Positions 1 to 64,000 of a stretch of DNA of 64,000 nucleotides are shown in pieces. The position numbers and the translations under genes were made by a program. A model generated the notes under the pieces. It saw nothing but the letters and a program-made list of their open reading frames with translations. It was not told where the DNA came from and did not search any database. Each line of letters starts with the position of its first letter. Positions within the stretch are counted from its first letter, which is position 1. The stretch lies in assembly GCA_913776825.1 (NCBI GenBank), contig CAJYPV010000011.1:1-64000 (forward strand), written 5' to 3'. The DNA is from Burkholderiaceae bacterium (GTDB lineage Bacteria; Pseudomonadota; Gammaproteobacteria; Burkholderiales; Burkholderiaceae_C).

Positions 1-426
1 ATCCAGCTGGCGTTCAAGCCGGCGGGCGTGGTCATCGCGCTGATCTTCATCGGCCTGCCCTTCGTGGTGCGCACGGTGCAGCCGGTGCTGGAAGACTCGG
101 AGAAGGAGCTGGAAGAGGCTGCGACCAGCCTGGGCGCCACGCGCTGGCAGACCTTCACCCGGGTGATCCTGCCGTCCGTCACGCCCGCGCTGATGACCGG
201 CTTCGCCATGGCCTTCGCCCGGGCGATCGGTGAATACGGCTCGGTCATCTTCATCGCCGGCAACATGCCCATGGTGTCCGAGATCACGCCGCTCATCATC
301 ATCGGCAAGCTGGAGCAGTACGACTACGCGGGCGCCACGGCGGTCGCGGTGGTGATGCTGGCCATCTCCTTCGTGCTGCTGCTGGTCATCAATGCGCTGC
401 AGGCCTGGCAGCGCAAGAACTCATGA
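1..426 (+). CDS. cysT: Sulfate/thiosulfate ABC transporter permease CysT, C-terminal part
   Basis: This is the 3' part of an inner-membrane permease for sulfate/thiosulfate import; the start lies before the window. The visible 141 residues contain the EAA loop of ABC permeases ([18 protein letters not shown]), where the ATPase docks, followed by [22 protein letters not shown], which is typical of CysT/CysU, and by a last hydrophobic segment. cysW and cysA follow on the same strand. The 130-bp gap to cysW holds an intergenic repeat (432-500). Family assignment is firm from motif and context. Confidence 0.93.
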
Positions 427-431
427 TGTTC

Positions 432-500
432 CCCCTGAGTCGCTTCGCGCCTTCCCCCCGAGGGGGACGCAGCCGGTGGCCGGGCAAAGCCCGTTCCACG
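432..500 (+). repeat. Intergenic GC-rich repeat, copy A
   Basis: A CCCCCC-GAGGGGG dyad is followed by ACGCAGCCGGT. Related copies with the same orientation occur at 2661-2719 and 29229-29291. The arms CCCCC/GGGGG can form a short hairpin. It lies between cysT and cysW, so it may affect relative expression inside the operon (inference). Confidence 0.6.
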
Positions 501-556
501 GCTGCTCTGGCCTCTGCCGCGCCTGCAACGGCTGCCCTGCGCTTTGGAAAATCCCT

Positions 557-1465
557 ATGAACAATCATCCGACACGTGCTGTGCGCCGAGCGCAGTCCGG
601 CACCACCGAGGCGCCCTGGGTGCGCCGCACGCTGCTGGGCATCGCGCTGGTTTTCCTGCTGCTCTTCCTGGTGCTGCCGCTGGCCGCGGTGTTCGTCGAG
701 GCCTTCTCCAAGGGCGTCGATGCCTACATCGCCAGCCTGCGCGACCCGGACGCCTGGTCCGCCATCCAGCTCACGCTGATCACCGCGGTCATCGCCGTGC
801 CGCTGAACCTCGTGTTCGGCGTGGCGGCGGCCTGGGCCATCGCCAAGCATGAATTCAAGGGCAAGGCCTTCCTCACCACGCTGGTGGATCTGCCGTTCTC
901 CGTCTCGCCCGTGGTGGCGGGGCTGATGTACGTGCTGGTCTTCGGCGCCAACGGCTGGTTCGGCCCCTGGCTGCTGGAGCACAACGTCAAGATCATCTTC
1001 GCCGTGCCCGGCATCGTGCTGGCGACCGTGTTCGTCACCTTCCCGTTCATCGCCCGCGAGCTGATCCCGCTGATGCAGGCGCAGGGCAGCGACGAGGAAC
1101 AGGCCGCCATCGTGCTGGGCGCGACCGGCTGGCAGACCTTCTGGAACGTGACGCTGCCCAACATCAAGTGGGGCCTGCTCTATGGCGTGATCCTGTGCAA
1201 TGCCCGGGCCATGGGGGAATTCGGGGCGGTGTCGGTGGTGTCGGGCCACATCCGCGGCCAGACCAACACCATCCCGCTGCACGTGGAGATCCTCTACAAC
1301 GAATACCAGTCGGCGGCGGCCTTCGCGGCGGCATCGCTGCTGGCCCTGCTGGCCCTGGTCACGCTGGCCATCAAGTCATTCGCCGAATGGCAGAGCGAGC
1401 ACGAGCGCAAGGCCGCTGCCAACCTGCCCCCGGAACGGCCCACACCCGCGCCGGGCCCACGCTGA
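557..1465 (+). CDS. cysW: Sulfate/thiosulfate ABC transporter permease CysW
   Basis: Second permease subunit of the sulfate importer, 302 residues, close to the usual ~290. About six hydrophobic segments are visible, beginning with [19 protein letters not shown] near residue 25. The EAA loop reads [22 protein letters not shown], and the later [20 protein letters not shown] is typical of CysW. The ATG at 557 is chosen because the upstream in-frame stretch is the intergenic repeat and not membrane-protein-like. cysA starts 14 bp downstream. Confidence 0.95.
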
Positions 1466-1478
1466 AAGCCATAGAACC

Positions 1479-2543
1479 ATGAGCATCGAAATCCGCAACA
1501 TCAGCAAGCAGTTCGGCCAGTTCCAGGCACTGCGCGACGTGAGCCTCGATATCGAGTCGGGCGAACTCATCGCGCTGCTCGGCCCCTCGGGCTGCGGCAA
1601 GACCACGCTGCTGCGCATCATCGCCGGGCTGGAGACGCCCGACGTGGGCAGCATCCACTTCAGCGGCGAAGACACGACCGACGTGCACGTGCGCGAGCGC
1701 AACGTGGGCTTCGTGTTCCAGCACTACGCGCTGTTCCGCCACATGACGGTGTTCGAGAACGTGGCCTTCGGCCTGCGCGTGAAGCCGCGCAGCCAGCGCC
1801 CTGGCGAGGCGCAGATCAAGCGGAAGGTGACCGAGCTGCTCAAGCTGGTGCAGCTCGACTGGCTGGCCGACCGCTACCCCTCGCAGCTCTCGGGCGGGCA
1901 GCGGCAGCGCATCGCCCTGGCGCGTGCGCTGGCCGTGGAGCCGAAGGTGCTGCTGCTGGACGAGCCCTTCGGCGCGCTGGATGCCAAGGTGCGCAAGGAG
2001 CTTCGCCGCTGGCTGCGCCGCTTGCATGACGAGCTGCACATCACCAGCATCTTCGTCACCCATGACCAGGAAGAAGCGCTGGAAGTCGCGGACCGGGTGG
2101 TGCTGATGGACCATGGTCATGTCGAGCAGGTCGGCTCGCCGACCGAGGTGTACGAGCGCCCGGCCACACCGTTCGTCTACGGCTTCCTCGGCGCGGTCAA
2201 CCGTTTCGAGGGCCGTTCCGAAGGCGGCATCGTGCGTGTCGGCGAGCAGACGCTGGCGCAGGACCTGGGCGCGGGCGCGCAGCCGCAAGGTCTGGTGCAG
2301 GCGTATGCCCGGCCTCATGAACTGCGCATCGTGCTGAGCCAGGATGCCCCGGGCCTGCCCGCCACCGTCGAACGCGTGCTCAGCTTCGGCGCCGCCGCCC
2401 GCATCGAACTGCGCGGCCCCCAAGGCGAGCACCTGGAAGCCGAGGTCAGCCGGGAGGAGGCCGAAGCGCTGCAACTCTCCGGCGGCCAACAGGTGCGCCT
2501 GCAGGCCGCTCGCCTCAGCCTGTTCGCGACCCAGCCCGCATGA
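1479..2543 (+). CDS. cysA: Sulfate/thiosulfate ABC transporter ATPase CysA
   Basis: Cytoplasmic ATPase that powers the CysTW permease, 354 residues. Walker [10 protein letters not shown] is at 35-43, the Q-loop glutamine at 81, the signature LSGGQ at 137-141 and Walker B VLLLDEP at 157-163, followed by the switch histidine in [12 protein letters not shown]. The C-terminal ~110 residues form the regulatory TOBE-like domain usual in CysA. ATG 1479 directly precedes the conserved [12 protein letters not shown] start. It is the last transporter gene before the regulators. Confidence 0.96.
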
Positions 2544-2660
2544 GCCTCCGGTCTCCCGTCCACGTGTTTCAGCTGTCAGGTGCTGCGCACGCCAGGAAGT
2601 TTTCTGCCCAAACGGAGACCTGGCCCCGCCAGGCGACCCGTCCAGCGGAGCCCGGGAGAT

Positions 2661-2719
2661 CTGGCTCCGCCAGTCCCCGGCTCGCCCCCTGGGGGGCCGG
2701 CGCAGCCGGTAGGGGGGGG
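2661..2719 (+). repeat. Intergenic GC-rich repeat, copy B
   Basis: GGCTCCGCCAG..., then CGCCCCCTGGGGGG, then GCCGGCGCAGCCGGT and a run of eight G. It closely matches 29229-29291 and, more loosely, 432-500. It lies directly upstream of a CysB-family regulator gene starting at 2728, so its G-run is beside the ribosome-binding region. Confidence 0.65.
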
Positions 2720-2727
2720 CCAAAACC

Positions 2728-3651
2728 ATGAATCTTCAGCAACTCCGCATCGTCCGCGAAGCGGTGCAGCAGAACTTCAATCTGACCGATGTCGCGGCCG
2801 CGCTGTTCACCTCGCAGTCCGGCGTGAGCAAGCACATCAAGGATCTGGAAGATGAGCTGGGCGTGGAGCTGTTCCAGCGGCGCGGCAAGCGGCTGCTGGG
2901 ACTGACCGAGCCGGGCAAGGAGCTGGCGGTCGTGGTCGATCGCATGCTGCAGGACCTGCGCAACATCAAGCGGCTGGCCGAGCAGTTCTCCAGCGCCGAG
3001 CAAGGTCAGCTCACCATCGCCACCACCCACACCCAGGCGCGTTATGCGTTGCCGCACATCGTGGCGCGCTTCAAGGCAGCCTTTCCGCGGGTGCATCTGG
3101 TGCTGCATCAGGGCAGTCCGGCCGAGATCGTCTCCCTGCTGCAATCCGGTGAAGCCGACATCGGCATCGCCACCGAAGCGCTGGGCAAGGACGATGCGTT
3201 CGTCACCTTTCCCTTCTATGCCTGGCATCACGCCGTCGTGGTGCCCGACGGCCATGCGCTCACCCAGCGGCCGTTGACGCTCGAGAGCCTCGCCGAACAC
3301 GCGCTCATCACCTATCACGAGGGCTACACCGGCCGGGCCCGCATCGATGCCAGCTTCGCCAGTGCCGGACTGGCGCCGGACATCGTGATGTCCGCGCTGG
3401 ATGCCGATGTGATCAAGACCTACGTGCAGGTCGGTCTCGGCGTGGGCATCATCGCGGCGATGGCCTTCGAGCCGGCGCGCGATCCGGGTCTCACGCTGCT
3501 CGATGCCAGCCATCTGTTCCCCGTCAACACCACCCGCATCGCGCTCAAGCGCGGGCATTACCTGCGCGGCTTCGCCTATCGATTCCTGCAGGAATGCGTG
3601 GCCACGCTGACCGAAGACGTGGTGCGCCGCGCGATGGAGCTCGAAGGCTGA
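2728..3651 (+). CDS. CysB/Cbl-family LysR transcriptional regulator, first of a tandem pair
   Basis: A 307-residue LysR-type regulator. The N-terminal helix-turn-helix (residues 1-60, MNLQQLRIVREAV..., FTSQSGVSKHIKDLEDELG) and the effector domain with TTHTQARYALP and EGYTGRARID are hallmarks of the CysB/Cbl group, which senses sulfur status through acetylserine or APS. It follows cysA by 184 bp and precedes a paralogue at 3844. About half of the residues match that paralogue by eye. It probably controls the flanking sulfate transport genes. Whether it is CysB or Cbl proper cannot be settled here. Confidence 0.92.
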   Translation: MNLQQLRIVREAVQQNFNLTDVAAALFTSQSGVSKHIKDLEDELGVELFQRRGKRLLGLTEPGKELAVVVDRMLQDLRNIKRLAEQFSSAEQGQLTIATTHTQARYALPHIVARFKAAFPRVHLVLHQGSPAEIVSLLQSGEADIGIATEALGKDDAFVTFPFYAWHHAVVVPDGHALTQRPLTLESLAEHALITYHEGYTGRARIDASFASAGLAPDIVMSALDADVIKTYVQVGLGVGIIAAMAFEPARDPGLTLLDASHLFPVNTTRIALKRGHYLRGFAYRFLQECVATLTEDVVRRAMELEG

Positions 3652-3843
3652 TCACGATCACGCCTGCGATGGGCACAGGGCAGAGGGCAATGCGCGATGC
3701 CGCGAATGCAGCAATGCTTATCGATATTTGTTGGAGGACAGCCAGGGCGAGGATTCGAATAATGAATCCGCATAAGGACCCCTGGCCTCGCTGAGACGAC
3801 ACGTGGGTTCCACGCCCCACGACCCCCTATCACGAGTCCCTCC

Positions 3844-4791
3844 ATGAATTTCCAGCAATTGCGTTCGGTGCGCGAGGCCCAGCGCCGCGGCTTCAATCTC
3901 ACCGAGGTGGCGAATGCGCTGCACACGTCTCAGCCCGGCGTGAGCCGTCAGATTCGCGAACTGGAAGATGAGCTCGGCATCGAGCTGTTCGTGCGTGTCG
4001 GCAAGCGGCTGACCGGTCTCACCGAGCCGGGCCGTCATGTGATGCCGATCGTCGAGCGCCTGTTGCGGGAAGCCGAGAACCTGCGTCGCGCCGGCGAGGA
4101 CTTCGCCCGCGCCGATCGCGGCCATCTGCGCATCGCCGCCACCCACAGCCAGGCGCGTTATGCGCTGCCGCCGGCCGTGCGCGACTTCCGCCAGACGCAT
4201 CCCGACGTCAGCCTGCAGTTCCAGCAAGGCTCGCCCCAACAGGTGGCGCAGTTGCTGATCGATGGAGACGCGGACATCGGCATCGCCACCGAAGCCTTGG
4301 CCCTGCATCCCGAATTGCTGACACTGCCCTGCTACCGCTGGACCCACACGGTGCTGGTGCCGCCGGACCATCCGCTGGCCCAGGCGCAAGCCGCCGGCGA
4401 GCCGCTGACGCTGGCGCGCCTGGCCGAGTTTCCGATCATCACGTATGAGACCGGCTACACCGGCCGGTCGCACATCGACGCCGCGTTCTCGCGCGCCGGC
4501 ATCGCGCTCAATGTGGTGCTGGTCGCGATGGATGCGGACGTGATCAAGACCTATGTCGAGTTGGGATTGGGCGTGGGCATCGTCGCCGCCATTGCCTACG
4601 ACGAGCAGCGCGATCGCGAGTTGCGGGCCATCGATGCGCGCCACCTCTTCGCCGACAACCTCACCCGGCTGGCCATGCGTCGGGATGTCTATCTGCGCGA
4701 TTACGTCTATGACTTCGTCGAGACCTTCGCACCGCCGCTCAATCGCGCCGTGATTGAGCAGGTGCGGCAGGAAGCCGCGCACGTGGATTGA
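3844..4791 (+). CDS. CysB/Cbl-family LysR transcriptional regulator, second of a tandem pair
   Basis: A 315-residue paralogue of the preceding gene with the same layout: [16 protein letters not shown]..., [19 protein letters not shown], then [14 protein letters not shown] and [11 protein letters not shown] in the ligand domain and [14 protein letters not shown] near the end. The 192-bp gap before it holds an inverted repeat GGATTC-N7-GAATCC (3751-3769), a possible operator. It is followed 107 bp later by the sulfate-binding protein gene. Division of labour with the first copy (for example CysB versus Cbl) is inference. Confidence 0.92.
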
Positions 4792-4898
4792 ATGGCGCGT
4801 CTCGCGATTCGTGCAAAGCAAAGCAGATCTTGTTGTTTCACTTTGGGACGTCGGCTGCCTACATTGAGCGCTCCCTCACACCGTCCAGAGAACCCTCC

Positions 4899-5909
4899 GT
4901 GAACGCTCTTCGCCGCACCTTCTCGCTGATTGCCGCTGCCACCCTGTTCACCGGTGCGTCGCTGGCGCAGGCTCAGACCACGCTGCTGAATGTGTCGTAC
5001 GACCCGACGCGTGAGCTCTATCAGGACTTCAATGCGGCTTTCGCCAAGTCCTGGAAAGCCAAGACCGGCGAGACGATCACCGTCAAGAACTCGCATGGCG
5101 GCTCGGGCAAGCAGGCCCGCTCGGTGATCGATGGACTGGATGCGGATGTCGTCACCCTCGCGCTGGCCTACGACATCGACGCCCTGTATGACCACGGCCG
5201 TCTGCTGCCCGCCGACTGGCAGAAGCGTCTGCCCAACAATGCGTCGCCCTACACCTCGACCATCGTGTTCCTGGTCCGCAAGGGCAATCCGAAGCACATC
5301 AACGACTGGGCGGACCTGGCGCGCAGTGGCGTGGAAGTGATCACGCCCAATCCCAAGACCTCCGGCGGTGCGCGCTGGAATTACCTGGCGGCCTGGGGCT
5401 TCGCGCTGAAGCAGCCGGGTGGCAATGCGGAGTCGGCGAAGGCCTTCGTCAAGCGGATCTATGGCAACACCAAGGTGCTGGACTCCGGCGCGCGCGGCGC
5501 CACCACCACCTTCGTCGAACGCGGCATCGGCGATGTGCTGATCGCCTGGGAGAACGAGGCCTATCTGGCCGTCAAGGAGCTGGGCCCGAGCAAATTCGAG
5601 ATCGTCACCCCGAGCGTGTCCATCCTGGCGGAGCCGCCGGTGGCGGTGGTCGACAAGAACGTCGACAAGAAGGGCACCCGCAAGGTCGCGCAGGCCTACC
5701 TCGAGTACCTCTACACGCCGGAAGGTCAGAACATCGCCGCCAAGCATTACTACCGGCCGCGCGATGCGAAGGTGGCCGCGCAATTCGCCAAGCAATTCGC
5801 GCCGGTCAAGCTGTTCACCATCGACGAGCTCTTCGGCGGCTGGCGCAGCGCCCAGAAGACCCATTTCGATGATGGCGGCATCTTCGATCAGATCAACGCG
5901 GTCCGCTGA
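4899..5909 (+). CDS. sbp: Periplasmic sulfate-binding protein
   Basis: Solute-binding component of the sulfate ABC importer, 336 residues from GTG 4899, which places a good signal peptide ([22 protein letters not shown]) at the N-terminus. The mature start [37 protein letters not shown] and [17 protein letters not shown] are standard Sbp/CysP motifs. In-frame codons further upstream would add a non-signal extension. It lies downstream of both regulators rather than before cysT, an unusual order. An intrinsic terminator follows at 6096-6130. Confidence 0.92.
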
Positions 5910-6095
5910 GGCGCGACGCCTGAGACGGCCGGAATGCGCGTCGGCCGTCTGATGTTGTTCCCACCAATGCGGTGAAGGCCCGACCCGGACGCCACGCGTC
6001 TGGCCGTCGGTCGGGCGACTGTTTGTCTCCTCGGTCGGTCGATCCGCACCTCCATCAGGGTCAGGACACCACGACCGCTTGCTCTGTGCGAGCGA

Positions 6096-6130
6096 CCCCG
6101 CCTGGCGCCCACGCCGGCGGGGTTTTTTTT
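6096..6130 (+). terminator. Intrinsic terminator after the sulfate-binding protein gene
   Basis: CCCCGCC (6096-6102) pairs with GGCGGGG (6116-6122), followed by eight T. The 13-nt middle can extend the stem. It sits 187 bp after the sbp stop. The 5910-6272 gap shows nothing else obvious. Confidence 0.85.
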
Positions 6131-6272
6131 CGGCCGACGAGCCGGCCGTCGGGGCTGGTTCGGCCCAGGGTGTCTGTCCCCGATCCGGTGCGTGTGGATG
6201 GATGGCGACACCGGCCACCCGCGCGGACGGACGGCCTGTTCGGCCCGCTGCGGAGACCGTTATGCTGCGGCC

Positions 6273-7271
6273 GTGACGAGCCTTGCCCGACTGCGCTGCA
6301 ACTGCGCGCATCCACGCTTCCTGGCCGGCCGCGCGCGGCGCGCGGTGGCCGATCGGTGCTTGGCGTCGAGAGGTCGCGGCACGGCGCGAGCGCTGAGCGA
6401 CGTCGCGTTGGCGATCGTGCCGATGATCGCGCTGGTGATCTCGCTGTCCCCGCGCGCCGCGCTGGCCGCAGAGCCCGAGGTGGACCGCATCACCTGGCTT
6501 TCCTCCGACAACACCGGCATGCAGGGCGTCTCCGATCCGACCGGCGTCACCGGCAACATGATCAAGCTGGTGGGCCGGCACTGGCCGCAGTTGAAGCAGG
6601 ACATCCTCATTGCCAACACCAAGCGCAGCTGGCAGATGATCGAGGACGGCCAGCAGGTCTGTCGCGCCAACGTCGTGCGCACGCCGGAGCGCGAGAAGGC
6701 CGCGTACTTCCTCAACACGCAACTCACGCCGCCGCCGCAACTGATCGTGCGCCGGGACTTGTTGGCGCGCGTGCCGAGGGTCGCGTCGGGCGAAGTCCAG
6801 CTGCCCGCCTTGCTCGCAGATGACCAGCTGCGCGGCGCCTTGATCGATGGCCGCAGCTATGGGCCGGCGCTCGATGAGCTGTTGGCGAAGCGGCCGCCCA
6901 ATGCGGCGGTTTCGTTCTATGCGCCGCGGGATTTCGGCGGACGCGTGCTGCAGATGTTGAGCCTGGGCCGCGCCGATTACGCCATCGACCTGGACATGGC
7001 GCTGATCATGACCGGTCATCCCAAGGATCTGGTCAGCGTGCCGATTCAGGGCGCGAGTGACCTCGTCATGGCCGGTATCGCCTGCCCGCGCACGCCGTGG
7101 GGTCTGCAGGCGATCCGCGGCATCAACCGGGCGCTCGGTCGGCCCGAAGCCGCCGCCTCGCTGCGCCGGGGACTGATGCGCTGGCTCACGCCCGAAACCC
7201 AGGCGCACTACGCGGCGCAGTTCGATGCGTTCTATCGGGAGCGCTCCCGGCCCGCGAAGATCGATCCCTAG
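6273..7271 (+). CDS. Putative periplasmic solute-binding-like protein
   Basis: A 332-residue exported protein of unknown role. The mature part begins AEPEVDRITWLSSDNTGMQG after a hydrophobic segment (DVALAIVPMIALVISLSPRAALA). It has the look of extracellular solute-binding family 3-like proteins, for example VCRANVVRTPEREKAAYFLNT and YAIDLDMALIMTG. GTG 6273 is the first sensible start after the upstream terminator; a shorter start nearer the hydrophobic segment is possible because the first 40 residues are arginine-rich. It stands alone and may be a sensor- or uptake-linked binding protein. Confidence 0.65.
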   Translation: MTSLARLRCNCAHPRFLAGRARRAVADRCLASRGRGTARALSDVALAIVPMIALVISLSPRAALAAEPEVDRITWLSSDNTGMQGVSDPTGVTGNMIKLVGRHWPQLKQDILIANTKRSWQMIEDGQQVCRANVVRTPEREKAAYFLNTQLTPPPQLIVRRDLLARVPRVASGEVQLPALLADDQLRGALIDGRSYGPALDELLAKRPPNAAVSFYAPRDFGGRVLQMLSLGRADYAIDLDMALIMTGHPKDLVSVPIQGASDLVMAGIACPRTPWGLQAIRGINRALGRPEAAASLRRGLMRWLTPETQAHYAAQFDAFYRERSRPAKIDP

Positions 7272-7510
7272 GATCCGCCGGTTTATCCCTCCCTCCATGC
7301 AGAGTGCGCGCCAAGCCCGCAGCGACGCGGATTGGCATCGATCGGCGAGCGAGGTTTTCATCCGACACGACTCGTCCTGACTGTGGATTCACCTGTCTCA
7401 GCGATTGATCACCGGCCCGGACCAGCGAACAGTGTGTGCCCCTGAATTCGCTCGACGAAAGGCGCACCGTGTTTCGACCCGCTGACTTTGCCCCCGCCCG
7501 TTTCTTGTGG

Positions 7511-7897
7511 ATGGATCGCCTCTCGGCGGCCATCCCACGTCCGCCACGTGTAGTGATGCTCGGCGCGATCGCGTGGAGCGTGATGCTGCTGCAAGCCTGC
7601 ACCACTGGCCAGTGGGTGCGGGACGGCATGTCCACCGTGGACGTCGATCGTGATCTCTTCCAGTGCGAACGGGAAGCGGCGCAGATGTATCCCGCCGTCG
7701 TCGTGCAGCAGGCGCCGCCCTGGGCCAATACCGCCACCGAGAACACCCAATGCACGACCAAAGGCAACTCGGTGAACTGCAAGACTACGACCAACCCGCC
7801 GATGACCTCCGCCACCGATGCCAACGAAGGCCGCCGCGAGCAGGCGCAGGAGTCCTGCATGCGCGCCCGCGGCTATCGGTGGCGTGAGAATCGCTGA
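7511..7897 (+). CDS. Small putative lipoprotein
   Basis: A 128-residue product with a lipobox: LGAIAWSVMLLQAC, where the cysteine would be lipidated. The mature part begins CTTGQWVRDG, is rich in N/T/Q and ends ESCMRARGYRWRE, a pattern seen in short outer-membrane-anchored proteins of Burkholderiales. Three further cysteines occur in the middle. The start is uncertain: ATG 7511 or 7556. Function unknown. It converges on the redoxin gene at 8092. Confidence 0.6.
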   Translation: MDRLSAAIPRPPRVVMLGAIAWSVMLLQACTTGQWVRDGMSTVDVDRDLFQCEREAAQMYPAVVVQQAPPWANTATENTQCTTKGNSVNCKTTTNPPMTSATDANEGRREQAQESCMRARGYRWRENR

Positions 7898-8020
7898 GCG
7901 CTCCTGGCCACGCATCGACGCTGGGATTGAGCGCGGTGCGCCGATGGCGTGAACGAAGCGCCATGCCTGATGGACCACCGCAATGACGGCGATGACGGCG
8001 GCACGATCGCACGACGTCCA

Positions 8021-8052
8021 AAAGCACAGCGGCCCGCTCGGGGCCGCTGTGG
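8021..8052 (-). terminator. Hairpin terminator of the redoxin/DsbD-like operon
   Basis: CACAGCGGCCC and GGGCCGCTGTG form an 11-bp stem around a short loop (8025-8051). On the minus strand it is followed by CTTTT, matching an intrinsic terminator for the operon ending at 8092. Confidence 0.7.
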
Positions 8053-8091
8053 CGTTCAATCCATCAAGACCGGCGGCCCACGCCGCCGTGC

Positions 8092-8727
8092 TCAGCTCGC
8101 GTACTTGATCGAGCAGCCATACGGCCGCGTATTGGCTTGCGAGACCTTCTTGCCGGCGGCCAGCTCGCCCAGGGCGACCTTGACATAGGGCTCGGCCTTG
8201 GCGATGTCCTCGGGCTTGGCGGTGGCGATGCTGTCGATGCCGCCCTTGTAGACCAGCACCCCTTGCGGATTGATGATGTAGAGATGCGGCGAGGTCTGCG
8301 CGCCATAGGCCTTGCCGATCTGGCCCGTCGGATCGAGCAGGGTGCCGCTCGGAGCGGCGCCGCGCTGTTCATTGAGCTTGATGGCCGTCGGTCCGTCGAC
8401 ATGGCCCTGCTGGCCCGGTGCCGACGAGATCACCTGCAGCCAGACCACACCCTTGGCGATGGCGTCCTTCTGCTGCGCCGGGATGTTGCCGCTGCCGTAA
8501 TGCTTCTTCACATAGGGGCAGTCGTGGTTGGTCCATTCCAGCACCACCGTCTTGCCGCGCAGGCTGTCCAGCGTCACGGTGCGGCCATCCGCCGTGGTGG
8601 CGCTGAACGCCGGCGCAGGCTGATCGATTTGCGCCTGCGCCTGAGCCGCACCCATGGCGGCGCTCAACAGCGCGCCCACCAGCACGGTGCGACGGGACAG
8701 GGCGGCGAAGGTCGTGGTCGTGGTCAT
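8092..8727 (-). CDS. Exported redoxin / peroxiredoxin-like protein
   Basis: A 211-residue thioredoxin-fold protein with an N-terminal export signal (LSRRTVLVGALLSAAMGAAQAQA). The active-site region reads NHDCPYVKKHYGSGNIP, so it has a single cysteine in place of a CXXC pair, as in the AhpC/TSA-like group. A second cysteine is near the C-terminus (YGCSIKYAS). Strong AGGAGAG ribosome site before ATG 8727. It is 34 bp downstream of a DsbD-type reductase gene, which may supply reducing power (inference). Confidence 0.82.
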   Translation of the reverse strand: MTTTTTFAALSRRTVLVGALLSAAMGAAQAQAQIDQPAPAFSATTADGRTVTLDSLRGKTVVLEWTNHDCPYVKKHYGSGNIPAQQKDAIAKGVVWLQVISSAPGQQGHVDGPTAIKLNEQRGAAPSGTLLDPTGQIGKAYGAQTSPHLYIINPQGVLVYKGGIDSIATAKPEDIAKAEPYVKVALGELAAGKKVSQANTRPYGCSIKYAS

Positions 8728-8761
8728 GAGCTCTCCTTGAAAAAAGCAACGCAGTGGCGCA

Positions 8762-10921
8762 TCAGGTCGCTCCGCCCTGCAGGGCCGAGGTCACGATGCC
8801 GGGGGTCAGGATTTGCGGCAGGACCTGGGCGTCATCGCCCGTTCCGGCCGGATAGAACAGATACAGCGGCACGCCACTGCGGCCATGGCGGCTCAGCAGC
8901 TCGGTGATGCGCGGATCCTGGCGGGTCCAGTCGCCCTTCAGATAGGTGATGCCGCCGGTCTGGAACGCGGCCTTGACCTCGGGCGTGGACAGCGCGACCT
9001 TCTCATTGACCAGGCAGGTGATGCACCAGGACGCGGTCAGGTTGACGAACACCGGCTTGCCTTGCGCGCGGAGTTCGGTGAGCCGCTCCGGCGAGTAGGG
9101 CTCGACCGACGCCTCATGACGGGCCTGCGCGCCGGCCGATTCGGGTGATTCGGTCGTCAGCATCGGCAGCAAGGCGAAGGCCGCAGCGATGGAGGCCAGC
9201 GCGGTGATGGCGCCGGTCCAGCGGCCTCGCGGTCCCGCAAAGCGGCTGACCGTGCGCAACCAGGCCGCCAGCGCGATCAGCCCCATACCGACCAGCGCCA
9301 GCAGCACGCCCTGCGGACCGGCCTGCTGGGCCAGCACCCACACCAGCCAGATCGCCGCGCCGAACATCGGAAAGGCCAGTCCCTGCTTGAGGACTTCCAT
9401 CCAGGCCCCCGGCCGCGGCATCACTCGCTGCAGCGACGGCCACCAGGCCAGCGCCAGATACGGCACCGCCAACCCCAGGCCCAGCGCCAGGAAGACGGCC
9501 AGCAAGGGCAAAGGCGGCTGGGCCAGTGCGAACGCCATGGCTGCGCCCATGAACGGCGCGGTGCACGGCGTGGCCACCACCGTCGCCAACACGCCGGTGA
9601 AGAAGCTGCCGGTGAGACCGGGACGGCTGGCCAGGCCCTGTCCGACCCCCGCCAAGCCCGCGCCGATCTGCAACACGCCGGCCAGCGACAGGCCCATCAT
9701 GAACATCAGCCAGGCCAGCAACATCACGAACAGCGGCGAGTGAAACTGGAATCCCCAGCCCACGCTGCCGCCCGCGCTGCGCACCGCGATCAGCACCCCC
9801 GCCAGCGCGGCAAAGGCCACCAGCACACCGCCCGTGTAGGCCAGGCCATGACGACGATGTTCCGCTGCGTGACCGTTCAGGAATCCCAGCGCCTTGATCG
9901 CCAGCACCGGGAACACGCACGGCATCAGGTTGAGCACCATGCCGCCGGCGAAGGCGAGCAGCAGCGCTGTCCACAGACCGAGGCTTTCGCCGCTGGCGGA
10001 TCGGTCGGCCGGGGTGTCAGTCGCGGCCGTCGCCGTGTTGGTCGCCGCGCCTGCGCCCGGTGCGGCGGCCTGCCCACCGAGCATGCTGCTCACTTGCCAC
10101 GCCTGGCCATCGACCAGCAACAGGCCCTCGAGACGCTCGCCGACCTTGGCGGGCTGCTCGCCCAGCGGCATGCGCAGGCGCCACTGATCGCCAGCACGGT
10201 CCAGCGACGCCTTGGCCGCATGCTGAATCCGGCCCCAGTCCTGCGGCAGGAACAGCGCCTCGGTCACCGGCTTGTCTCCGGTTCCCGAAGACGGCCAGCT
10301 CACCTGCAGCTCGGCACCTTCCGCCCGAAGCGCCACCGCGAACGGGGCGGGCTGAGGCAATCGGGCGCGCGCGGTCTGCAGTGTCTGGGCGTCCTCGCTG
10401 TCCGCGGATTGGGCGACGACGGGCAGCTGGAGCGTCAGCGTCGCCTGCTGGGGAATGCATTCCTCGCGGCAGACCAGCCACGTGGCATCGGCCTTGAGCG
10501 CGACCGGGCGTCCGACCGGCAGGTTGTCCGGCAGCTTGACCTCGGTCAGCAGCAGGGCCTGGTCTTCATAGCCGTAATTGGTGATGGGGCCGACGTCGAA
10601 CCGCTTGGGCGTCGGCCATTGCATCGCCCCGGCCGTGGCGCCGTTCGGCAGCGTCCATTCGATGCTGGTCGGCTGGCCGGAATCCCCCGGGTTGCGCCAA
10701 TAGGTATGCCAATGCGGCGCGATGCGTTGTTCCAGCGCCAGCAGGACCGTCTGGCCCGGTTGGACGCGGGCGGACGCGCTGATGAGGCGGACTTCCACCT
10801 CATCGGTCCGTGATCGATCGGACGCGCTGGCGGCGACCGTTGCCGGCGCGGCGGCCGGTGCCTGAGCCCAGGCCAAAGCGGCCTGCAAGGCCAATGTGCT
10901 GAGAAGAATCAGAGAACGCAT
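8762..10921 (-). CDS. DsbD-type thiol:disulfide interchange protein
   Basis: A 719-residue membrane protein that would carry electrons from cytoplasmic thioredoxin to the periplasm. After a signal peptide, the N-terminal periplasmic domain (about 35-290) has the CREEC pair. The central CcdA-like membrane domain (about 310-560) has the two conserved cysteines in NLMPCVFPVLAIKALGF and VVATPCTAPFMGA. The C-terminal thioredoxin domain has WCITC. All redox cysteines are present. The long N-terminal domain resembles ScsB/DsbD variants more than E. coli DsbD. Confidence 0.88.
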   Translation of the reverse strand: MRSLILLSTLALQAALAWAQAPAAAPATVAASASDRSRTDEVEVRLISASARVQPGQTVLLALEQRIAPHWHTYWRNPGDSGQPTSIEWTLPNGATAGAMQWPTPKRFDVGPITNYGYEDQALLLTEVKLPDNLPVGRPVALKADATWLVCREECIPQQATLTLQLPVVAQSADSEDAQTLQTARARLPQPAPFAVALRAEGAELQVSWPSSGTGDKPVTEALFLPQDWGRIQHAAKASLDRAGDQWRLRMPLGEQPAKVGERLEGLLLVDGQAWQVSSMLGGQAAAPGAGAATNTATAATDTPADRSASGESLGLWTALLLAFAGGMVLNLMPCVFPVLAIKALGFLNGHAAEHRRHGLAYTGGVLVAFAALAGVLIAVRSAGGSVGWGFQFHSPLFVMLLAWLMFMMGLSLAGVLQIGAGLAGVGQGLASRPGLTGSFFTGVLATVVATPCTAPFMGAAMAFALAQPPLPLLAVFLALGLGLAVPYLALAWWPSLQRVMPRPGAWMEVLKQGLAFPMFGAAIWLVWVLAQQAGPQGVLLALVGMGLIALAAWLRTVSRFAGPRGRWTGAITALASIAAAFALLPMLTTESPESAGAQARHEASVEPYSPERLTELRAQGKPVFVNLTASWCITCLVNEKVALSTPEVKAAFQTGGITYLKGDWTRQDPRITELLSRHGRSGVPLYLFYPAGTGDDAQVLPQILTPGIVTSALQGGAT

Positions 10922-11243
10922 GGCCGCGATGCTAGAGGCTGTGGATGCCCCTCACAACCCAGCGGATTCTGAGGCTGAGGGCGGTGATTTCTGCAGGGGT
11001 TGGGACGCGTCGGAGATGGGCAGTGTCAGGGTCCGCGTCTGACCGCTTCCGACGCCGATTCCTTGTTTCCTTACTTTCCGGTTGGCGGAAATCCGAGATC
11101 CATGTCTGTCGGGAATCGATGCGTCCTTGTTGAGGGCAGCGCGCTGCGGCGCCGGCCTTGGGCCGATCAAGCGCCAGGACGACCGATCTGCCTGAGACAC
11201 GGCGATTGGCGCCATTGGGGACCCATTCCACCCGGAAAACATG

Positions 11244-11780
11244 TCAAAAAAATGCGTAGACCCTGACCAACCCTGACAAGTCTTGGTTGGGCGCGCGAAG
11301 GGACAGAGCCGCGACGCATCTGCTCCGATCCGTGTCAGGACTTCGAAATGGCAATTCCCTCGAGAAAAACGATGAGAAGGTGACAGTTGCTGACAGTCGG
11401 CCATCGGAATCTCGAGTCCTGGAGAGCAACACGGCCATGACAACGCGCGAATGACGCAGAGACGCTTCAAAAAATGATCAGACCCTGACATCACCTGACA
11501 GCATGCGACAGGGGTCGATCCGAAGACTTGGGCGCGGCTTTGCGAATGCGTCGTCGGATGACGCCAATCGCGCTGAAAAATGCGGTGAGGCTGACAACCT
11601 GCTGCCATTGATAGCGGCGTTTCCGCATCGCAGGTCCGGTCCGAATCGGCTTTCGACATCGATGCAGAGATCAGCTCGAAAAAATGAGCAGACCCTGAAA
11701 GCTGCTGACATCCGAAAACGAGGTTTTCCGCTTTCATGGCGAGACAAACCATCGGCTCCAAAAAGAGAGCTGAGGTTTGT
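11244..11780. repeat. Decayed array of repeats with ~105-bp period
   Basis: In the 911-bp gene-free gap between the DsbD-type gene and the next gene, a core recurs near 11244, 11361, 11469, 11574 and 11679, with a partial copy near 11757. In plus orientation the best copies read AAAAAATGAKCAGACCCTGA, then a second CTGACA. Successive cores are about 104-117 bp apart (about 80 for the last). The spacing is not a multiple of three, and the cores fall in different frames, so this is DNA- or RNA-level repetition. In minus orientation the cores look like short stems followed by T5-6. Function unknown. Confidence 0.7.
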
Positions 11781-11832
11781 CCGCCGTGATGAACCAGTCA
11801 CCCGCGCGGCGGGCCCGGCGATCAATCCGCGA

Positions 11833-13005
11833 TCACTTGCTGGCGGCGCCTGTCCACACCCGCATCACGCGGTAGGGCGGCACGCCTTCATCGGCGCCAC
11901 CGGTGAAGGACGGCGATTTGTAGAGCTGATTGATGGAGACATAGAGCCAGTCGTCCCCACCGAAGTGCAGGCTGTCGGGCCAGTCCAGACGCGGGTCTCG
12001 CACCACGGGCGTGAGCTGGCCGTTCGGTCCCAATTGGTCGATGCCGTGATCGTTGAGGTTGGTGAAGTAATGCACCCCCTTGGCGCTGGTGGTCGCGCCA
12101 TCGGAGACCGGTTTCGGGCCCACGCGCCGGATGGCGGCGGCGGTCTGCGCATCGCTGACGCCGATGCGCAACTGCTTTGCCGGCACCGAGTACCAGGTCT
12201 TGCCATTCATCGCCCCGAAGAACACCGTGCGACGGTCCGCCGACAGGGTGATCGGATTCACCGCCACCCTGGCCGGGCCGCCCTGGAACTGGATGGCCTT
12301 GCCGTCGATGACCATGGTGGCATCCGGCTCGGCCTGCAGGCTGGGATGACCGCTGAAACGGCGCGCCTGACCGGTCGCGATCTCGACCGCAATCAGACCC
12401 GGATTGGCGATGTCGGCCAGATAGACCCATCCGTCACGGTCATCCACGGCCAGGTCCTGCACGAAGCTGCCCTTGGGCGCCACCGCTGCGGGGATTTCGA
12501 GGCGATGCACCGTCCGTCCCGTAGCGATGTCGAAAGCCCAGACGCGCGTCTTGCCCAGTTTCAGGCCCATGTCGGTGATCCACACCCGCTGACGGCTGTC
12601 GATGGTGATGCCCAGCGGGGAGTCGATCTGATCGTCGTTGGGAGCGCCGGCACCGCGTTGCAACTCGACGCTGGGCCAGGGCCGGTAGGTGTCGCGACCG
12701 GTGATTTCGATCAATTGCGCCGCCGCCGGCGCGCCCAGCGGATGCACGGTGGCGAAGAGCCTTCCCTTGGCCGCCGGCGCCACGTTGCCCGGCCGGATCT
12801 GCAGCTCGGCGACCACCTCCAGCGTGCCGGGGGTGACGGCCAGCGCCGCCGACACGCTCGCCGCCGTCAGCAGGGTGGCCAGCGAGAGTGATCGAAGCAG
12901 CGACCCGCCCGTTCGGCGGGCTTGGCCAGCGGCTGTGACGCTCGAAGAGCCGCGTTCGGCGGCGCTCAGGTGTGGAGGAGGGGAGGTCTGGAAAGAGTTC
13001 GACAT
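11833..13005 (-). CDS. Major royal jelly protein (yellow)-family protein, exported
   Basis: A 390-residue protein with a signal peptide (SLLRSLSLATLLTAASVSAALA) and a beta-propeller-like body. DDQIDSPLGITIDSRQRVWITDMG, FVQDLAVDDRDGWVYLADIANPGLI and GVHYFTNLNDHGIDQL match the bacterial MRJP/yellow family, sometimes annotated as L-dopachrome tautomerase-related. Its role in bacteria is not established. ATG 13005 is used; GTG 13014 is an alternative. It stands alone next to the repeat array. Confidence 0.85.
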   Translation of the reverse strand: MSNSFQTSPPPHLSAAERGSSSVTAAGQARRTGGSLLRSLSLATLLTAASVSAALAVTPGTLEVVAELQIRPGNVAPAAKGRLFATVHPLGAPAAAQLIEITGRDTYRPWPSVELQRGAGAPNDDQIDSPLGITIDSRQRVWITDMGLKLGKTRVWAFDIATGRTVHRLEIPAAVAPKGSFVQDLAVDDRDGWVYLADIANPGLIAVEIATGQARRFSGHPSLQAEPDATMVIDGKAIQFQGGPARVAVNPITLSADRRTVFFGAMNGKTWYSVPAKQLRIGVSDAQTAAAIRRVGPKPVSDGATTSAKGVHYFTNLNDHGIDQLGPNGQLTPVVRDPRLDWPDSLHFGGDDWLYVSINQLYKSPSFTGGADEGVPPYRVMRVWTGAASK

Positions 13006-13178
13006 GGACGACACGCGGAGTGAAGAAACAAGCCGCTCAGTCTGGTGTGTCGATGCGCCTGGAGGAAGCCGGCTGGCAAGGAACGTCTTTCAAATGACGC
13101 TTGAAAATGGGCAGTCAATATCCTCTTTCGTTTTCAGATGGAAACAGTTGGACGTGCAGCTCATGCCACCGGCGTCGC

Positions 13179-13838
13179 TCACACCGAGAACGACCATTCC
13201 AGAATGCTCGCCCGATCCGCGCGATGGGCACGCGCCGCGCGGGCCCGTGCCGCCTCGACCCAGCGTTTGGCCAAGGGGAACGGGCCGAAGCCGGATTCCG
13301 CATTGATGTGGCCCACCAGCCCGAGGTTGCTGTAGCTGCTGCCCCAGCGGGTGGCCCAGCGCAGCGCGCTGGCGGCGCTCATCCAGGGGTCGTTCTGGCT
13401 GGCGATGAGGCTGCTCGGTCGGCCCAGCCGCTGATGCGGCAGGCGCTCGGACAATCCGAACTTGTCCGGCTCCGCCGGGGCGACGAAGAGCACCTCCCGT
13501 ACCGGCGAATCGGGATGCTGGCGCAGGTAATGCGCCAGGGCCAGGCAGCCGAAGCTGTGCGCGACAGCGATCCATTCCCCATCACCGGCATGGCTCAGGC
13601 GGGACTGTATGCGGTCGGCCCAGCGGTCCAGATCCGGTTGACTGAAGTCCCGTTGGCGCACTCGATGGGCATCGCGGTATTGCTGTTCCAGCCAGGTTTG
13701 CCAGTGCGCCGGGCCGCTGTCGTGCAGCCCCGGCACGATCAGCAAGCGAGGCGAGGCCGCACCCGGTCGCAGCGTGCGAGCGGAGGGGGCTGTGAACGGC
13801 GCGGATGACGCGGTTGAAGCGGGCAGGGCAGTGGGCAC
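13179..13838 (-). CDS. RBBP9/YdeN-family alpha/beta hydrolase
   Basis: A 219-residue putative serine hydrolase. LLIVPGLHDSGPAHWQTWLE and the nucleophile elbow VAHSFGCLALAHYL are typical of the family. The catalytic histidine is probably in LVGHINAESGFG, and an aspartate precedes it in ASQNDPW. GTG 13838 has a well-placed GAGGAG site. It ends 16 bp upstream of where the mop gene stops, so the two are probably co-transcribed. A paralogue lies at 32576-33202. Confidence 0.85.
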   Translation of the reverse strand: MPTALPASTASSAPFTAPSARTLRPGAASPRLLIVPGLHDSGPAHWQTWLEQQYRDAHRVRQRDFSQPDLDRWADRIQSRLSHAGDGEWIAVAHSFGCLALAHYLRQHPDSPVREVLFVAPAEPDKFGLSERLPHQRLGRPSSLIASQNDPWMSAASALRWATRWGSSYSNLGLVGHINAESGFGPFPLAKRWVEAARARAARAHRADRASILEWSFSV

Positions 13839-13854
13839 GATGGACTCCTCGCGC

Positions 13855-14073
13855 TCACAGCGTGGCGATGGACACTTCGGTCGACTTGACCAGCGCGACG
13901 ACTTCCTTGCCGACGGTCAGGTTCAGCTCCTTCACCGAACGGGTCGTGATCACCGAAGTGACGACCAGTCCGGCGGCGGTCTGCACATCGACTTCCGACA
14001 CCACGGGTCCCTCGATGATTTCCTTGATGGTGCCTCGGAACTGATTGCGGACATTGATGGCGCTGATGGTCAT
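13855..14073 (-). CDS. Mop/TOBE-domain molybdate-binding protein
   Basis: A 72-residue single-domain molbindin. It contains the TOBE fold sequence MTISAINVRNQFRGTIKEI, EGPVVSEVDVQ and the C-terminal LNLTVGKEVVALVKSTEVSI, which form the oxyanion-binding oligomer in Mop proteins. Likely cytoplasmic storage or buffering of molybdate. Probably first gene of a two-gene unit with the hydrolase downstream. The 319-bp gap to 14393 shows no further gene; it holds a direct repeat CGGTAAAGC near 14250-14270. Confidence 0.9.
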   Translation of the reverse strand: MTISAINVRNQFRGTIKEIIEGPVVSEVDVQTAAGLVVTSVITTRSVKELNLTVGKEVVALVKSTEVSIATL

Positions 14074-14392
14074 GGCGACTCCCGGATGAATGGCCTTCAG
14101 CTTAGGCAGACGGCCTTCTGCACTGAACGAAGCCTTGCGACCATGGTCATGCGACGGATTCATAAGGACCCCGACGCCCGCGCGCGGATCTGTCTGGGTA
14201 CACCTCCGGATCTCATTCCGGACGACGCGGTCATCCCATCGAGCGACTCGCCGGTAAAGCATCGGTAAAGCGCCTGTCTCCTCGGATGACCCCGCACGGG
14301 TCGTCACGGACCGGCAGGCACAATTCCGCATCCCTGCGGGTGCTTGCCCCAGGCCCCTCATCCCTCCAGCGGCCCCTGTGGGCCTTCGGTCC

Positions 14393-15433
14393 ATGCTCAG
14401 TTCAATCGCTCGCGGCCTGACCGCACTCACCATGCTGGCTGCCGGTTGCGGCCAGGCCTTCGGCTTCGGCGCGGTCGGCCACAACACCGTCGGCGACATC
14501 GCCGCCCAACTCATCAAAGGCCATCGCGCCGAGACGGAAGTCCGCCGCATCCTGGGACCGGTCTCTCTGCGCGACATCGCGGTCTGGGACGACTGCGTGA
14601 AGGGCATCGACGTCTACAACGACTTCAAATACGCGGTGACCGGCCGATTCCCCGAATGCGCGGTGTTTGAGAACAACCCCGACGAAGAAGCCCGCATGCG
14701 CGACTACGTCAAGCGCAACAACGAGCAGTGCCATCCCAAGCCCGGCGACGAGAACTGCCACAAGCAGTACCACTACGCCAATGTCGCCATCCAGCGCGGC
14801 CGCTATGTGTCCGGCGCGGTGGGCACCAGCGACCATGACCTGGTGCCGGCGCTGCAGGCGGCGATTCTGGTGCTGAAGGGCCAGAAGGCACCCGGCCCGA
14901 TGGACTTCAATGAGCGGGAAGCGCTGGCGCTGGTGGTCCATGCGCTGGGCGACATGCATCAGCCACTGCACATGGGATCGCTCTACCTGGACGGCGACGG
15001 CCTTCCCTACGATCCGGACGAGAAGGGCGCCGATCCGCAGACCCATACGGTCGGTGGCAATGCGATCACGCTGCCGCGCCCGGACGGCACGCCCGGCGGC
15101 AATCTGCACAGCTACTGGGATGGGCTGCCCAACCGCCTGAGCGCCGATCAACTGGCCGCCTTGCCGGGACTGGCGCGCAAGCAGCCGGCCTCGTCCGGTT
15201 CGCCCGACACCTGGGTCACCGACTGGGCGAGTGAATCCCTGCTGCAGGCTCGTGTGGCGTTCGACGGCATGACCTTCGGCCCACGTCAGCCCAGCCTGCG
15301 CGGTCCGCGCTGGCTGGCCAAGCCGCCGGCCGACTACGACGCCCGCAGCACCGAGCAGATCCGTCTGCAGTTGGTGAAGGGTGGCGCCCGTCTGGCAGAA
15401 CTGCTGCAAAGCATCTGGCCGGACAAGCGCTGA
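14393..15433 (+). CDS. S1/P1-family nuclease, exported
   Basis: A 346-residue zinc-dependent single-strand nuclease-like protein with a signal peptide (MLSSIARGLTALTMLAAGCGQA). The mature N-terminus FGFGAVGHNTVGDIA, then HALGDMHQPLHMG and GGNLHSYWDGLPN carry the histidines and aspartates that bind three zinc ions in S1/P1 nucleases. Length fits exported bacterial members. GTG 14378 is an alternative start. An intrinsic terminator follows at 15488. Confidence 0.9.
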   Translation: MLSSIARGLTALTMLAAGCGQAFGFGAVGHNTVGDIAAQLIKGHRAETEVRRILGPVSLRDIAVWDDCVKGIDVYNDFKYAVTGRFPECAVFENNPDEEARMRDYVKRNNEQCHPKPGDENCHKQYHYANVAIQRGRYVSGAVGTSDHDLVPALQAAILVLKGQKAPGPMDFNEREALALVVHALGDMHQPLHMGSLYLDGDGLPYDPDEKGADPQTHTVGGNAITLPRPDGTPGGNLHSYWDGLPNRLSADQLAALPGLARKQPASSGSPDTWVTDWASESLLQARVAFDGMTFGPRQPSLRGPRWLAKPPADYDARSTEQIRLQLVKGGARLAELLQSIWPDKR

Positions 15434-15487
15434 CCGATCGCCACCGGCGGCCTGTCAGCCGCCGACGGGATCCGCTGACCCCACCGC

Positions 15488-15523
15488 AAGCCCCGCGTGA
15501 GCCTCGCCTCCGCGGGGCTTTTT
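15488..15523 (+). terminator. Intrinsic terminator after the S1/P1 nuclease gene
   Basis: AAGCCCCGC pairs with GCGGGGCTT around a 15-nt loop and ends in five T. It sits 55 bp after the stop codon. Confidence 0.85.
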
Positions 15524-15670
15524 CGTGGGCGAACGGGCCGACCGCTCGCTACCTTCCCATCGCCACAGCGGAAGCGCTTGCGCTCGGCGCTGCTGCGCGA
15601 TGGCGCGCGAGCAGCGCCCATATCGCTCATTTCGACTGAGTTTTGGCCGAGTTTTGCCCGTTCACAACCC

Positions 15671-15870
15671 TGTGGACGGTTCCGGGACAACCGCCTGCTT
15701 GTCCACAGCGCGGACCGGTTTTGAAAAGTTGTTGTTGGTGAGTCCCGCGATCCAAGCCTGTCCGCCCACATGGTTTGGCCGCGCGCAAGTGGTTGATCGG
15801 CAAGGCGTTTCGGACGTTTTCCACAGAAGTGGTCAAACACCTATTAATACGACCAAGGAGATATTCAAGA
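15671..15870 (+). promoter_or_regulatory. DnaA-box-like module, copy 1, upstream of queD
   Basis: Three TGTGGA/TCCACA sites: TGTGGACGG at 15671, TTGTCCACA at 15699-15707 and TTTTCCACA at 15817-15825. They are followed by an AT-rich stretch (about 15835-15880). The same order and spacing (28 and 118 bp here, 28 and 119 bp there) recur at 17683-17882, with scattered matches between the boxes. It precedes queD at 15909. It could be a DnaA-controlled promoter or part of a replication origin. The rest of the 15434-15908 gap shows only the terminator. Confidence 0.6.
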
Positions 15871-15908
15871 CAAGGAATAAGAAAAAGCGGACATGTCACA
15901 CTCTCGGG

Positions 15909-17021
15909 ATGTCTTCATCTCCCTCTCATTTGTTCACCGCCTCGGCGGCGTTCGAATCAGCCTGTCAGATCGATGCCTTGCCCGTGGGGCATCGCAGTCG
16001 CGGTCTGCATGGCCACAGTTATCTGGCCACGGTCCGCGCGCAATTGCCGGACGGCTGGGCCCCCTTCCCAGGATCGGAAGTCCATGCGCTGCGGGACTGT
16101 CTGGAGCGCTGCGTCGCGCCGCTGGATCACGCGCTGTTGAACGCCCACATCGCCCAGCCCACCGACGAGAACATCGCCCGCTGGATCCGCCATCGGCTGG
16201 AAACCGAATTCGGCGTGCCGGGCATCACCCAGGTCGGCATCCACAGCACCGCGAACTCGGGCGTGGACCTGGATGCATCGGGTCAGGCACATGTCTGGCG
16301 CCGTTATCGCTTCCAGGCCGCGCATCAGTTGCCCAACGTCCCGATGGGCCACAAGTGCGGCCGGATGCACGGTCATGGCTTCGAGCTGATCCTGCATGCC
16401 AACCAGGACCTCGGTGAGCGCGACCTGAGCATCGATTACGACCACCTCGACGCGATCTGGGCGCCGTATCACGCCCAGCTGAACTACCACTGCCTCAACG
16501 AGATCGAGGGCCTGTCCAATCCCACCAGCGAGGTCATTTCCTCCTGGCTGTGGGCGCGCCTCAAGCCTCAGCTGCCGGAGCTGAGCTGGGTCACCGTCTA
16601 CGAGACCGGCTCCAGCGGCGCCAACTTCGATGGCGAGCGCTACCGGATCTGGAAGGAATTCACCCTCGACAGCGCGGTGAAGCTCCAACGCGCGCCCAGC
16701 GGCCATCCGCTCGCCGGCATCCACGGCCACACCTTCACCCTGCGCCTGCATCTGAGCGCGCTGCTGGACGAGGTCTATGGCTGGGCCATGGACTTCGGCG
16801 ATGTGAAGCGGCTGTTCGATCCGATCTTCAAGTCGCTGGACCACCAACCGCTGCATGAACTGCCCGGCCTGGCGGATGCGGACACGGCCTCGCTCGCAGC
16901 CTGGGTGCTGCGGGAGGCGCAGGCGCAGCTGGCGCCGCTGGAACGCGTCGACCTGTTCGAGACCCGCGGCAGCGGCGTGATCGTCAGCCAGGGCCCGTTC
17001 GAGGAGCTGATTCCGGTATGA
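15909..17021 (+). CDS. Triple-domain 6-carboxytetrahydropterin synthase-like protein (QueD family)
   Basis: A 370-residue protein made of three PTPS/QueD-like domains (about 1-125, 128-245, 248-370); ordinary QueD has about 120-150 residues. The middle domain keeps the zinc histidines H139, H154, H156 and the catalytic C150 (AAHQL, GHKCGRMHGHGF). The first and third domains keep HGH (34-36, 272-274) but lack the first zinc histidine, and the cysteine position is S30 and L268. So one active and two degenerate domains are likely. It overlaps queE by 4 bp, which supports a role in queuosine precursor synthesis. Confidence 0.88.
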   Translation: MSSSPSHLFTASAAFESACQIDALPVGHRSRGLHGHSYLATVRAQLPDGWAPFPGSEVHALRDCLERCVAPLDHALLNAHIAQPTDENIARWIRHRLETEFGVPGITQVGIHSTANSGVDLDASGQAHVWRRYRFQAAHQLPNVPMGHKCGRMHGHGFELILHANQDLGERDLSIDYDHLDAIWAPYHAQLNYHCLNEIEGLSNPTSEVISSWLWARLKPQLPELSWVTVYETGSSGANFDGERYRIWKEFTLDSAVKLQRAPSGHPLAGIHGHTFTLRLHLSALLDEVYGWAMDFGDVKRLFDPIFKSLDHQPLHELPGLADADTASLAAWVLREAQAQLAPLERVDLFETRGSGVIVSQGPFEELIPV

Positions 17022-17653
17022 CCTACGCCGTCAAGGAAATGTTCTACACGCTGCAGGGCGAGGGCGCGCAAGCGGGCCGTGCAGCCGTGTTCTGCCGCTT
17101 CGCCGGATGCAACCTCTGGAGCGGCCGGGAACAAGACCGCGTCGAGGCGGTCTGCACCTTCTGCGATACCGATTTCGTGGGCACCGATGGCCAGGGCGGC
17201 GGCAAGTTCGCCACGGCCGAGGCGCTGGCGGACGCGATCGCGGAGAAATGGCCCAAAGAGCAGCCGGGGCGCCCCTACGTCGTGTGCACGGGCGGAGAAC
17301 CGCTGCTGCAGCTGGATGCGCCGCTGATCGAGGCCTTGCATGCCCGTGGCTTCGAAATCGCGGTGGAGACCAATGGCACTCAGCCCGCGCCCGAGGGGCT
17401 GGACTGGATCTGCGTCAGCCCCAAGGCCGATGCCGAGCTGGTGCTGACCCGCGGTCATGAGCTGAAGCTGGTCTATCCGCAGCCGCTGGCGCCACCCGAG
17501 CGGTTCGCCGATCTGGCCTTCGACCACTTCTTCCTGCAGCCGATGGATTCGATCCTGCAGCGCCAGAACACCCGTGACGCGGTGGCCTATTGCATGGCCC
17601 ATCCGCAGTGGCGGCTGTCGATCCAGATGCACAAGGTGGTCGGCATAGACTGA
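17018..17653 (+). CDS. queE: 7-carboxy-7-deazaguanine synthase QueE
   Basis: A 211-residue radical-SAM enzyme that converts 6-carboxytetrahydropterin to 7-carboxy-7-deazaguanine for queuosine. The cluster cysteines C31, C46 and C49 are spaced C-x14-C-x2-C, the insertion type seen in many QueE proteins, and GEGAQAGRAAVFCRFAGCN and TGGEPLLQLD are present. The start ATG overlaps the stop of the QueD-like gene (ATGA), so translation is probably coupled. Confidence 0.95.
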   Translation: MTYAVKEMFYTLQGEGAQAGRAAVFCRFAGCNLWSGREQDRVEAVCTFCDTDFVGTDGQGGGKFATAEALADAIAEKWPKEQPGRPYVVCTGGEPLLQLDAPLIEALHARGFEIAVETNGTQPAPEGLDWICVSPKADAELVLTRGHELKLVYPQPLAPPERFADLAFDHFFLQPMDSILQRQNTRDAVAYCMAHPQWRLSIQMHKVVGID

Positions 17654-17682
17654 AAGTTGTTAGCCTGTAAAGCCAACAAGGC

Positions 17683-17882
17683 TGTGGACAAGTTTTTCAC
17701 AACTGGGTGCTTGTCCACAGCGTGGGCGCCGTCGGCCAGATTGTTGTCAGTTCATCCCTGTCTAAACCAGGGCGCCGCACACAACGTTTTGAGTTGGCTA
17801 AGTGGTTGTTGCTCAACGGGTTTTCATGGTTGTCCACAGAAAGGGTGCGCCTCTACTAAGACAACTAAAGAGAGATCTTTAA
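17683..17882 (+). promoter_or_regulatory. DnaA-box-like module, copy 2, downstream of queE
   Basis: TGTGGACAA at 17683-17691, TTGTCCACA at 17711-17719 and TTGTCCACA at 17830-17838, followed by an AT-rich stretch with AGAGATCTTTAAAA. It is homologous to 15671-15870. It lies upstream of the MazG-like and exonuclease genes. A possible 23-codon ORF (ATG 17888 to TGA 17959) follows, but nothing else supports it. Confidence 0.6.
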
Positions 17883-17992
17883 AACCTATGTTGAAAAGAG
17901 AAGGCGCAAATTTCCTGAAGACGTTGTTCCCACACAGCCCGGTCGCACAAGGCGCTTGAGCCCGGGCAGCGGCTTCTGCACACTGCCGACCC

Positions 17993-18313
17993 ATGGACAT
18001 CGCTGATCTGCAACGCCGGCTGCGCGACTTCGCTCAGGCCAGGGCGTGGGGACCCTTTCACACGCCCAAGAACCTGGCCATGGCGCTGGTGGTGGAAGCG
18101 GCCGAACTGGTCGAGATCTTCCAGTGGCAAACCCCGGAACAGTCCCAGGCGCTGGACGAGCCGACCCGTGAGCATCTCGGCGAAGAAATCGCGGATGTGC
18201 TGATGTACCTGATGCAGATCGCCGACCAGACCGGCGTCGATGTCGGCGCGGCGGTGGAACGCAAACTGCTCCTGAACGCCCAGAAGTACCCCGCTCCCCA
18301 GACCACGGGCTGA
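17993..18313 (+). CDS. MazG-like nucleotide pyrophosphohydrolase
   Basis: A 106-residue all-alpha NTP pyrophosphatase of the dCTPase/MazG-like group. The metal-binding pattern is present: E35 and E38 (VVEAAELVEIFQW) and E65/D68 (GEEIADVLMYL). It would remove unwanted or modified nucleotides. A DEDDh exonuclease gene follows 37 bp downstream, so the pair may serve nucleotide or DNA quality control. Confidence 0.9.
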   Translation: MDIADLQRRLRDFAQARAWGPFHTPKNLAMALVVEAAELVEIFQWQTPEQSQALDEPTREHLGEEIADVLMYLMQIADQTGVDVGAAVERKLLLNAQKYPAPQTTG

Positions 18314-18350
18314 CCGTCGGCTGCGGCCGATCGCCCACTGACTCCACCGC

Positions 18351-19034
18351 ATGAAGCGCACCCTCGCCGTCATCGACTTCGAAACCACCGGCCATTCCCC
18401 GCAAGGCGGCGGACGCGCGACCGAGATCGCGGCGGTGCTGCTGCGCGATGGCCAGATCGTGGGCCAGTACCAGAGCCTGATGCGCACCGGCGCGTGGGTG
18501 CCGCCGATGATCGAACGCCTCACCGGCATCAGCAACGAGATGCTGGAAGACGCGCCCGATGCGGCGCGGGTCATGCGTGAGGTCGCCGACTTCACGGCCG
18601 GCTGTGGATTCGTGGCGCACAACGCCGCGTTCGATCGCGGTTTCTGGATGGCCGAGCTGGCGCGGCTGGAGGAGGGGTCGCCGTCGATGCCCGGTTCCAG
18701 TCGCTACGCGCCCGAATTCGCCTGTACGGTGAAGCTGGCGCGCCGGCTTTATCCGCAATCCCCCAATTGCAAGCTCGGCACACTGGCGCGATATCACCAA
18801 CTGCCCGACAATGGGCGGGCCCACCGGGCGCTCGCTGACGCGCTGACAACCGCTCAACTGGTCCAGCGCATGCAACGCGACATTGGCCTTGAATTGGCCG
18901 AGTCGCTGGCGGAACTGAGCGTCGAACACGAACTGTTGCTTCGACTTCAGGCGGTGGCCAAACCCTTGTGGCAGAAGGCGGCGACGGGCTACGCCCGAGA
19001 TATGCGGCGCCATCTGCAAACATCCCTCGTTTGA
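18351..19034 (+). CDS. DEDDh-family 3'-5' exonuclease
   Basis: A 227-residue DnaQ-like exonuclease. Motif I is VIDFETTG (D9, E11), motif II HNAAFDRGF and motif III HRALADALTT, with the histidine of the DEDDh type. Single domain without a polymerase tau-binding tail, so it is not clearly the epsilon subunit. It follows the MazG-like gene on the same strand. Confidence 0.88.
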   Translation: MKRTLAVIDFETTGHSPQGGGRATEIAAVLLRDGQIVGQYQSLMRTGAWVPPMIERLTGISNEMLEDAPDAARVMREVADFTAGCGFVAHNAAFDRGFWMAELARLEEGSPSMPGSSRYAPEFACTVKLARRLYPQSPNCKLGTLARYHQLPDNGRAHRALADALTTAQLVQRMQRDIGLELAESLAELSVEHELLLRLQAVAKPLWQKAATGYARDMRRHLQTSLV

Positions 19035-19160
19035 TCCGCTGACTTGATCGACGGCACGGCCGTGAAATCAGGTCAGCAAATCAATTGCTGTCAAGGTGTC
19101 CGATCAGCCGCAATGGCTGGGACAATCTTGCCCTTTCCCGTTTTGCGTTTGTTCTCAGGT

Positions 19161-19679
19161 ATGTCGAGTATTCAGGTTCGCCCGGCCACATTGCGTGATG
19201 CCAAGGCCATCGCCCAGATCCAGGTTGCCGCGGCGCAAGACGCTTACAAGGAATTCTGGCCCGACACCGCCCTCAACGGGCTGTCGATCGCTCAACGGCA
19301 AGCGTACTGGCGTGAAGCCATCAACATGTGCGAGCCCCAGGTCCTGGTGGCCCACCTCGACAACGAGGTGATGGGTTTCGTCGGATTCGATCGCTCGCGT
19401 GATCGCGGCACCCCGTCCACCACCGGCGAGATCTGGGCCATGTATGCGGCCCCGTCGCATTGGGACAAGGGCGTCGGCCAGGCGCTGGTGGAAGCCGCGC
19501 AGGAAGGCCTGCACGAAGAGGGCTGCACCCGGGTCACGCTGTGGACCTACAAGAACAACAAGCGCGCCCTGCGCTTCTTCGAGATCGCCGGCTTCCGCGC
19601 CGAGAACGACACCGTCAAGGCGGTGGATGTCGAAGGCAAGGCGCTGGAACAGCTGCGTCTGCAGCGTTCGCTGGTCTAA
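19161..19679 (+). CDS. GNAT-family N-acetyltransferase
   Basis: A 172-residue acetyltransferase. It has IQVRPATLRDAKAIAQIQ at the start, the acetyl-CoA loop region YAAPSHWDKGVGQALVEAA and a late LWTYKNNKRALRFFEIAGFR, all typical of the fold. ATG 19161 directly begins the conserved part. Substrate unknown. Confidence 0.88.
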   Translation: MSSIQVRPATLRDAKAIAQIQVAAAQDAYKEFWPDTALNGLSIAQRQAYWREAINMCEPQVLVAHLDNEVMGFVGFDRSRDRGTPSTTGEIWAMYAAPSHWDKGVGQALVEAAQEGLHEEGCTRVTLWTYKNNKRALRFFEIAGFRAENDTVKAVDVEGKALEQLRLQRSLV

Positions 19680-19922
19680 GTCCACGCATTGCGCATCGAC
19701 GGGCGGGCGCGTCGCGCCTGACGGTTCAGCTCGGTGACGAGGACCCACCGCATCGGATGATCGATCCGTGCCCGTTGTCATCGCAGGAAGTCAGCGGGTC
19801 AGGGCGCGTCGTTCACCGGATCGGCAGCGTCGCCCGACTGCCCACGTGCGCAGCGCATCGGCCGCTTTCACGCGGCCTTCTTTTCGCCTTGTCCCTTGGA
19901 CAAGGAATCCTTGTTTCACGGA

Positions 19923-20576
19923 ATGTCCGCTTCGACCGATTCGACGTGGACGGCGTACGCCTTGCTGGCACAGGCGCGGCCGTCGACACGTGGGGCGGTG
20001 GTCGCGGCTGAATCACACATCGTGCTGGCCAAGCTCACATCCAAGAACCAATTGACGCTCCCGAAGAGCGTGACCGATCAGCTCGGTCCGGTGCAGTACT
20101 TCGAAGTGCAGTTGCAGTCGGGCCAGGTGGTGCTGACGCCGGTGCGCATCCAGCGGGGCGATGCGGTGCGCGCCAAGCTGGCGGAGCTGGAGCTGGACGA
20201 AGGCGTGTGGGACGACGCATTGGCCTGGGCCGAACAGGCCAGCGGTCCCCGGACTCGCGCCACCGCAATTCCGAAAGCGTCGAAGTCGTCGCGTGCCGCT
20301 GTCGCGAGCGCGGAGTCGGCGTCGGCGTCGGTCTCGGTCGTGAAGAAGCCGTCTCAGAAGGCCCGCAAGGGCGCTGCCTCGACGTTGGACAAGCAGTCCG
20401 CCAAGCCGGTGAGGGCGACGACGTCCACGAAGACGTCCGCCGCCAAGGCTGTGGCGAAGTCCGCTCGCACACCAAAGGTCGCTTCAGCCGATGGTGAGAC
20501 GGACCTCCTCAGCACCTCGTCCGCCACCGCGAAGAAGGTCAAGCGTGCGGCGACCTCGTCACGTCGGGCCGGTTGA
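19923..20576 (+). CDS. AbrB/MazE-type DNA-binding protein with lysine/alanine-rich tail (antitoxin-like)
   Basis: A 217-residue protein. Residues 34-74 (VLAKLTSKNQLTLPKSVTDQ...) form an AbrB/SpoVT swapped-hairpin DNA-binding domain. Residues 75-106 form an acidic helix (AVRAKLAELELDEGVWDDAL) typical of antitoxin partner binding. Residues 110-217 are a low-complexity tail of K, A, S and T repeats (SQKARKGAAS, TKTSAAKAVAKSARTPK) like histone H1. It is followed 4 bp later by a PIN-domain gene. ATG 19923 is chosen; TTG 19896 is also in frame. Confidence 0.8.
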   Translation: MSASTDSTWTAYALLAQARPSTRGAVVAAESHIVLAKLTSKNQLTLPKSVTDQLGPVQYFEVQLQSGQVVLTPVRIQRGDAVRAKLAELELDEGVWDDALAWAEQASGPRTRATAIPKASKSSRAAVASAESASASVSVVKKPSQKARKGAASTLDKQSAKPVRATTSTKTSAAKAVAKSARTPKVASADGETDLLSTSSATAKKVKRAATSSRRAG

Positions 20577-20580
20577 TCGA

Positions 20581-21066
20581 ATGACGTCGCGGATGGAACG
20601 CGCCGAGCGGGTGGTGCTGGATCCCGTCTGGCTGCTGCACGGGCTGCTGGGATCGGATGCGCGTGCGCAGCGTGTGCGTCGCGCGTGGCAGACCGGCCTG
20701 ATTCGCCCGCTGGTGAGCGCGGAGAGCGTGAAGCGGCTGATGCGGGCGATGGCGTATCCGGCGCTCGGTCTGACGCTGGACGATCAGCAAGAGCTGCTCG
20801 CCGATTTCCTGCCGTATGCGGCCGTGGTGAAGCTCGACCCGGCAAGACGTGGCACCCGCGTCGCGAGCTTGCCGGCGTCACTGTCGATGGCGGTGGACCT
20901 GGCGCTTCAAGGCGATGCCGACCGACTGCTGACGGACGATGAGCGGCTGCGTGCGTGGATCGCACGGAGCCGTCATCCCTGGGCGCGGCAACTGTGCGCG
21001 ATCAGTGATTTTTCAGCGTGGATGCAAGCGTTGTCCCCCTCCCAGCGAGCCCAGCTGCTTTGCTAG
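20581..21066 (+). CDS. PIN-domain protein (putative toxin)
   Basis: A 161-residue protein of the COG1569-like PIN group. The first acidic residue is D14 in RVVLDPVWLLHGLLG, where the usual D-T-N-V reads D-P-V-W. A glutamate follows in LVSAESVKRLMRAMAYP and late aspartates in LQGDADRLLTDDERL. Partner of the AbrB-type gene four bases upstream, so a VapBC-like pair is likely. The altered first motif raises doubt about nuclease activity. Confidence 0.75.
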   Translation: MTSRMERAERVVLDPVWLLHGLLGSDARAQRVRRAWQTGLIRPLVSAESVKRLMRAMAYPALGLTLDDQQELLADFLPYAAVVKLDPARRGTRVASLPASLSMAVDLALQGDADRLLTDDERLRAWIARSRHPWARQLCAISDFSAWMQALSPSQRAQLLC

Positions 21067-21080
21067 ATTGACGGCCTGTC

Positions 21081-21299
21081 ATGGCCAGCTTTCAAGATCG
21101 CATTCCAACCAACATGTGGCGCGTGGTGTTCTATGAACGCCGCGGCAATCGCGTCCATGTCGACCGCACCGGCCCCTGGTTGCCGGAGAAAACACTGGCC
21201 CAGCATTGGGCCCGCTGGTTCACCGAGCGCGGCTATCACGTCGCCTTGCAGGACCAGGCCGGTCAGCTCGAGAAGAGCACGCCGGGACTGCCGAGCTGA
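21081..21299 (+). CDS. Small conserved-looking hypothetical protein
   Basis: A 72-residue protein (MASFQDRIPTNMWRVVFYER...) with no domain I recognise. It starts 14 bp after the PIN gene and may belong to the same transcript. Aromatic- and arginine-rich, no membrane segment. The adjacent convergent gene ends at 21318. Confidence 0.6.
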   Translation: MASFQDRIPTNMWRVVFYERRGNRVHVDRTGPWLPEKTLAQHWARWFTERGYHVALQDQAGQLEKSTPGLPS

Positions 21300-21317
21300 C
21301 GCACCGAGCAGCCGCGC

Positions 21318-22457
21318 TCAGGCCGCCGTCCGAAACCCCTGACGATCCAGCGCCCAGCCATCCGTTGCGGCCGCGCCGTGCTGCTGAACGCGCACATTGC
21401 TGAGCCGCTTGCTGGCAGCGCGGTGCACCAGTTGCTCGGCCTGTTGCGGGGTCAGTTGTCGCGCGAAGTGAGTCCAGCGACGCTGCAGCAGCGGATCGCG
21501 CCAGGCATCTTCCAGCGCCCAACGGATCGCCATCGGATCGGTCAGCGACTGGCTGCGCAGGACGCGCGGCACCAGCGCCAGCACGAAGCGAGAGAAATCC
21601 GCGCGCTGTTGATCGTCCAGCAGCGCTTCCAGACGCGTCAGCCGCTGACTCCAGCCGGGTGTGGCGAGTTGGCGCGTCACCAGCGCCTGCAACGCCTGGA
21701 TCGGATTGAACAGCCGCAGCCGATTTGACGGCAGGACCAGCATCGGCAACTGGCAGGCGAGGTCGTGCGGCATCTCGGTCACGAAGCTCATCAGCACGGC
21801 CATGCGTTCCCAGGCATCGGCGCCCAGACCGCCGGCTTGCACCATCGGGCCTTGACGCAGGCTTTGTCCCATCGCCCAGGCCTGCTGCCAGGTGCGGTCG
21901 GCCTTGGCCTGGTTGGCGGCACGGCTGATCAGCGCCAGATTGCCGGCGGCATAACCGGCGTCATCGCGCAGCCGGTCGATGGAAGCTTGTTGCGGATGCA
22001 GCGTCTCGTCGGTGAGCGGCAGTCGGCTGATCGGGCAATGGGTGGTGTCCAGCTGCTGCAGATAGTTGGGCGTGACCAGCAGGGTCTCGAAATGGCGACC
22101 GCGCAGCCAGGCATGCAGCCGCAGCGACAACCATTGCTGGGTGTGGCGATGCGACTTCAGCGTGCGCTGCCCGAAGGTCGCGCGGCCCAGCTGCCAGCCT
22201 TGCTGCAGCGGCGATTGCTGGAACAGCTGTTCGACCGGCGGGGTCTGGCCGTGGTGGGCGTAATCCCAACCCAATTCGAAGCCGACGCGCTCATGGCTGG
22301 AGGTCATGCCCGCTGCATCCGGAGCGTCCGGGGCGTCCGTGCGGGACGGATCCGTGGCCTCGGTCTCCGAACGGGCGGACGCGTGCGCCATGGCCATCGG
22401 CAGGGCCAGTTGCTGGGCAGGGATGTCTGCGGCAGGACGGTGGATCACGGCAACCAT
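21318..22457 (-). CDS. Protein with HNH-like motif, function unknown
   Basis: A 379-residue soluble protein. The stretch CPISRLPLT followed by ASIDRLRDDAGYAAGNLALISRAANQAK resembles the core of HNH-type endonucleases, where a C-x-I start and an N/H-rich SIDRI..NDxGY..GN element are usual. A second zinc cysteine pair is not evident. The first 50 residues are low-complexity. Strong AGGAGAG site before ATG 22457. It is transcribed divergently from a WYL regulator gene. Nuclease activity is inference. Confidence 0.6.
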   Translation of the reverse strand: MVAVIHRPAADIPAQQLALPMAMAHASARSETEATDPSRTDAPDAPDAAGMTSSHERVGFELGWDYAHHGQTPPVEQLFQQSPLQQGWQLGRATFGQRTLKSHRHTQQWLSLRLHAWLRGRHFETLLVTPNYLQQLDTTHCPISRLPLTDETLHPQQASIDRLRDDAGYAAGNLALISRAANQAKADRTWQQAWAMGQSLRQGPMVQAGGLGADAWERMAVLMSFVTEMPHDLACQLPMLVLPSNRLRLFNPIQALQALVTRQLATPGWSQRLTRLEALLDDQQRADFSRFVLALVPRVLRSQSLTDPMAIRWALEDAWRDPLLQRRWTHFARQLTPQQAEQLVHRAASKRLSNVRVQQHGAAATDGWALDRQGFRTAA

Positions 22458-22668
22458 GGGACTCTCCTTGAAGACAGTGAATCGGGCGTTGGTTCAGCTT
22501 GGAATCCAGTGTCGTCGCCAGGTAGCTCATAGAATGAGCCACCTCTGATCCCGTCACGCCGCCGTTGTCAGAATTTGTCAGCAGGGTGGTCTCGGCCTCC
22601 ACGCGCGTCCTGGCTGCTGCGATGACGGACGGATCGTGTCGTCCTCATAGCCTGCAGATCTGTTGCCC

Positions 22669-23652
22669 ATGGACCGTACCGAACGCTTCTACAAGATCGA
22701 GATGCTGATCCGCAGCCGTGTCTGCGTGAGCTTCGCGGAGCTGCTGGCTGCCGTGGAGGTGTCGCCCGCCACGCTCAAGCGCGATCTGCAATATCTGCGG
22801 GAGCGGATGGATGCCCCGATCGAATATGACGCGTCGGAGCGCGGCTATCGCTTCGGCCAGCAATGGCGCGGGCAGACGCATGAGCTCCCGGGCGTGTGGT
22901 TCAGCGAAAAGGAACTGCATGCGCTGTTGACCATGCATCAGCTGATGGCCAGCCTGGACGACAACGGCCTGCTGAATCGCCATCTGCAACCGATGCTGGA
23001 CAAGCTGATCGGCCTGCTGGGCGGCGATGAGACCCAGGCGCAGGAAATGACGCGACGGATCAAGCTGATCTCCACGGCGCGGCGTCGGGTGGGCTCGGAC
23101 CACTTCGAGACGGTCGGCAGCGCGGTGGTGAAGCGGCAGCGACTGCAACTGCGCTACCGCAAGCGCGGGCAGGGCGGCGGCGCGGTCAGTGAGCGGGTGG
23201 TGTCACCGCAGCGCCTGGTCCATTACCGCAACACCTGGTACCTCGATGCCTGGTGCCATGCCAGCAACGGCTTGCGGCGATTCGCGCTGGATGCGATGGA
23301 AGCGGCGACCGTGCTGGAGGACGTCGAAGCCGTGAGCCTGCCGCTCAAACAACTGGAAGACGAGCTGGATCAGGGCTACGGCATCTTTGCGGGCGGCGAT
23401 CCGCAATGGGCGACGCTGATCTTCAGCGACAGCGCTGCGCCGTGGGTGGCCAGCGAGGAATGGCATCCGTCGCAACGCAGCGAATGGCTGCCGGACGGGC
23501 GCTGGCAACTGGAACTGCCCTTCGTCGATGCGACCGAATTGCTGATGGACCTGCTGCGCCACGCCGGTCAGGTCGAGGTGGTGAGCCCGCCGGCCTTGCG
23601 AGAGGCCTACGCGCAGCGGCTCAGAACGGCCGTGGCGGGCCTCGCGGCGTGA
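22669..23652 (+). CDS. WYL-domain transcriptional regulator (YafY-like)
   Basis: A 327-residue regulator with an N-terminal winged helix (RTERFYKIEMLIRSRVCVSFAELLAAVEVSPATLKRDLQYL) and a central WYL ligand domain (YRNTWYLDAWCHASNGLRRFALDAM), then a WCX-like C-terminus. ATG 22669 begins the conserved part; TTG 22663 is in frame. WYL regulators often bind nucleic acids or nucleotides and control defence or DNA-damage genes. Divergent from the HNH-like gene, with TGTCAG-AATT-TGTCAG-type direct repeats near 22565 as a possible operator. Confidence 0.88.
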   Translation: MDRTERFYKIEMLIRSRVCVSFAELLAAVEVSPATLKRDLQYLRERMDAPIEYDASERGYRFGQQWRGQTHELPGVWFSEKELHALLTMHQLMASLDDNGLLNRHLQPMLDKLIGLLGGDETQAQEMTRRIKLISTARRRVGSDHFETVGSAVVKRQRLQLRYRKRGQGGGAVSERVVSPQRLVHYRNTWYLDAWCHASNGLRRFALDAMEAATVLEDVEAVSLPLKQLEDELDQGYGIFAGGDPQWATLIFSDSAAPWVASEEWHPSQRSEWLPDGRWQLELPFVDATELLMDLLRHAGQVEVVSPPALREAYAQRLRTAVAGLAA

Positions 23653-23797
23653 GCGGGCGCCCAAGGGTCAGGCGTCGGATTCGAAGCGACTGGCGGGCCG
23701 TTGATCGCCTTGGCCCGCACCGCTGGCCAGACACAACGCTCGCCGCGGTGCCGGGATCGACGTCAGAACGTCGGGTCGATCCGGCATCGTCCTTCGG

Positions 23798-24421
23798 TCA
23801 CGTCGCGTCGGTGACCTCACCGCTGGCCGTCGGCGCGCCGGCCTCCTCGGCGTCATAGCGGGCCAGGCGCTCGCTCTTCCAGTAGACGTCGTCACCGCCC
23901 TTGCCGTCGAGGTTGGCGCGGTTGAGCACGCGCGCCAGGACGAACAGCAGGTCCGAGAGTCGATTCAGGTAATGGCGCGGTGCCTGATTCAAGGTCTCCT
24001 GCGCGGCCAGGGTCACGACGGCGCGCTCGGCGCGTCGGGCGACGGTGCGACAGACATGCGCGATCGCCGCGCTGCGGGTGCCGGCGGGCAGGATGAACTC
24101 GGCCAGTCGGGGCAGGGTGGCGTTGTAATCGGCCAGCGCCTGATCCAGATGCAGCACGGCGGCGTCCTTCAGCAGGCTGTAGCCGGGCATGCAGAGCTCG
24201 CCGCCCAGGTTGAACAGCTCATGCTGGATGGTGATCAGCAGGTCTCGCACATTGTCGGGCAGCGGCTCGGCGAGCAGCACGCCGATCTGCGAGTTCAACT
24301 CGTCCACATCGCCCATCGCCTGCACGCGCAGATGGTCCTTGGGCACGCGGGTGCCGTCGCCCAGGCCGGTGGTGCCGTCGTCGCCGGTGCGGGTGGCAAT
24401 CTGGGAAAGTCGGTTGGCCAT
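23798..24421 (-). CDS. PduO-type ATP:cob(I)alamin adenosyltransferase
   Basis: A 207-residue enzyme that makes adenosylcobalamin from cob(I)alamin and ATP. The N-terminal ATP-binding TRTGDDGTTGLGDGTRVPKD and late RRAERAVV and YLNRLSDLLFVLARVLNR are diagnostic of the PduO/MMAB type. Stands alone between a WYL regulator gene and a lactate dehydrogenase gene. The 267-bp gap upstream shows no recognisable cobalamin riboswitch. Confidence 0.94.
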   Translation of the reverse strand: MANRLSQIATRTGDDGTTGLGDGTRVPKDHLRVQAMGDVDELNSQIGVLLAEPLPDNVRDLLITIQHELFNLGGELCMPGYSLLKDAAVLHLDQALADYNATLPRLAEFILPAGTRSAAIAHVCRTVARRAERAVVTLAAQETLNQAPRHYLNRLSDLLFVLARVLNRANLDGKGGDDVYWKSERLARYDAEEAGAPTASGEVTDAT

Positions 24422-24688
24422 GTCGAGTCGGCGTCAGGCGCCTTGCTGCGGAAAACCCGCCATGTTGCCGCAGATTGCGCGAGCCTCGTGCTGATCCACC
24501 GTTTGGCGGGATGCCGGCCAGGCCTTTCGCGCCGCATCCCCTCTGAAGCGGGAGCTGATTTCAGCCTTCGATGGGAGCGATCGACGTGGGTCGTCACGAC
24601 CATCGCTTCCTAGAATGGTCCATCAGCCCGCAGCGGGTTGCGACCGAGGGGCGCGGCAGGACCGCGGGCCCGCCAGCAGGAGACCGTC

Positions 24689-26113
24689 ATGAATGCGCCC
24701 CGCGATCCCATGCTTCCGCATCCTGCGGATCACACGCACCGGCCGATGCCGCCCGCGATGCTCGAGGCCTTGCGTCAGCGCTTCGGCCCACGTTGCAGCA
24801 CCGCGCTGGCGATGCGCGAGCAGCACGGGCGCGATGAATCGCCGTTCGATGTGGCGCCGCCGGACGCGGTCGTCTTCGCGGAGACCCCGGACGAGGTGGC
24901 GACCGTGCTGGCGCTGGCGCATCAGCATCGGGTGCCGGTGATTCCCTATGGCGCGGGCACTTCGCTGGAAGGCCATCTGCTGGCGGTGCAGGGCGGCGTG
25001 AGCCTGGACGTGTCGCGGATGAACCGGATCCTGCGCATCCAGCCGGAAGACCTCACTGCCACCGTGCAGGCCGGCGTCACCCGCCATCAGTTGAATGCCG
25101 AGCTGCGCCAACAAGGCCTGTTCTTCCCGATCGACCCCGGCGCGGATGCGTCCTTCGGCGGCATGGCCGCCACCCGGGCCAGCGGGACCAATGCGGTGCG
25201 CTACGGAACGATGAAGGAGAACGTGCTGGGGCTGCTGGTCGCGACGCCATCGGGCGAGCTGATGCCGACGGGGTCGCGCGCTCGCAAGAGCAGCGCGGGT
25301 TATGACCTGACCCGGCTGTATGTGGGCAGTGAAGGCACGCTCGGCGTGATCTGCGAGGTCACGGTGCGGCTTTATCCATTGCCGGAGGCGGTGTCCGCCG
25401 CCGTGTGTTCATTCGACAGCATCGATGCGGCGGTGCGCACCACCATCGCGATCATCCAGATGGGCGTGCCAATCGCGCGCTGCGAACTGCTGGATGCGCA
25501 TGCGGTGCGTGCGGTCAATCGGCATGACCGGCTGAGTCTGCGGGAAGCGCCGATGCTGTTGATGGAATTCCACGGCTCCGACGCCAGCGTGGCGGAGCAG
25601 GCGGCGGTGGTGCAGGAGATCGCCCGTGAGCAGGGCGGCATGGACTTCGAATGGGCCACCACCCCGGAGGCCCGCAGCCGGCTTTGGGCCGCGCGTCACC
25701 ATGCCTATCTGTCAGCGTTGCAGACGCGGCCGGGCTGCCGCTGTGTCACCACCGACACCTGCGTGCCGATCTCACGGCTGGCGGAATCGATCCAGGCGTC
25801 GGTGGCGGAGGTGGAAGCCAGCGGCCTGCCGTATTTCATCGTCGGCCATGTCGGCGACGGCAATTTCCACATGGGTTACCTGATCGATCCACAGATCCCT
25901 GCGGAGCGCGAAACCGCCGAGCGGCTCAGCGCGCAGATGGTGGACCGCGCCATCCGGTTGGAAGGCACCTGCACCGGCGAGCACGGCATCGGCCTGCACA
26001 AGCAGGCCTTTCTTCGGCAGGAGGCGGGTGACGTGGCGATCGCGCAGATGCGCATGATCAAGCAGGCGCTGGACCCGCATCACATCATGAATCCCGGCAA
26101 GATCTTCGTCTGA
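24689..26113 (+). CDS. FAD-linked D-lactate/glycolate-type dehydrogenase
   Basis: A 474-residue flavoprotein of the GlcD/Dld family. The FAD-binding region has PVIPYGAGTSLEGHLLAVQGGVSLD and GGMAATRASGTNAVRYGTMKENVLGL; the C-terminal half has HVGDGNFHMGYLID and GTCTGEHGIGLHKQAFL. AGGAGA precedes ATG 24689. Likely a D-lactate dehydrogenase passing electrons to cytochrome c or quinone, but glycolate or another 2-hydroxy acid cannot be excluded. Confidence 0.9.
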   Translation: MNAPRDPMLPHPADHTHRPMPPAMLEALRQRFGPRCSTALAMREQHGRDESPFDVAPPDAVVFAETPDEVATVLALAHQHRVPVIPYGAGTSLEGHLLAVQGGVSLDVSRMNRILRIQPEDLTATVQAGVTRHQLNAELRQQGLFFPIDPGADASFGGMAATRASGTNAVRYGTMKENVLGLLVATPSGELMPTGSRARKSSAGYDLTRLYVGSEGTLGVICEVTVRLYPLPEAVSAAVCSFDSIDAAVRTTIAIIQMGVPIARCELLDAHAVRAVNRHDRLSLREAPMLLMEFHGSDASVAEQAAVVQEIAREQGGMDFEWATTPEARSRLWAARHHAYLSALQTRPGCRCVTTDTCVPISRLAESIQASVAEVEASGLPYFIVGHVGDGNFHMGYLIDPQIPAERETAERLSAQMVDRAIRLEGTCTGEHGIGLHKQAFLRQEAGDVAIAQMRMIKQALDPHHIMNPGKIFV

Positions 26114-26173
26114 GCGAGGACCGGCGGCGCGCAGAGCGCAGGCCGGCTCCATCGGTGTGGCCGATGCGCGGCG

Positions 26174-27772
26174 TCAGTGCTGCGGTCCGGGCACGCTCCA
26201 TCGACGGGTCACATCGCCGCGACCGTTCACGCTCTCCATTTGCACGCCGAAGCCCCACAAGCGGGCGACATGCTTGAGCACTTCCTGCGCATCGTCATGC
26301 AGCGGGCGGTCGAGATGCTGGGTATGCCGCAGCGTCAGCGATCGATCGCCGCGCAGGTTGACATTCCACACCTGGATGTTGGGCTCGCGGGTGGAGAGGT
26401 CGTATTGCCGTGACAGGGCCTGGCGCACATGCTGGTAGCCGGCCCCGTCGTGGATGGCGGAGATCTCGTATTCGGCCTGGTGCTCGTCGTCGAGGATCGA
26501 GAACAGCCGGAAATCCCGCATCAGCTTGGGGCTGAGGTATTGGGCGATGAAGCTCTCGTCCTTGAAGTTGCGCATCGCATGGTCGAGCGTGGGCAGCCAG
26601 TCCGAGCCGGCGACGCCCGGGAACCATTCGCGGTCCTCCTCGGTCGGCTGCTCGCAGATGCGCTTGAGGTCGGTGTACATCGCAAAGCCCAGCGCATAGG
26701 GATTGATCTGCGCCATCGGCGGCTGCGCCACCACATTGGTGTGGGACTTGAGCCACTCGATCATCATGCCGTCGGACAGGTAGCCGTCGTCGTACATGGT
26801 GTTGAGCAGCCGGTGATGCCAGAAGGTGGCCCAGCCTTCGTTCATCACCTGTGTCTGCCGCTGGGGATAGAAGTACTGCGCGATCTTGCGGACGATGCGG
26901 ACGATCTCCCGCTGCCACGGTTCCAGCAGCGGCGCATTCTTCTCGATGAAGTACAGCAGGTTCTCCTGCGGCTCGTCGGGGAAGCGGCGCTTCTCTTCGG
27001 CCTTGGCTTCATCCTCCGGACGGCGCGGCAGGGTGCGCCACATGTCGTTGACCTGACGCTGCGCATAGGCTTCGCGGTCCTTGCGCATGGCCTGCTCCTG
27101 CGCGAGCGAGAGCTTGGCCGGCCGTCGATAGCGGTCCACGCCGTGATTCATCAGCGCATGGCAGGAATCCAGGGTGGATTCCACCGCATCCAGGCCATGG
27201 CGCTGCTCGCAATCGGCCACATAGTTCTTGGCATAGACCAGGTAATCGATGATCGAGGACGCATCGGTCCACATCCGGAACAGGTAGTTGTTCTTGAAGA
27301 AACTGTTGTGGCCGTAGCAGGCATGCGCGATCACCAGCGCCTGCATGGCCATCGTGTTTTCTTCCATCAGGTAGGCGATGCAGGGATCGGAGTTGATGAC
27401 GATCTCATACGCCAGGCCCATCTGGCCGCGCTTGTAATGGCGCTCGGTCGAGATGAACTCCTTGCCGTAGCTCCAGTGGCGGTAGTTCACCGGCATGCCG
27501 ACCGACGCATAGGCATCCATCATCTGCTCGGCGGTGATGACTTCGAGCTGATTGGGATAGGTGTCCAGGCCATACCGTTCCGCCGTCTGGCGAATGACGT
27601 CGTGGTATTGCTCGATCAGATCGAAGGTCCAGTCGCTGGGCGAGGGCAACGGCTGATCGGGCCGCTTCTCCAGCGGCCGCATCTGGGTCAGCGGCGGCCG
27701 CACGCGGCGACCGCCGTACTCGCCCTGGCTGATGCCCAGGCCCACATGGCGACGGTTTTCCAGACTGCTCAT
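26174..27772 (-). CDS. SpoVR-family protein
   Basis: A 532-residue protein of the SpoVR/YcgB family, found with yeaG and yeaH in many proteobacteria and tied to stress survival; its biochemical role is unknown. DTYPNQLEVITAEQMMDAYASVGMP, HWSYGKEF and HACYGHNSFFKNN are family signatures. ATG 27772 is preferred over the upstream TTG 27838 because AGGAGG lies 8 bases before it. Last gene of the yeaG-yeaH-spoVR unit. Confidence 0.94.
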   Translation of the reverse strand: MSSLENRRHVGLGISQGEYGGRRVRPPLTQMRPLEKRPDQPLPSPSDWTFDLIEQYHDVIRQTAERYGLDTYPNQLEVITAEQMMDAYASVGMPVNYRHWSYGKEFISTERHYKRGQMGLAYEIVINSDPCIAYLMEENTMAMQALVIAHACYGHNSFFKNNYLFRMWTDASSIIDYLVYAKNYVADCEQRHGLDAVESTLDSCHALMNHGVDRYRRPAKLSLAQEQAMRKDREAYAQRQVNDMWRTLPRRPEDEAKAEEKRRFPDEPQENLLYFIEKNAPLLEPWQREIVRIVRKIAQYFYPQRQTQVMNEGWATFWHHRLLNTMYDDGYLSDGMMIEWLKSHTNVVAQPPMAQINPYALGFAMYTDLKRICEQPTEEDREWFPGVAGSDWLPTLDHAMRNFKDESFIAQYLSPKLMRDFRLFSILDDEHQAEYEISAIHDGAGYQHVRQALSRQYDLSTREPNIQVWNVNLRGDRSLTLRHTQHLDRPLHDDAQEVLKHVARLWGFGVQMESVNGRGDVTRRWSVPGPQH

Positions 27773-27834
27773 CGCTTCATCCTCCTGATCCAACGGGCCG
27801 GCGTCCGCGTCTTCACGCGGGAGGGACGGCGCCG

Positions 27835-29118
27835 TCAAGCGCTGACCCCTTCCTTCTTGAAGAGATCGCGGAACACCGGGTAGATCTGCGAGACCTCCAC
27901 CGCCTTGCGCATTGCGAAGTGGGGCTCCTCATCGGCCAGCTTGGCGTATTCCTCCCAGAGGTTCTGTTCGGCTTCGGCCACTTGCACATAGGCGTAGTAG
28001 CGGCACAGCGGCAGGATCTTTTCGGACAGCAGTTCACGGCAGCGTCCGCTGTCGTGATGCCAGTTGTCGCCATCGCTGGCCTGCGCGCCGTAGATGTTCC
28101 AGTCGCCGGCGGGATAGCGGGCGCGGATGATCTCTTCCATCATCACCAGCGCCGACGACACCACCGTGCCGCCGGTCTCGGTGGCATGGAAGAAGTTCTG
28201 CTCATCGACTTCCTGCGCCTGGGTGTGATGGCGGATGAAGACCACCTCGATCTTTTCGTAGTGCCGCGTCAGGAACAGGTAGAGCAGGATGAAGAAGCGC
28301 TTGGCGAGATCCTTGCGGCTTTCATCCATCGAGCCGGACACATCCATCAGGCAGAACATCACCGCGCGGGTGGTGGGCTGCGGCACCTTGATGCGATTGC
28401 GAAAGCGCAGGTCGATCGGATCGAGGAACGGGATCGCGCCGATGCGTTGGCGCAGCAGCACGATGCGGGCCTCGGTCTCGGCGATCAAGGCCTGGATGTC
28501 GGGCTTGGCCAGGTCCTCTTCCTGACGCAGCGTCAGCAGGCGGGTTTCGAGTTCATGCAGCTCGCGCCGCTTGTCCATGCCCAGCGCGATGCGGCGTCCC
28601 AGCGCGCCGCGCATCGAGCGCACCACATGCAGGTTGGTGGGCGTGCCGTCGGTCACATAGCCGGCGCGGACGGTTTTGTATTCCGGGGTTTCGGCCAGCG
28701 TGGTGCGGGCCAGGTTGGGCAGTGCCAGGTCCTCGAAGAAGACCTGCATGAACTCTTCCTTGCTGAGGTGGAAGACGAAATCATCCTCGCCTTCTCCGGA
28801 GTCACTGGCCTGGGAGCCGCCCTGGCCCTTGCCGCCGCCTTGCGGCTTCGCGATGCGGTCGCCCTTGATGTGCTCGGTGTTGCCGGGCCGGACCACTTCG
28901 CGGGTGCCGCCATCCCCGTGGCTGAAGACGGGTTCCTTCAGATCGCGCTTGGGGATGTGGACATCCTCACCACGCTCCATGTCGCGGATGCCGCGGTTGT
29001 CCACCGCGCGCCGCACCGCGTCGCGGATCTGGTCCTTGTAGCGACGCAGGAAGCGCTCGCGATTGCCGATCGATTTGTTCTTGCCTGACAGCCGTCTATC
29101 GATGATCTGTTGAAGCAT
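27835..29118 (-). CDS. yeaH: YeaH/DUF444-family von Willebrand-type protein
   Basis: A 427-residue protein with a basic N-terminus (DRRLSGKNKSIGNRERFLRRYKDQIRDAVRRAV), a glycine-rich linker near 90-110 and a vWA domain with MIDAS motif DVSGSMDES around residue 255. Second gene of the yeaG-yeaH-spoVR unit. The family is known to be co-regulated with the YeaG kinase under nitrogen or stationary-phase stress in enterics; here this is inferred. Confidence 0.95.
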   Translation of the reverse strand: MLQQIIDRRLSGKNKSIGNRERFLRRYKDQIRDAVRRAVDNRGIRDMERGEDVHIPKRDLKEPVFSHGDGGTREVVRPGNTEHIKGDRIAKPQGGGKGQGGSQASDSGEGEDDFVFHLSKEEFMQVFFEDLALPNLARTTLAETPEYKTVRAGYVTDGTPTNLHVVRSMRGALGRRIALGMDKRRELHELETRLLTLRQEEDLAKPDIQALIAETEARIVLLRQRIGAIPFLDPIDLRFRNRIKVPQPTTRAVMFCLMDVSGSMDESRKDLAKRFFILLYLFLTRHYEKIEVVFIRHHTQAQEVDEQNFFHATETGGTVVSSALVMMEEIIRARYPAGDWNIYGAQASDGDNWHHDSGRCRELLSEKILPLCRYYAYVQVAEAEQNLWEEYAKLADEEPHFAMRKAVEVSQIYPVFRDLFKKEGVSA

Positions 29119-29228
29119 GCACGACCTCGTTCGTTGCGACCAGTCTCGCGTCCCACCGGACCGCGCTCCCAGCCCTTACCCCCACCCCCCGCCAAACCGC
29201 CTCAGCGCCCACCCAGCAGAGGCCACGG

Positions 29229-29291
29229 TCCGGCTCCGCCGGCCCGTCGTCCTCGCCCCCTGAGGGGGCCGGCGCAGCCGGTAGGGGGGGA
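29229..29291 (+). repeat. Intergenic GC-rich repeat, copy C
   Basis: CGGCTCCGCCGG, then CGCCCCCTGAGGGGG, then GCCGGCGCAGCCGGT and a run of seven G. Very like copy B at 2661-2719. It fills the gap between yeaG and yeaH within the operon and ends 5 bp from the yeaG stop. Confidence 0.65.
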
Positions 29292-29296
29292 GCCCA

Positions 29297-31219
29297 TCAA
29301 CTGGATTTGCGCACCCGCAGGTACCACTCGCAAAGCAATCGGACCTGCTTGGGGGTGTAGCCCTTGTCGACCATGCGCTGCACGAAGTTCTCGTGCTTCT
29401 TTGCCTCGTCCGCGCTGGCCTTGGCATTGAAGCTGATCACCGGCAGCAGCTCCTCGGTGTTGGAGAACATCTTCTTCTCGATCACCGTGCGCAGCTTTTC
29501 ATAGCTGGTCCATGCCGGGTTCTTGCCCGCGTTGTTGGCCCGCGCGCGCAGCACGAAGTTGACGATCTCGTTGCGGAAATCCTTGGGATTGCTGATGCCG
29601 GCGGGCTTTTCGATCTTCTCCAGTTCCGCATTCAGCGCCGAGCGGTCGAAGACTTCGCCGGTGTCGGTGTCGCGGTATTCCTGGTCCTGGATCCAGTAAT
29701 CCGCATAGGTCACATAGCGGTCGAAGATGTTCTGGCCATATTCGCTGTAGCTCTCCAGATAGGCGGTCTGGATTTCCTTGCCGATGAATTCGGCATAGCG
29801 CGGCGCCAGCACTTCCTTGATGAAGCCGACGTATTTCTGCTCGGCATCCTGCGCGAATTGCTCGCGCTCGATCTGCTGCTCCAGCACATACATCAGGTGC
29901 ACTGGATTCGCGGCCACTTCGGTGGAATCGAAGTTGAAGACCTTGGACAGGATCTTGTAGGCGAAGCGGGTGGAGATGCCCGACATGCCTTCATCCACGC
30001 CCGCATAGTCGCGGTACTCCTGGATCGACTTGGCCTTGGGATCGGTGTCCTTCAGGTTGTCGCCGTCATAGATCTGCATCTTGCTGAAGGCGCTGGAGTT
30101 CTCCGGATCCTTCAGCCGCGTGAGCACCGCGAACTGCGCCATCATCTTCAGCGTGCCGGGCGCGCACTTGGCCTCGGCCAGTGAGGAGTTGCGGATCAGC
30201 TTCTCGTAGATCTTCACCTCTTCACTGACCCGCAGGCAGTACGGCACCTTCACGATGTAGATGCGGTCCAGGAAGGCTTCGTTGTTCTTGTTGTTGCGGA
30301 AGCTCTTCCATTCGCTCTCATTGCTGTGGGCCAGCACGATGCCGTCGAATGGAATCGCGCCGAAGCCTTCGGTGCCCTTGAAGTTGCCTTCCTGCGTAGC
30401 GGTCAGCAGCGGATGCAGCACCTTGATCGGCGCCTTGAACATTTCCACGAACTCCAGCAGACCCTGGTTGGCCAGGCACAGACCGCCGGAATAGCTGTAG
30501 GCATCGGGGTCATCCTGCGCATAGGTCTCGAGCTTGCGGATGTCGACCTTGCCCACCAGCGAGCTGATGTCCTGGTTGTTCTCATCACCCGGCTCGGTCT
30601 TGGCGACGCCAATTTGCTTGAGCACGCTGGGCAGCCGCTTGACGACCTTGAACTTGCGGATGTCGCCGCCGAATTCATCCAGCCGCTTGACCGCCCACGG
30701 GCTGAGGATGCGATTGAGATAGCGGCGCGGGATGCCGTATTCGCGCTCCAGCAGCGGGCCGTCCTCAACGGGGTCGAACAATCCCAGCGGCGATTCATTG
30801 ACCGGCGAATCCTTCAGCGCATAGAAGGGCACCTGCTCCATCAGCTGCTTCAAGCGCTCGGCGATCGAGCTCTTGCCGCCGCCGACCGGCCCCAGCAGAT
30901 AGAGGATCTGCTTCTTCTCTTCCAGTCCCTGCGCCGCATGGCGGAAGTAGCTGACGACCTGCTCGATCGCGTCTTCCATGCCGAAGAACTCGGCGAAGGC
31001 GGGATAGATCTTGATGACCTTGTTCTGGAAGATGCGCGACAAACGCGTGTCATTGCGTGTGTCCAGCATCTGCGGTTCACCGATCGCTTTGAGCATGCGT
31101 TCGGCGGCCGTGGCGTAGGCGAGGGGATTGCGCTTGCACTCCGCCAGATACTCCTCCAGCGTGAGCTCCTCGACCTTGGTGCGTTCGTACCGAGCCGCGA
31201 AATGGCTGATCACATCCAT
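29297..31219 (-). CDS. yeaG: YeaG/PrkA serine protein kinase
   Basis: A 640-residue protein, the normal PrkA length. An AAA-type ATPase domain is at the N-terminus with Walker A GPVGGGKSS at 110-118, and the C-terminal half carries the PrkA kinase-like region. ATG 31219 has GGAGG 6 bases upstream and starts the conserved MDVISHFAARYERTKVEELTLEEYL; in-frame codons above it are not conserved-looking. First gene of the unit. The 31220-31580 upstream gap should hold its promoter, but I see no clear elements in it. Confidence 0.96.
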   Translation of the reverse strand: MDVISHFAARYERTKVEELTLEEYLAECKRNPLAYATAAERMLKAIGEPQMLDTRNDTRLSRIFQNKVIKIYPAFAEFFGMEDAIEQVVSYFRHAAQGLEEKKQILYLLGPVGGGKSSIAERLKQLMEQVPFYALKDSPVNESPLGLFDPVEDGPLLEREYGIPRRYLNRILSPWAVKRLDEFGGDIRKFKVVKRLPSVLKQIGVAKTEPGDENNQDISSLVGKVDIRKLETYAQDDPDAYSYSGGLCLANQGLLEFVEMFKAPIKVLHPLLTATQEGNFKGTEGFGAIPFDGIVLAHSNESEWKSFRNNKNNEAFLDRIYIVKVPYCLRVSEEVKIYEKLIRNSSLAEAKCAPGTLKMMAQFAVLTRLKDPENSSAFSKMQIYDGDNLKDTDPKAKSIQEYRDYAGVDEGMSGISTRFAYKILSKVFNFDSTEVAANPVHLMYVLEQQIEREQFAQDAEQKYVGFIKEVLAPRYAEFIGKEIQTAYLESYSEYGQNIFDRYVTYADYWIQDQEYRDTDTGEVFDRSALNAELEKIEKPAGISNPKDFRNEIVNFVLRARANNAGKNPAWTSYEKLRTVIEKKMFSNTEELLPVISFNAKASADEAKKHENFVQRMVDKGYTPKQVRLLCEWYLRVRKSS

Positions 31220-31580
31220 GCTGACCTCCAGGGTTGTCATTGGGAGGCGAAGCGCGGCCCGATCGGGATCGGTCCTCGCGTTCGTCCAGGAAGTTCTGGC
31301 GACGTCCATGACTCAAGGCGTCATCAGAGCTTTCCGAGCTCAGCGTGATCTCAGCAAACGGCCAGCCTATGCTGGTGCAAAGCGGCGCGGCTTGCAGCGT
31401 CTGCAGAAAGACGACCGCGTTGCCGGCGAGGCTTTGTGTCGGTTGATGCTACGCCCATCGGCGTCGATGCGCGATAGCAAGACGTGACCCTGCTACAACG
31501 AGCGGGGCTATCCTGGGTTGACGGGGGTTTACCGCAGGTGGAGGGCCTCATCCACAGGGAGAATCGGCCGTTTGAGCGTG

Positions 31581-31620
31581 AAAAAAAGCCGCCTGGGCCC
31601 GGAGCCCTTGGCGGCTTTTT
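31581..31620 (-). terminator. Intrinsic terminator after parB, bidirectional shape
   Basis: GCCGCC (31588-31593) pairs with GGCGGC (31610-31615), flanked by seven A on the left and five T on the right, so it can act on both strands. It lies 42 bp beyond the parB stop on the minus strand. Confidence 0.85.
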
Positions 31621-31661
31621 CTCACAGCTTGCGCGCCGCGTTTCAGCGACGATACAAACGA

Positions 31662-32582
31662 TCAGTCCTCAGCGTTCTCGGCGTCGGGACCGCGCAGCTT
31701 TTGCAGCAAGCCATTCAGCTCATCCAGCGAGCCGAAGGCGATGGCGACCTCGCCTTGCTCGCCGCGCTTGGTCTTCTTCTTGACCCGGATCTCGACCGTG
31801 GCGGTGAGCAGGTCGGAGAGCTCTTCTTCCAGCCGCACCACATCGCGCGTCTTCGACGCCTTCACCCGCAGCAGCGGCGCTTGCCGACCGGACGAGGCCT
31901 GCTGGCGCTGCACCAGCTTTTCGGCTTCGCGCACGCTCAGTTTCTTGGCGGCGATCTCGGTCGCGCTGGTGATCTGATGGGCACCATCCAGCGACAGCAG
32001 CGCGCGGGCATGGCCCATGTCGATGTCGCCCGCCATCAGCATGTTCTGCACCGGCTCCGCCAGATGCAGCAGGCGCAGCAGGTTGCTCGCGGCACTGCGC
32101 GACCGACCCACGGCTTGAGCGGCCTGGTCGTGCGTCAGACCGAATTCATCGACCAGCCGCTTCAGGCCCTGCGCTTCTTCCAGCGCATTGAGGTCTTCGC
32201 GCTGGATGTTTTCGATCAGCGCCATCGCGGCCGCGGACTCATCCGGGACCGGCTTCACCAGCACCGGCACTTCCGCCAGACCGGCCAGACGCGCCGCCCG
32301 GAAGCGCCGTTCACCCGCGATGATTTCGTAGCGCACCGCACCCTGCGGCGCGATCGGACGCACCAGGATCGGCTGCATGATGCCCTGCGCCTTGATGCTC
32401 TCCGCCAGCTCGTACAGCGAGCCCTCATCCATGCGGGTGCGTGGCTGGTACTTGCCGGCCTGCATCTGCGCCAACGGCAGCACGCCGGGTTCGCCTTCGC
32501 GCGCCGCGGGGGCGTCACTGACTTTGGGGCCGAGCAGGGCCTCCAGGCCCATGCCCAGGCCCTTGGGTTTCTTTGTCACCAT
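31662..32582 (-). CDS. parB: Chromosome partitioning protein ParB
   Basis: A 306-residue centromere-binding CTPase. The N-terminal [14 protein letters not shown], the CTP-binding GERRFRA at 90-96, [19 protein letters not shown] and the [27 protein letters not shown] are all present, with a C-terminal dimerisation part. ATG 32582 overlaps the end of the upstream hydrolase gene. It is separated from parA by about 3 kb, unlike the usual adjacent pair. It would bind the parS sites at 36592 and 37770. Confidence 0.96.
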
Positions 32583-33202
32583 GGGGCGGGATTGTCGGTG
32601 ATCCTGCGCAGCAGGGCGCGGCCTTCGGGCCAGTCGCCCAATCCGGACGCCGCATTGAGGTGACCCTTCGCCCCCGCGACCACCAGCGTCGCGCCCCAGT
32701 CGCTGGCCATGCCGGCGCTGCGTTCGGGGCTGCAGAAGGGATCGTCGGTGGAGCTGACCAGCACGCTCGGGAAGGGCAGACGCTGCCGGCGGATCGGCCG
32801 CCAGTTGTGCAATTGCGGGGGCATGTCCTCGCGCTCGGTGTCGGGCGCGGCCACCAGCAGTGCGCCCGCGACCCGCGCGGTATGCGCCGAGTGAGCCGCC
32901 CATGCGGCCACCAGCTGACATCCCAGGCTGTGCGCGACAAGCAGGGCGGGGCGCTCGATCAGGCCTGGCGTTTGCTGCAGCACCTCGTCGAGGCGGGCCA
33001 TCCAGTCGCCCCGTCGCGGCCATTCCCAGTCGGCCTGGTCGACCCGCTGATCCCCATGGCGCCGTTCCCAATGGCTTTGCCAATGGTCGGCATCGGAGTT
33101 CATCCAGCCCGGCAGCAGGAAGACGGTCCGATCACCGATCGAATCGGGCGCCAGCCCATCCGTCGGGCTCGGTGCATCGGAGGGCGTGACGGTGTCGGAC
33201 AT
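32576..33202 (-). CDS. RBBP9/YdeN-family alpha/beta hydrolase
   Basis: A 208-residue putative serine hydrolase with [21 protein letters not shown], nucleophile elbow [14 protein letters not shown], aspartate in [11 protein letters not shown] and histidine in KGHLNAASG. Its stop codon lies inside the start of parB (7-bp overlap), so it is translationally coupled to parB. Paralogue at 13179-13838. It diverges from argC, with 60 bp between the starts. Confidence 0.87.
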
Positions 33203-33262
33203 CTATTGGCCTTATGCTTCGCGCTTCGTTTGACAGCAGCGGATTTTGCAGGAGCGGCGGTG

Positions 33263-34207
33263 ATGAAGTACGCGGTGTACGTGGACGGGCAGGAGGGCAC
33301 GACTGGCCTGCGCATCAATGACTATCTGGCGCAGCGCACCGACATTGAGGTGTTGCGCATCGACGCCGACAAGCGCAAGGACGCCGCTGAGCGCGCGCGC
33401 CTGCTGAATGCGGCGGATGTGGCCTTCCTGTGCCTGCCGGACGCCGCCTCCCGCGAGGCCGCGGCGATGATCACCAATCCGAACACCTGCCTGATCGATG
33501 CCAGCACCGCCCACCGCACGGTGTCGGGCTGGGTCTTCGGCCTGCCCGAGCTGGCCAAGGGTCAGCGCGAGGCGATTCGCGGCTCCAAGCGCATCGCCAA
33601 TCCGGGCTGCCATGCCAGCGCCTTCATCCTGGCGGTGCGGCCGCTGGTGGATGCCGGACTGCTGGCGCCGGAGGCGCTGATCAGCGCCACGTCGATCACC
33701 GGCTATTCCGGTGGCGGCAAATCGATGATTGCGGAGTACGAGGCCGGCGGCAACGCGAAGCTGAAGTCGCCGCGACCGTATGCGCTGGGCCTGGCCCACA
33801 AGCACCTGCCCGAGATGATGGCCCACACCGGTCTGCGTCATGCGCCGGTGTTCATGCCGATCGTGGCCGACTTCTACAAGGGTCTGGCGGTGACCGTGCC
33901 GCTGCACCTCAGCCAGCTGCGCGCCGGCACCACGCCCGAGCAGGTGAGGGAGGCGCTGGCCGCGCATTACGAGGGTGAGCGCTTCATCCGCGTTCAGCCG
34001 CTGCGCGATCCGGAGACGCTCGCCACCGGCTTCTTCGATGTGCAGGCCTGCAACGACACCAACAACGTCGACTTGTTCGTCTTCGGCAGCGACCAGCAGA
34101 TCCTGGTGATGGCCCGCCTGGACAACCTCGGCAAGGGCGCCAGCGGCGCGGCAGTGCAAAGCATGAATGTGCACCTGGGCGTCGACGAAACGCTCGGCCT
34201 GGTCTGA
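33263..34207 (+). CDS. argC: N-acetyl-gamma-glutamyl-phosphate reductase, short type
   Basis: A 314-residue arginine-biosynthesis enzyme that reduces N-acetylglutamyl phosphate. It is the shorter type-2 ArgC. The N-terminal [16 protein letters not shown] and the catalytic cysteine in [10 protein letters not shown] (C116) are clear, as are [12 protein letters not shown] and [14 protein letters not shown] site precedes ATG 33263. It sits alone between the parB and parA segments. Confidence 0.94.
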
Positions 34208-34237
34208 TCACGACCAGCGGCTGGCGAGGTCCTGCGG

Positions 34238-34672
34238 ATGACGACTTCGCTTGAATGGCGTCGGGATGACGCCGTCCCGGTTGCGGATCGCCACCTGATC
34301 CGCGACCGGGTGATCACCCACGGTCGACAGCAGACCCAAGGCAGCGACGCCGCGGACATCGCGGTCGCGCTGTACGAGCAGGGCGAGTTGATCGCCGGCG
34401 CGGTCGGCCGAACCGAGTTTCAGCGGCTCTACATCAGCTATCTCTGGGTGAGCGACGAGCGCCGCGGCCAAGGTCTGGGCGGCGATTGCCTGCGCCAGAT
34501 TGAAGCCTTGGCCCTGCGTCGCGGCTGCGTGGATGCGCTGGTGGAAACCTTGCTGGATGAGGTGGCCGCGCTCTATGAGCACCTCGGCTACGCCTGCATC
34601 AGCCATGTGCACGACTTCGTGCCGGGCTTCACCCGTCACACCCTGCTGAAGGTCTGGCAGCCCCGCGACTGA
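34238..34672 (+). CDS. GNAT-family N-acetyltransferase
   Basis: A 144-residue acetyltransferase. The acetyl-CoA loop is SDERRGQGLGGDCLRQIEALA, with the preceding strand LYISYLWV and a late ALYEHLGYACISH. It follows argC by 30 bp and may be co-transcribed. Substrate unknown. Confidence 0.87.
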   Translation: MTTSLEWRRDDAVPVADRHLIRDRVITHGRQQTQGSDAADIAVALYEQGELIAGAVGRTEFQRLYISYLWVSDERRGQGLGGDCLRQIEALALRRGCVDALVETLLDEVAALYEHLGYACISHVHDFVPGFTRHTLLKVWQPRD

Positions 34673-34680
34673 GCCGCGAA

Positions 34681-35520
34681 TCAGGCCCAAGCGCGCGGAT
34701 CGCGGCTGCGGTAGTGGTAGCGATAGGCGGTGTGGAAGCCCAGCCGACCGTACAGGCGCTGCGCCGTGACATTGCCGGCGCCCACCTGCAGATACGCGCA
34801 AGTGGCGCCTTGCCGACCCGCTTCAGCCAGCAGCGCGCTGCACAGCTGGTGCCCATGGCCGCGCCCGCGCTGAGCCTCGGGCGTGAAGATGTCGAACAGG
34901 CCCACCATCGGGCCACCGGGGCTGAATTCGGGCGTCGCGGACGGTGCGCCGCTCAGCGCCGGCGCCGGATCCAAGGCGATCTGTCCGCAGGCGAGCAGTT
35001 CGCCGGCCGCTTCCAGTTTGAATGCCTGGTGCGGCACAGGCGCTCGGCGCAGACGTTCCGCATGGCCGTCGATTTCTTCAGCACTGGAGCCCCGCAACTC
35101 GCCGATCAAGCGGGCGTAGTCGTCCGGCGAGAGGCGCTGCAAGCCGCCGGGATCCGTCACGGCGCCCAGCGCCGGCAACACCATCACCAGCGCGGGCTCG
35201 AAGGCGGTCCAGCCCATGGCGGCGAGGCGCTCGTCCAGATCGGTCGGTCGGCTGTAGGGCGTGATCCGAAGGATCAGCGGCAGATCCGCACGGTCGAACG
35301 GGATCTGGCAGCGGGCCAGCACGTCCTCCAGCGGCAGGCGGCCTTCGGCCAATGCATTGACGCAGCGGGAGCGCTTGGCCTGGCCCGGCGACAGCCGCAG
35401 CAGCCAGCCCTCGATCTGGGCCTCGTGGGGCGCGGCAGCGGCGTTCAGACCGGCTTGTTCGGCGCGCCGGCCCAGCGCGTCCAACAGCGCGGCGGGGAGG
35501 GGAGCAGGGGCTTCTGACAT
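34681..35520 (-). CDS. GNAT-family N-acetyltransferase, double-size
   Basis: A 279-residue protein. The C-terminal part (about 160-275) is a GNAT domain with IFTPEAQRGRGHGHQLCSALL and GNVTAQRLYGRLGF. The N-terminal half (EGWLLRLSPGQAKRSRCVN, ADLPLILRITPYSRP) looks like a second, degenerate acetyltransferase domain. ATG 35520 is used; TTG 35547 would overlap parA. It follows parA by 23 bp on the same strand, so it is likely part of the parA transcript. Confidence 0.85.
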   Translation of the reverse strand: MSEAPAPLPAALLDALGRRAEQAGLNAAAAPHEAQIEGWLLRLSPGQAKRSRCVNALAEGRLPLEDVLARCQIPFDRADLPLILRITPYSRPTDLDERLAAMGWTAFEPALVMVLPALGAVTDPGGLQRLSPDDYARLIGELRGSSAEEIDGHAERLRRAPVPHQAFKLEAAGELLACGQIALDPAPALSGAPSATPEFSPGGPMVGLFDIFTPEAQRGRGHGHQLCSALLAEAGRQGATCAYLQVGAGNVTAQRLYGRLGFHTAYRYHYRSRDPRAWA

Positions 35521-35543
35521 GCGGCCGGTGCGGGGCGATCCGC

Positions 35544-36317
35544 TCAACGCATCGCGCTGACGCGCTTGACCATTTCCTTGGCGAAGTCGATGAAGGCCTG
35601 CGCGCCCTTGGACGCGCCGTCGAAGACCACACCCGGCATGCCGTAGCTCGGCGCCTCGGCCAGACGCACGTTGCGTGGGATGACGCTGTCGAACACCTTC
35701 TCGCCGAAGTGCGCCTTCAGCTGCTCGCTCACCTGCTGCTGCAGGGTGATGCGGGGGTCAAACATCACCCGCAGCAGGCCGATGATCTGCAGGTCGGGAT
35801 TCAGATTGGCGTGAATCTGCTTGATGGTGTTGACCAGGTCGGTCAGGCCTTCCAGCGCGAAGTATTCGCACTGCATCGGCACCACCACGCCATGCGCCGA
35901 GCACAGGCCATTGAGCGTCAGCATCGAGAGGGACGGCGGGCAATCGATCAGGACGAAGTCATAATCGTCGTTGGCCGCCGCCAGGGCGGTTTTCAGGCGC
36001 TGTTCCCGGCGCTCCAGTTCCACCAGCTCGACTTCCGCACCCGCCAGCTCCCGATTCGCGCCCAGCACGTCATAACCGGCGGCTTCGCTGCGTTGGCGGG
36101 CTTCAGCAATGGTGGCGGACTCCAGCAGCACGTCATAGACGGTCAGCGCGAGGGCGCGCTTGTCGATGCCCGAGCCCATCGTCGCGTTGCCCTGCGGATC
36201 GAGGTCGACCACCAGCACGCGCTGTCCCACCTTCGCCAAACCGGCAGCCAGGTTCACGGTCGTGGTCGTCTTGCCGACGCCACCCTTTTGGTTTGCAACG
36301 CAGAAGATCTTGGCCAT
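35544..36317 (-). CDS. parA: Chromosome partitioning ATPase ParA
   Basis: A 257-residue deviant-Walker ATPase. KGGVGKTT at 11-18, then [15 protein letters not shown] and [20 protein letters not shown] are diagnostic, and the short N-terminus is typical of chromosomal ParA/Soj. Lies downstream of mnmG-rsmG on the same strand, the classic order, with a 191-bp gap that may hold a promoter. It would position the origin through ParB-parS. Confidence 0.96.
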
Positions 36318-36508
36318 GGAGTTTTCGAGAGGCAGGAATTCAGCGGGATTCAGGCTGGACCGCGGGACGACGTTCGCCGGGCGTTCGAGGCGCCCGTCAC
36401 AGGCGCCGTGCGGCGAGATCGCGACAGCAGGTCAACAGCGGGGCAGGGGCGAGAGCTTAACCGCTCCACCCGGCCGCAGTCATGATTGGGAAAGCCGCTC
36501 GGGCGCCC

Positions 36509-37180
36509 TCAGACCGCAGGTGTCGTATCCGGGCGAATCCACAGCAGGCAGCGCTGGGCATCGAGACCCGGCACCTGCAGTTGTTCCACGTGAAACACCG
36601 ACAGATCCGGCATGCGCCGAGCCAGTTCGTCGAGCTCTTCCGCCGGATGCTGCCCCTTCATCGCCGCCCAGACCGCACCGGGCTTGAGGTGCATCCGCGT
36701 CCATTCGGTGAAGTCGGCCAGCGAGGCAAAGGCTCGGGAGGTGATCACATCGAACGGAGCTGCCTTCAGCTTCTCCACCCGTGAATGCTCACCATGCAAG
36801 TTGGGCAGGCCCAACTCTGCAGCGACCTGAGCGATGAAGAAGGCCTTCTTGCCGACCGCGTCGACGCAGGTCACATCGATGCTGGGATCGCAGATCGCGA
36901 TCACCACGCCAGGCAGACCACCGCCGCTGCCCACGTCCATCAGCCGCAGGGGCTGACCGGCGGCGTGACGCCGAAGCGGCGGAATCAGGCTGAGGCTGTC
37001 GACCAGATGCTGGGTCAGCATCGCCGCTGGCTCCCGCACGGCGGTCAGGTTGTAAACCTTGTTCCACTTCGACAGCAACGCCAGATAGGCCATCAGGCGA
37101 TCCAGTTGTGCATCGTCGAGCTGAAGCGCCAAAGTGTCGGCGGCGGCGGCCAGGGAAGCGCGGAGGGCGAGGTCGGTCAT
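36509..37180 (-). CDS. rsmG: 16S rRNA (guanine-N7) methyltransferase RsmG
   Basis: A 223-residue methyltransferase acting on G527 of 16S rRNA. The SAM loop MDVGSGGGLPGVVIAI lies near 81-96, and SKWNKVYNLTAVRE and VITSRAFASLADF are typical. ATG 37180 gives the usual length; ATG 37249, overlapping mnmG, is an alternative. A parS site lies inside its 3' part. Confidence 0.94.
   Translation of the reverse strand: MTDLALRASLAAAADTLALQLDDAQLDRLMAYLALLSKWNKVYNLTAVREPAAMLTQHLVDSLSLIPPLRRHAAGQPLRLMDVGSGGGLPGVVIAICDPSIDVTCVDAVGKKAFFIAQVAAELGLPNLHGEHSRVEKLKAAPFDVITSRAFASLADFTEWTRMHLKPGAVWAAMKGQHPAEELDELARRMPDLSVFHVEQLQVPGLDAQRCLLWIRPDTTPAV
36592..36607. promoter_or_regulatory. parS centromere site inside rsmG (one mismatch)
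   Basis: TGTTCCACGTGAAACA, one base different from the ParB site TGTTTCACGTGAAACA. It lies within the rsmG coding region, encoding part of SVFHVEQL. Confidence 0.88.
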
Positions 37181-37229
37181 CAAGTGCGGGTCAGGAAATT
37201 GCGGCGGAACTGGAGGAGGGCCGAGGTCA

Positions 37230-39203
37230 TCAGGCCGGCTGGGCGACATCGCTTTCGGCGCCGGAGGCGTCCGTGAAGCCTTTGAAGCGACCCTTGCGCA
37301 GATGGATCAGCAACAGCGAGATCGCGGCGGGGGTGATGCCCGAGATCCGCGACGCCTGGCCCAAGGTCTCGGGCCGATGCTTGTTCAGTTTCTGGCGCGC
37401 TTCAAACGACAGGGCGGTGACCAGGCCGTAATCGAGGTCCTCGGGCAGACGCAGGTGCTCGTAATGCGAGGCGCGGGCCACGTCCTCCTGCTGCTTGCTG
37501 ATGTAGCCGGCGTATTTGACGCTGATCTCCAGCTGCTCGACGACAGCATCGGCCATGGTGTCACCCAGCGCTTCGACCAGCTTGGCGCGCGACACCGAGG
37601 ATTCGGGACGCGCAATCGTCGCCACTTCCGCCACGGTGTCGTAGGTGACACCCGGACGACGAAGCAGATCGATCAAGTTGTACTCGCGCTCCAGGGCCTT
37701 GCCGACCAGGCGTTCCGCGTCCGCCGCGGGCAGGATGTGCGGGTGAACCCATGTCGACTTCAGCTTCTCTGTTTCACGTGAAACAGCATCGCGCTTCTTG
37801 TTGAAGGCATCCCAGCGGGCGTCGTCCACCAAGCCCAGTTGCCGGCCGATTTCGGTGAGGCGCATGTCCGCGTTGTCCTCGCGCAGCTGCAGGCGGAACT
37901 CGGCGCGGCTGGTGAACATGCGGTAAGGCTCGGTGACGCCCTTGGTGATGAGGTCATCCACCAGCACGCCCAGATAGGCCTGATCGCGGCTCGGGAGCCA
38001 GGCGTCCTTGCCCTGCACCTGCAGCGCTGCATTCAAACCGGCGAACAGGCCCTGCGCCGCCGCTTCCTCGTAGCCGGTGGTGCCGTTGATCTGGCCAGCG
38101 AAAAACAGGCCGCCGATGGCCCGGGTCTCAAAGCTCGACTTCAATTCGCGCGAGTCAAAGTAGTCGTACTCGATGGCATAGCCGGGCCGCAGGATGTGGG
38201 CGTTCTCCAGGCCAGGAATCGACCGCACCGCTGCGAGTTGCACGTCGAAGGGCAGGGAGGTGGAGATGCCGTTCGGATAGAACTCGTGGGTGGTCAGGCC
38301 TTCCGGCTCCAGGAAGATCTGGTGGGAGTCCTTGTCAGCGAAGCGATTGACCTTGTCTTCGATCGACGGGCAATAGCGCGGACCGACGCCCTCGATCACG
38401 CCGGTGAACATTGGGCTGCGTTCGAAGCCGGAGCGGATGATGTCGTGGGTGCCGGCATGGGTGTGGGTGATCCAGCACGGCAGTTGCTTCGGATGCTGGG
38501 CGGCATGGCCCATGAAGCTGAACACCGGCACCGGATCCAGATCGCCCGGTTGCTCGGTGCATTTCGAGAAATCGATGGTCCGCCCATCCAGCCGGGGCGG
38601 CGTGCCTGTCTTCAGCCGACCTTGCGGCAGTCGCAGTTCCTTCAGCCGCGCCGACAGCGAGACCGCCGGCGGATCACCGGCGCGTCCAGCGGCGTAGTTC
38701 TGCAACCCGATGTGGATGCGCCCATCGAGGAAGGTGCCCGCGGTCAGCACGACCGCACGGGCACGGAAGCGCAGGCCCGACTGGGTCACCGCGCCGACCA
38801 CACGATCGCCTTCGACCATCAGGTCATCGACCGCCTGCTGGAACAGCATCAGGTTCGGCTGGTTCTCCAGCCGGTGGCGAATGGCGGCTTTGTAGAGCAC
38901 GCGGTCCGCTTGCGCGCGTGTGGCGCGAACGGCCGGCCCTTTGGATCCGTTCAGGATGCGGAACTGGATGCCGCCCTCGTCGGTCGCAGCGGCCATCGCG
39001 CCGCCCAGCGCGTCGACCTCTTTGACCAGGTGTCCCTTGCCGATGCCGCCGATCGACGGATTGCAGCTCATCTGGCCCAGGGTTTCGATGTTGTGGGTCA
39101 GCAGCAAGGTGCTGGCGCCCATGCGGGCAGCCGCCAGGGCGGCCTCGGTGCCGGCATGGCCGCCGCCGACGACGATCACATCGAACTCTTTGGGATAAAG
39201 CAT
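37230..39203 (-). CDS. mnmG: tRNA uridine-5-carboxymethylaminomethyl modification enzyme MnmG (GidA)
   Basis: A 657-residue FAD protein that with MnmE modifies U34 of certain tRNAs. The FAD motif [19 protein letters not shown] begins at residue 12; [32 protein letters not shown] and [17 protein letters not shown] are diagnostic. A perfect parS site lies inside it. First gene of the mnmG-rsmG-parA series. A single DnaA box is 105 bp upstream. Confidence 0.97.
37770..37785. promoter_or_regulatory. parS centromere site inside mnmG (perfect)
   Basis: TGTTTCACGTGAAACA, an exact 16-bp palindrome matching the conserved bacterial parS. It lies in the mnmG coding region, encoding part of DAVSRETEK. 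Confidence 0.95.
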
Positions 39204-39307
39204 GGCGCGCAGTCCAGCCTCGCGGCGAAGGGGGCCGAGGCCATGACAGGCGAGGGCGGGCCGGGCTGGAGATCAGATGAGGGACGGGCGCCAATTTTAC
39301 GCGGGGC

Positions 39308-39316
39308 TGTGGATAA
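39308..39316 (-). promoter_or_regulatory. Single perfect DnaA box upstream of mnmG
   Basis: TGTGGATAA, the complement of TTATCCACA. One isolated box in the mnmG/Cys-cluster divergent gap, so regulatory rather than an origin by itself. Confidence 0.55.
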
Positions 39317-39368
39317 GTCACAGCGTCAGGGCCATCGACGAGGCCGGAGCCGCGACAATTTCGCCATC

Positions 39369-39623
39369 ATGAAATGCCGTCCCCATTGCGCCGCGTGCTG
39401 CATCGCGCCGTCGATTTCCAGTCCGATTCCGGGCATGCCGGACGGCAAGCCCGCCGGCGTGCGCTGCATCCAGCTCGACGACGATCTGCGCTGCAAGATC
39501 TTCGGCCATCCCGACCGACCGGAGGTCTGCGGATCCCTGCCGCCCTCCGAAGACATGTGCGGCGAAAGCCGCGAGCAGGCGATGCGATGGTTGGGCTGGA
39601 TGGAAGAGCAGACAGCACCGTGA
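39369..39623 (+). CDS. YkgJ-family cysteine-cluster protein
   Basis: An 84-residue protein with eight cysteines (C3, C7, C10, C11, C33, C42, C54, C64), as in the UPF0153/YkgJ metal-binding family: [22 protein letters not shown], then [13 protein letters not shown]. It probably binds zinc or an iron-sulfur cluster. Divergent from mnmG, 60 bp before the Bug gene. Function unknown. Confidence 0.87.
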
Positions 39624-39683
39624 CAGCTGCGCCGGCTAGAGTCGGCGCTCAAGGCCAGTCCGATGGCCGATACGGAGACAACG

Positions 39684-40751
39684 ATGCCCGATTCCCGCCT
39701 GCTGCCCGGCCCCGCGACCGCGCTGACCGAAGCCCCTGCGTCGCTCACGGCCGACGCGCCGCCTGACGACATGCGCCGCCGCTTCCTGCAAGCGGCCTCG
39801 GCCGGTGGCTTGTTGGCGGGGTTGCCTGGATGGGCCACCGCTCAGGGCACGACGAACTGGCCGACCCGATCGGTTCGATTGGTGGTGCCGTTCGCGCCCG
39901 GCGGCAGCAGCGAGATCGTGGCCCGCGCGACCGCGCTGGAACTGACCAAGACGCTGGGCCAGACGGTCTATGTCGAAAACAAACCGGGCGGCAGCGGGAA
40001 CATCGCGATGTCGGAAGTGGCCCGCGCGGAAGACCAGCACACGCTGGTGCTGGGCCACATCGGCACGCTGGCGGTGAATCCCTACATGTACGACAAGCTG
40101 CCGTACGACCCGATCAAGGACTTCAAACCCATCACGCTGCTGGCCAAGGTGCCCAGCCTGTATGTGGTCCACCCCGATCTGCCAGTCCGCAATCTGAAGG
40201 AGTTCATCGCGCTGGTGAAGTCCAAGCCCGGCCGCCTGAGCTATGGCTCCGCAGGCAATGGCAGCGCCGGCCATCTGGCGATGGAATACCTGAAGATGGT
40301 GGCCGATCTCTTCATCCTGCATGTGCCCTATCGGGGCACCGGTCCGCAGTTGACCGACCTGTTGGCGGGGCGGCTGGAAGCGGCGTCGGTCGGCGCGCCG
40401 GCGATCATGCAGTTCATCAAGGCGGGCAAGCTGCGCTGCATCGCGACGGGATCGAAAGAACGTCTGCCGCAGCTGCCGGATGTCCCGACCGTCGCGGAGC
40501 AGGGCTTCCCCGGCTTCGAGATGACGCAGTGGTACGGCCTGTGCGCCCCTGCCAATCTGGCGCCGGCCGCCGCGGAGAAGCTGGCCGCCGAGTCGGCCAA
40601 GGCGATCAAATCCGGCTCGTCGCGGGAGCGGCTGAGCCACGATGCGGCCGAGGCGGTGGGCAACACGCCCGCGCAATTCGCAGCCTTCATTGCGCAGGAA
40701 CAGCAGCGCTGGAAGGCGGTCGTCCACCGCGCCAAGATCCGGCCGGATTGA
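39684..40751 (+). CDS. Bug-type tripartite tricarboxylate transporter substrate-binding protein
   Basis: A 355-residue periplasmic binding protein of the TTT/Bug family, very common in Burkholderiales. Signal MRRRFLQAASAGGLLAGLPGWATA has an RR-x-F-L pattern, so Tat export is possible. WPTRSVRLVVPFAPGGSSEIVAR, VENKPGGSGNIAMSEVARA and LSYGSAGNGSAGHLAMEYLK are family signatures. GGAGA precedes ATG 39684. No membrane subunits are adjacent. Ligand unknown. Confidence 0.93.
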   Translation: MPDSRLLPGPATALTEAPASLTADAPPDDMRRRFLQAASAGGLLAGLPGWATAQGTTNWPTRSVRLVVPFAPGGSSEIVARATALELTKTLGQTVYVENKPGGSGNIAMSEVARAEDQHTLVLGHIGTLAVNPYMYDKLPYDPIKDFKPITLLAKVPSLYVVHPDLPVRNLKEFIALVKSKPGRLSYGSAGNGSAGHLAMEYLKMVADLFILHVPYRGTGPQLTDLLAGRLEAASVGAPAIMQFIKAGKLRCIATGSKERLPQLPDVPTVAEQGFPGFEMTQWYGLCAPANLAPAAAEKLAAESAKAIKSGSSRERLSHDAAEAVGNTPAQFAAFIAQEQQRWKAVVHRAKIRPD

Positions 40752-40843
40752 GCCGTCGCCACCGCGCGGCGGTGGCTCGCTTCACGTAGGGGACGAGACG
40801 CGGCGCGAGGCCGCGTCCGCCAGCGGCGCTCGCCGGGCCAGCG

Positions 40844-41092
40844 TCAGATCGTGCTGACCTTGGCCAGCACCGCATCCGCCTCGCGCTGCGCGCGCACGGC
40901 TCGGCGGTGGTTCCACCAGGCCTTCAGCGACGGATGGCCCCAGTACTTCTCGAAGAAGTGATGCATCACCGTGTTGACCAACGGCTCCACGAACGTGACC
41001 GCGCCGGCCACGGCCACATTGCCGGTCATCGCGAAGGTCACACCGAAGGAGGTGCCCAGGTGCATCACACCGAAGGTCGCGGTTTTCGCCAT
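40844..41092 (-). CDS. DUF2061 small membrane protein
   Basis: An 82-residue inner-membrane protein (MAKTATFGVMHLGTSFGVTFAMTGNVAVAGAVTFVEPLVNTVMHHFFEKYW...). The MAKT start, the two hydrophobic segments and the EP-x-x-NT-x-x-HFFEK pattern match DUF2061. ATG 41092 is preferred over 41098 because the AGGAG site is six bases before it. Role unknown. Confidence 0.88.
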   Translation of the reverse strand: MAKTATFGVMHLGTSFGVTFAMTGNVAVAGAVTFVEPLVNTVMHHFFEKYWGHPSLKAWWNHRRAVRAQREADAVLAKVSTI

Positions 41093-41273
41093 TGCCATCT
41101 CCTATCAACCAAAATCGTTAGATAGGTGGATGCTAATGATTCGCAACGACGCCGACCAATTGGACGCCTTGATGACGGCCATAGCCGGCGACCACGTGGA
41201 GCGATCGGCGCCATGTCAAGGGCGGGGAGTGGGGCGTCTCAGCGCATCTCGCGCGACGGCGATGGAGCTCGGC

Positions 41274-41343
41274 TTGCAGGCCCAACGCCTCCCGCTGCAG
41301 GGGACCGCGCATGCGCACGGTAGCCCTGCCGTTGGGCCTGCAA
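41274..41343. repeat. Long inverted repeat with attC-like ends
   Basis: Perfect 14-bp arms TTGCAGGCCCAACG (41274-41287) and CGTTGGGCCTGCAA (41330-41343). An inner pair GCAGGG/CCCTGC and an innermost ACCG..CGGT nest inside. Arms contain GCCCAAC and GTTGGGC, which match the R'' and R' box patterns of integron attC sites. No integrase or cassette is seen, and a structured RNA or terminator is equally possible. The 41093-41691 gap has no convincing gene. Confidence 0.65.
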
Positions 41344-41493
41344 ACCAAGCAACTCTGCCGGTCGGGCCCGACCTGGTGCCGCTTGAGCGGCGCGGGGTGA
41401 GGCGAGATCCGACGGACTCGGTCTGAACTCTGCCGCGGCAAGGGCCGGTCCGGCAGAGCTCCGGGTCAGTCGTCGATGCAAGCCGGAGGATGT

Positions 41494-41682
41494 GGGTGGC
41501 ACGCAGCCACCACCGAGGACTCGCCGGTCAGACTGACCAGGTGAAGAGGGTGGCCGAACGGCCGGGCGGGAGATGCAGCATCTCCTGGCGGCCCGTTCGG
41601 CGGTGCGCAGGACACGGACGACGGCGCAGACCGACGTCCGTCCTGGCACAAGCGGCGATCCGACCGGGGGACGATCGGATCA
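41494..41682. repeat. Cluster of strong hairpins downstream of the peptide gene
   Basis: Five consecutive dyads: GGTGGC..GCCACC near 41494-41510, GGTCAGACTGACC near 41527-41539, a near-perfect 24-bp stem at 41553-41601 with almost no loop (GAGATGCAGCATCTC in its centre), ACGGACGACGG..CCGACGTCCGT near 41619-41646, and GATCCGA..TCGGATC near 41655-41682. None has a T-tract on either strand, so simple intrinsic termination is not clear. They may form the 3' UTR of the peptide mRNA or a separate structured RNA. Confidence 0.65.
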
Positions 41683-41691
41683 CCGAAGGGA

Positions 41692-41877
41692 TTACCAGGT
41701 GCCCTTGGGCGTCGGCTCGGTGCCGCCAGCCAGGGTCGAGATCACGGGATCTTCGTTCCAGGTCCCCTTGGGCGTGCCGCCTCCAACGAGGTCGAGGAGC
41801 GCCGGGTCCAGTTCAACCGGGCCGTTCAGCGGTTGGAAAACGACGGATTGGCGATGAGCTTGTTCGTGGGCTTGCAT
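41692..41877 (-). CDS. Putative signal-regulated peptide with double-glycine leader and TPKGTW repeats
   Basis: A 61-residue ORF, ATG 41877, with GGAG 7 bases upstream. The leader ends PVELDPALLDLVGGG, resembling double-glycine leaders cleaved by C39 peptidase transporters. The rest has two copies of a unit made of L-x-GG and TPKGTW: GGGTPKGTW at 32-40 and LAGGTEPTPKGTW at 49-61, joined by NEDPVIST. It lies downstream of a LuxR gene, and a lux box is 79 bp upstream of the start. No modification enzyme or C39 transporter is in the window. I do not recognise the family. Confidence 0.75.
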   Translation of the reverse strand: MQAHEQAHRQSVVFQPLNGPVELDPALLDLVGGGTPKGTWNEDPVISTLAGGTEPTPKGTW

Positions 41878-41955
41878 GAGAGGCTCCAGATTCGGTGACG
41901 TGCATCGGTTCAATCAGCACGGAACGAATTGAATCAGCCACCCGCCAGGCCGGTA

Positions 41956-41973
41956 ACTGTCAGCTCTTACAGT
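41956..41973 (-). promoter_or_regulatory. lux box upstream of the peptide gene
   Basis: ACTGTCAGCTCTTACAGT, a dyad with the CTG-N10-CAG core of LuxR-type operators and ACTGT/ACAGT half-sites. Its near end is 79 bp before ATG 41877. On the minus strand TTCAAT (41929-41934) is a possible -10 element about 22 bp after it, so the box may overlap a -35 position. Confidence 0.85.
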
Positions 41974-42000
41974 GTTTACCAGCGATTCGAGCAGGCAAGC

Positions 42001-42714
42001 TCAGCGGATCAGCCCCATGCGCAGGGCTTTGAGCACCGCCTGGTGCTTGTTGGTGCAGCCCAGCTTGTGCATGGCGTTATTGATGTGCAGGACCGCCGTC
42101 CGCTCGGTGATGGACAGGATCGTCCCCACTTCCCACGCGGTCTTGCCCTCCATCGTCCAGTGCAGGCACTGGAGTTCGCGCGGCGTCAGGCGCGGCGCGT
42201 CGGTGTCCTGGCCGATTGGCAGCAGCACCCGCATCGCTGCATCCACCGCGTGCACGGCGAACAGCTGCAGGTCCGCGACCATGCGGGTCAGGGTGACGGG
42301 ATTGCTCGGGAGCGTCTGCTCCCGGTTCACGCCCAGCACGAAATGCCGACCTTCCGGCAGATGCAGCGCCAGCGAGATCCCGACCTTGTAGCCGAACGGC
42401 GCCTGCGCTTCCCAGAGCTCGGGCGCATCGTTCTTCACATAGGTCTGCTGATTCCAGACGATCGGGACGCTCTGCCGCTTGCAGTGCTGCATCACCGGAT
42501 CCTTCTTGCCCAGGCGCGGGTCGTTGAAGATGTCCGAGAAGCCCGGCGGCGCGTTCTGCACCGAGATGAAGTCAGAACCGCCGATGGGGTGATCCACGAC
42601 CAGGATCGCCGAGAAGCGCTCGAAGTCGAGGTCGTTGGCGAAGCGCGTGATCTCGCTGCGGAATTCCTCCCGCGAACGCGCTTCCAGAACTGATTGATAT
42701 CCGCCTTGCAGCAT
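42001..42714 (-). CDS. LuxR-family transcriptional regulator with autoinducer-binding domain
   Basis: A 237-residue regulator. The ligand domain (about 1-165) has the invariant DP at 72-73 (KKDPVMQHC), W87 (PIVWN) and G112 (YKVGISLALH). The HTH domain (about 172-237) reads LTPRELQCLHWTMEGKTAWEVGTILSITERTAVLHINNAMHKLG. The aromatic positions that are W and Y in classic LuxR proteins are F59 and F63. No luxI is in the window, so it may be a LuxR solo. Its stop is 28 bp from the lux box, so it would drive the peptide gene and perhaps read into it. Confidence 0.93.
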   Translation of the reverse strand: MLQGGYQSVLEARSREEFRSEITRFANDLDFERFSAILVVDHPIGGSDFISVQNAPPGFSDIFNDPRLGKKDPVMQHCKRQSVPIVWNQQTYVKNDAPELWEAQAPFGYKVGISLALHLPEGRHFVLGVNREQTLPSNPVTLTRMVADLQLFAVHAVDAAMRVLLPIGQDTDAPRLTPRELQCLHWTMEGKTAWEVGTILSITERTAVLHINNAMHKLGCTNKHQAVLKALRMGLIR

Positions 42715-42890
42715 GGATCGCCCCGGCTGAGCCGGTCCTTGGGTCTCCGTGACAGGGTAGCGCGGGATCTCGTGAGGGTGTCACGGGGCGCGCCCTGCTA
42801 GGGTTTACAGCTGGCGAGCTTGCCCTGTGCTACCGACACTTCAAGACAGGGAATGACAAGCCCACCCATTCAACTCAACAATTCTGACAA

Positions 42891-43262
42891 ATGACTCCAG
42901 CCTGGATTGTGTACGCGTGGCCGCGGATATTGTGTGATGTGCAGCGGCTGCCTCGCCTGCAGTTCGCGCATTTGAGCACGCGCGTGTTGGTCACGGGAGA
43001 CGATGACCGGCCAGCGATGGGGCAAACCCTGTGGTCGGGCGAGTCCGAGCTGGGCGCGGCCGGTGTGGCCTGGGACTGGGTGTGCATGCCCTACGGCATG
43101 GTGTCGATGGTCGACCCGATGGCGCTGGTCACCAACCTGCAATTCCTGAACCGCGCCGGCGAAGTGCTGGCCCCGATGGAATCGGCCATCCAGCTCAATG
43201 GCATCGTGCACACGCTGCCCTGGCAGGAGCAGGTGCAGCGCGCGCTCGCGATGCGTCATTGA
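42891..43262 (+). CDS. Hypothetical protein divergent from the luxR gene
   Basis: A 123-residue soluble protein with no domain I recognise: TRVLVTGDDDRPAMGQTLWSGESELG, then DWVCMPYGMVSMVDPMALVTNLQFLN. The first 16 residues may not be translated; GTG 42939 (starting before QRLPRLQFAHL) is a good alternative since no clear ribosome site exists at either. It is divergent from luxR (177 bp) and converges with the ABC permease gene. Possible role in the same system is speculation. Confidence 0.68.
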   Translation: MTPAWIVYAWPRILCDVQRLPRLQFAHLSTRVLVTGDDDRPAMGQTLWSGESELGAAGVAWDWVCMPYGMVSMVDPMALVTNLQFLNRAGEVLAPMESAIQLNGIVHTLPWQEQVQRALAMRH

Positions 43263-43269
43263 GCCTGGA

Positions 43270-44448
43270 TCAGCGCGCCACCGCCGCGCGCATCGAGCGG
43301 GTCACGAAGGCCAGACCCGCCACCGTGAGACCCGCGCCCACCACCACCGTGGGCAGCACCTGCGCCAGGGTCAGCGCTTCTCCCTTCAGCACCTGCAGCA
43401 TCAGCATGTTCTGGGCAAGACCTGGCACCCAGACATGCCACGCGGCATCCGCGCCCGGATTCATGATGGAGATCACCGGCGTGAGCGACACCGCCGTCAT
43501 CACCAGCGTCGCGCTGGCCTGCGCTTCCTTGAAGGTCTTGGTGCGGATCGCCAGCGCCATCAGCACCGCCGACACGCCCGCGCCGAGCGGGATCTGCAGC
43601 AGCAGGAATTTCATGGCTTCCGGCCAGCCGAACTGGAACATCGCCTGCAGGCTGTCGCTGCGCATGAACTGCTGAGCCGGCAGGAAGCTGATGTTGGCCA
43701 GCAGCGCCACCAGCATGCCCATCAACGCCACCGCGCCCCACTTGCCCGCGACGATCGCCGCATGCGGCGCCGGATTCACCAGCAGCGGCTCCAGCGAGCC
43801 CCGCTCGCGCTCGCCGGCCGTGCTGTCCAACGCGGCGGTCAGCGCGCCGTAGAGCACCGCCATCATGATGAACATCGGCAGCATCGCGGTGATGCGGGTC
43901 GCGCGAGCCTGCACGCTGGCCAGGTCGCGCTCTTCCACCATCAAGGGCTGCAGCTGATCGCTGCCCACGCCGCGCAGCGCCAGGGTCAGCATCGCGCGCT
44001 CACGGCCGAAGCCCTGCAGCAGCCGCTGCATCGGGCCGACGCCCACCGAGGCGCGCTGGTTCGCGCTGTCGCTCACGATCTCGACCGTCACCGGCAGGCC
44101 GCCCGCCAGCAGGACTTCGAAGTCCTTCGGGATGATCAGCACCGGCTCCGGCAGACGCGACGCCCGCAGCTGCGCTTCATAGTCCGCGGGGGCGGTCTTG
44201 ATGACGTAGGTCTGGCGCTCGAGGAAGTTGCGCAGCGTCGGCGCATGCTCGATGCCGATGATGCTGATCTCCCGCTTCTCGGCCCGCTCTTCGAAGGATG
44301 CGATCAGGCCGGACATCATCACCAGCATCAGCGGTCCCATCAGCAGGGCCGGAATCATCAGACGCAGCAGGGTGCGCCGGTCCCGCATCGCGTCGATGAC
44401 TTCCTTGGCGAAGACGGTGCTGAACGCTTTGAAGAAATCGCGGCTCAT
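43270..44448 (-). CDS. ABC-2 type transporter permease (NatB-like)
   Basis: A 392-residue membrane protein. One N-terminal membrane segment (LMIPALLMGPLMLVMMSGLIASF), a large extracytoplasmic region (about 50-200) and about five C-terminal segments match the NatB/YhaP family. KEVIDAMRDRRTL precedes the first segment. The gene overlaps the ATPase gene by 4 bp. Substrate unknown; sodium/drug export or peptide immunity are possible. Confidence 0.9.
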   Translation of the reverse strand: MSRDFFKAFSTVFAKEVIDAMRDRRTLLRLMIPALLMGPLMLVMMSGLIASFEERAEKREISIIGIEHAPTLRNFLERQTYVIKTAPADYEAQLRASRLPEPVLIIPKDFEVLLAGGLPVTVEIVSDSANQRASVGVGPMQRLLQGFGRERAMLTLALRGVGSDQLQPLMVEERDLASVQARATRITAMLPMFIMMAVLYGALTAALDSTAGERERGSLEPLLVNPAPHAAIVAGKWGAVALMGMLVALLANISFLPAQQFMRSDSLQAMFQFGWPEAMKFLLLQIPLGAGVSAVLMALAIRTKTFKEAQASATLVMTAVSLTPVISIMNPGADAAWHVWVPGLAQNMLMLQVLKGEALTLAQVLPTVVVGAGLTVAGLAFVTRSMRAAVAR

Positions 44449-45269
44449 GCGGGCTGCTCCTGACGATCGATGAGGGCGGCGCTCGGGGCGCCGGGTGTGG
44501 CTTCCGGGAAGGCGAGGGCGACGAAGGCATCCTCGAAGCGATCGCAGCCGGTCTGCGCCATCAGTTGCTCGACGCTGCCGTGGGCGACCGATCGGCCGTG
44601 AGACATCACCACCACCTGGTCACACAGCTGTTCGACCTCCTGCATGATGTGGCTCGAAAACACGATGCACTTGTTGCCGCCGGCCGGCGAGCGCAGATGG
44701 CGCAGCACCTCGCGCAGCGCGCGGGTGGCCAGCACGTCCAGGCCGTTGGTGGGCTCGTCCAGCACGATGTTGGCCGGGTCGTGCACGAGCGCCCGGGCCA
44801 GCGAGGTCTTCATCCGCTCGCCCTGACTGAAGCCATCGGCGCGGCGCTCCAGGATGGCGCGCATGTCCAGCAGATCGGCCAGCGCTTCGGCGCGGGCCTG
44901 GGCCTGGTCGCGCGGCATGCCTTGCAGCCGGGCGTAATAGACGATGTTCTCCCGCGCCGACAGCCGCGGATAGAGCCCATGCGCATCCCCGAGCACGCCC
45001 ATGCGGGCGAGCGCGGCCCGCGGAGCCTGCAGCACATCGATCTCATCGACCTGGATGCTGCCGCGATCGGGCAGGAACAAGCCGGCGAGCATGCGCAGCG
45101 AGGTGGTCTTGCCGGCGCCGTTCGGGCCCAGCAAGCCGGTGATCTGGCCGTTGGGCGCGTGCAGGTCCAGGTGGTCGACGGCGGTGACCACTTTCTTGCC
45201 GGCGCGCTTGAGCAGGCCGCCGCCGGTGCGGGCCTCGAATTGCTTGTGCAGAGCGTCGATGCGGATCAT
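44445..45269 (-). CDS. ABC transporter ATPase (NatA-like)
   Basis: A 274-residue ATPase. Walker A GPNGAGKTT is at 48-56, the signature reads FSQGERMK rather than LSGGQ, and Walker B is NIVLDEPTNGLD. Partner of the overlapping permease. ATG 45269 overlaps the hydrolase gene stop by 4 bp, so all three genes form one translationally coupled operon. Confidence 0.94.
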   Translation of the reverse strand: MIRIDALHKQFEARTGGGLLKRAGKKVVTAVDHLDLHAPNGQITGLLGPNGAGKTTSLRMLAGLFLPDRGSIQVDEIDVLQAPRAALARMGVLGDAHGLYPRLSARENIVYYARLQGMPRDQAQARAEALADLLDMRAILERRADGFSQGERMKTSLARALVHDPANIVLDEPTNGLDVLATRALREVLRHLRSPAGGNKCIVFSSHIMQEVEQLCDQVVVMSHGRSVAHGSVEQLMAQTGCDRFEDAFVALAFPEATPGAPSAALIDRQEQPA

Positions 45270-46972
45270 CGTGCGGTCTCCTTGACCGAAGGCTTGTCGG
45301 CGTCCCGGGCTTGCGACGCCTGGGCGGCGGACGCGGCGGCCGCCAGGCTGGCGGGATCCGGGGGCAGGAACACGGGCGGGCGCGGAATGCGGGCTGCGCA
45401 ATCGGCCTCGACCTTCAGCGCTTGCGCGTCCTCGGCGGCGTCGATGAAGCGGGAGACCACGTCCCGCATGCAGCCCAGCGTCAAGCCGACGCCGTGACCG
45501 GCCTGTGGCACCACCACATGGCGGGCGTTGGCCCCCAGCCGCTCGGCCACGCGCGCGCCATGACGCGGCGGCGTGACCGGATCGGCCCCACCGCTCAGCA
45601 CCAGCACCGGCGTCTTGGCCGGCGGAATGTCATAGAACGCCGCCGGCACGTTGCCGCGCGGCCAGTCCTTGCAGACCTGGGTGTAGAGGTTCCGATCGGT
45701 GACACCAAAGTCGGCGCCCGGTGCATCGGTGGACTGCGCCAGCCGGGGCAGGTCTTCCGCGCACACCACCGAGAAATGCATGCCTGCGGCAAGACGCGTC
45801 GATCGGGAGCCCCCACCGAGCTGTCCCGCCAGCGCGCCGAGACCGTCAAACCGGCCTTGCGTGGCATCGTGGATCGCCGCCGGCAGCGCAGCGGCCAGCG
45901 CCGGCACATACAGCGGCGGACGCACCGCATTGACCAGCGATTCGCGGGTCAAGGTTACTTGCTCGGATTGCCCGGTCAGCGGATGCCGCATCGTCACCGG
46001 GCGCGGCAGGCTCTTGAGCAGCGCCTGCCAGTCGTCGCGCAGGCTCGGATAGCGGGCCTTGCAGGCGGGATCGGTGTCGCAGGCGGTGAAGACCGCCTCG
46101 AGCGCTGCCTGGCCATCGCGGGAGAAGGAGGCCGGCAGCGCCATGTCCGGCGGCGCGACGCCATCGATCACCGCGCGGCGCACCCGGTTCGGGAACTGGC
46201 GCTCGTATTCCAGCGCGGCCCGTGTGCCGTAAGACGCGCCGATGAGGTTCCACTGGCTCACGCCCAGCGCCTCGCGCACGGCATCCATGTCCTGCATGGC
46301 GATCGTCGTCGTGTAGAAGCGCAGGTCGCCGTGGGGCAGGGCCTTGAGCTGCTCGCGACAGGCGTCCATCGCCCGCTCCCGGGCCTGCGGCTCCAGCGCC
46401 TCCTTCAGCGTCAGCGGCATCTCGTCGCGGCACTGCAGCGGCGCTGAGCGGCCGGTCCCGCGTTGATCGATGAACACCAGATCGCGCCGATAGTTCAGGC
46501 GGGACAGCCGCGGCAGCACCGAGCCGGTCAGCGCGATGGCGCTCTGCCCGGGGCCGCCGGCCAGCAGCAGCACCGGATCCGGCAGCTTGTTGCGGGCCAG
46601 TGCCGGCACCACCACCACATGCACCTCGATCTGGCGGCCCTGCGGCTGGGCGGGATCCAGCGGTCGTTGCACCCGGCCGCACTGGACCTCGGTGGAGACG
46701 CCTTCGACGCGGCATGGTTTGAGGAACGCGCCCGGCTCGGCGGCGTGCGCGGGCGAGCTGCTCAGACCGGCGATGGCCAGACCGACCGCCAACGTGATGG
46801 CCACGCCGGACCGACGACCCGCGCCGCTGCGCTCGCGCTCGGCGATGGCGTCGGATGAGGCGTCTGGCATGGTCGGATGGCGCGCCGCTGACGACGACGT
46901 CCCCGTCGACGGGGCGGGGGCGTGTGGCCGGCGGGGGCCGGGTCTTGCCTGTGAAGGCGCTGGGTATCCCAT
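45266..46972 (-). CDS. Exported alpha/beta hydrolase (proline iminopeptidase/TAP-like)
   Basis: A 568-residue protein. After a long, basic N-terminus a membrane or signal segment (SGVAITLAVGLAIAGLSSSPAHA) leads to a hydrolase domain: PVLLLAGGPGQSA, DQRGTGRSAPLQC, nucleophile GASYGTRAALEYE, and a TAP-like C-terminal domain with TPVLVLSGGADPVTPP and the histidine in QAGHGVG. ATG 46972 has AGGAG upstream. First gene of the ABC operon. Likely an extracytoplasmic peptidase or esterase. Confidence 0.87.
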   Translation of the reverse strand: MGYPAPSQARPGPRRPHAPAPSTGTSSSAARHPTMPDASSDAIAERERSGAGRRSGVAITLAVGLAIAGLSSSPAHAAEPGAFLKPCRVEGVSTEVQCGRVQRPLDPAQPQGRQIEVHVVVVPALARNKLPDPVLLLAGGPGQSAIALTGSVLPRLSRLNYRRDLVFIDQRGTGRSAPLQCRDEMPLTLKEALEPQARERAMDACREQLKALPHGDLRFYTTTIAMQDMDAVREALGVSQWNLIGASYGTRAALEYERQFPNRVRRAVIDGVAPPDMALPASFSRDGQAALEAVFTACDTDPACKARYPSLRDDWQALLKSLPRPVTMRHPLTGQSEQVTLTRESLVNAVRPPLYVPALAAALPAAIHDATQGRFDGLGALAGQLGGGSRSTRLAAGMHFSVVCAEDLPRLAQSTDAPGADFGVTDRNLYTQVCKDWPRGNVPAAFYDIPPAKTPVLVLSGGADPVTPPRHGARVAERLGANARHVVVPQAGHGVGLTLGCMRDVVSRFIDAAEDAQALKVEADCAARIPRPPVFLPPDPASLAAAASAAQASQARDADKPSVKETAR

Positions 46973-47308
46973 GAACTCGCTCCTCTCCAAAGTGCCGGCG
47001 CATTATGGCGAGCGGTCCAGGGCGGATCTGAGCCGAACCGACGTTTGGGCCGTGGGCAGGATGGAACGACCATCGCAGGGGATGAACGGCGGGTGGGTGG
47101 CTGGGCCGTCATCGTCCGGCGGGCGACCGCTGAACCTGGATCGGGGCACCGCCATTGCGGATTCTCCAGCGGGCGCGTAAGGTGCAGCGGTCTCGGCCGG
47201 CCCCGGACAGGGCGTCGGCCATCCCGGTCTGACCGAAGGATGGCCGCCACCCGCCAGCGCCCGGGCTGCCCGCCGCCCCACAGTCTTTCCGACGCTCAGG
47301 AGACCCCC
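46973..47308. other. Gene-free divergent region
   Basis: 336 bp between the hydrolase gene and a glutathione S-transferase gene. It should hold promoters for both directions; I see no clear repeat, terminator or RNA gene. CAGGAGA (47297-47303) serves the start at 47309. Confidence 0.5.
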
Positions 47309-47917
47309 ATGAAGCTCTATTACAGCCCCGGCGCTTGCTCGCTGTCGCCCCACATCGTCCTGCAGGAGGCCGGCCTGGCCTATGAGCCGGTGCTCGCCAG
47401 CACCAAGACGCACCAGCTCAAGGACGGCACCGATTACTACGGCATCAACCCGAAGGGCTATGTGCCCCTGCTGGAGCTGGACGACGGCCAGCGCCTGACC
47501 GAAGGCCCGGCCATCGTCCAGTACATCGCCGACCAGGTGCCGGACAAGCAGCTCGCGCCCGCCAACGGCACGATGGCGCGCTACCGCCTGCAGGAGTGGC
47601 TCAACTTCATCACCTCCGAGCTGCACAAGGGCTTCAGCCCGCTGTTCAACCCGTCCATGCCGGAAGAAGCCAAGGCCCAGTTCCGCGCCAAGCTGCAGGA
47701 CCGCTTCAAGTTGGTCGACAGCCAACTGGCCGGCAAGACCTTCCTGATGGGCGACGTGTTCACCGTGGCCGACGCCTACCTGTTCACCGTCACCAACTGG
47801 GCGCCGCGGGTGGACGTGGACCTGTCGAGCCATGCGAACCTCGTCGCCTACCGCGCCCGCGTGGGCGAACGGCCGGCGGTGCAGGCCGCGATGAAGGCCG
47901 AAGGCCTGCTGAAGTAA
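47309..47917 (+). CDS. Glutathione S-transferase
   Basis: A 202-residue beta-class-like GST. The N-terminal domain MKLYYSPGACSLSPHIVLQEAG carries the C10 typical of bacterial beta-class enzymes, and NPKGYVPLLELDDGQRLTEGPAIVQYIAD is the glutathione site. C-terminal all-helical domain with FTVADAYLFTVTNW. A GGAGA site precedes ATG 47309. A GFA-domain gene follows, so the two may share a detoxification role. Confidence 0.95.
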   Translation: MKLYYSPGACSLSPHIVLQEAGLAYEPVLASTKTHQLKDGTDYYGINPKGYVPLLELDDGQRLTEGPAIVQYIADQVPDKQLAPANGTMARYRLQEWLNFITSELHKGFSPLFNPSMPEEAKAQFRAKLQDRFKLVDSQLAGKTFLMGDVFTVADAYLFTVTNWAPRVDVDLSSHANLVAYRARVGERPAVQAAMKAEGLLK

Positions 47918-47950
47918 TCCGCATCCGCCCGCTTTCATGGAGAGCCGCCC

Positions 47951-48517
47951 ATGACCGAGACCTCCCCCCAGCCCGGCCCCGCCGCCGCTGATCCGCAGGT
48001 GTTCGACGGCGGCTGCGACTGCGGGCGGATTCGCTACCGGCTGTCGAGCCGGCCGCTGTTCGTGCATTGCTGCCACTGCCGCTGGTGCCAGCGCGAGAGC
48101 GGCGGCGCCTTCGCGCTCAACGCGATGATCGAGGCCGACCGCCTGCAATGGCTGACCGAGCCGCCGCAGCGGGTGCTGACGCCGTCCGCCAGCGGCAAGG
48201 GCCAGCAGATCTGGCGCTGCCCGAGCTGCTGGATCGCGCTCTCCAGCCATTACGCCGGCGCCGGCGAATCGATGCATTTCGTGCGGGTGGGCACGCTGGA
48301 CGAGCCGGACCGCCTGCCGCCGGACATCCACATCTTCACCGCCAGCCGCCAGCCCTGGGTGCAGCTCTCCGGCGAGGTGCCGGCGGTGCCCGAGTACTAC
48401 GACCGGCTCGACCACTGGCCGGCCGACAGCCTGGCCCGGCGCGAGGCGCTGCGGGCCCGGCTGCGCGCCCAGGCGGCCCCGCCGCCGCCGCCAGCGCCGG
48501 ATCCGTCGCAAGCTTAG
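47951..48517 (+). CDS. GFA-domain zinc-binding protein
   Basis: A 188-residue protein of the glutathione-dependent formaldehyde-activating (GFA) family. Zinc cysteines are in GGCDCGRIRYRL, HCCHCRWCQRESGGAFALNA and CPSCWIAL. The C-terminal tail is proline/alanine-rich. 33 bp after the GST gene on the same strand. Actual activity on S-hydroxymethylglutathione is not established for most of the family. Confidence 0.9.
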   Translation: MTETSPQPGPAAADPQVFDGGCDCGRIRYRLSSRPLFVHCCHCRWCQRESGGAFALNAMIEADRLQWLTEPPQRVLTPSASGKGQQIWRCPSCWIALSSHYAGAGESMHFVRVGTLDEPDRLPPDIHIFTASRQPWVQLSGEVPAVPEYYDRLDHWPADSLARREALRARLRAQAAPPPPPAPDPSQA

Positions 48518-48653
48518 AAAACCCCCGCATATCGAGCCCGGGCCGCCGGCGTCACAATGCCGGACCGCTGCCGGCTTACCGCGCCGCGGCGCCGCCCCAC
48601 CCGGTCGGCGTCGGGCCGGTGTCGATCCCACTGATCTCTCCGACCACGACATC

Positions 48654-50240
48654 ATGACCCTGCGCCGCTCGCTGCATCGCCATTTCCGCCTCCGCCTGCT
48701 GGCTGCGGCATTGACCACGGTCTCCCTCGCCAGCGTTCCGGCGCTGATGCCGTCGGCGATGGCGGCCGCAGCGGCCTCGTCGGTGTCCTGGCAGAGCGCC
48801 TCGGCCGATGCCGACATCGAGCGCGCGTTCGCCCAGGCCCGCAGCGAGAAGAAGCCGGTCCTGCTGTACTGGGGCGCGAAGTGGTGCCCGCCCTGCAACC
48901 AGCTGAAGGCGACGCTGTTCAACCGCGCCGACTTCATCGAGCAGTCGCGCGCCTTCGTGGCCGTGCACATCGATGGCGACAACCCCGGTGCGCAGCGCCT
49001 GGGCGCCCGGTTCAAGGTGCGCGGCTATCCGACCATGATCCTGTTCAACACCGAGGGCCAGGAGCTGACCCGGCTGCCCGGCGAGGCCGATGCGCCGCAG
49101 GTGATGCGGGTGCTGCAGATCGGCCTGGCGGGTGGCCGGCCGGTGAAGACGGTGCTGGCCGATGCCCAGGCCGGCCGCAAGCTCAGCGCCAGCGAATGGA
49201 AGCTGCTGGGTTTCTATTCCTGGGAAACCGATGAACAGCAGCTCGTGCCGGTGGCGCAGCGCCCGGCGCTGCTGGCCAAACTGGCCGCCGCCAGCCAACC
49301 GGTCGATGACGAAACCGCCACCCGGCTGTGGCTCAAGGCGCTGGCCATCACCGAAGACGGCAAGGGCCTGAAGCCGGACGCCGCCTTGCGGACCCGCGTG
49401 GATCAGGTCCTGGCCAGCCCGGAGGCCTCGCGCGCGCAGATGGACGTGCTGGGCAACTATGCGGAAGACATCGCCCGCGCGCTGGCCCCGACGCCGGGTG
49501 CCGAGCGTCAGGCGCTGGTCGCCAGGCTGGATGCCGCGCTCAAGCGGTTCGAGGCCGATGCGTCCTTGTCCCGCGCCGATCGGCTGCAGGCGCTGATCGC
49601 CCGGGTCGACCTGGCCCGCATCGATGCGCCGAAGAACGAGCTGCAGCCCAAGCTCTCGCCCGCGCTGCTGACCGAAGTGAAGGCGGCCGCAGCCAAGGCG
49701 GACAAGGAAATCACCGACGGTTATGAGCGCCAGGCGGTCATCACCTCGGCCGCGCATCTGCTGGGTCGCGCCGGTCTGTGGAGCGACAGCGATGCGCTGC
49801 TCAAGTCCAGCCTGGCCAAGAGCCACTCGCCGTACTACCTGATGAGCCAGCTCGGCGGCAATGCCCGCAAGCAGGGCAAGAAGGACGAAGCGCTGCGCTG
49901 GTATGAAGAGGCCTTCAACAAGAGCGAAGGTCCCGCGACCCGACTGCAATGGGGCTCGAACTATCTGGCCGCGCTGGTGGAGCTGGCACCGCAGGATGCC
50001 GCGCGCATCGAGAAGGCGGCGTCGCAACTGCTGGTCGAGGCCGACAAGGACAAGGGCGCGTTCTATGAGCGCAGCGCGCGCTCGCTGCAGAAGGTGGGCA
50101 GCCAACTGGTGGCCTGGAATGCCGGCGGCCAGCATGAGGCCAGCCTCGGGCGTCTGCGCACCCAGCTGGATGCGGTCTGCGCCAAGCAGGACAGCGGCGA
50201 CAAGGCCGCCTGCGAAAGCCTGCTGAAGAAGAAGGGCTAA
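48654..50240 (+). CDS. Exported thioredoxin-fold protein with long C-terminal domain
   Basis: A 528-residue periplasmic protein. The signal peptide (LLAAALTTVSLASVPALMPSAMAAAA) is followed by a thioredoxin domain with WCPPC (about residues 77-81), in PVLLYWGAKWCPPCNQLKATLF. The following ~380 residues are alpha-helical and contain tetratricopeptide-like segments (EALRWYEEAFNKSEG). It resembles thioredoxin-like proteins of unknown partners. It stands alone. Confidence 0.85.
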   Translation: MTLRRSLHRHFRLRLLAAALTTVSLASVPALMPSAMAAAAASSVSWQSASADADIERAFAQARSEKKPVLLYWGAKWCPPCNQLKATLFNRADFIEQSRAFVAVHIDGDNPGAQRLGARFKVRGYPTMILFNTEGQELTRLPGEADAPQVMRVLQIGLAGGRPVKTVLADAQAGRKLSASEWKLLGFYSWETDEQQLVPVAQRPALLAKLAAASQPVDDETATRLWLKALAITEDGKGLKPDAALRTRVDQVLASPEASRAQMDVLGNYAEDIARALAPTPGAERQALVARLDAALKRFEADASLSRADRLQALIARVDLARIDAPKNELQPKLSPALLTEVKAAAAKADKEITDGYERQAVITSAAHLLGRAGLWSDSDALLKSSLAKSHSPYYLMSQLGGNARKQGKKDEALRWYEEAFNKSEGPATRLQWGSNYLAALVELAPQDAARIEKAASQLLVEADKDKGAFYERSARSLQKVGSQLVAWNAGGQHEASLGRLRTQLDAVCAKQDSGDKAACESLLKKKG

Positions 50241-50276
50241 CGCGGACGCTGGCGCTGATGCCAACGCCGCCGGCCG

Positions 50277-51239
50277 TCAGTCCGGCATGAGATGGTCCTG
50301 ACCATCATCCAGCGGCGGCCCCATCGGCGTCGCGCGGGCCAGGGCCATCCAGGTGCCGAAGTCCGGGCGCATCGCCCGGCGCGGCGCCGGCCGGCCCAGC
50401 TCGAAGCGCAGGCCGCCGTCGCGACCGACTTCGTGAGCGATGAGCACGCCGAACGCGGCGGGAATCTCCTCCACCGTCGCGATGCCGGCCCGCAGCACAT
50501 ACCAGCACTGGCCGCTGAGCGCGAGATAGGCCTGTGACTTCGCCGGCCGGCGCAGCTCGCCGAGCAGGTCGGCGCGGCTGACCTTGATCTCATGCACCGT
50601 GGGCTCGAGGTAGTCCTCGACCGTCGTCTGCCGCACCGAGTACAGATCGGGCATCGCATTCACCCAGCGCATCTTCTCGGGATCGTCCTCGCGCGGCAGC
50701 CCGGCGCGCAGCGACAGCCCGCGCCACACGATGCGGCCGGCCCGTTGCAGCTCGAGTCCCATGCGCTCGACCAGGTCCTCATGCCGATTGCGCAGCGCGC
50801 GGTTCTTCTGCAGGCCCTGATGCAGCACGGCCAGGCCGGTGTCGGTCAGCCGCAGCGTGTCGCGCCCGTGGCCGTCGCGGTGGCGCTCCAGCCAGCCGCG
50901 GGTCAGCAGTTCCACCTCCAGCAGATCCTGACAGGGCCAGCCGGCCGATCGCCACAGCTGGCGCAGTCGACGGATCTGGAACACGGTGGGCGCGGGCAGC
51001 GTGGGCATCGCCGTCACGGCTGCAGTCATTGGCGCGGCGAGGGCGGGTGCGTCGGCGCCAACGCTGATCGCCTCAGATGCCTCAGGCGCGGCAGGCGCCT
51101 GTGAGGCTTCGGAAGCTTCTGACGCTGCTGATGCCGACGAAGCCGACGTCATCGGTACCGCAGACGTCGACAGCCGCGGCGCGACACAGGGCGCCGACGC
51201 AGGCGACGGGGAGGGCGAGTCAGGCGATGCGGCACTCAT
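50277..51239 (-). CDS. Putative winged-helix plus PD-(D/E)XK nuclease-like protein
   Basis: A 320-residue protein. The first 90 residues are low-complexity (Ala/Ser/Pro/Glu). A helix-turn-helix-like part follows (PTVFQIRRLRQLWRSAGWPCQDLLEVELLTRGWLERH). The C-terminal half has MPDLYSVR, then EPTVHEIKVSRADLLGELRRPAKSQAYLALSGQCWYVLRAG, the D...E-x-K pattern of PD-(D/E)XK nucleases, as in MmcB-type proteins. ATG 51239 gives this length. Nuclease activity is inferred from the pattern only. Confidence 0.62.
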   Translation of the reverse strand: MSAASPDSPSPSPASAPCVAPRLSTSAVPMTSASSASAASEASEASQAPAAPEASEAISVGADAPALAAPMTAAVTAMPTLPAPTVFQIRRLRQLWRSAGWPCQDLLEVELLTRGWLERHRDGHGRDTLRLTDTGLAVLHQGLQKNRALRNRHEDLVERMGLELQRAGRIVWRGLSLRAGLPREDDPEKMRWVNAMPDLYSVRQTTVEDYLEPTVHEIKVSRADLLGELRRPAKSQAYLALSGQCWYVLRAGIATVEEIPAAFGVLIAHEVGRDGGLRFELGRPAPRRAMRPDFGTWMALARATPMGPPLDDGQDHLMPD

Positions 51240-51353
51240 GCGGTGATCTTGCCGCAAGGCGATGTCGACATTCGTCAGCAGTCTAGGGACCCCACGCCCG
51301 AGCCGCCGAGCGCTGATTGGCGGCTGAGCGCCGGATCGCGCCGTCGCGGGGCG

Positions 51354-51385
51354 AAAAAAAGCCACGCCTCCGAAGAGAGCGTGGC
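51354..51385 (-). terminator. Intrinsic terminator after the DUF4397 gene
   Basis: GCCACGC (51361-51367) pairs with GCGTGGC (51379-51385); on the minus strand the stem is followed by seven T. It lies 83 bp after the DUF4397 stop. Confidence 0.85.
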
Positions 51386-51467
51386 CAACAGGGAGGTCGA
51401 TGGGGCGGGTCGTTGCAGGCGCGACGCCGCCCGGTTCAGCACGCCGCGCCCATGGGCGCGGCGACGA

Positions 51468-52748
51468 TCAGCGCTCGCGCCGCAGCGAGCCGATCATGTT
51501 GTTGGGATCGCCCAGCACGAACACGGTGTAGACGCTGGAGGACAGCAAGGTCATGTCGGTCATCGTGTAGACCGCCGAGGCGGACGAGGGCGAGGTGACG
51601 GTCAGCAGCGCGGTGGTGGAGGCGGCGGTCGACAGGGCGGTCGACGCATTGCCCGGCGTCACGCTGGAGGCGAGCGCGCTGTAGTCCACATTCAGCGTCA
51701 GGCCGGTGCTGCCGCTGGTCACGCCGTTGACCAGCCGGATCTTGGCGTAGCCGGTGTTGGCGGGCAGCCGGTTGTCGTCATTCAGCACCTTCAGCACCGG
51801 GCCGGTGTCCGAGCCCCAGACCATCAGCGTGTAGTCGTTGCCGGCGGTCAGCGTCGGGCTGGCGAGCGTCACCGGGCTGCCGTTCACATAGACCGTCAGC
51901 GTGTTGGTGCCGGCGGCCACCGTCTTGTAGGCCCCGATGGTGGGCGAGCTGGAATTGCCCATCAGCTCGACATTGCCCAGCGAGCCAGCCACCGCCGCGC
52001 TGCCGGAAACGGCGGCCACCAGCCGGGCGCGGGCGGTGGCATTCGGGAAGTTGGTCACCGTGCCTTGCTGGACCAGTTGCATGCCGTTCACCAGCACGCC
52101 GCCGGCCGTGCCGGTCAGCACCAGCGTGGACACGCCGGTCGAGCTCAGCGTCACCGCCGGGATGTCCAGGCGCACATCGTTCTTGTCGCCGGTGCCGGTC
52201 AGACGGACGCGGTAGGTGCCGGCATTCAGCGTGTTGTAGCCGCTGCCGCCGCCGGCGGAAATGCCGGTGGAGACGGCGGTCGCCGCATCCAGCGATTCAT
52301 CGGTGGCGGTCAGATAGACATCCAGCGCGCCGGCATCGGGTGCCAGGTTCAGCACCAGCAGCTTGGATTTGCCGGAGGCTGGCGCTTCCTGGTCTTCCTG
52401 CAGCAGGGCGGTGCGGGCCGAGCCGGCCGCGCCGTAGGCGATCATCGTGTACTTGGCGCCCGCGGTCAGCGAAGGCGTGGTCGAGGCGACGGTGCTGCCG
52501 ACCGAGCTGTTCTGGATCTCGGTGCCGGTGTCGCTGGTGCTGATGCTGGCGTATTCGCCCACGGCGGCATAGGCCACGCCACTGTTCACCGTGGTGCTGT
52601 CCACCACCAGGTCCAGCGAGGCATAACCCACGCTGGCATTGAGCAGGCGCATCTGCGCCTTGCTGTCGTCGCCACCACCGCCACAGGCGCTCAGCAGCGC
52701 CACACCGGCCAAGCTCAGGCCCCAGGCCCAGGTCTTCAATCGCATCAT
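51468..52748 (-). CDS. DUF4397-domain lipoprotein
   Basis: A 426-residue surface or periplasmic lipoprotein. The lipobox is LLSACGGGG. Two DUF4397 domains fold as beta-rich repeats (MRLLNASVGYASLDLVVDS and IRLVNGVTSGSTGLTLNVD) with Ser/Thr-rich sequence between. GAGGAG precedes ATG 52748. Role unknown; such proteins are often cell-surface. Confidence 0.88.
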   Translation of the reverse strand: MMRLKTWAWGLSLAGVALLSACGGGGDDSKAQMRLLNASVGYASLDLVVDSTTVNSGVAYAAVGEYASISTSDTGTEIQNSSVGSTVASTTPSLTAGAKYTMIAYGAAGSARTALLQEDQEAPASGKSKLLVLNLAPDAGALDVYLTATDESLDAATAVSTGISAGGGSGYNTLNAGTYRVRLTGTGDKNDVRLDIPAVTLSSTGVSTLVLTGTAGGVLVNGMQLVQQGTVTNFPNATARARLVAAVSGSAAVAGSLGNVELMGNSSSPTIGAYKTVAAGTNTLTVYVNGSPVTLASPTLTAGNDYTLMVWGSDTGPVLKVLNDDNRLPANTGYAKIRLVNGVTSGSTGLTLNVDYSALASSVTPGNASTALSTAASTTALLTVTSPSSASAVYTMTDMTLLSSSVYTVFVLGDPNNMIGSLRRER

Positions 52749-52777
52749 CCAACTCCTCACAAGGATGGCGGCATTGA

Positions 52778-54964
<2,187 letters not shown>

Positions 54965-55094
54965 TCTCTGGCAGAGCGGGGGGCGGCCGACCATACTCCG
55001 GCGTCGTCGAAGGAGAGGGACGGACCGCCATCCGCGGGCCGATCGACGGATGCCGCGTCACCGCGGGCCCCACCGATAAAAACATGGGCCCACC

Positions 55095-57407
55095 ATGCGT
55101 TCCAAGTCTGATCGCCTGCACCGTCGTTGGGGAGGACCGTCCGTGTCCGCGCTGGTCGCGAGCCTGTTCGCGCCCGCGTGCGTGAGCGCTGCCGCCGACC
55201 TGCCGGCAACGCTCGGATCGTCCGCTCTGCCCGCCTGGGCTGCCAGCGGCAGCGCCATGGCCTGGCTGGTGGGCGGTGCGGTGGCCGGTGGGCTGACGCT
55301 CGGTGTGGCGCTCAGCCTCGTGCTGCATCAACGCCTGCGCTGGAAGCGCCGGCGCGGCGAGCTGCAGCGGGTCCGCCGGGAGCGCGCCCGGCTGAGCGCG
55401 CTGCTCAATGCGATCCCTGATCCGATGTTCTTCAAGGACGCCACCGGCGCCTACGAAGGTTGCAATCCGGCCTTCGAGCGGGTGATCGGTCTGACCGAAG
55501 CCCAACTGCTGGGCCGGCGCGACGAGGACCTGCCGCGACCGCCGGCCTGGACCGTGAACCCGTCGATGGGCCGCTCCCAGGTGTGGCAGAACGATGAGTT
55601 CGGCGAGGTCCGTTGCCTGGACGTGCTGAGCGTGCCGGTGCATGACGACGGTCTGTGCCTGGGCCAGGTGGCCATCGCCCGCGACGTCACGCGGCTGCAA
55701 CTCGCCACCGAAGCGGCGCGCCGCGCCGCCACCGTGTTCGAGCATTGCGGCGAAGGCATCATGGTCATCGACGACCAGTTGCGCATCTGCGAGGTCAATC
55801 CGTCGATGTGCCACATGATTGGCCACGATCGCCAGACCTTGCTGGGCAAACGCCCGCTGCTGCTGCGCGAGACCGAGCAAGGCGCGGAGAAGCTGCGCCA
55901 GCTCTGGCTCGAAGTGGAGACCCACGGCAAGTGGAGCGGCGAGGTCACCGAGCGCCACAAGAATGGCGATTCGATTCCGATGTGGGCCACCTTTGTGCGG
56001 GTGCCCGGTGAATCGGCCGAGCAGGTGCAGTACCTCAGCGTGCTGACCGACATCTCCCGCATCAAGCAGACCGAAGCCGAGCTGCTGCATCAGTCGCTGC
56101 ACGACGGCCTGACCGGCCTGCCCAATGCGGCGCTGCTGCGCGACCGCATCGCCCGCCAGATCGGCATCGCCCAGCGCGAGCAGACCTGCGTGGCGGTGCT
56201 CTACATCGACCTGGACGGGTTCCGCGATGTCAACGACATCGCCGGCCATGCCGCCGGCAATCAGGTGTTGCTGACCGCGGCGGCACGCTTCGTCAATGTG
56301 GTGCGGCTGTCCGACTCGGTCGCCCGGGTGGGCTCGGATGAATTCGTGGTGGTGCTGTCCGGCCTGGTGGATGAGGAAACCGCCATGCGGCTCGGTGACC
56401 GGCTGATCCAGGCGATGAACGATCCGATCGTCATCGACCATCATCGTTTCAATGTCGGCGCGAGCATCGGCCTGGCGCTGTTCCCGGCGGATGGTGTGCA
56501 GGTCGACGATCTGCTGCGCAATGCCGAGGTGGCGATGTGCCGCGCCAAGCTGCAGGCGCGGGGCTCGGTGCAGGCCTATCGGCCGGAGCTCACCCAGGCG
56601 GTGCAGCAGCGCTTCGAACTGACCCATGCATTGCGGCAGGCCAATGAGGCCGCGCAGTTCCGGCTGGAATATCAGCCGCAGGTCCGGCTGTCCGACGGCG
56701 CGCTGATCGGCGCCGAGGCGCTGCTGCGCTGGCGTCACCCGACGCGCGGGCCGATTTCGCCGGCCGACTTCATCCCGCTGGCGGAGGAGACCGGCCTGAT
56801 CATTCCGATCGGCCGCTGGGTGCTGGAGCAGGCCTGCGCGCAGGTGGCGCGCTGGCGCGGTCAGGAAGGCAAACCGCAGCAGGTTGCGGTGAATGTGTCG
56901 GCCCGCCAGTTGCGCCAGCCGGACTTCATCGAGATGGTCGACTTCATCCTGGCCGACACCGGCTGCCCGCCGCAGGCCCTGGAGCTGGAAGTCACCGAAA
57001 GCCTGCTGCTGGAAGATGCGGAACAGGCGGTCAGCCTGCTCAGCCGCTTGTCCAAACGCGGCGTGCGGGTCGCGATCGATGATTTCGGCACCGGGTATTC
57101 GTCGCTGGCTTATCTGAAGCGCATGCCGGTCAACACGCTCAAGATCGACCGGAGCTTCGTCAACGAGCTCAGCAGCGATGCCAACGTCGCGGCGATTGCC
57201 CGCACCGTCATCGTGTTGGCGCGCAGCCTGCATCTGGATGTGCTGGCCGAAGGTGTCGAGACCCTGGATCAGGCCGAATGGCTGCGCCGCGAAGGCTGTG
57301 ACTGGGCGCAAGGCTGGTATTACGGCCGTCCGATGGCGGCCGAAGACTTCAATTACACGCCGCCGCCGGAGCCGCGTCGCCCCAGCAAGCGGCTGCAGCT
57401 GGCGTGA
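55095..57407 (+). CDS. PAS-GGDEF-EAL signalling protein, probable c-di-GMP phosphodiesterase
   Basis: A 770-residue membrane-anchored protein. An N-terminal signal/membrane segment (about 53-77, [23 protein letters not shown]) precedes two PAS domains ([20 protein letters not shown] and [20 protein letters not shown]), a GGDEF domain where the motif reads RVGSDEF in place of GGDEF, and a complete EAL domain ([37 protein letters not shown]). The altered GGDEF suggests a lost or regulatory cyclase and active EAL hydrolase. Confidence 0.92.
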
Positions 57408-57545
57408 GCGCCGCGCCGGTTTCTGCCGTACGACGCACGCCGCGCTCATCAACGGCTCACACAGCGCGCCCACACTGCGACATTGCTGACGATTGGAGCG
57501 GCTTCGATTCCCGACGCTGCCGCGCTCAGCCTTAAGCTGATCTGC

Positions 57546-58337
57546 ATGCCTGTTGACTTCGCTTCCACCGCGCTGTCCGTCGCCGCTGCGGCGCCTTTGA
57601 GCGCCACCTCGCCGTTTGGCGTCGCCGGCTATGCGCCGCCGCCGGTCTCTGCCTGGATGCCGTTCTGGCACGTGCTGACCCGATTGGGCGAAGCGCAGGT
57701 GCTGCTGCCGCTGGCGGCGCTGGCCGTCCTGGGCTTGTGGGCCTGCCCGCAGCAGCGCCCGGTGGTGCGGCGCTGGTTGCTGGGTTTCCTGGCGGCCTTC
57801 CTGTTGACCACGGTCTCCAAGGTGGCCTTCATGGGTTGGGGCATGGGCATCGCCTCCTGGGACTTCACCGGTTTTTCCGGCCATGCGATGAGCGCCGCGT
57901 CGGTGCTGCCGCTGCTGGCCTGGCTGGGACTGCAGGCCTGCCGCTCGCCCGGCGTGCGCGTGGCCGGGCTTGGCGCGGCGGTGGGATTGGCGGCGGTGAT
58001 TGCCTACTCTCGTCTGCCGGTCGGCGCTCATTCGGCGTCGGAGGCCGTGCTGGGCTTCGTTCTGGGCTTGGCGGCCAGCTGGTATGCGCTGCATCGGGCG
58101 AGGCCCTCGGTGAGCGATGCGTCGTCGTCCCGAGTCCTGCGCCGCAGTGCCGCCCTGGCCGTGGTGATGCTGGCGGTGCTCACCGCCGCGCCCTGGGTCA
58201 GCCCGCCGACGCGCACCCACCAGTGGGTGACTGCGCTCAGCCTGAAGCTGTCGGGTCGCCCGCATCCTTACACCCGCCAGCAACTGCATCACCGCGCGGC
58301 CATGCCGGTGCCGATGGCCCTGGCCGCGCCGGTCTGA
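57546..58337 (+). CDS. PAP2-family membrane phosphatase
   Basis: A 263-residue membrane protein with the PAP2 motifs FSGHAMSAASV and SRLPVGAHSASEA, the latter having E for the usual D. Several hydrophobic segments. ATG 57546 begins the conserved part. Likely a lipid phosphatase or undecaprenyl pyrophosphate phosphatase-like protein. Stands alone. Confidence 0.83.
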   Translation: MPVDFASTALSVAAAAPLSATSPFGVAGYAPPPVSAWMPFWHVLTRLGEAQVLLPLAALAVLGLWACPQQRPVVRRWLLGFLAAFLLTTVSKVAFMGWGMGIASWDFTGFSGHAMSAASVLPLLAWLGLQACRSPGVRVAGLGAAVGLAAVIAYSRLPVGAHSASEAVLGFVLGLAASWYALHRARPSVSDASSSRVLRRSAALAVVMLAVLTAAPWVSPPTRTHQWVTALSLKLSGRPHPYTRQQLHHRAAMPVPMALAAPV

Positions 58338-58851
58338 ACGCCGGCGTTCGGCACTCTCCGTCGCGCTGCGCGGGCATCCGCTGAGCCGCCGCCATCGCGG
58401 TCCGCTCGGGTGCGGCCGGTGCCGTGGAAGCGGGAGCGGGATCGAGACCTGACCTCGCGAGCGCTGGCGCATGCCCATGAGCGTTCGACGACGGAGGGTG
58501 ACCAGCGCTCGTCGCTCGTGTTCCGGCTGCTGACCGGTCTGTCGAGGCTGGCGTCCGGGCGGTGATTCCCCACTCGCGCGCGCTCAGCTCGCGCACTTCC
58601 AGCCCGCGTGTGAGCAGGTAGCTGGACTCATGCCAGTTGGCGACGGGCGGGGTTGGGTCGTGCCCGCTTTCGGGGTCGATGGGCGCTGCCTCGACAGTCG
58701 CATCGAGCGTGGCTGGAGGCTCGGCGCGGGTCGGTGCCGCAGGCAGAAGACTCGGTAGCGGTCCTGCGCTGCCTGAGGGGATCGCGTGGGGCGCGGTCGG
58801 CGGGGATGGGGCTCGGCCACGCGGCCGGTGGTGCAAGGGACGATCGGACAT
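58237..58851 (-). CDS. Uncertain hypothetical protein
   Basis: A 204-codon ORF whose N-terminal half is proline-rich, but a middle stretch, VANWHESSYLLTRGLEVREL, looks protein-like. The C-terminal part runs into the PAP2 gene on the other strand and is low-complexity. It may be a shorter real gene or a chance ORF. No ribosome site is strong. Confidence 0.35.
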   Translation of the reverse strand: MSDRPLHHRPRGRAPSPPTAPHAIPSGSAGPLPSLLPAAPTRAEPPATLDATVEAAPIDPESGHDPTPPVANWHESSYLLTRGLEVRELSAREWGITARTPASTDRSAAGTRATSAGHPPSSNAHGHAPALARSGLDPAPASTAPAAPERTAMAAAQRMPAQRDGECRTPAFRPARPGPSAPAWPRGDAVAGGCKDAGDPTASG

Positions 58852-58860
58852 CGGCGAACC

Positions 58861-58965
58861 TCATTGACGGGCGGTGAACAGCTCGTCAATTTCGTCCAGC
58901 GCGGGCGGGGCGGCCAGCCCGCCGAGGGTGGCGATGGTGGGGGGGCGGTGAGTCCCCCCGGGGGG
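58861..58965 (-). other. Possible broken coding remnant
   Basis: The minus strand reads THRPPTIATLGGLAAPPA then LDEIDELFTARQ and stop, which looks like a real C-terminus, but no start codon exists in frame before a stop at about 58964. Poly-G/C runs lie just upstream (58938-58966), where a frameshift could join it to another frame. The 58338-59329 region is otherwise without a clear gene. Confidence 0.35.
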
Positions 58966-59051
58966 TCACCGCGTGCGGGGTCTCGCGGTCATGGTGTGTA
59001 TGAATCCCTTCAACACGACCACTCGGCGCCATCAAAGCGACCCCTACAAAG

Positions 59052-59079
59052 GCGAAGGCCCGATCAACAGACCGGGCCT
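59052..59079. terminator. Hairpin in the 58.3-59.3 kb gap
   Basis: GAAGGCCCG (59052-59060) pairs with CGGGCCTTC (59071-59079) around a 10-nt loop. T-tract is weak on either side, so termination is only likely. Confidence 0.5.
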
Positions 59080-59329
59080 TCAAAGTCGCTTACCGGAAAA
59101 CAAGTTCGCCGGGGCTCTCACAACATCGAGCGTTGAGAGTGAACTCGCAACGTCTGGCGCGATATTACTGCATCGCTAACGCCGAAGCAACGCCGAAATG
59201 TCGAAAGCGCCCTTTTTGGCGCTACCCGACGGGTTTCCTTGAACGAAAACTAACGATTGTGATGGCCATGAGTGCGGCATATGCTGAACCTTCAGCCTGC
59301 ATAACCTACCTCCAACCCGCTCAGCGCCC

Positions 59330-60046
59330 ATGCCACTTGATCACACGGATGTCATTTCAGCGCTTTCTGGCTCTCGCCTCAAGCCGTATCGAGCGTCCTT
59401 GAATACCAAAAACTTGAGTGAAACTCTTAAAATCAAGTACTTATTGAACGATATCAGCCAGCATTTCTATGTACCCCTGCGACTGGTCGAGGTGGCCCTT
59501 CGAAATCGGGTCAATGACGTCATCAGCAAGGCATTCGGTGCAGCGTGGTACGACGCGATCCCCTTGTCGGCAACAAGCCAGAGGTTGGTCGCTCAAGCAA
59601 AGTCATTGGCGGTGAAGGAGGTGACTTCACGTAAAATCGTTCCGGACGATATTGTCTGTCGACTGATGTTCGGCTTCTGGGTATTCATGCTCGACAAGCC
59701 CTATCGGAATACCACGGATTCCACCAGACATATATGGACACCGACCACATTCAAAGCCGCGTTTCCAGGCGTTGGCACTGGGCTTTCGATCGCAACTGTG
59801 ATGGATAGGCTGAAATCATTAAATGGTCTTCGCAATCGCTTATTCCACCATGAGCCTATTTGGAAGAATTCCCGAGTGAAATCGGTCGAGGACGCGGTGG
59901 CGGTGCTCAATGCGCATTACTCAGACCTTTGTGAGGTGCTGAAATGGCTCTCTCCCGAGCAGAATGCGCTCGTACATGCTTGGGGCTTTCCCGGCCGATT
60001 CATGAAGAGCTGCACCATCGACCGGTTTGACCGGCAGCTCTGGTAA
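59330..60046 (+). CDS. Abi-like HEPN protein (putative phage-defence RNase)
   Basis: A 238-residue protein of the Abi_2/AbiF-like group. VPLRLVEVALRNRVND and the late LKSLNGLRNRLFHHEPIW carry the family's R-x4-H HEPN ribonuclease motif (R168, H173). It is AT-richer than its neighbours and sits in an AT-richer island (59.1-60.0 kb), which suggests acquisition. No partner antitoxin is visible. Abortive infection is inferred from family. Confidence 0.82.
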   Translation: MPLDHTDVISALSGSRLKPYRASLNTKNLSETLKIKYLLNDISQHFYVPLRLVEVALRNRVNDVISKAFGAAWYDAIPLSATSQRLVAQAKSLAVKEVTSRKIVPDDIVCRLMFGFWVFMLDKPYRNTTDSTRHIWTPTTFKAAFPGVGTGLSIATVMDRLKSLNGLRNRLFHHEPIWKNSRVKSVEDAVAVLNAHYSDLCEVLKWLSPEQNALVHAWGFPGRFMKSCTIDRFDRQLW

Positions 60047-60106
60047 ATCACCCACTCATCGCCGAGCGCCGCGGTCCGGCTGCTCTACGGCAAGCGCGAA
60101 CCGGCG

Positions 60107-60577
60107 TCACAACGGCAACGCCGTCGTGTGCTTGATCTCCTCCATCACCGCATACGTCCGCGTCTCCCGCACGCCGGGCAGGGTCCAGATCACCGCGCCG
60201 ATGAACTCGCGGTAGGCCGCCATGTCGGAGACCCGCGTCTTCAGCAGGTAATCGAAACCGCCCGCCACCAGGTGGCATTCCAGAATCTCCGGACGGGCCT
60301 GGACCGCCGCGCGGAAGTTGTCCATCACGTCATGGACCGTCCGGTCCAGCAGGATCTCGATGAAAACCAGCATCGACGCCCCCAGCTTGGCAGGATTCAG
60401 CCGCGCTTCGTAACCGAGGATGTAGCCGTCCCGCGTCAGGCGCTTGACCCGCTCCAGCACCGCCGTGGCGGACAGGTGGACTTCCTCCGCCAGCTTCAGA
60501 TTGCTGATGCGGCCATCCTGCTGCAGCACGCGCAGAATGCGCAGGTCGATCTTGTCCAGGTCGTCGGGCGGGGTCAT
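60107..60577 (-). CDS. Lrp/AsnC-family regulator, divergent from putA
   Basis: A 156-residue regulator: N-terminal HTH (DLDKIDLRILRVLQQDGRISNLKLAEEVHLSATAVLERVKRL) and RAM ligand domain (LEVHLVAGG-like LECHLVAGGFDYLLKTRV). Divergent from putA with 145 bp between. By analogy to PutR in alphaproteobacteria it may activate proline use in response to proline. Confidence 0.92.
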   Translation of the reverse strand: MTPPDDLDKIDLRILRVLQQDGRISNLKLAEEVHLSATAVLERVKRLTRDGYILGYEARLNPAKLGASMLVFIEILLDRTVHDVMDNFRAAVQARPEILECHLVAGGFDYLLKTRVSDMAAYREFIGAVIWTLPGVRETRTYAVMEEIKHTTALPL

Positions 60578-60722
60578 GGGAATCCTTTCAGCTGCCGCAT
60601 TTTCGTCGCCAAAGCGGTCGATGAACCGAATTTAATCCGGAGCCAGCCTCTCTACAGTCGCGCCATTCACTAGGGGCCCGCCACATCCGTCCGCCGGGCC
60701 CTTGTCACGCCCCGAGGACACC

Positions 60723-63700
60723 ATGAACGCCTTTGCCCTCCCGCCCGAAGCGGCCCGCCTGCCCGATCCCTATCGTCCCGAGCTGCCGCTGGTGCGTGCG
60801 CTGGCGCAGGAGCTCCAGTCTCTGAACTGGCCGGCGGTGCTGGACCAGGCGCGGCCCTGGGTGAGCCAGGTGCGAGCCAATCCCGCGCCGTTCTGGGCGA
60901 TGGAATCCCTGCTGCGCGAATACCCGATCACCAGCGCCGAGGGTCTGGCGCTGATGCGACTCGCCGAAGCGCTGCTGCGCGTGCCGGATGCGGAAACCGC
61001 CATCGCCCTAACCGCCGACCAACTCGGCCGCGCCCAGTTCGATGGCGGCTCCGAGGGCCCGCACAAGATGTTGGCCGGTCTGGCGGCCAGCGCGATCTCG
61101 CTGTCCAAGAAGTTCCTGCCGGATGCCGAGTCGGAAGCGGGCCTGTTCAAGCGGCTGGGCGCTCAGACCGTGGTCGGCGCCACGGTCCGCGCGATTCAGC
61201 TGCTGGGCCGTCAATTCGTGCTCGGTCGCCACATTCAGGAAGCGATGAGCGAAGCCGATGCCGCTCGCCAGGCGCAGGATCGTGCGCTCGGCACCAAGAC
61301 CGGCGCGGCGGGCGCGGGCCATCAGCTGCGCTTCTCCTACGACATGCTCGGCGAGGGCGCTCGCACCGAGAAGGATGCCGAGCGCTATCAGGCCGCCTAC
61401 CTGGCCGCGATTGCCGCCATCGCCGGCGGCCGCAAGGCGGAATCGCCCGAAGGCAGCGACGGCATCTCGATCAAGCTGTCCGCGCTGTTCTCGCGTTATG
61501 AAGTGCTGCAGCGCGAGCGCGTCTATGCCGAGCTGCTGCCGCGCGTCTGGCAATTGGTCGAGAAGGCGGCGCAGGCCAACATCAACCTGACCATCGATGC
61601 GGAAGAGGTCGACCGCCTGGAGCTGTCGCTGGAGCTGCTCGAGGCGCTGGCCGCCCGCATCGCCACCCATTTCCCGCAATGGCGCGGGTTCGGCCTCGCG
61701 GTGCAGGCCTATCAGACCCGGGCACGGGACGTGGTGGAGGAAGTGGCCGCCATCGCGCGTCGCCACGGTCTGCGTTTCATGGTGCGGCTGGTCAAGGGCG
61801 CGTATTGGGATGGCGAGATCAAGCGCGCGCAGGAGCAGGGCCTGCCGCATTACCCGGTGTTCACCCACAAGCCGCACACCGATGTCTCTTACCTGGCCTG
61901 CGCGCAGGCGATGCTGCAGCACCATGAGGTGATCTATCCGCAGTTCGCCAGCCACAACGCCGGCACCATCGCGGCCATCGTGCAGATGGCCCGCGCGCTC
62001 GGCGCCAAATTCGAAATGCAACGCCTGCATGGCATGGGCGAAGGCGTCTATCGGGAAGTGCTCAAGGACGGCAGCATCCCGTGCCGGGTCTACGCGCCGG
62101 TCGGTGAGCATCGCGATCTGCTGGCCTATCTGGTCCGGCGTCTGCTGGAGAACGGCGCGAACTCGTCCTTCGTCCATCAACTGGCCGATCCGTCGGTCGC
62201 GCCCGAGGAACTGCTGGCGTCGCCGCTGAGCCTGATCCACGAGCGGTCCAGCCTGCCGCTGCCGATCGACCTGTACCGCGATCACGCCGGCCGCGGCCGT
62301 GACAACTCCGCGGGCCTGGACCTCGCTGTTCCCGCCCAGCGCCAGCCGCTGCTGGACGCGCTGGCTCAGTGCCAGGTGCCGGTGATGATCGAGGCGACGG
62401 CCGAGGAAGTCGCCACTGCGATGTCCCAGCTGCAGACCGGCTTCAGCGCCTGGAATGCCACGCCGGTGACCGAGCGCGCCGCCGTGCTGCGCCGTGCCGC
62501 CGATGCCCTGCAGGCGCAACTGCCGGCATATTGCGCGCTGCTGGTGAAGGAAGCCTTCAAGAGCCTGGGCGATGCGATTTCGGAAGTCCGCGAAGCCATC
62601 GACTTCATGCGCTATTACGCCGATGAGGCCGAACGCCTGAGCGCCGAGGGCGTGGCCCTGAACGGCCGTGGCGTGTTCGTCTGCATCTCGCCGTGGAACT
62701 TCCCGCTGGCGATCTTTGCCGGTCAGGTGGTCGCGGCGCTGGCTGCGGGCAATGCAGTCGCCGCCAAGCCGGCCGAGCAGACCCCGGTGGTGGCGCGCGA
62801 GTGCGTCGCGCTGCTGCATGCGGCCGGTGTGCCGCGCGACGCGCTGGCGCTGCTGCACGGCCAGGGCGAGACGGTCGGCGCGGCGCTGGTCGGCTCGCCG
62901 CTGACCGCTGGTGTGTGCTTCACCGGCTCGACCCAGGTGGCGCAACTGATCAACCGTCAGCTCGCCGCCAGGCCGGGCGGCGCGGTGCTGCCGCTGATCG
63001 CCGAGACCGGCGGCCTGAACGCGATGATCGTGGACTCGACCGCGCTGCCGGAGCAGGTCATCGACGCCGTGGTGCAGTCCGCCTTCCGCAGCGCGGGTCA
63101 GCGTTGCTCGGCGCTGCGTCTGCTGGCGGTGCATGAGGCGGTGGCCGATGGCGTGATCGAGATGCTGCGCGGCGCGGTGCGTGAACTGCGCGTCGGCGAT
63201 ACCGCCGATCTGAGCACCGACGTCGGCCCGCTGATCGACGACGAGGCCTTCCAGGCCATCTCCGGCGATGTGCAGCGCCTCAAGCGCGACGCCAGGCTGA
63301 TTGCCGAGGCCTCGCTGGCCGATGCCTGCCCGCGCCTGCTGCCGCCGGTGGCGGTGGAACTGCCCTCGATCGACGCGCTGAAGAAGGAGATCTTCGGCCC
63401 GGTGCTGCATGTGGTGCGCTGGAACGGCGATGTCGACGAGGTGGTGCGCCAGATCAATGCGCTGGGTTATGGCCTGACGCTGGGCATCCAGACCCGCATC
63501 GACAGCCGCGCGCTGCGGCTGGCTTCGGAAGCCCGCATCGGCAATGTCTATGTGAATCGCAACATCATCGGCGCCGTCGTCGGTGTGCAGCCGTTTGGTG
63601 GCGAGGGCATGTCCGGCACCGGACCCAAGGCCGGTGGTCCGCACTATCTGCTGCGCTTTGCTGCGTCGTCGTCGTCGGCGGCCCCGTCCGAGGTGGCGGG

Positions 63701-64000
63701 CGCTGATGGCGCGGCGGCGGAGCGCGCGTCCGAGGCGGCGTTGTCGACGACCACGCCGGGCGCCGACTTGAGCGTGCTGTTCCATGCGCACGAGGCCTGG
63801 ACCGCGCGTGCGGTGGAACAACGCGCCGCCGCGCTGGAGCGCTCGATCGCCGGTCAGCGCGAGGACATCGCGGCGGCCTGGCGGTCGCTGGCCCAGGCCG
63901 CGCGTCGCGCCCTGGTCGATCAGACGCTGCCCGGACCGACCGGCGAAAGCAACGAGCTGCGGCTGCATGGCCGTGGCGTGATCGCGGTGCTGGCCCAGGG
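60723..64000 (+). CDS. putA: Bifunctional proline dehydrogenase / P5C dehydrogenase PutA, partial
   Basis: The first 1092 residues of PutA; the gene runs off the window. The proline dehydrogenase part (about 200-510) has YDMLGEGART, IKLSALFSRYE, VRLVKGAYWDGEIKRAQ and NAGTIAAIVQMA; the aldehyde dehydrogenase part (from about 570) has WNFPLAIFAGQVVAALAAGN, LIAETGGLNAMIVDST and the catalytic-cysteine region RSAGQRCSALRLL. No ribbon-helix-helix domain precedes it, so it is not self-regulating; the Lrp gene may regulate it. Confidence 0.96.
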   Translation, partial: MNAFALPPEAARLPDPYRPELPLVRALAQELQSLNWPAVLDQARPWVSQVRANPAPFWAMESLLREYPITSAEGLALMRLAEALLRVPDAETAIALTADQLGRAQFDGGSEGPHKMLAGLAASAISLSKKFLPDAESEAGLFKRLGAQTVVGATVRAIQLLGRQFVLGRHIQEAMSEADAARQAQDRALGTKTGAAGAGHQLRFSYDMLGEGARTEKDAERYQAAYLAAIAAIAGGRKAESPEGSDGISIKLSALFSRYEVLQRERVYAELLPRVWQLVEKAAQANINLTIDAEEVDRLELSLELLEALAARIATHFPQWRGFGLAVQAYQTRARDVVEEVAAIARRHGLRFMVRLVKGAYWDGEIKRAQEQGLPHYPVFTHKPHTDVSYLACAQAMLQHHEVIYPQFASHNAGTIAAIVQMARALGAKFEMQRLHGMGEGVYREVLKDGSIPCRVYAPVGEHRDLLAYLVRRLLENGANSSFVHQLADPSVAPEELLASPLSLIHERSSLPLPIDLYRDHAGRGRDNSAGLDLAVPAQRQPLLDALAQCQVPVMIEATAEEVATAMSQLQTGFSAWNATPVTERAAVLRRAADALQAQLPAYCALLVKEAFKSLGDAISEVREAIDFMRYYADEAERLSAEGVALNGRGVFVCISPWNFPLAIFAGQVVAALAAGNAVAAKPAEQTPVVARECVALLHAAGVPRDALALLHGQGETVGAALVGSPLTAGVCFTGSTQVAQLINRQLAARPGGAVLPLIAETGGLNAMIVDSTALPEQVIDAVVQSAFRSAGQRCSALRLLAVHEAVADGVIEMLRGAVRELRVGDTADLSTDVGPLIDDEAFQAISGDVQRLKRDARLIAEASLADACPRLLPPVAVELPSIDALKKEIFGPVLHVVRWNGDVDEVVRQINALGYGLTLGIQTRIDSRALRLASEARIGNVYVNRNIIGAVVGVQPFGGEGMSGTGPKAGGPHYLLRFAASSSSAAPSEVAGADGAAAERASEAALSTTTPGADLSVLFHAHEAWTARAVEQRAAALERSIAGQREDIAAAWRSLAQAARRALVDQTLPGPTGESNELRLHGRGVIAVLAQ

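Follow-up and report, generated by a model that had tools for sequence, protein, structure and literature searches.

Co-variation of a Trp-terminated repeat peptide with the ligand-binding domain of its neighbouring LuxR regulator at a candidate peptide signalling locus of Burkholderiaceae

Comparison of a Burkholderiaceae locus with its homologues revealed that the hexapeptide motif of a small repeat-containing precursor co-varies with the ligand-binding domain of the LuxR-type regulator encoded beside it, which is new here. We show the gene order, lux box, precursor conservation and repeat identity of this locus, together with the co-variation between motif and LuxR pocket. From these sequence comparisons, the locus is probably a self-contained peptide signalling system in which the LuxR would sense a ribosomally made, Trp-terminated peptide. 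With slightly less confidence, we favor a class of peptide pheromones that would be read by the LuxR pocket for acyl-homoserine lactones (AHLs) in many orthogonal pairs, with LuxR residue 69 and the penultimate peptide residue serving as steric lock and key.

Locus architecture and the peptide precursor

The window, the whole stretch of 64,000 nucleotides analyzed here, contains the LuxR gene, the lux box and the 61-codon double-glycine peptide gene with two TPKGTW units as described by the initial annotation, whose anatomy is borne out (Table 1). Its nearest named relatives are Roseateles/Mitsuaria, and its lineage is that of Roseateles. The leader, which carries GGG at codons 32–34, is assigned by the sequence pattern of C39-type double-glycine leaders. 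In relatives, full synteny runs RsaM-like/LuxR/peptide/HlyD/C39-ABC.

Table 1 Features of the LuxR–peptide locus in window coordinates
Feature	Position	Strand	Basis or remark
LuxR-type regulator, proposed peptide receptor, 237 aa	42001..42714	-	Autoind_bind 2.7e-21, GerE 1.3e-15
LuxR ligand-binding domain	about 42220-42714	-	part of LuxR gene
LuxR DNA-binding domain	about 42001-42210	-	part of LuxR gene
Codon of LuxR residue 69 (Gly)	42508..42510	-	aligned with LasR Ala70; size-complementary to penultimate peptide residue
lux box ACTGTAAGAGCTGACAGT, 5' of peptide gene	41956..41973	-	palindromic; pattern match
Peptide precursor gene, 61 aa, double-glycine leader then two TPKGTW units	41692..41877	-	ORF and genus-wide matches
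Leader, codons 1-34, ends LDLVGGG	41776..41877	-	C39-type double-glycine by sequence pattern
First TPKGTW unit, codons 35-40	41758..41775	-	translation
Second, C-terminal TPKGTW unit, codons 56-61	41695..41712	-	translation
CTG-N10-CAG site between luxR and rsaM-like gene	42795..42810	.	7/10 by peptide-box pattern, near chance
RsaM-like (DUF4902-like) gene, 123 aa, divergent from luxR	42891..43262	+	sub-threshold Pfam match
Scar of HlyD-type membrane fusion gene	41265..41406	-	weak tblastn matches, E 0.0007 and 0.005

A search of the family found LuxR genes of this kind (E 1e-55 or better) in 98 of 399 genomes and 37 of 141 genera, a count of genes whose peptides were checked in part. No plasmid match was returned by tblastn of the LuxR; in other families of the order, profile matches were weak, and those inspected (L093–L096) were not of this kind. 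Fifty-seven loci formed the discovery set, L131, L133 and L136 having been left out beforehand since their fetched stretches held no LuxR. A peptide was assigned by rule or by eye in 54 of the 57, with none for G182, G123 and G352. The search proposed by the initial annotation, for homologous Burkholderiales ORFs that lie next to a LuxR gene and conserve repeats, leader and box, succeeded at dozens of loci.

The peptide gene was matched in all 16 Roseateles genomes examined by a profile built from 16 peptides, including G007 (unit APTKGW), which a single-sequence search had missed. A substitution pattern unlike that of coding sequence had been named beforehand as refuting, and pN lay below pS in the pairs compared (window versus G015, 0.10/0.24; G005/G008, 0.03/0.39; G005/G010, 0.01/0.09), with too few changes to be telling in G006/G011 (0.03/0.04); G003 and G009 showed no changes in the first 35 codons. 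The peptide ORF is real and not a product of chance. It matched no Pfam or NCBIfam model.

Units vary between species (TPKGTW, APKNTW, GPRGGW and others) around the motif xP(K/R)xxW, present in one to five copies per precursor and most often two. In the joint alignment of discovery and hold-out loci (the latter described below), Pro stands at the fifth position counted from the unit end in 98/101 loci and Lys or Arg at position -4 in 71/101. The last copy places its Trp at, or no more than three residues from, the C-terminus, which is partly a selection effect because the picking rule required a Trp at or near the end; units in G286, G379, G137 and G098 carry one to three residues past the Trp. 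Among 38 multi-copy precursors, the units were identical in amino acids in 35, and the codon differences between first and last copy over all 38 comprised 71 synonymous and 4 non-synonymous changes. Selection thus preserves the amino acid sequence shared by the copies, a pattern that recent gene conversion does not explain. Four-copy precursors, mostly of DPSPKGTW repeats, occur at three loci of one genus (L120, L135, L185) that have no linked exporter; L120 and L135 show a weak C39-ABC-like match downstream.

Discovery leaders end in VGGG (as in the window), VSGG, VAGG and similar sequences, and several single-copy precursors would leave only 6–11 residues after the glycines, such as LPKATW, VDGPNKYW and TDLPKKVW. 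The double-glycine leader is absent from ten hold-out mini-ORFs of 9–31 aa that lie beside LuxR genes (L208, L219, L218, L189, L186, L211, L226, L224, L223, L225) and hold the same kind of motif, for example MQVLLPRNAW and MICLPRVGW; these ten loci also have no linked exporter. Two further precursors, in L178 and L180 (G425, G233), carry LPRVGGL with no terminal Trp next to a linked exporter, unlike those of G221 and G117, which end in LPRVGGW.

An HlyD protein and a C39 peptidase-ABC exporter lie directly downstream of the peptide gene in 49/57 discovery loci, their domains confirmed by Pfam in two (C39 match E about 1e-35). The C39 exporter guessed initially is thus the usual neighbor, while the window's own copy has decayed. 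Among the eight loci with no linked exporter, loss has left HlyD scars in the window, G015, G001, G003, G009 and G004; the others are G192 and G067. Downstream of the peptide gene, where the exporter has decayed, imperfect inverted repeats occupy window positions 41267-41350 and 41553-41601. A linked exporter pair was counted by hand in 34/60 hold-out loci, with five others cut by contig ends. The window, seven other discovery loci and ten hold-out loci having no linked exporter, secretion is not universal; in the window's strain, either another C39 transporter exports the peptide or the peptide acts inside the cell. C39-domain matches occurred in 18/18 genomes searched, exporter-less ones included, and the window's genome encodes two C39-ABC paralogues, which are 54% and 47% identical to the linked type. 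Export of the window's peptide by such a paralogue is not proven: no clear TPKGTW-like ORF was seen in the 14–15 kb around each.

The lux box of the window, ACTGTAAGAGCTGACAGT, lies 79 bp from the peptide ATG and matches ACTGT-N8-ACAGT at 10/10 positions, compared with an average of 6.4 in shuffles of the same stretch. Across the 57 homologous loci, the best site scored 9 or 10 of 10 in 51. A search of the window's whole genome for CTGTNAGAGYTGACAGT returned the peptide-gene box and no second perfect match; boxes with up to two mismatches, in this and other genomes, lay mostly off obvious promoters. The conserved box suggests that LuxR would control transcription of the peptide gene. A site resembling that between luxR and the rsaM-like gene recurs in most such intergenic stretches, with a near-chance score by the peptide-box pattern. 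At L155 4026 (G028), a one-mismatch box stands upstream of a type I secretion ABC/HlyD-like pair, named by eye, as a possible second target.

An RsaM-like gene adjoins luxR divergently in 54/57 loci. The window's protein matched PF16245 (DUF4902) at 17.2 bits, below the gathering score of 25; eight RsaM-like proteins tested gave five weak matches (at most 22.1 bits) and three none. The best PDB profile match was the solved RsaM 4o2h (BCAM1869) at E 0.5, followed by an endoglucanase at 0.67, and single-sequence phmmer against the PDB returned nothing. No luxI is linked to the LuxR in the window's locus. A LuxI-family gene (PF00765) is present in 9 of 30 chosen locus-bearing genomes, among them 4 of 16 Roseateles, and absent in 21; that of the window's genome lies on a different contig. 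The locus does not look like an ordinary AHL system.

Co-variation of the motif with the LuxR ligand-binding domain

In 42 discovery loci, the motif correlated with ligand-domain identity in a partial Mantel test controlling for the DNA-binding domain, RsaM, PCAT and MFP (r 0.29, 0/1000 permutations), and the same test on 32 non-Roseateles loci gave r 0.27 (0/1000). None of the DNA-binding domain, RsaM, PCAT or MFP was significantly related to the motif under the same controls. RsaM correlated with the motif under fewer controls (r 0.25, 1/1000, 50 loci; 0.15, 35/1000, 42 loci), an effect that was lost once PCAT and MFP were controlled (0.10, 112/1000), and so did the DNA-binding domain across discovery loci with control for the ligand domain alone (r 0.28, 0/1000). 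When the DNA-binding domain was the single control, the 48 hold-out loci showed a weak ligand-domain effect (r 0.14, 36/1000), and the reverse control, DNA-binding domain versus motif, gave 0.05 (263/1000).

Roseateles offers a closer view. Ligand-domain identity is 84–100% among nine TPKGTW species and 92–99% among six APKGTW species, versus 64–68% between the two types. G004 and G014 carry TPKGTW together with the matching type of ligand domain, but by ABC2, RsaM and MnmG (and PCAT, for G014 only) they fall among the APKGTW species; the DNA-binding domain of their LuxR is about equally near both types. Along G014, DNA identity to its APKGTW neighbors drops inside the stretch of luxR that encodes the ligand domain and rises again in the one for the DNA-binding domain. 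The mnmG+ABC2 tree rejects a single APKGTW clade (AU p 0.004) and needs two switches, while the ligand-domain tree needs one motif change. In Roseateles, motif and ligand domain switch together against the flanking-gene tree. Fixed differences between the types number 47 in LuxR (residues 22–173), 3 in RsaM, 1 in MnmG and 2 in ABC2, and, with three TPKGTW sequences only, 1 in MFP and 14 in PCAT. Those in LuxR are not enriched in the pocket (7/27 by hand count of pocket positions, about 6.9 expected).

Residue 69 and the penultimate peptide residue

In alignments, the counterparts of LuxR residue 69 are LasR Ala70 and QscR Thr72, both given as AHL-contacting in a table of a review (PMC9654057). 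In discovery loci, a penultimate Thr, Ser, Tyr or Val in the peptide goes with Gly at residue 69, apart from a single exception with Ser, and a penultimate Gly goes with Trp, His, Arg, Ala or Phe there. The two sizes anticorrelate in 52 of 53 loci, a set from which G379 and G139 were dropped for truncated LuxR and to which G182 was added with its first copy only. Ten independent switch pairs lie on supported branches; 9.7 went the same way on average and 0 the opposite way (median sign-test p 0.002). The match between motif and residue 69 holds in exporter-less discovery loci too.

As this rule was found post hoc, a prediction was fixed in writing before 60 further loci were fetched as the hold-out, of which 48 were used. 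The remainder comprised loci in which no peptide was found (G306, G264b, G296), LPRVGGL precursors with no terminal Trp (G425, G233), loci at contig ends (G374, G318, G209, G198, G379b) and LuxR genes cut before residue 69 (G247, G368). Peptide picking was not blind, the LuxR segment being visible beside the candidates, and three peptides (G391, G812, G171) were picked on a second look. The strict rule held in 36/48 loci (p 0.0015 against 53%; Fisher p 1e-4); many of these genomes share a genus with one another or with a discovery genome, and counting only the 41 distinct motif/residue combinations gave Fisher p 5e-4. Penultimate Gly accompanied a non-Gly residue 69 in 26/26 loci, Gly69 occurred with Thr in 10/10, and a bulky residue 69 with Gly in 16/17. 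All 12 misses fell on one side, with Ala, Ser, Cys or Asn (11) or Tyr (1) at residue 69 and a non-Gly penultimate residue. Side-chain volumes anticorrelated at the penultimate position (rho -0.63), with no anticorrelation at the other four testable positions.

Scanning all pairs of motif position and LuxR column placed the pair (-2, 69) first of 880 in the discovery set and third of 1045 in the hold-out, behind two pairs involving the almost invariant position -5. Columns were then ranked by coupling to motif positions -6, -4, -3 and -2, using sufficiently variable columns only. The top four of 162 in the hold-out were 75, 69, 63 and 114, equivalent to LasR Val76, Ala70, Tyr64 and Thr115. Against a LasR pocket list taken from one table (PMC9654057), the hold-out top ten contained six pocket positions versus 0.9 expected (p 2e-5) and the discovery top ten contained three (p 0.04); a first column scan had given pocket enrichment at p 0.08. 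Ligand-domain columns overall did not score above DNA-binding-domain columns (p 0.32 hold-out, 0.10 discovery), some of which couple strongly, above all column 222 in the discovery set. Shared descent accounts for part of all these coupling scores.

Among the pocket equivalents, Asp70 (98/101), Pro71 (101/101), Gly113 (101/101) and Trp85 (97/101) are kept. Trp57 is kept in 4/101 and is Tyr or Phe in 95/101, and the variable Tyr61 is kept in 12/101; the window's LuxR has Phe59 and Phe63 in place of the AHL-pocket Trp57 and Tyr61. An AlphaFold model of the LuxR alone, built from 11 sequences, was poor (pLDDT 56).

Proposed circuit, alternatives and precedents

In the circuit that we propose, a ribosomal precursor, with a double-glycine leader in most loci, would deliver its xP(K/R)xxW copies to the C39 peptidase-ABC and HlyD pair, which in most discovery loci would cleave behind the glycines and carry the peptide out of the cell. 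The peptide would return through an oligopeptide importer, and the neighboring LuxR would bind the C-terminal hexapeptide, or a derivative, in the pocket equivalent to the AHL pocket of LasR. From the conserved lux box, peptide-bound LuxR could then switch on the peptide gene and so close an autoinduction loop, which the RsaM-like protein probably tempers. This goes beyond the initial annotation, in that the LuxR probably doubles as the peptide's receptor. Of the three roles first suggested for the peptide, signal fits best, and bacteriocin and RiPP fit less well. To our knowledge, a hexapeptide is larger than known LuxR ligands, which counts against direct binding. Leaderless mini-ORFs and exporter losses leave the scheme open to an intracellular mode.

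That mode taken as the whole explanation, the peptide would be a cytoplasmic co-activator or timer in the same LuxR pocket, and export would remove it or have come later. LuxR proteins are cytoplasmic, peptide and LuxR persist with the residue-69 match intact in the 8/57 discovery loci with no linked exporter, and the ten exporter-less hold-out loci encode short motif ORFs with no double-glycine leader. The linked C39 exporter of 49/57 discovery loci (with a Pfam C39 match in the two tested) and the C39-domain matches in every genome searched, exporter-less ones included, argue against it, and the switching of motif and pocket looks like diversification of a signal between cells; we regard a purely intracellular ligand as rather unlikely. 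A quorum-controlled bacteriocin, with the LuxR sensing an AHL or other small molecule and turning on an exported antimicrobial peptide, would share the layout of class II microcins, which also combine a double-glycine leader with C39/HlyD, and LuxI-family genes do occur in 9/30 genomes, the window's included. Such a gene is absent in the other 21, and in the two loci inspected, the interval from luxR to the exporter shows no immunity-like gene. A bacteriocin also does not predict co-variation between peptide and LuxR pocket; this first reading was abandoned on the grounds that the peptide tracks the ligand domain and that several single-copy precursors would leave only 6–11 aa after the glycines, and we consider it improbable. 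Least probable of all, in our judgment, is a RiPP precursor whose Pro-Lys-x-x-Trp units would be modified, for example by a Lys-Trp cross-link, and exported, whether or not the product is the LuxR ligand. The commonness of Lys/Arg, the retained Trp, the near-identical units and a precursor with no Pfam or NCBIfam family would suit it; position -4 is Lys/Arg in only 71/101 loci, and in the two loci inspected there is no modifying enzyme between luxR and exporter, nor room for a radical-SAM gene.

With LuxI/LuxR AHL systems (LasR, QscR, TraR), the locus shares the LuxR domains, the lux box and the Asp70/Pro71/Trp85/Gly113 pocket equivalents; here, in contrast, no luxI is linked, Trp57 and Tyr61 are mostly replaced and the pocket co-varies with a peptide. 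LuxR solos such as PipR, PluR and PauR likewise act with no LuxI on non-AHL ligands, and PluR and PauR have altered WYDPWG positions (PMC10134790, in part). PipR, the nearest precedent, is activated by about 1 mM of the tripeptide Ser-His-Ser and depends on a gene for an ABC transporter; its authors suspected that the signal of leaf macerates differs from Ser-His-Ser (PMC4981722, in part). Unlike in these solos, the ligand candidate here is encoded beside the receptor, behind a lux box.

RRNPP proteins (Rap, Rgg, PlcR) are intracellular peptide receptors of Gram-positive bacteria and share the short C-terminal peptide of a small precursor, the cytoplasmic receptor-regulator and the switching of signal and receptor alleles. 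Here, the receptor candidate is a LuxR and not a TPR protein, the host is Gram-negative, and a double-glycine leader and C39 exporter are usual. Double-glycine pheromones (ComC/ComAB/ComD) have in common with the locus the leader, the C39-ABC exporter and allelic signal variation, whereas the receptor candidate here is cytoplasmic and the motif is repeated in one precursor; no histidine kinase lies between the block genes, and one adjoins the block in L039.

The same divergent rsaM/luxR pair characterizes the RsaM 'type 6' loci, with rsaM divergent from a luxR solo, of Pelomonas, Kinneretia, Albitalea, Xenophilus and Thauera (PMC10710839); a term search of that review's main text found neither 'peptide' nor 'ABC transporter'. 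A literature search, which took in parts of the LuxR-solo surveys PMC10134790 and PMC4338825 and had subscription papers and preprints mostly outside its coverage, gave no match for these hexapeptides or for a peptide-reading LuxR. A broader search likewise showed no such system beyond the weak tripeptide response of PipR. We know of no established LuxR ligand that is ribosomally encoded, all being small molecules, and peptide pheromones that act on cytoplasmic receptors are known as a theme of Gram-positive bacteria. If true, the proposed scheme would be an unusual way for bacteria to communicate, one that joins LuxR biology with such pheromones. LuxR solos would gain a ligand readable from DNA, and dozens of natural, probably orthogonal, signal/receptor pairs would become available. 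Hexapeptides are easy to synthesize, so the claim is directly testable.

Some loci hold arrays of three to five LuxR genes, some of them partial: L116 7142-10525 (G105), L205, L191, L196 and L197. Of the four arrays checked, those in G135 (L205), G235 (L191) and G380 (L197) vary internally at residue 69 and that in G250 (L196) does not, and the arrays look as if tuned to several peptides.
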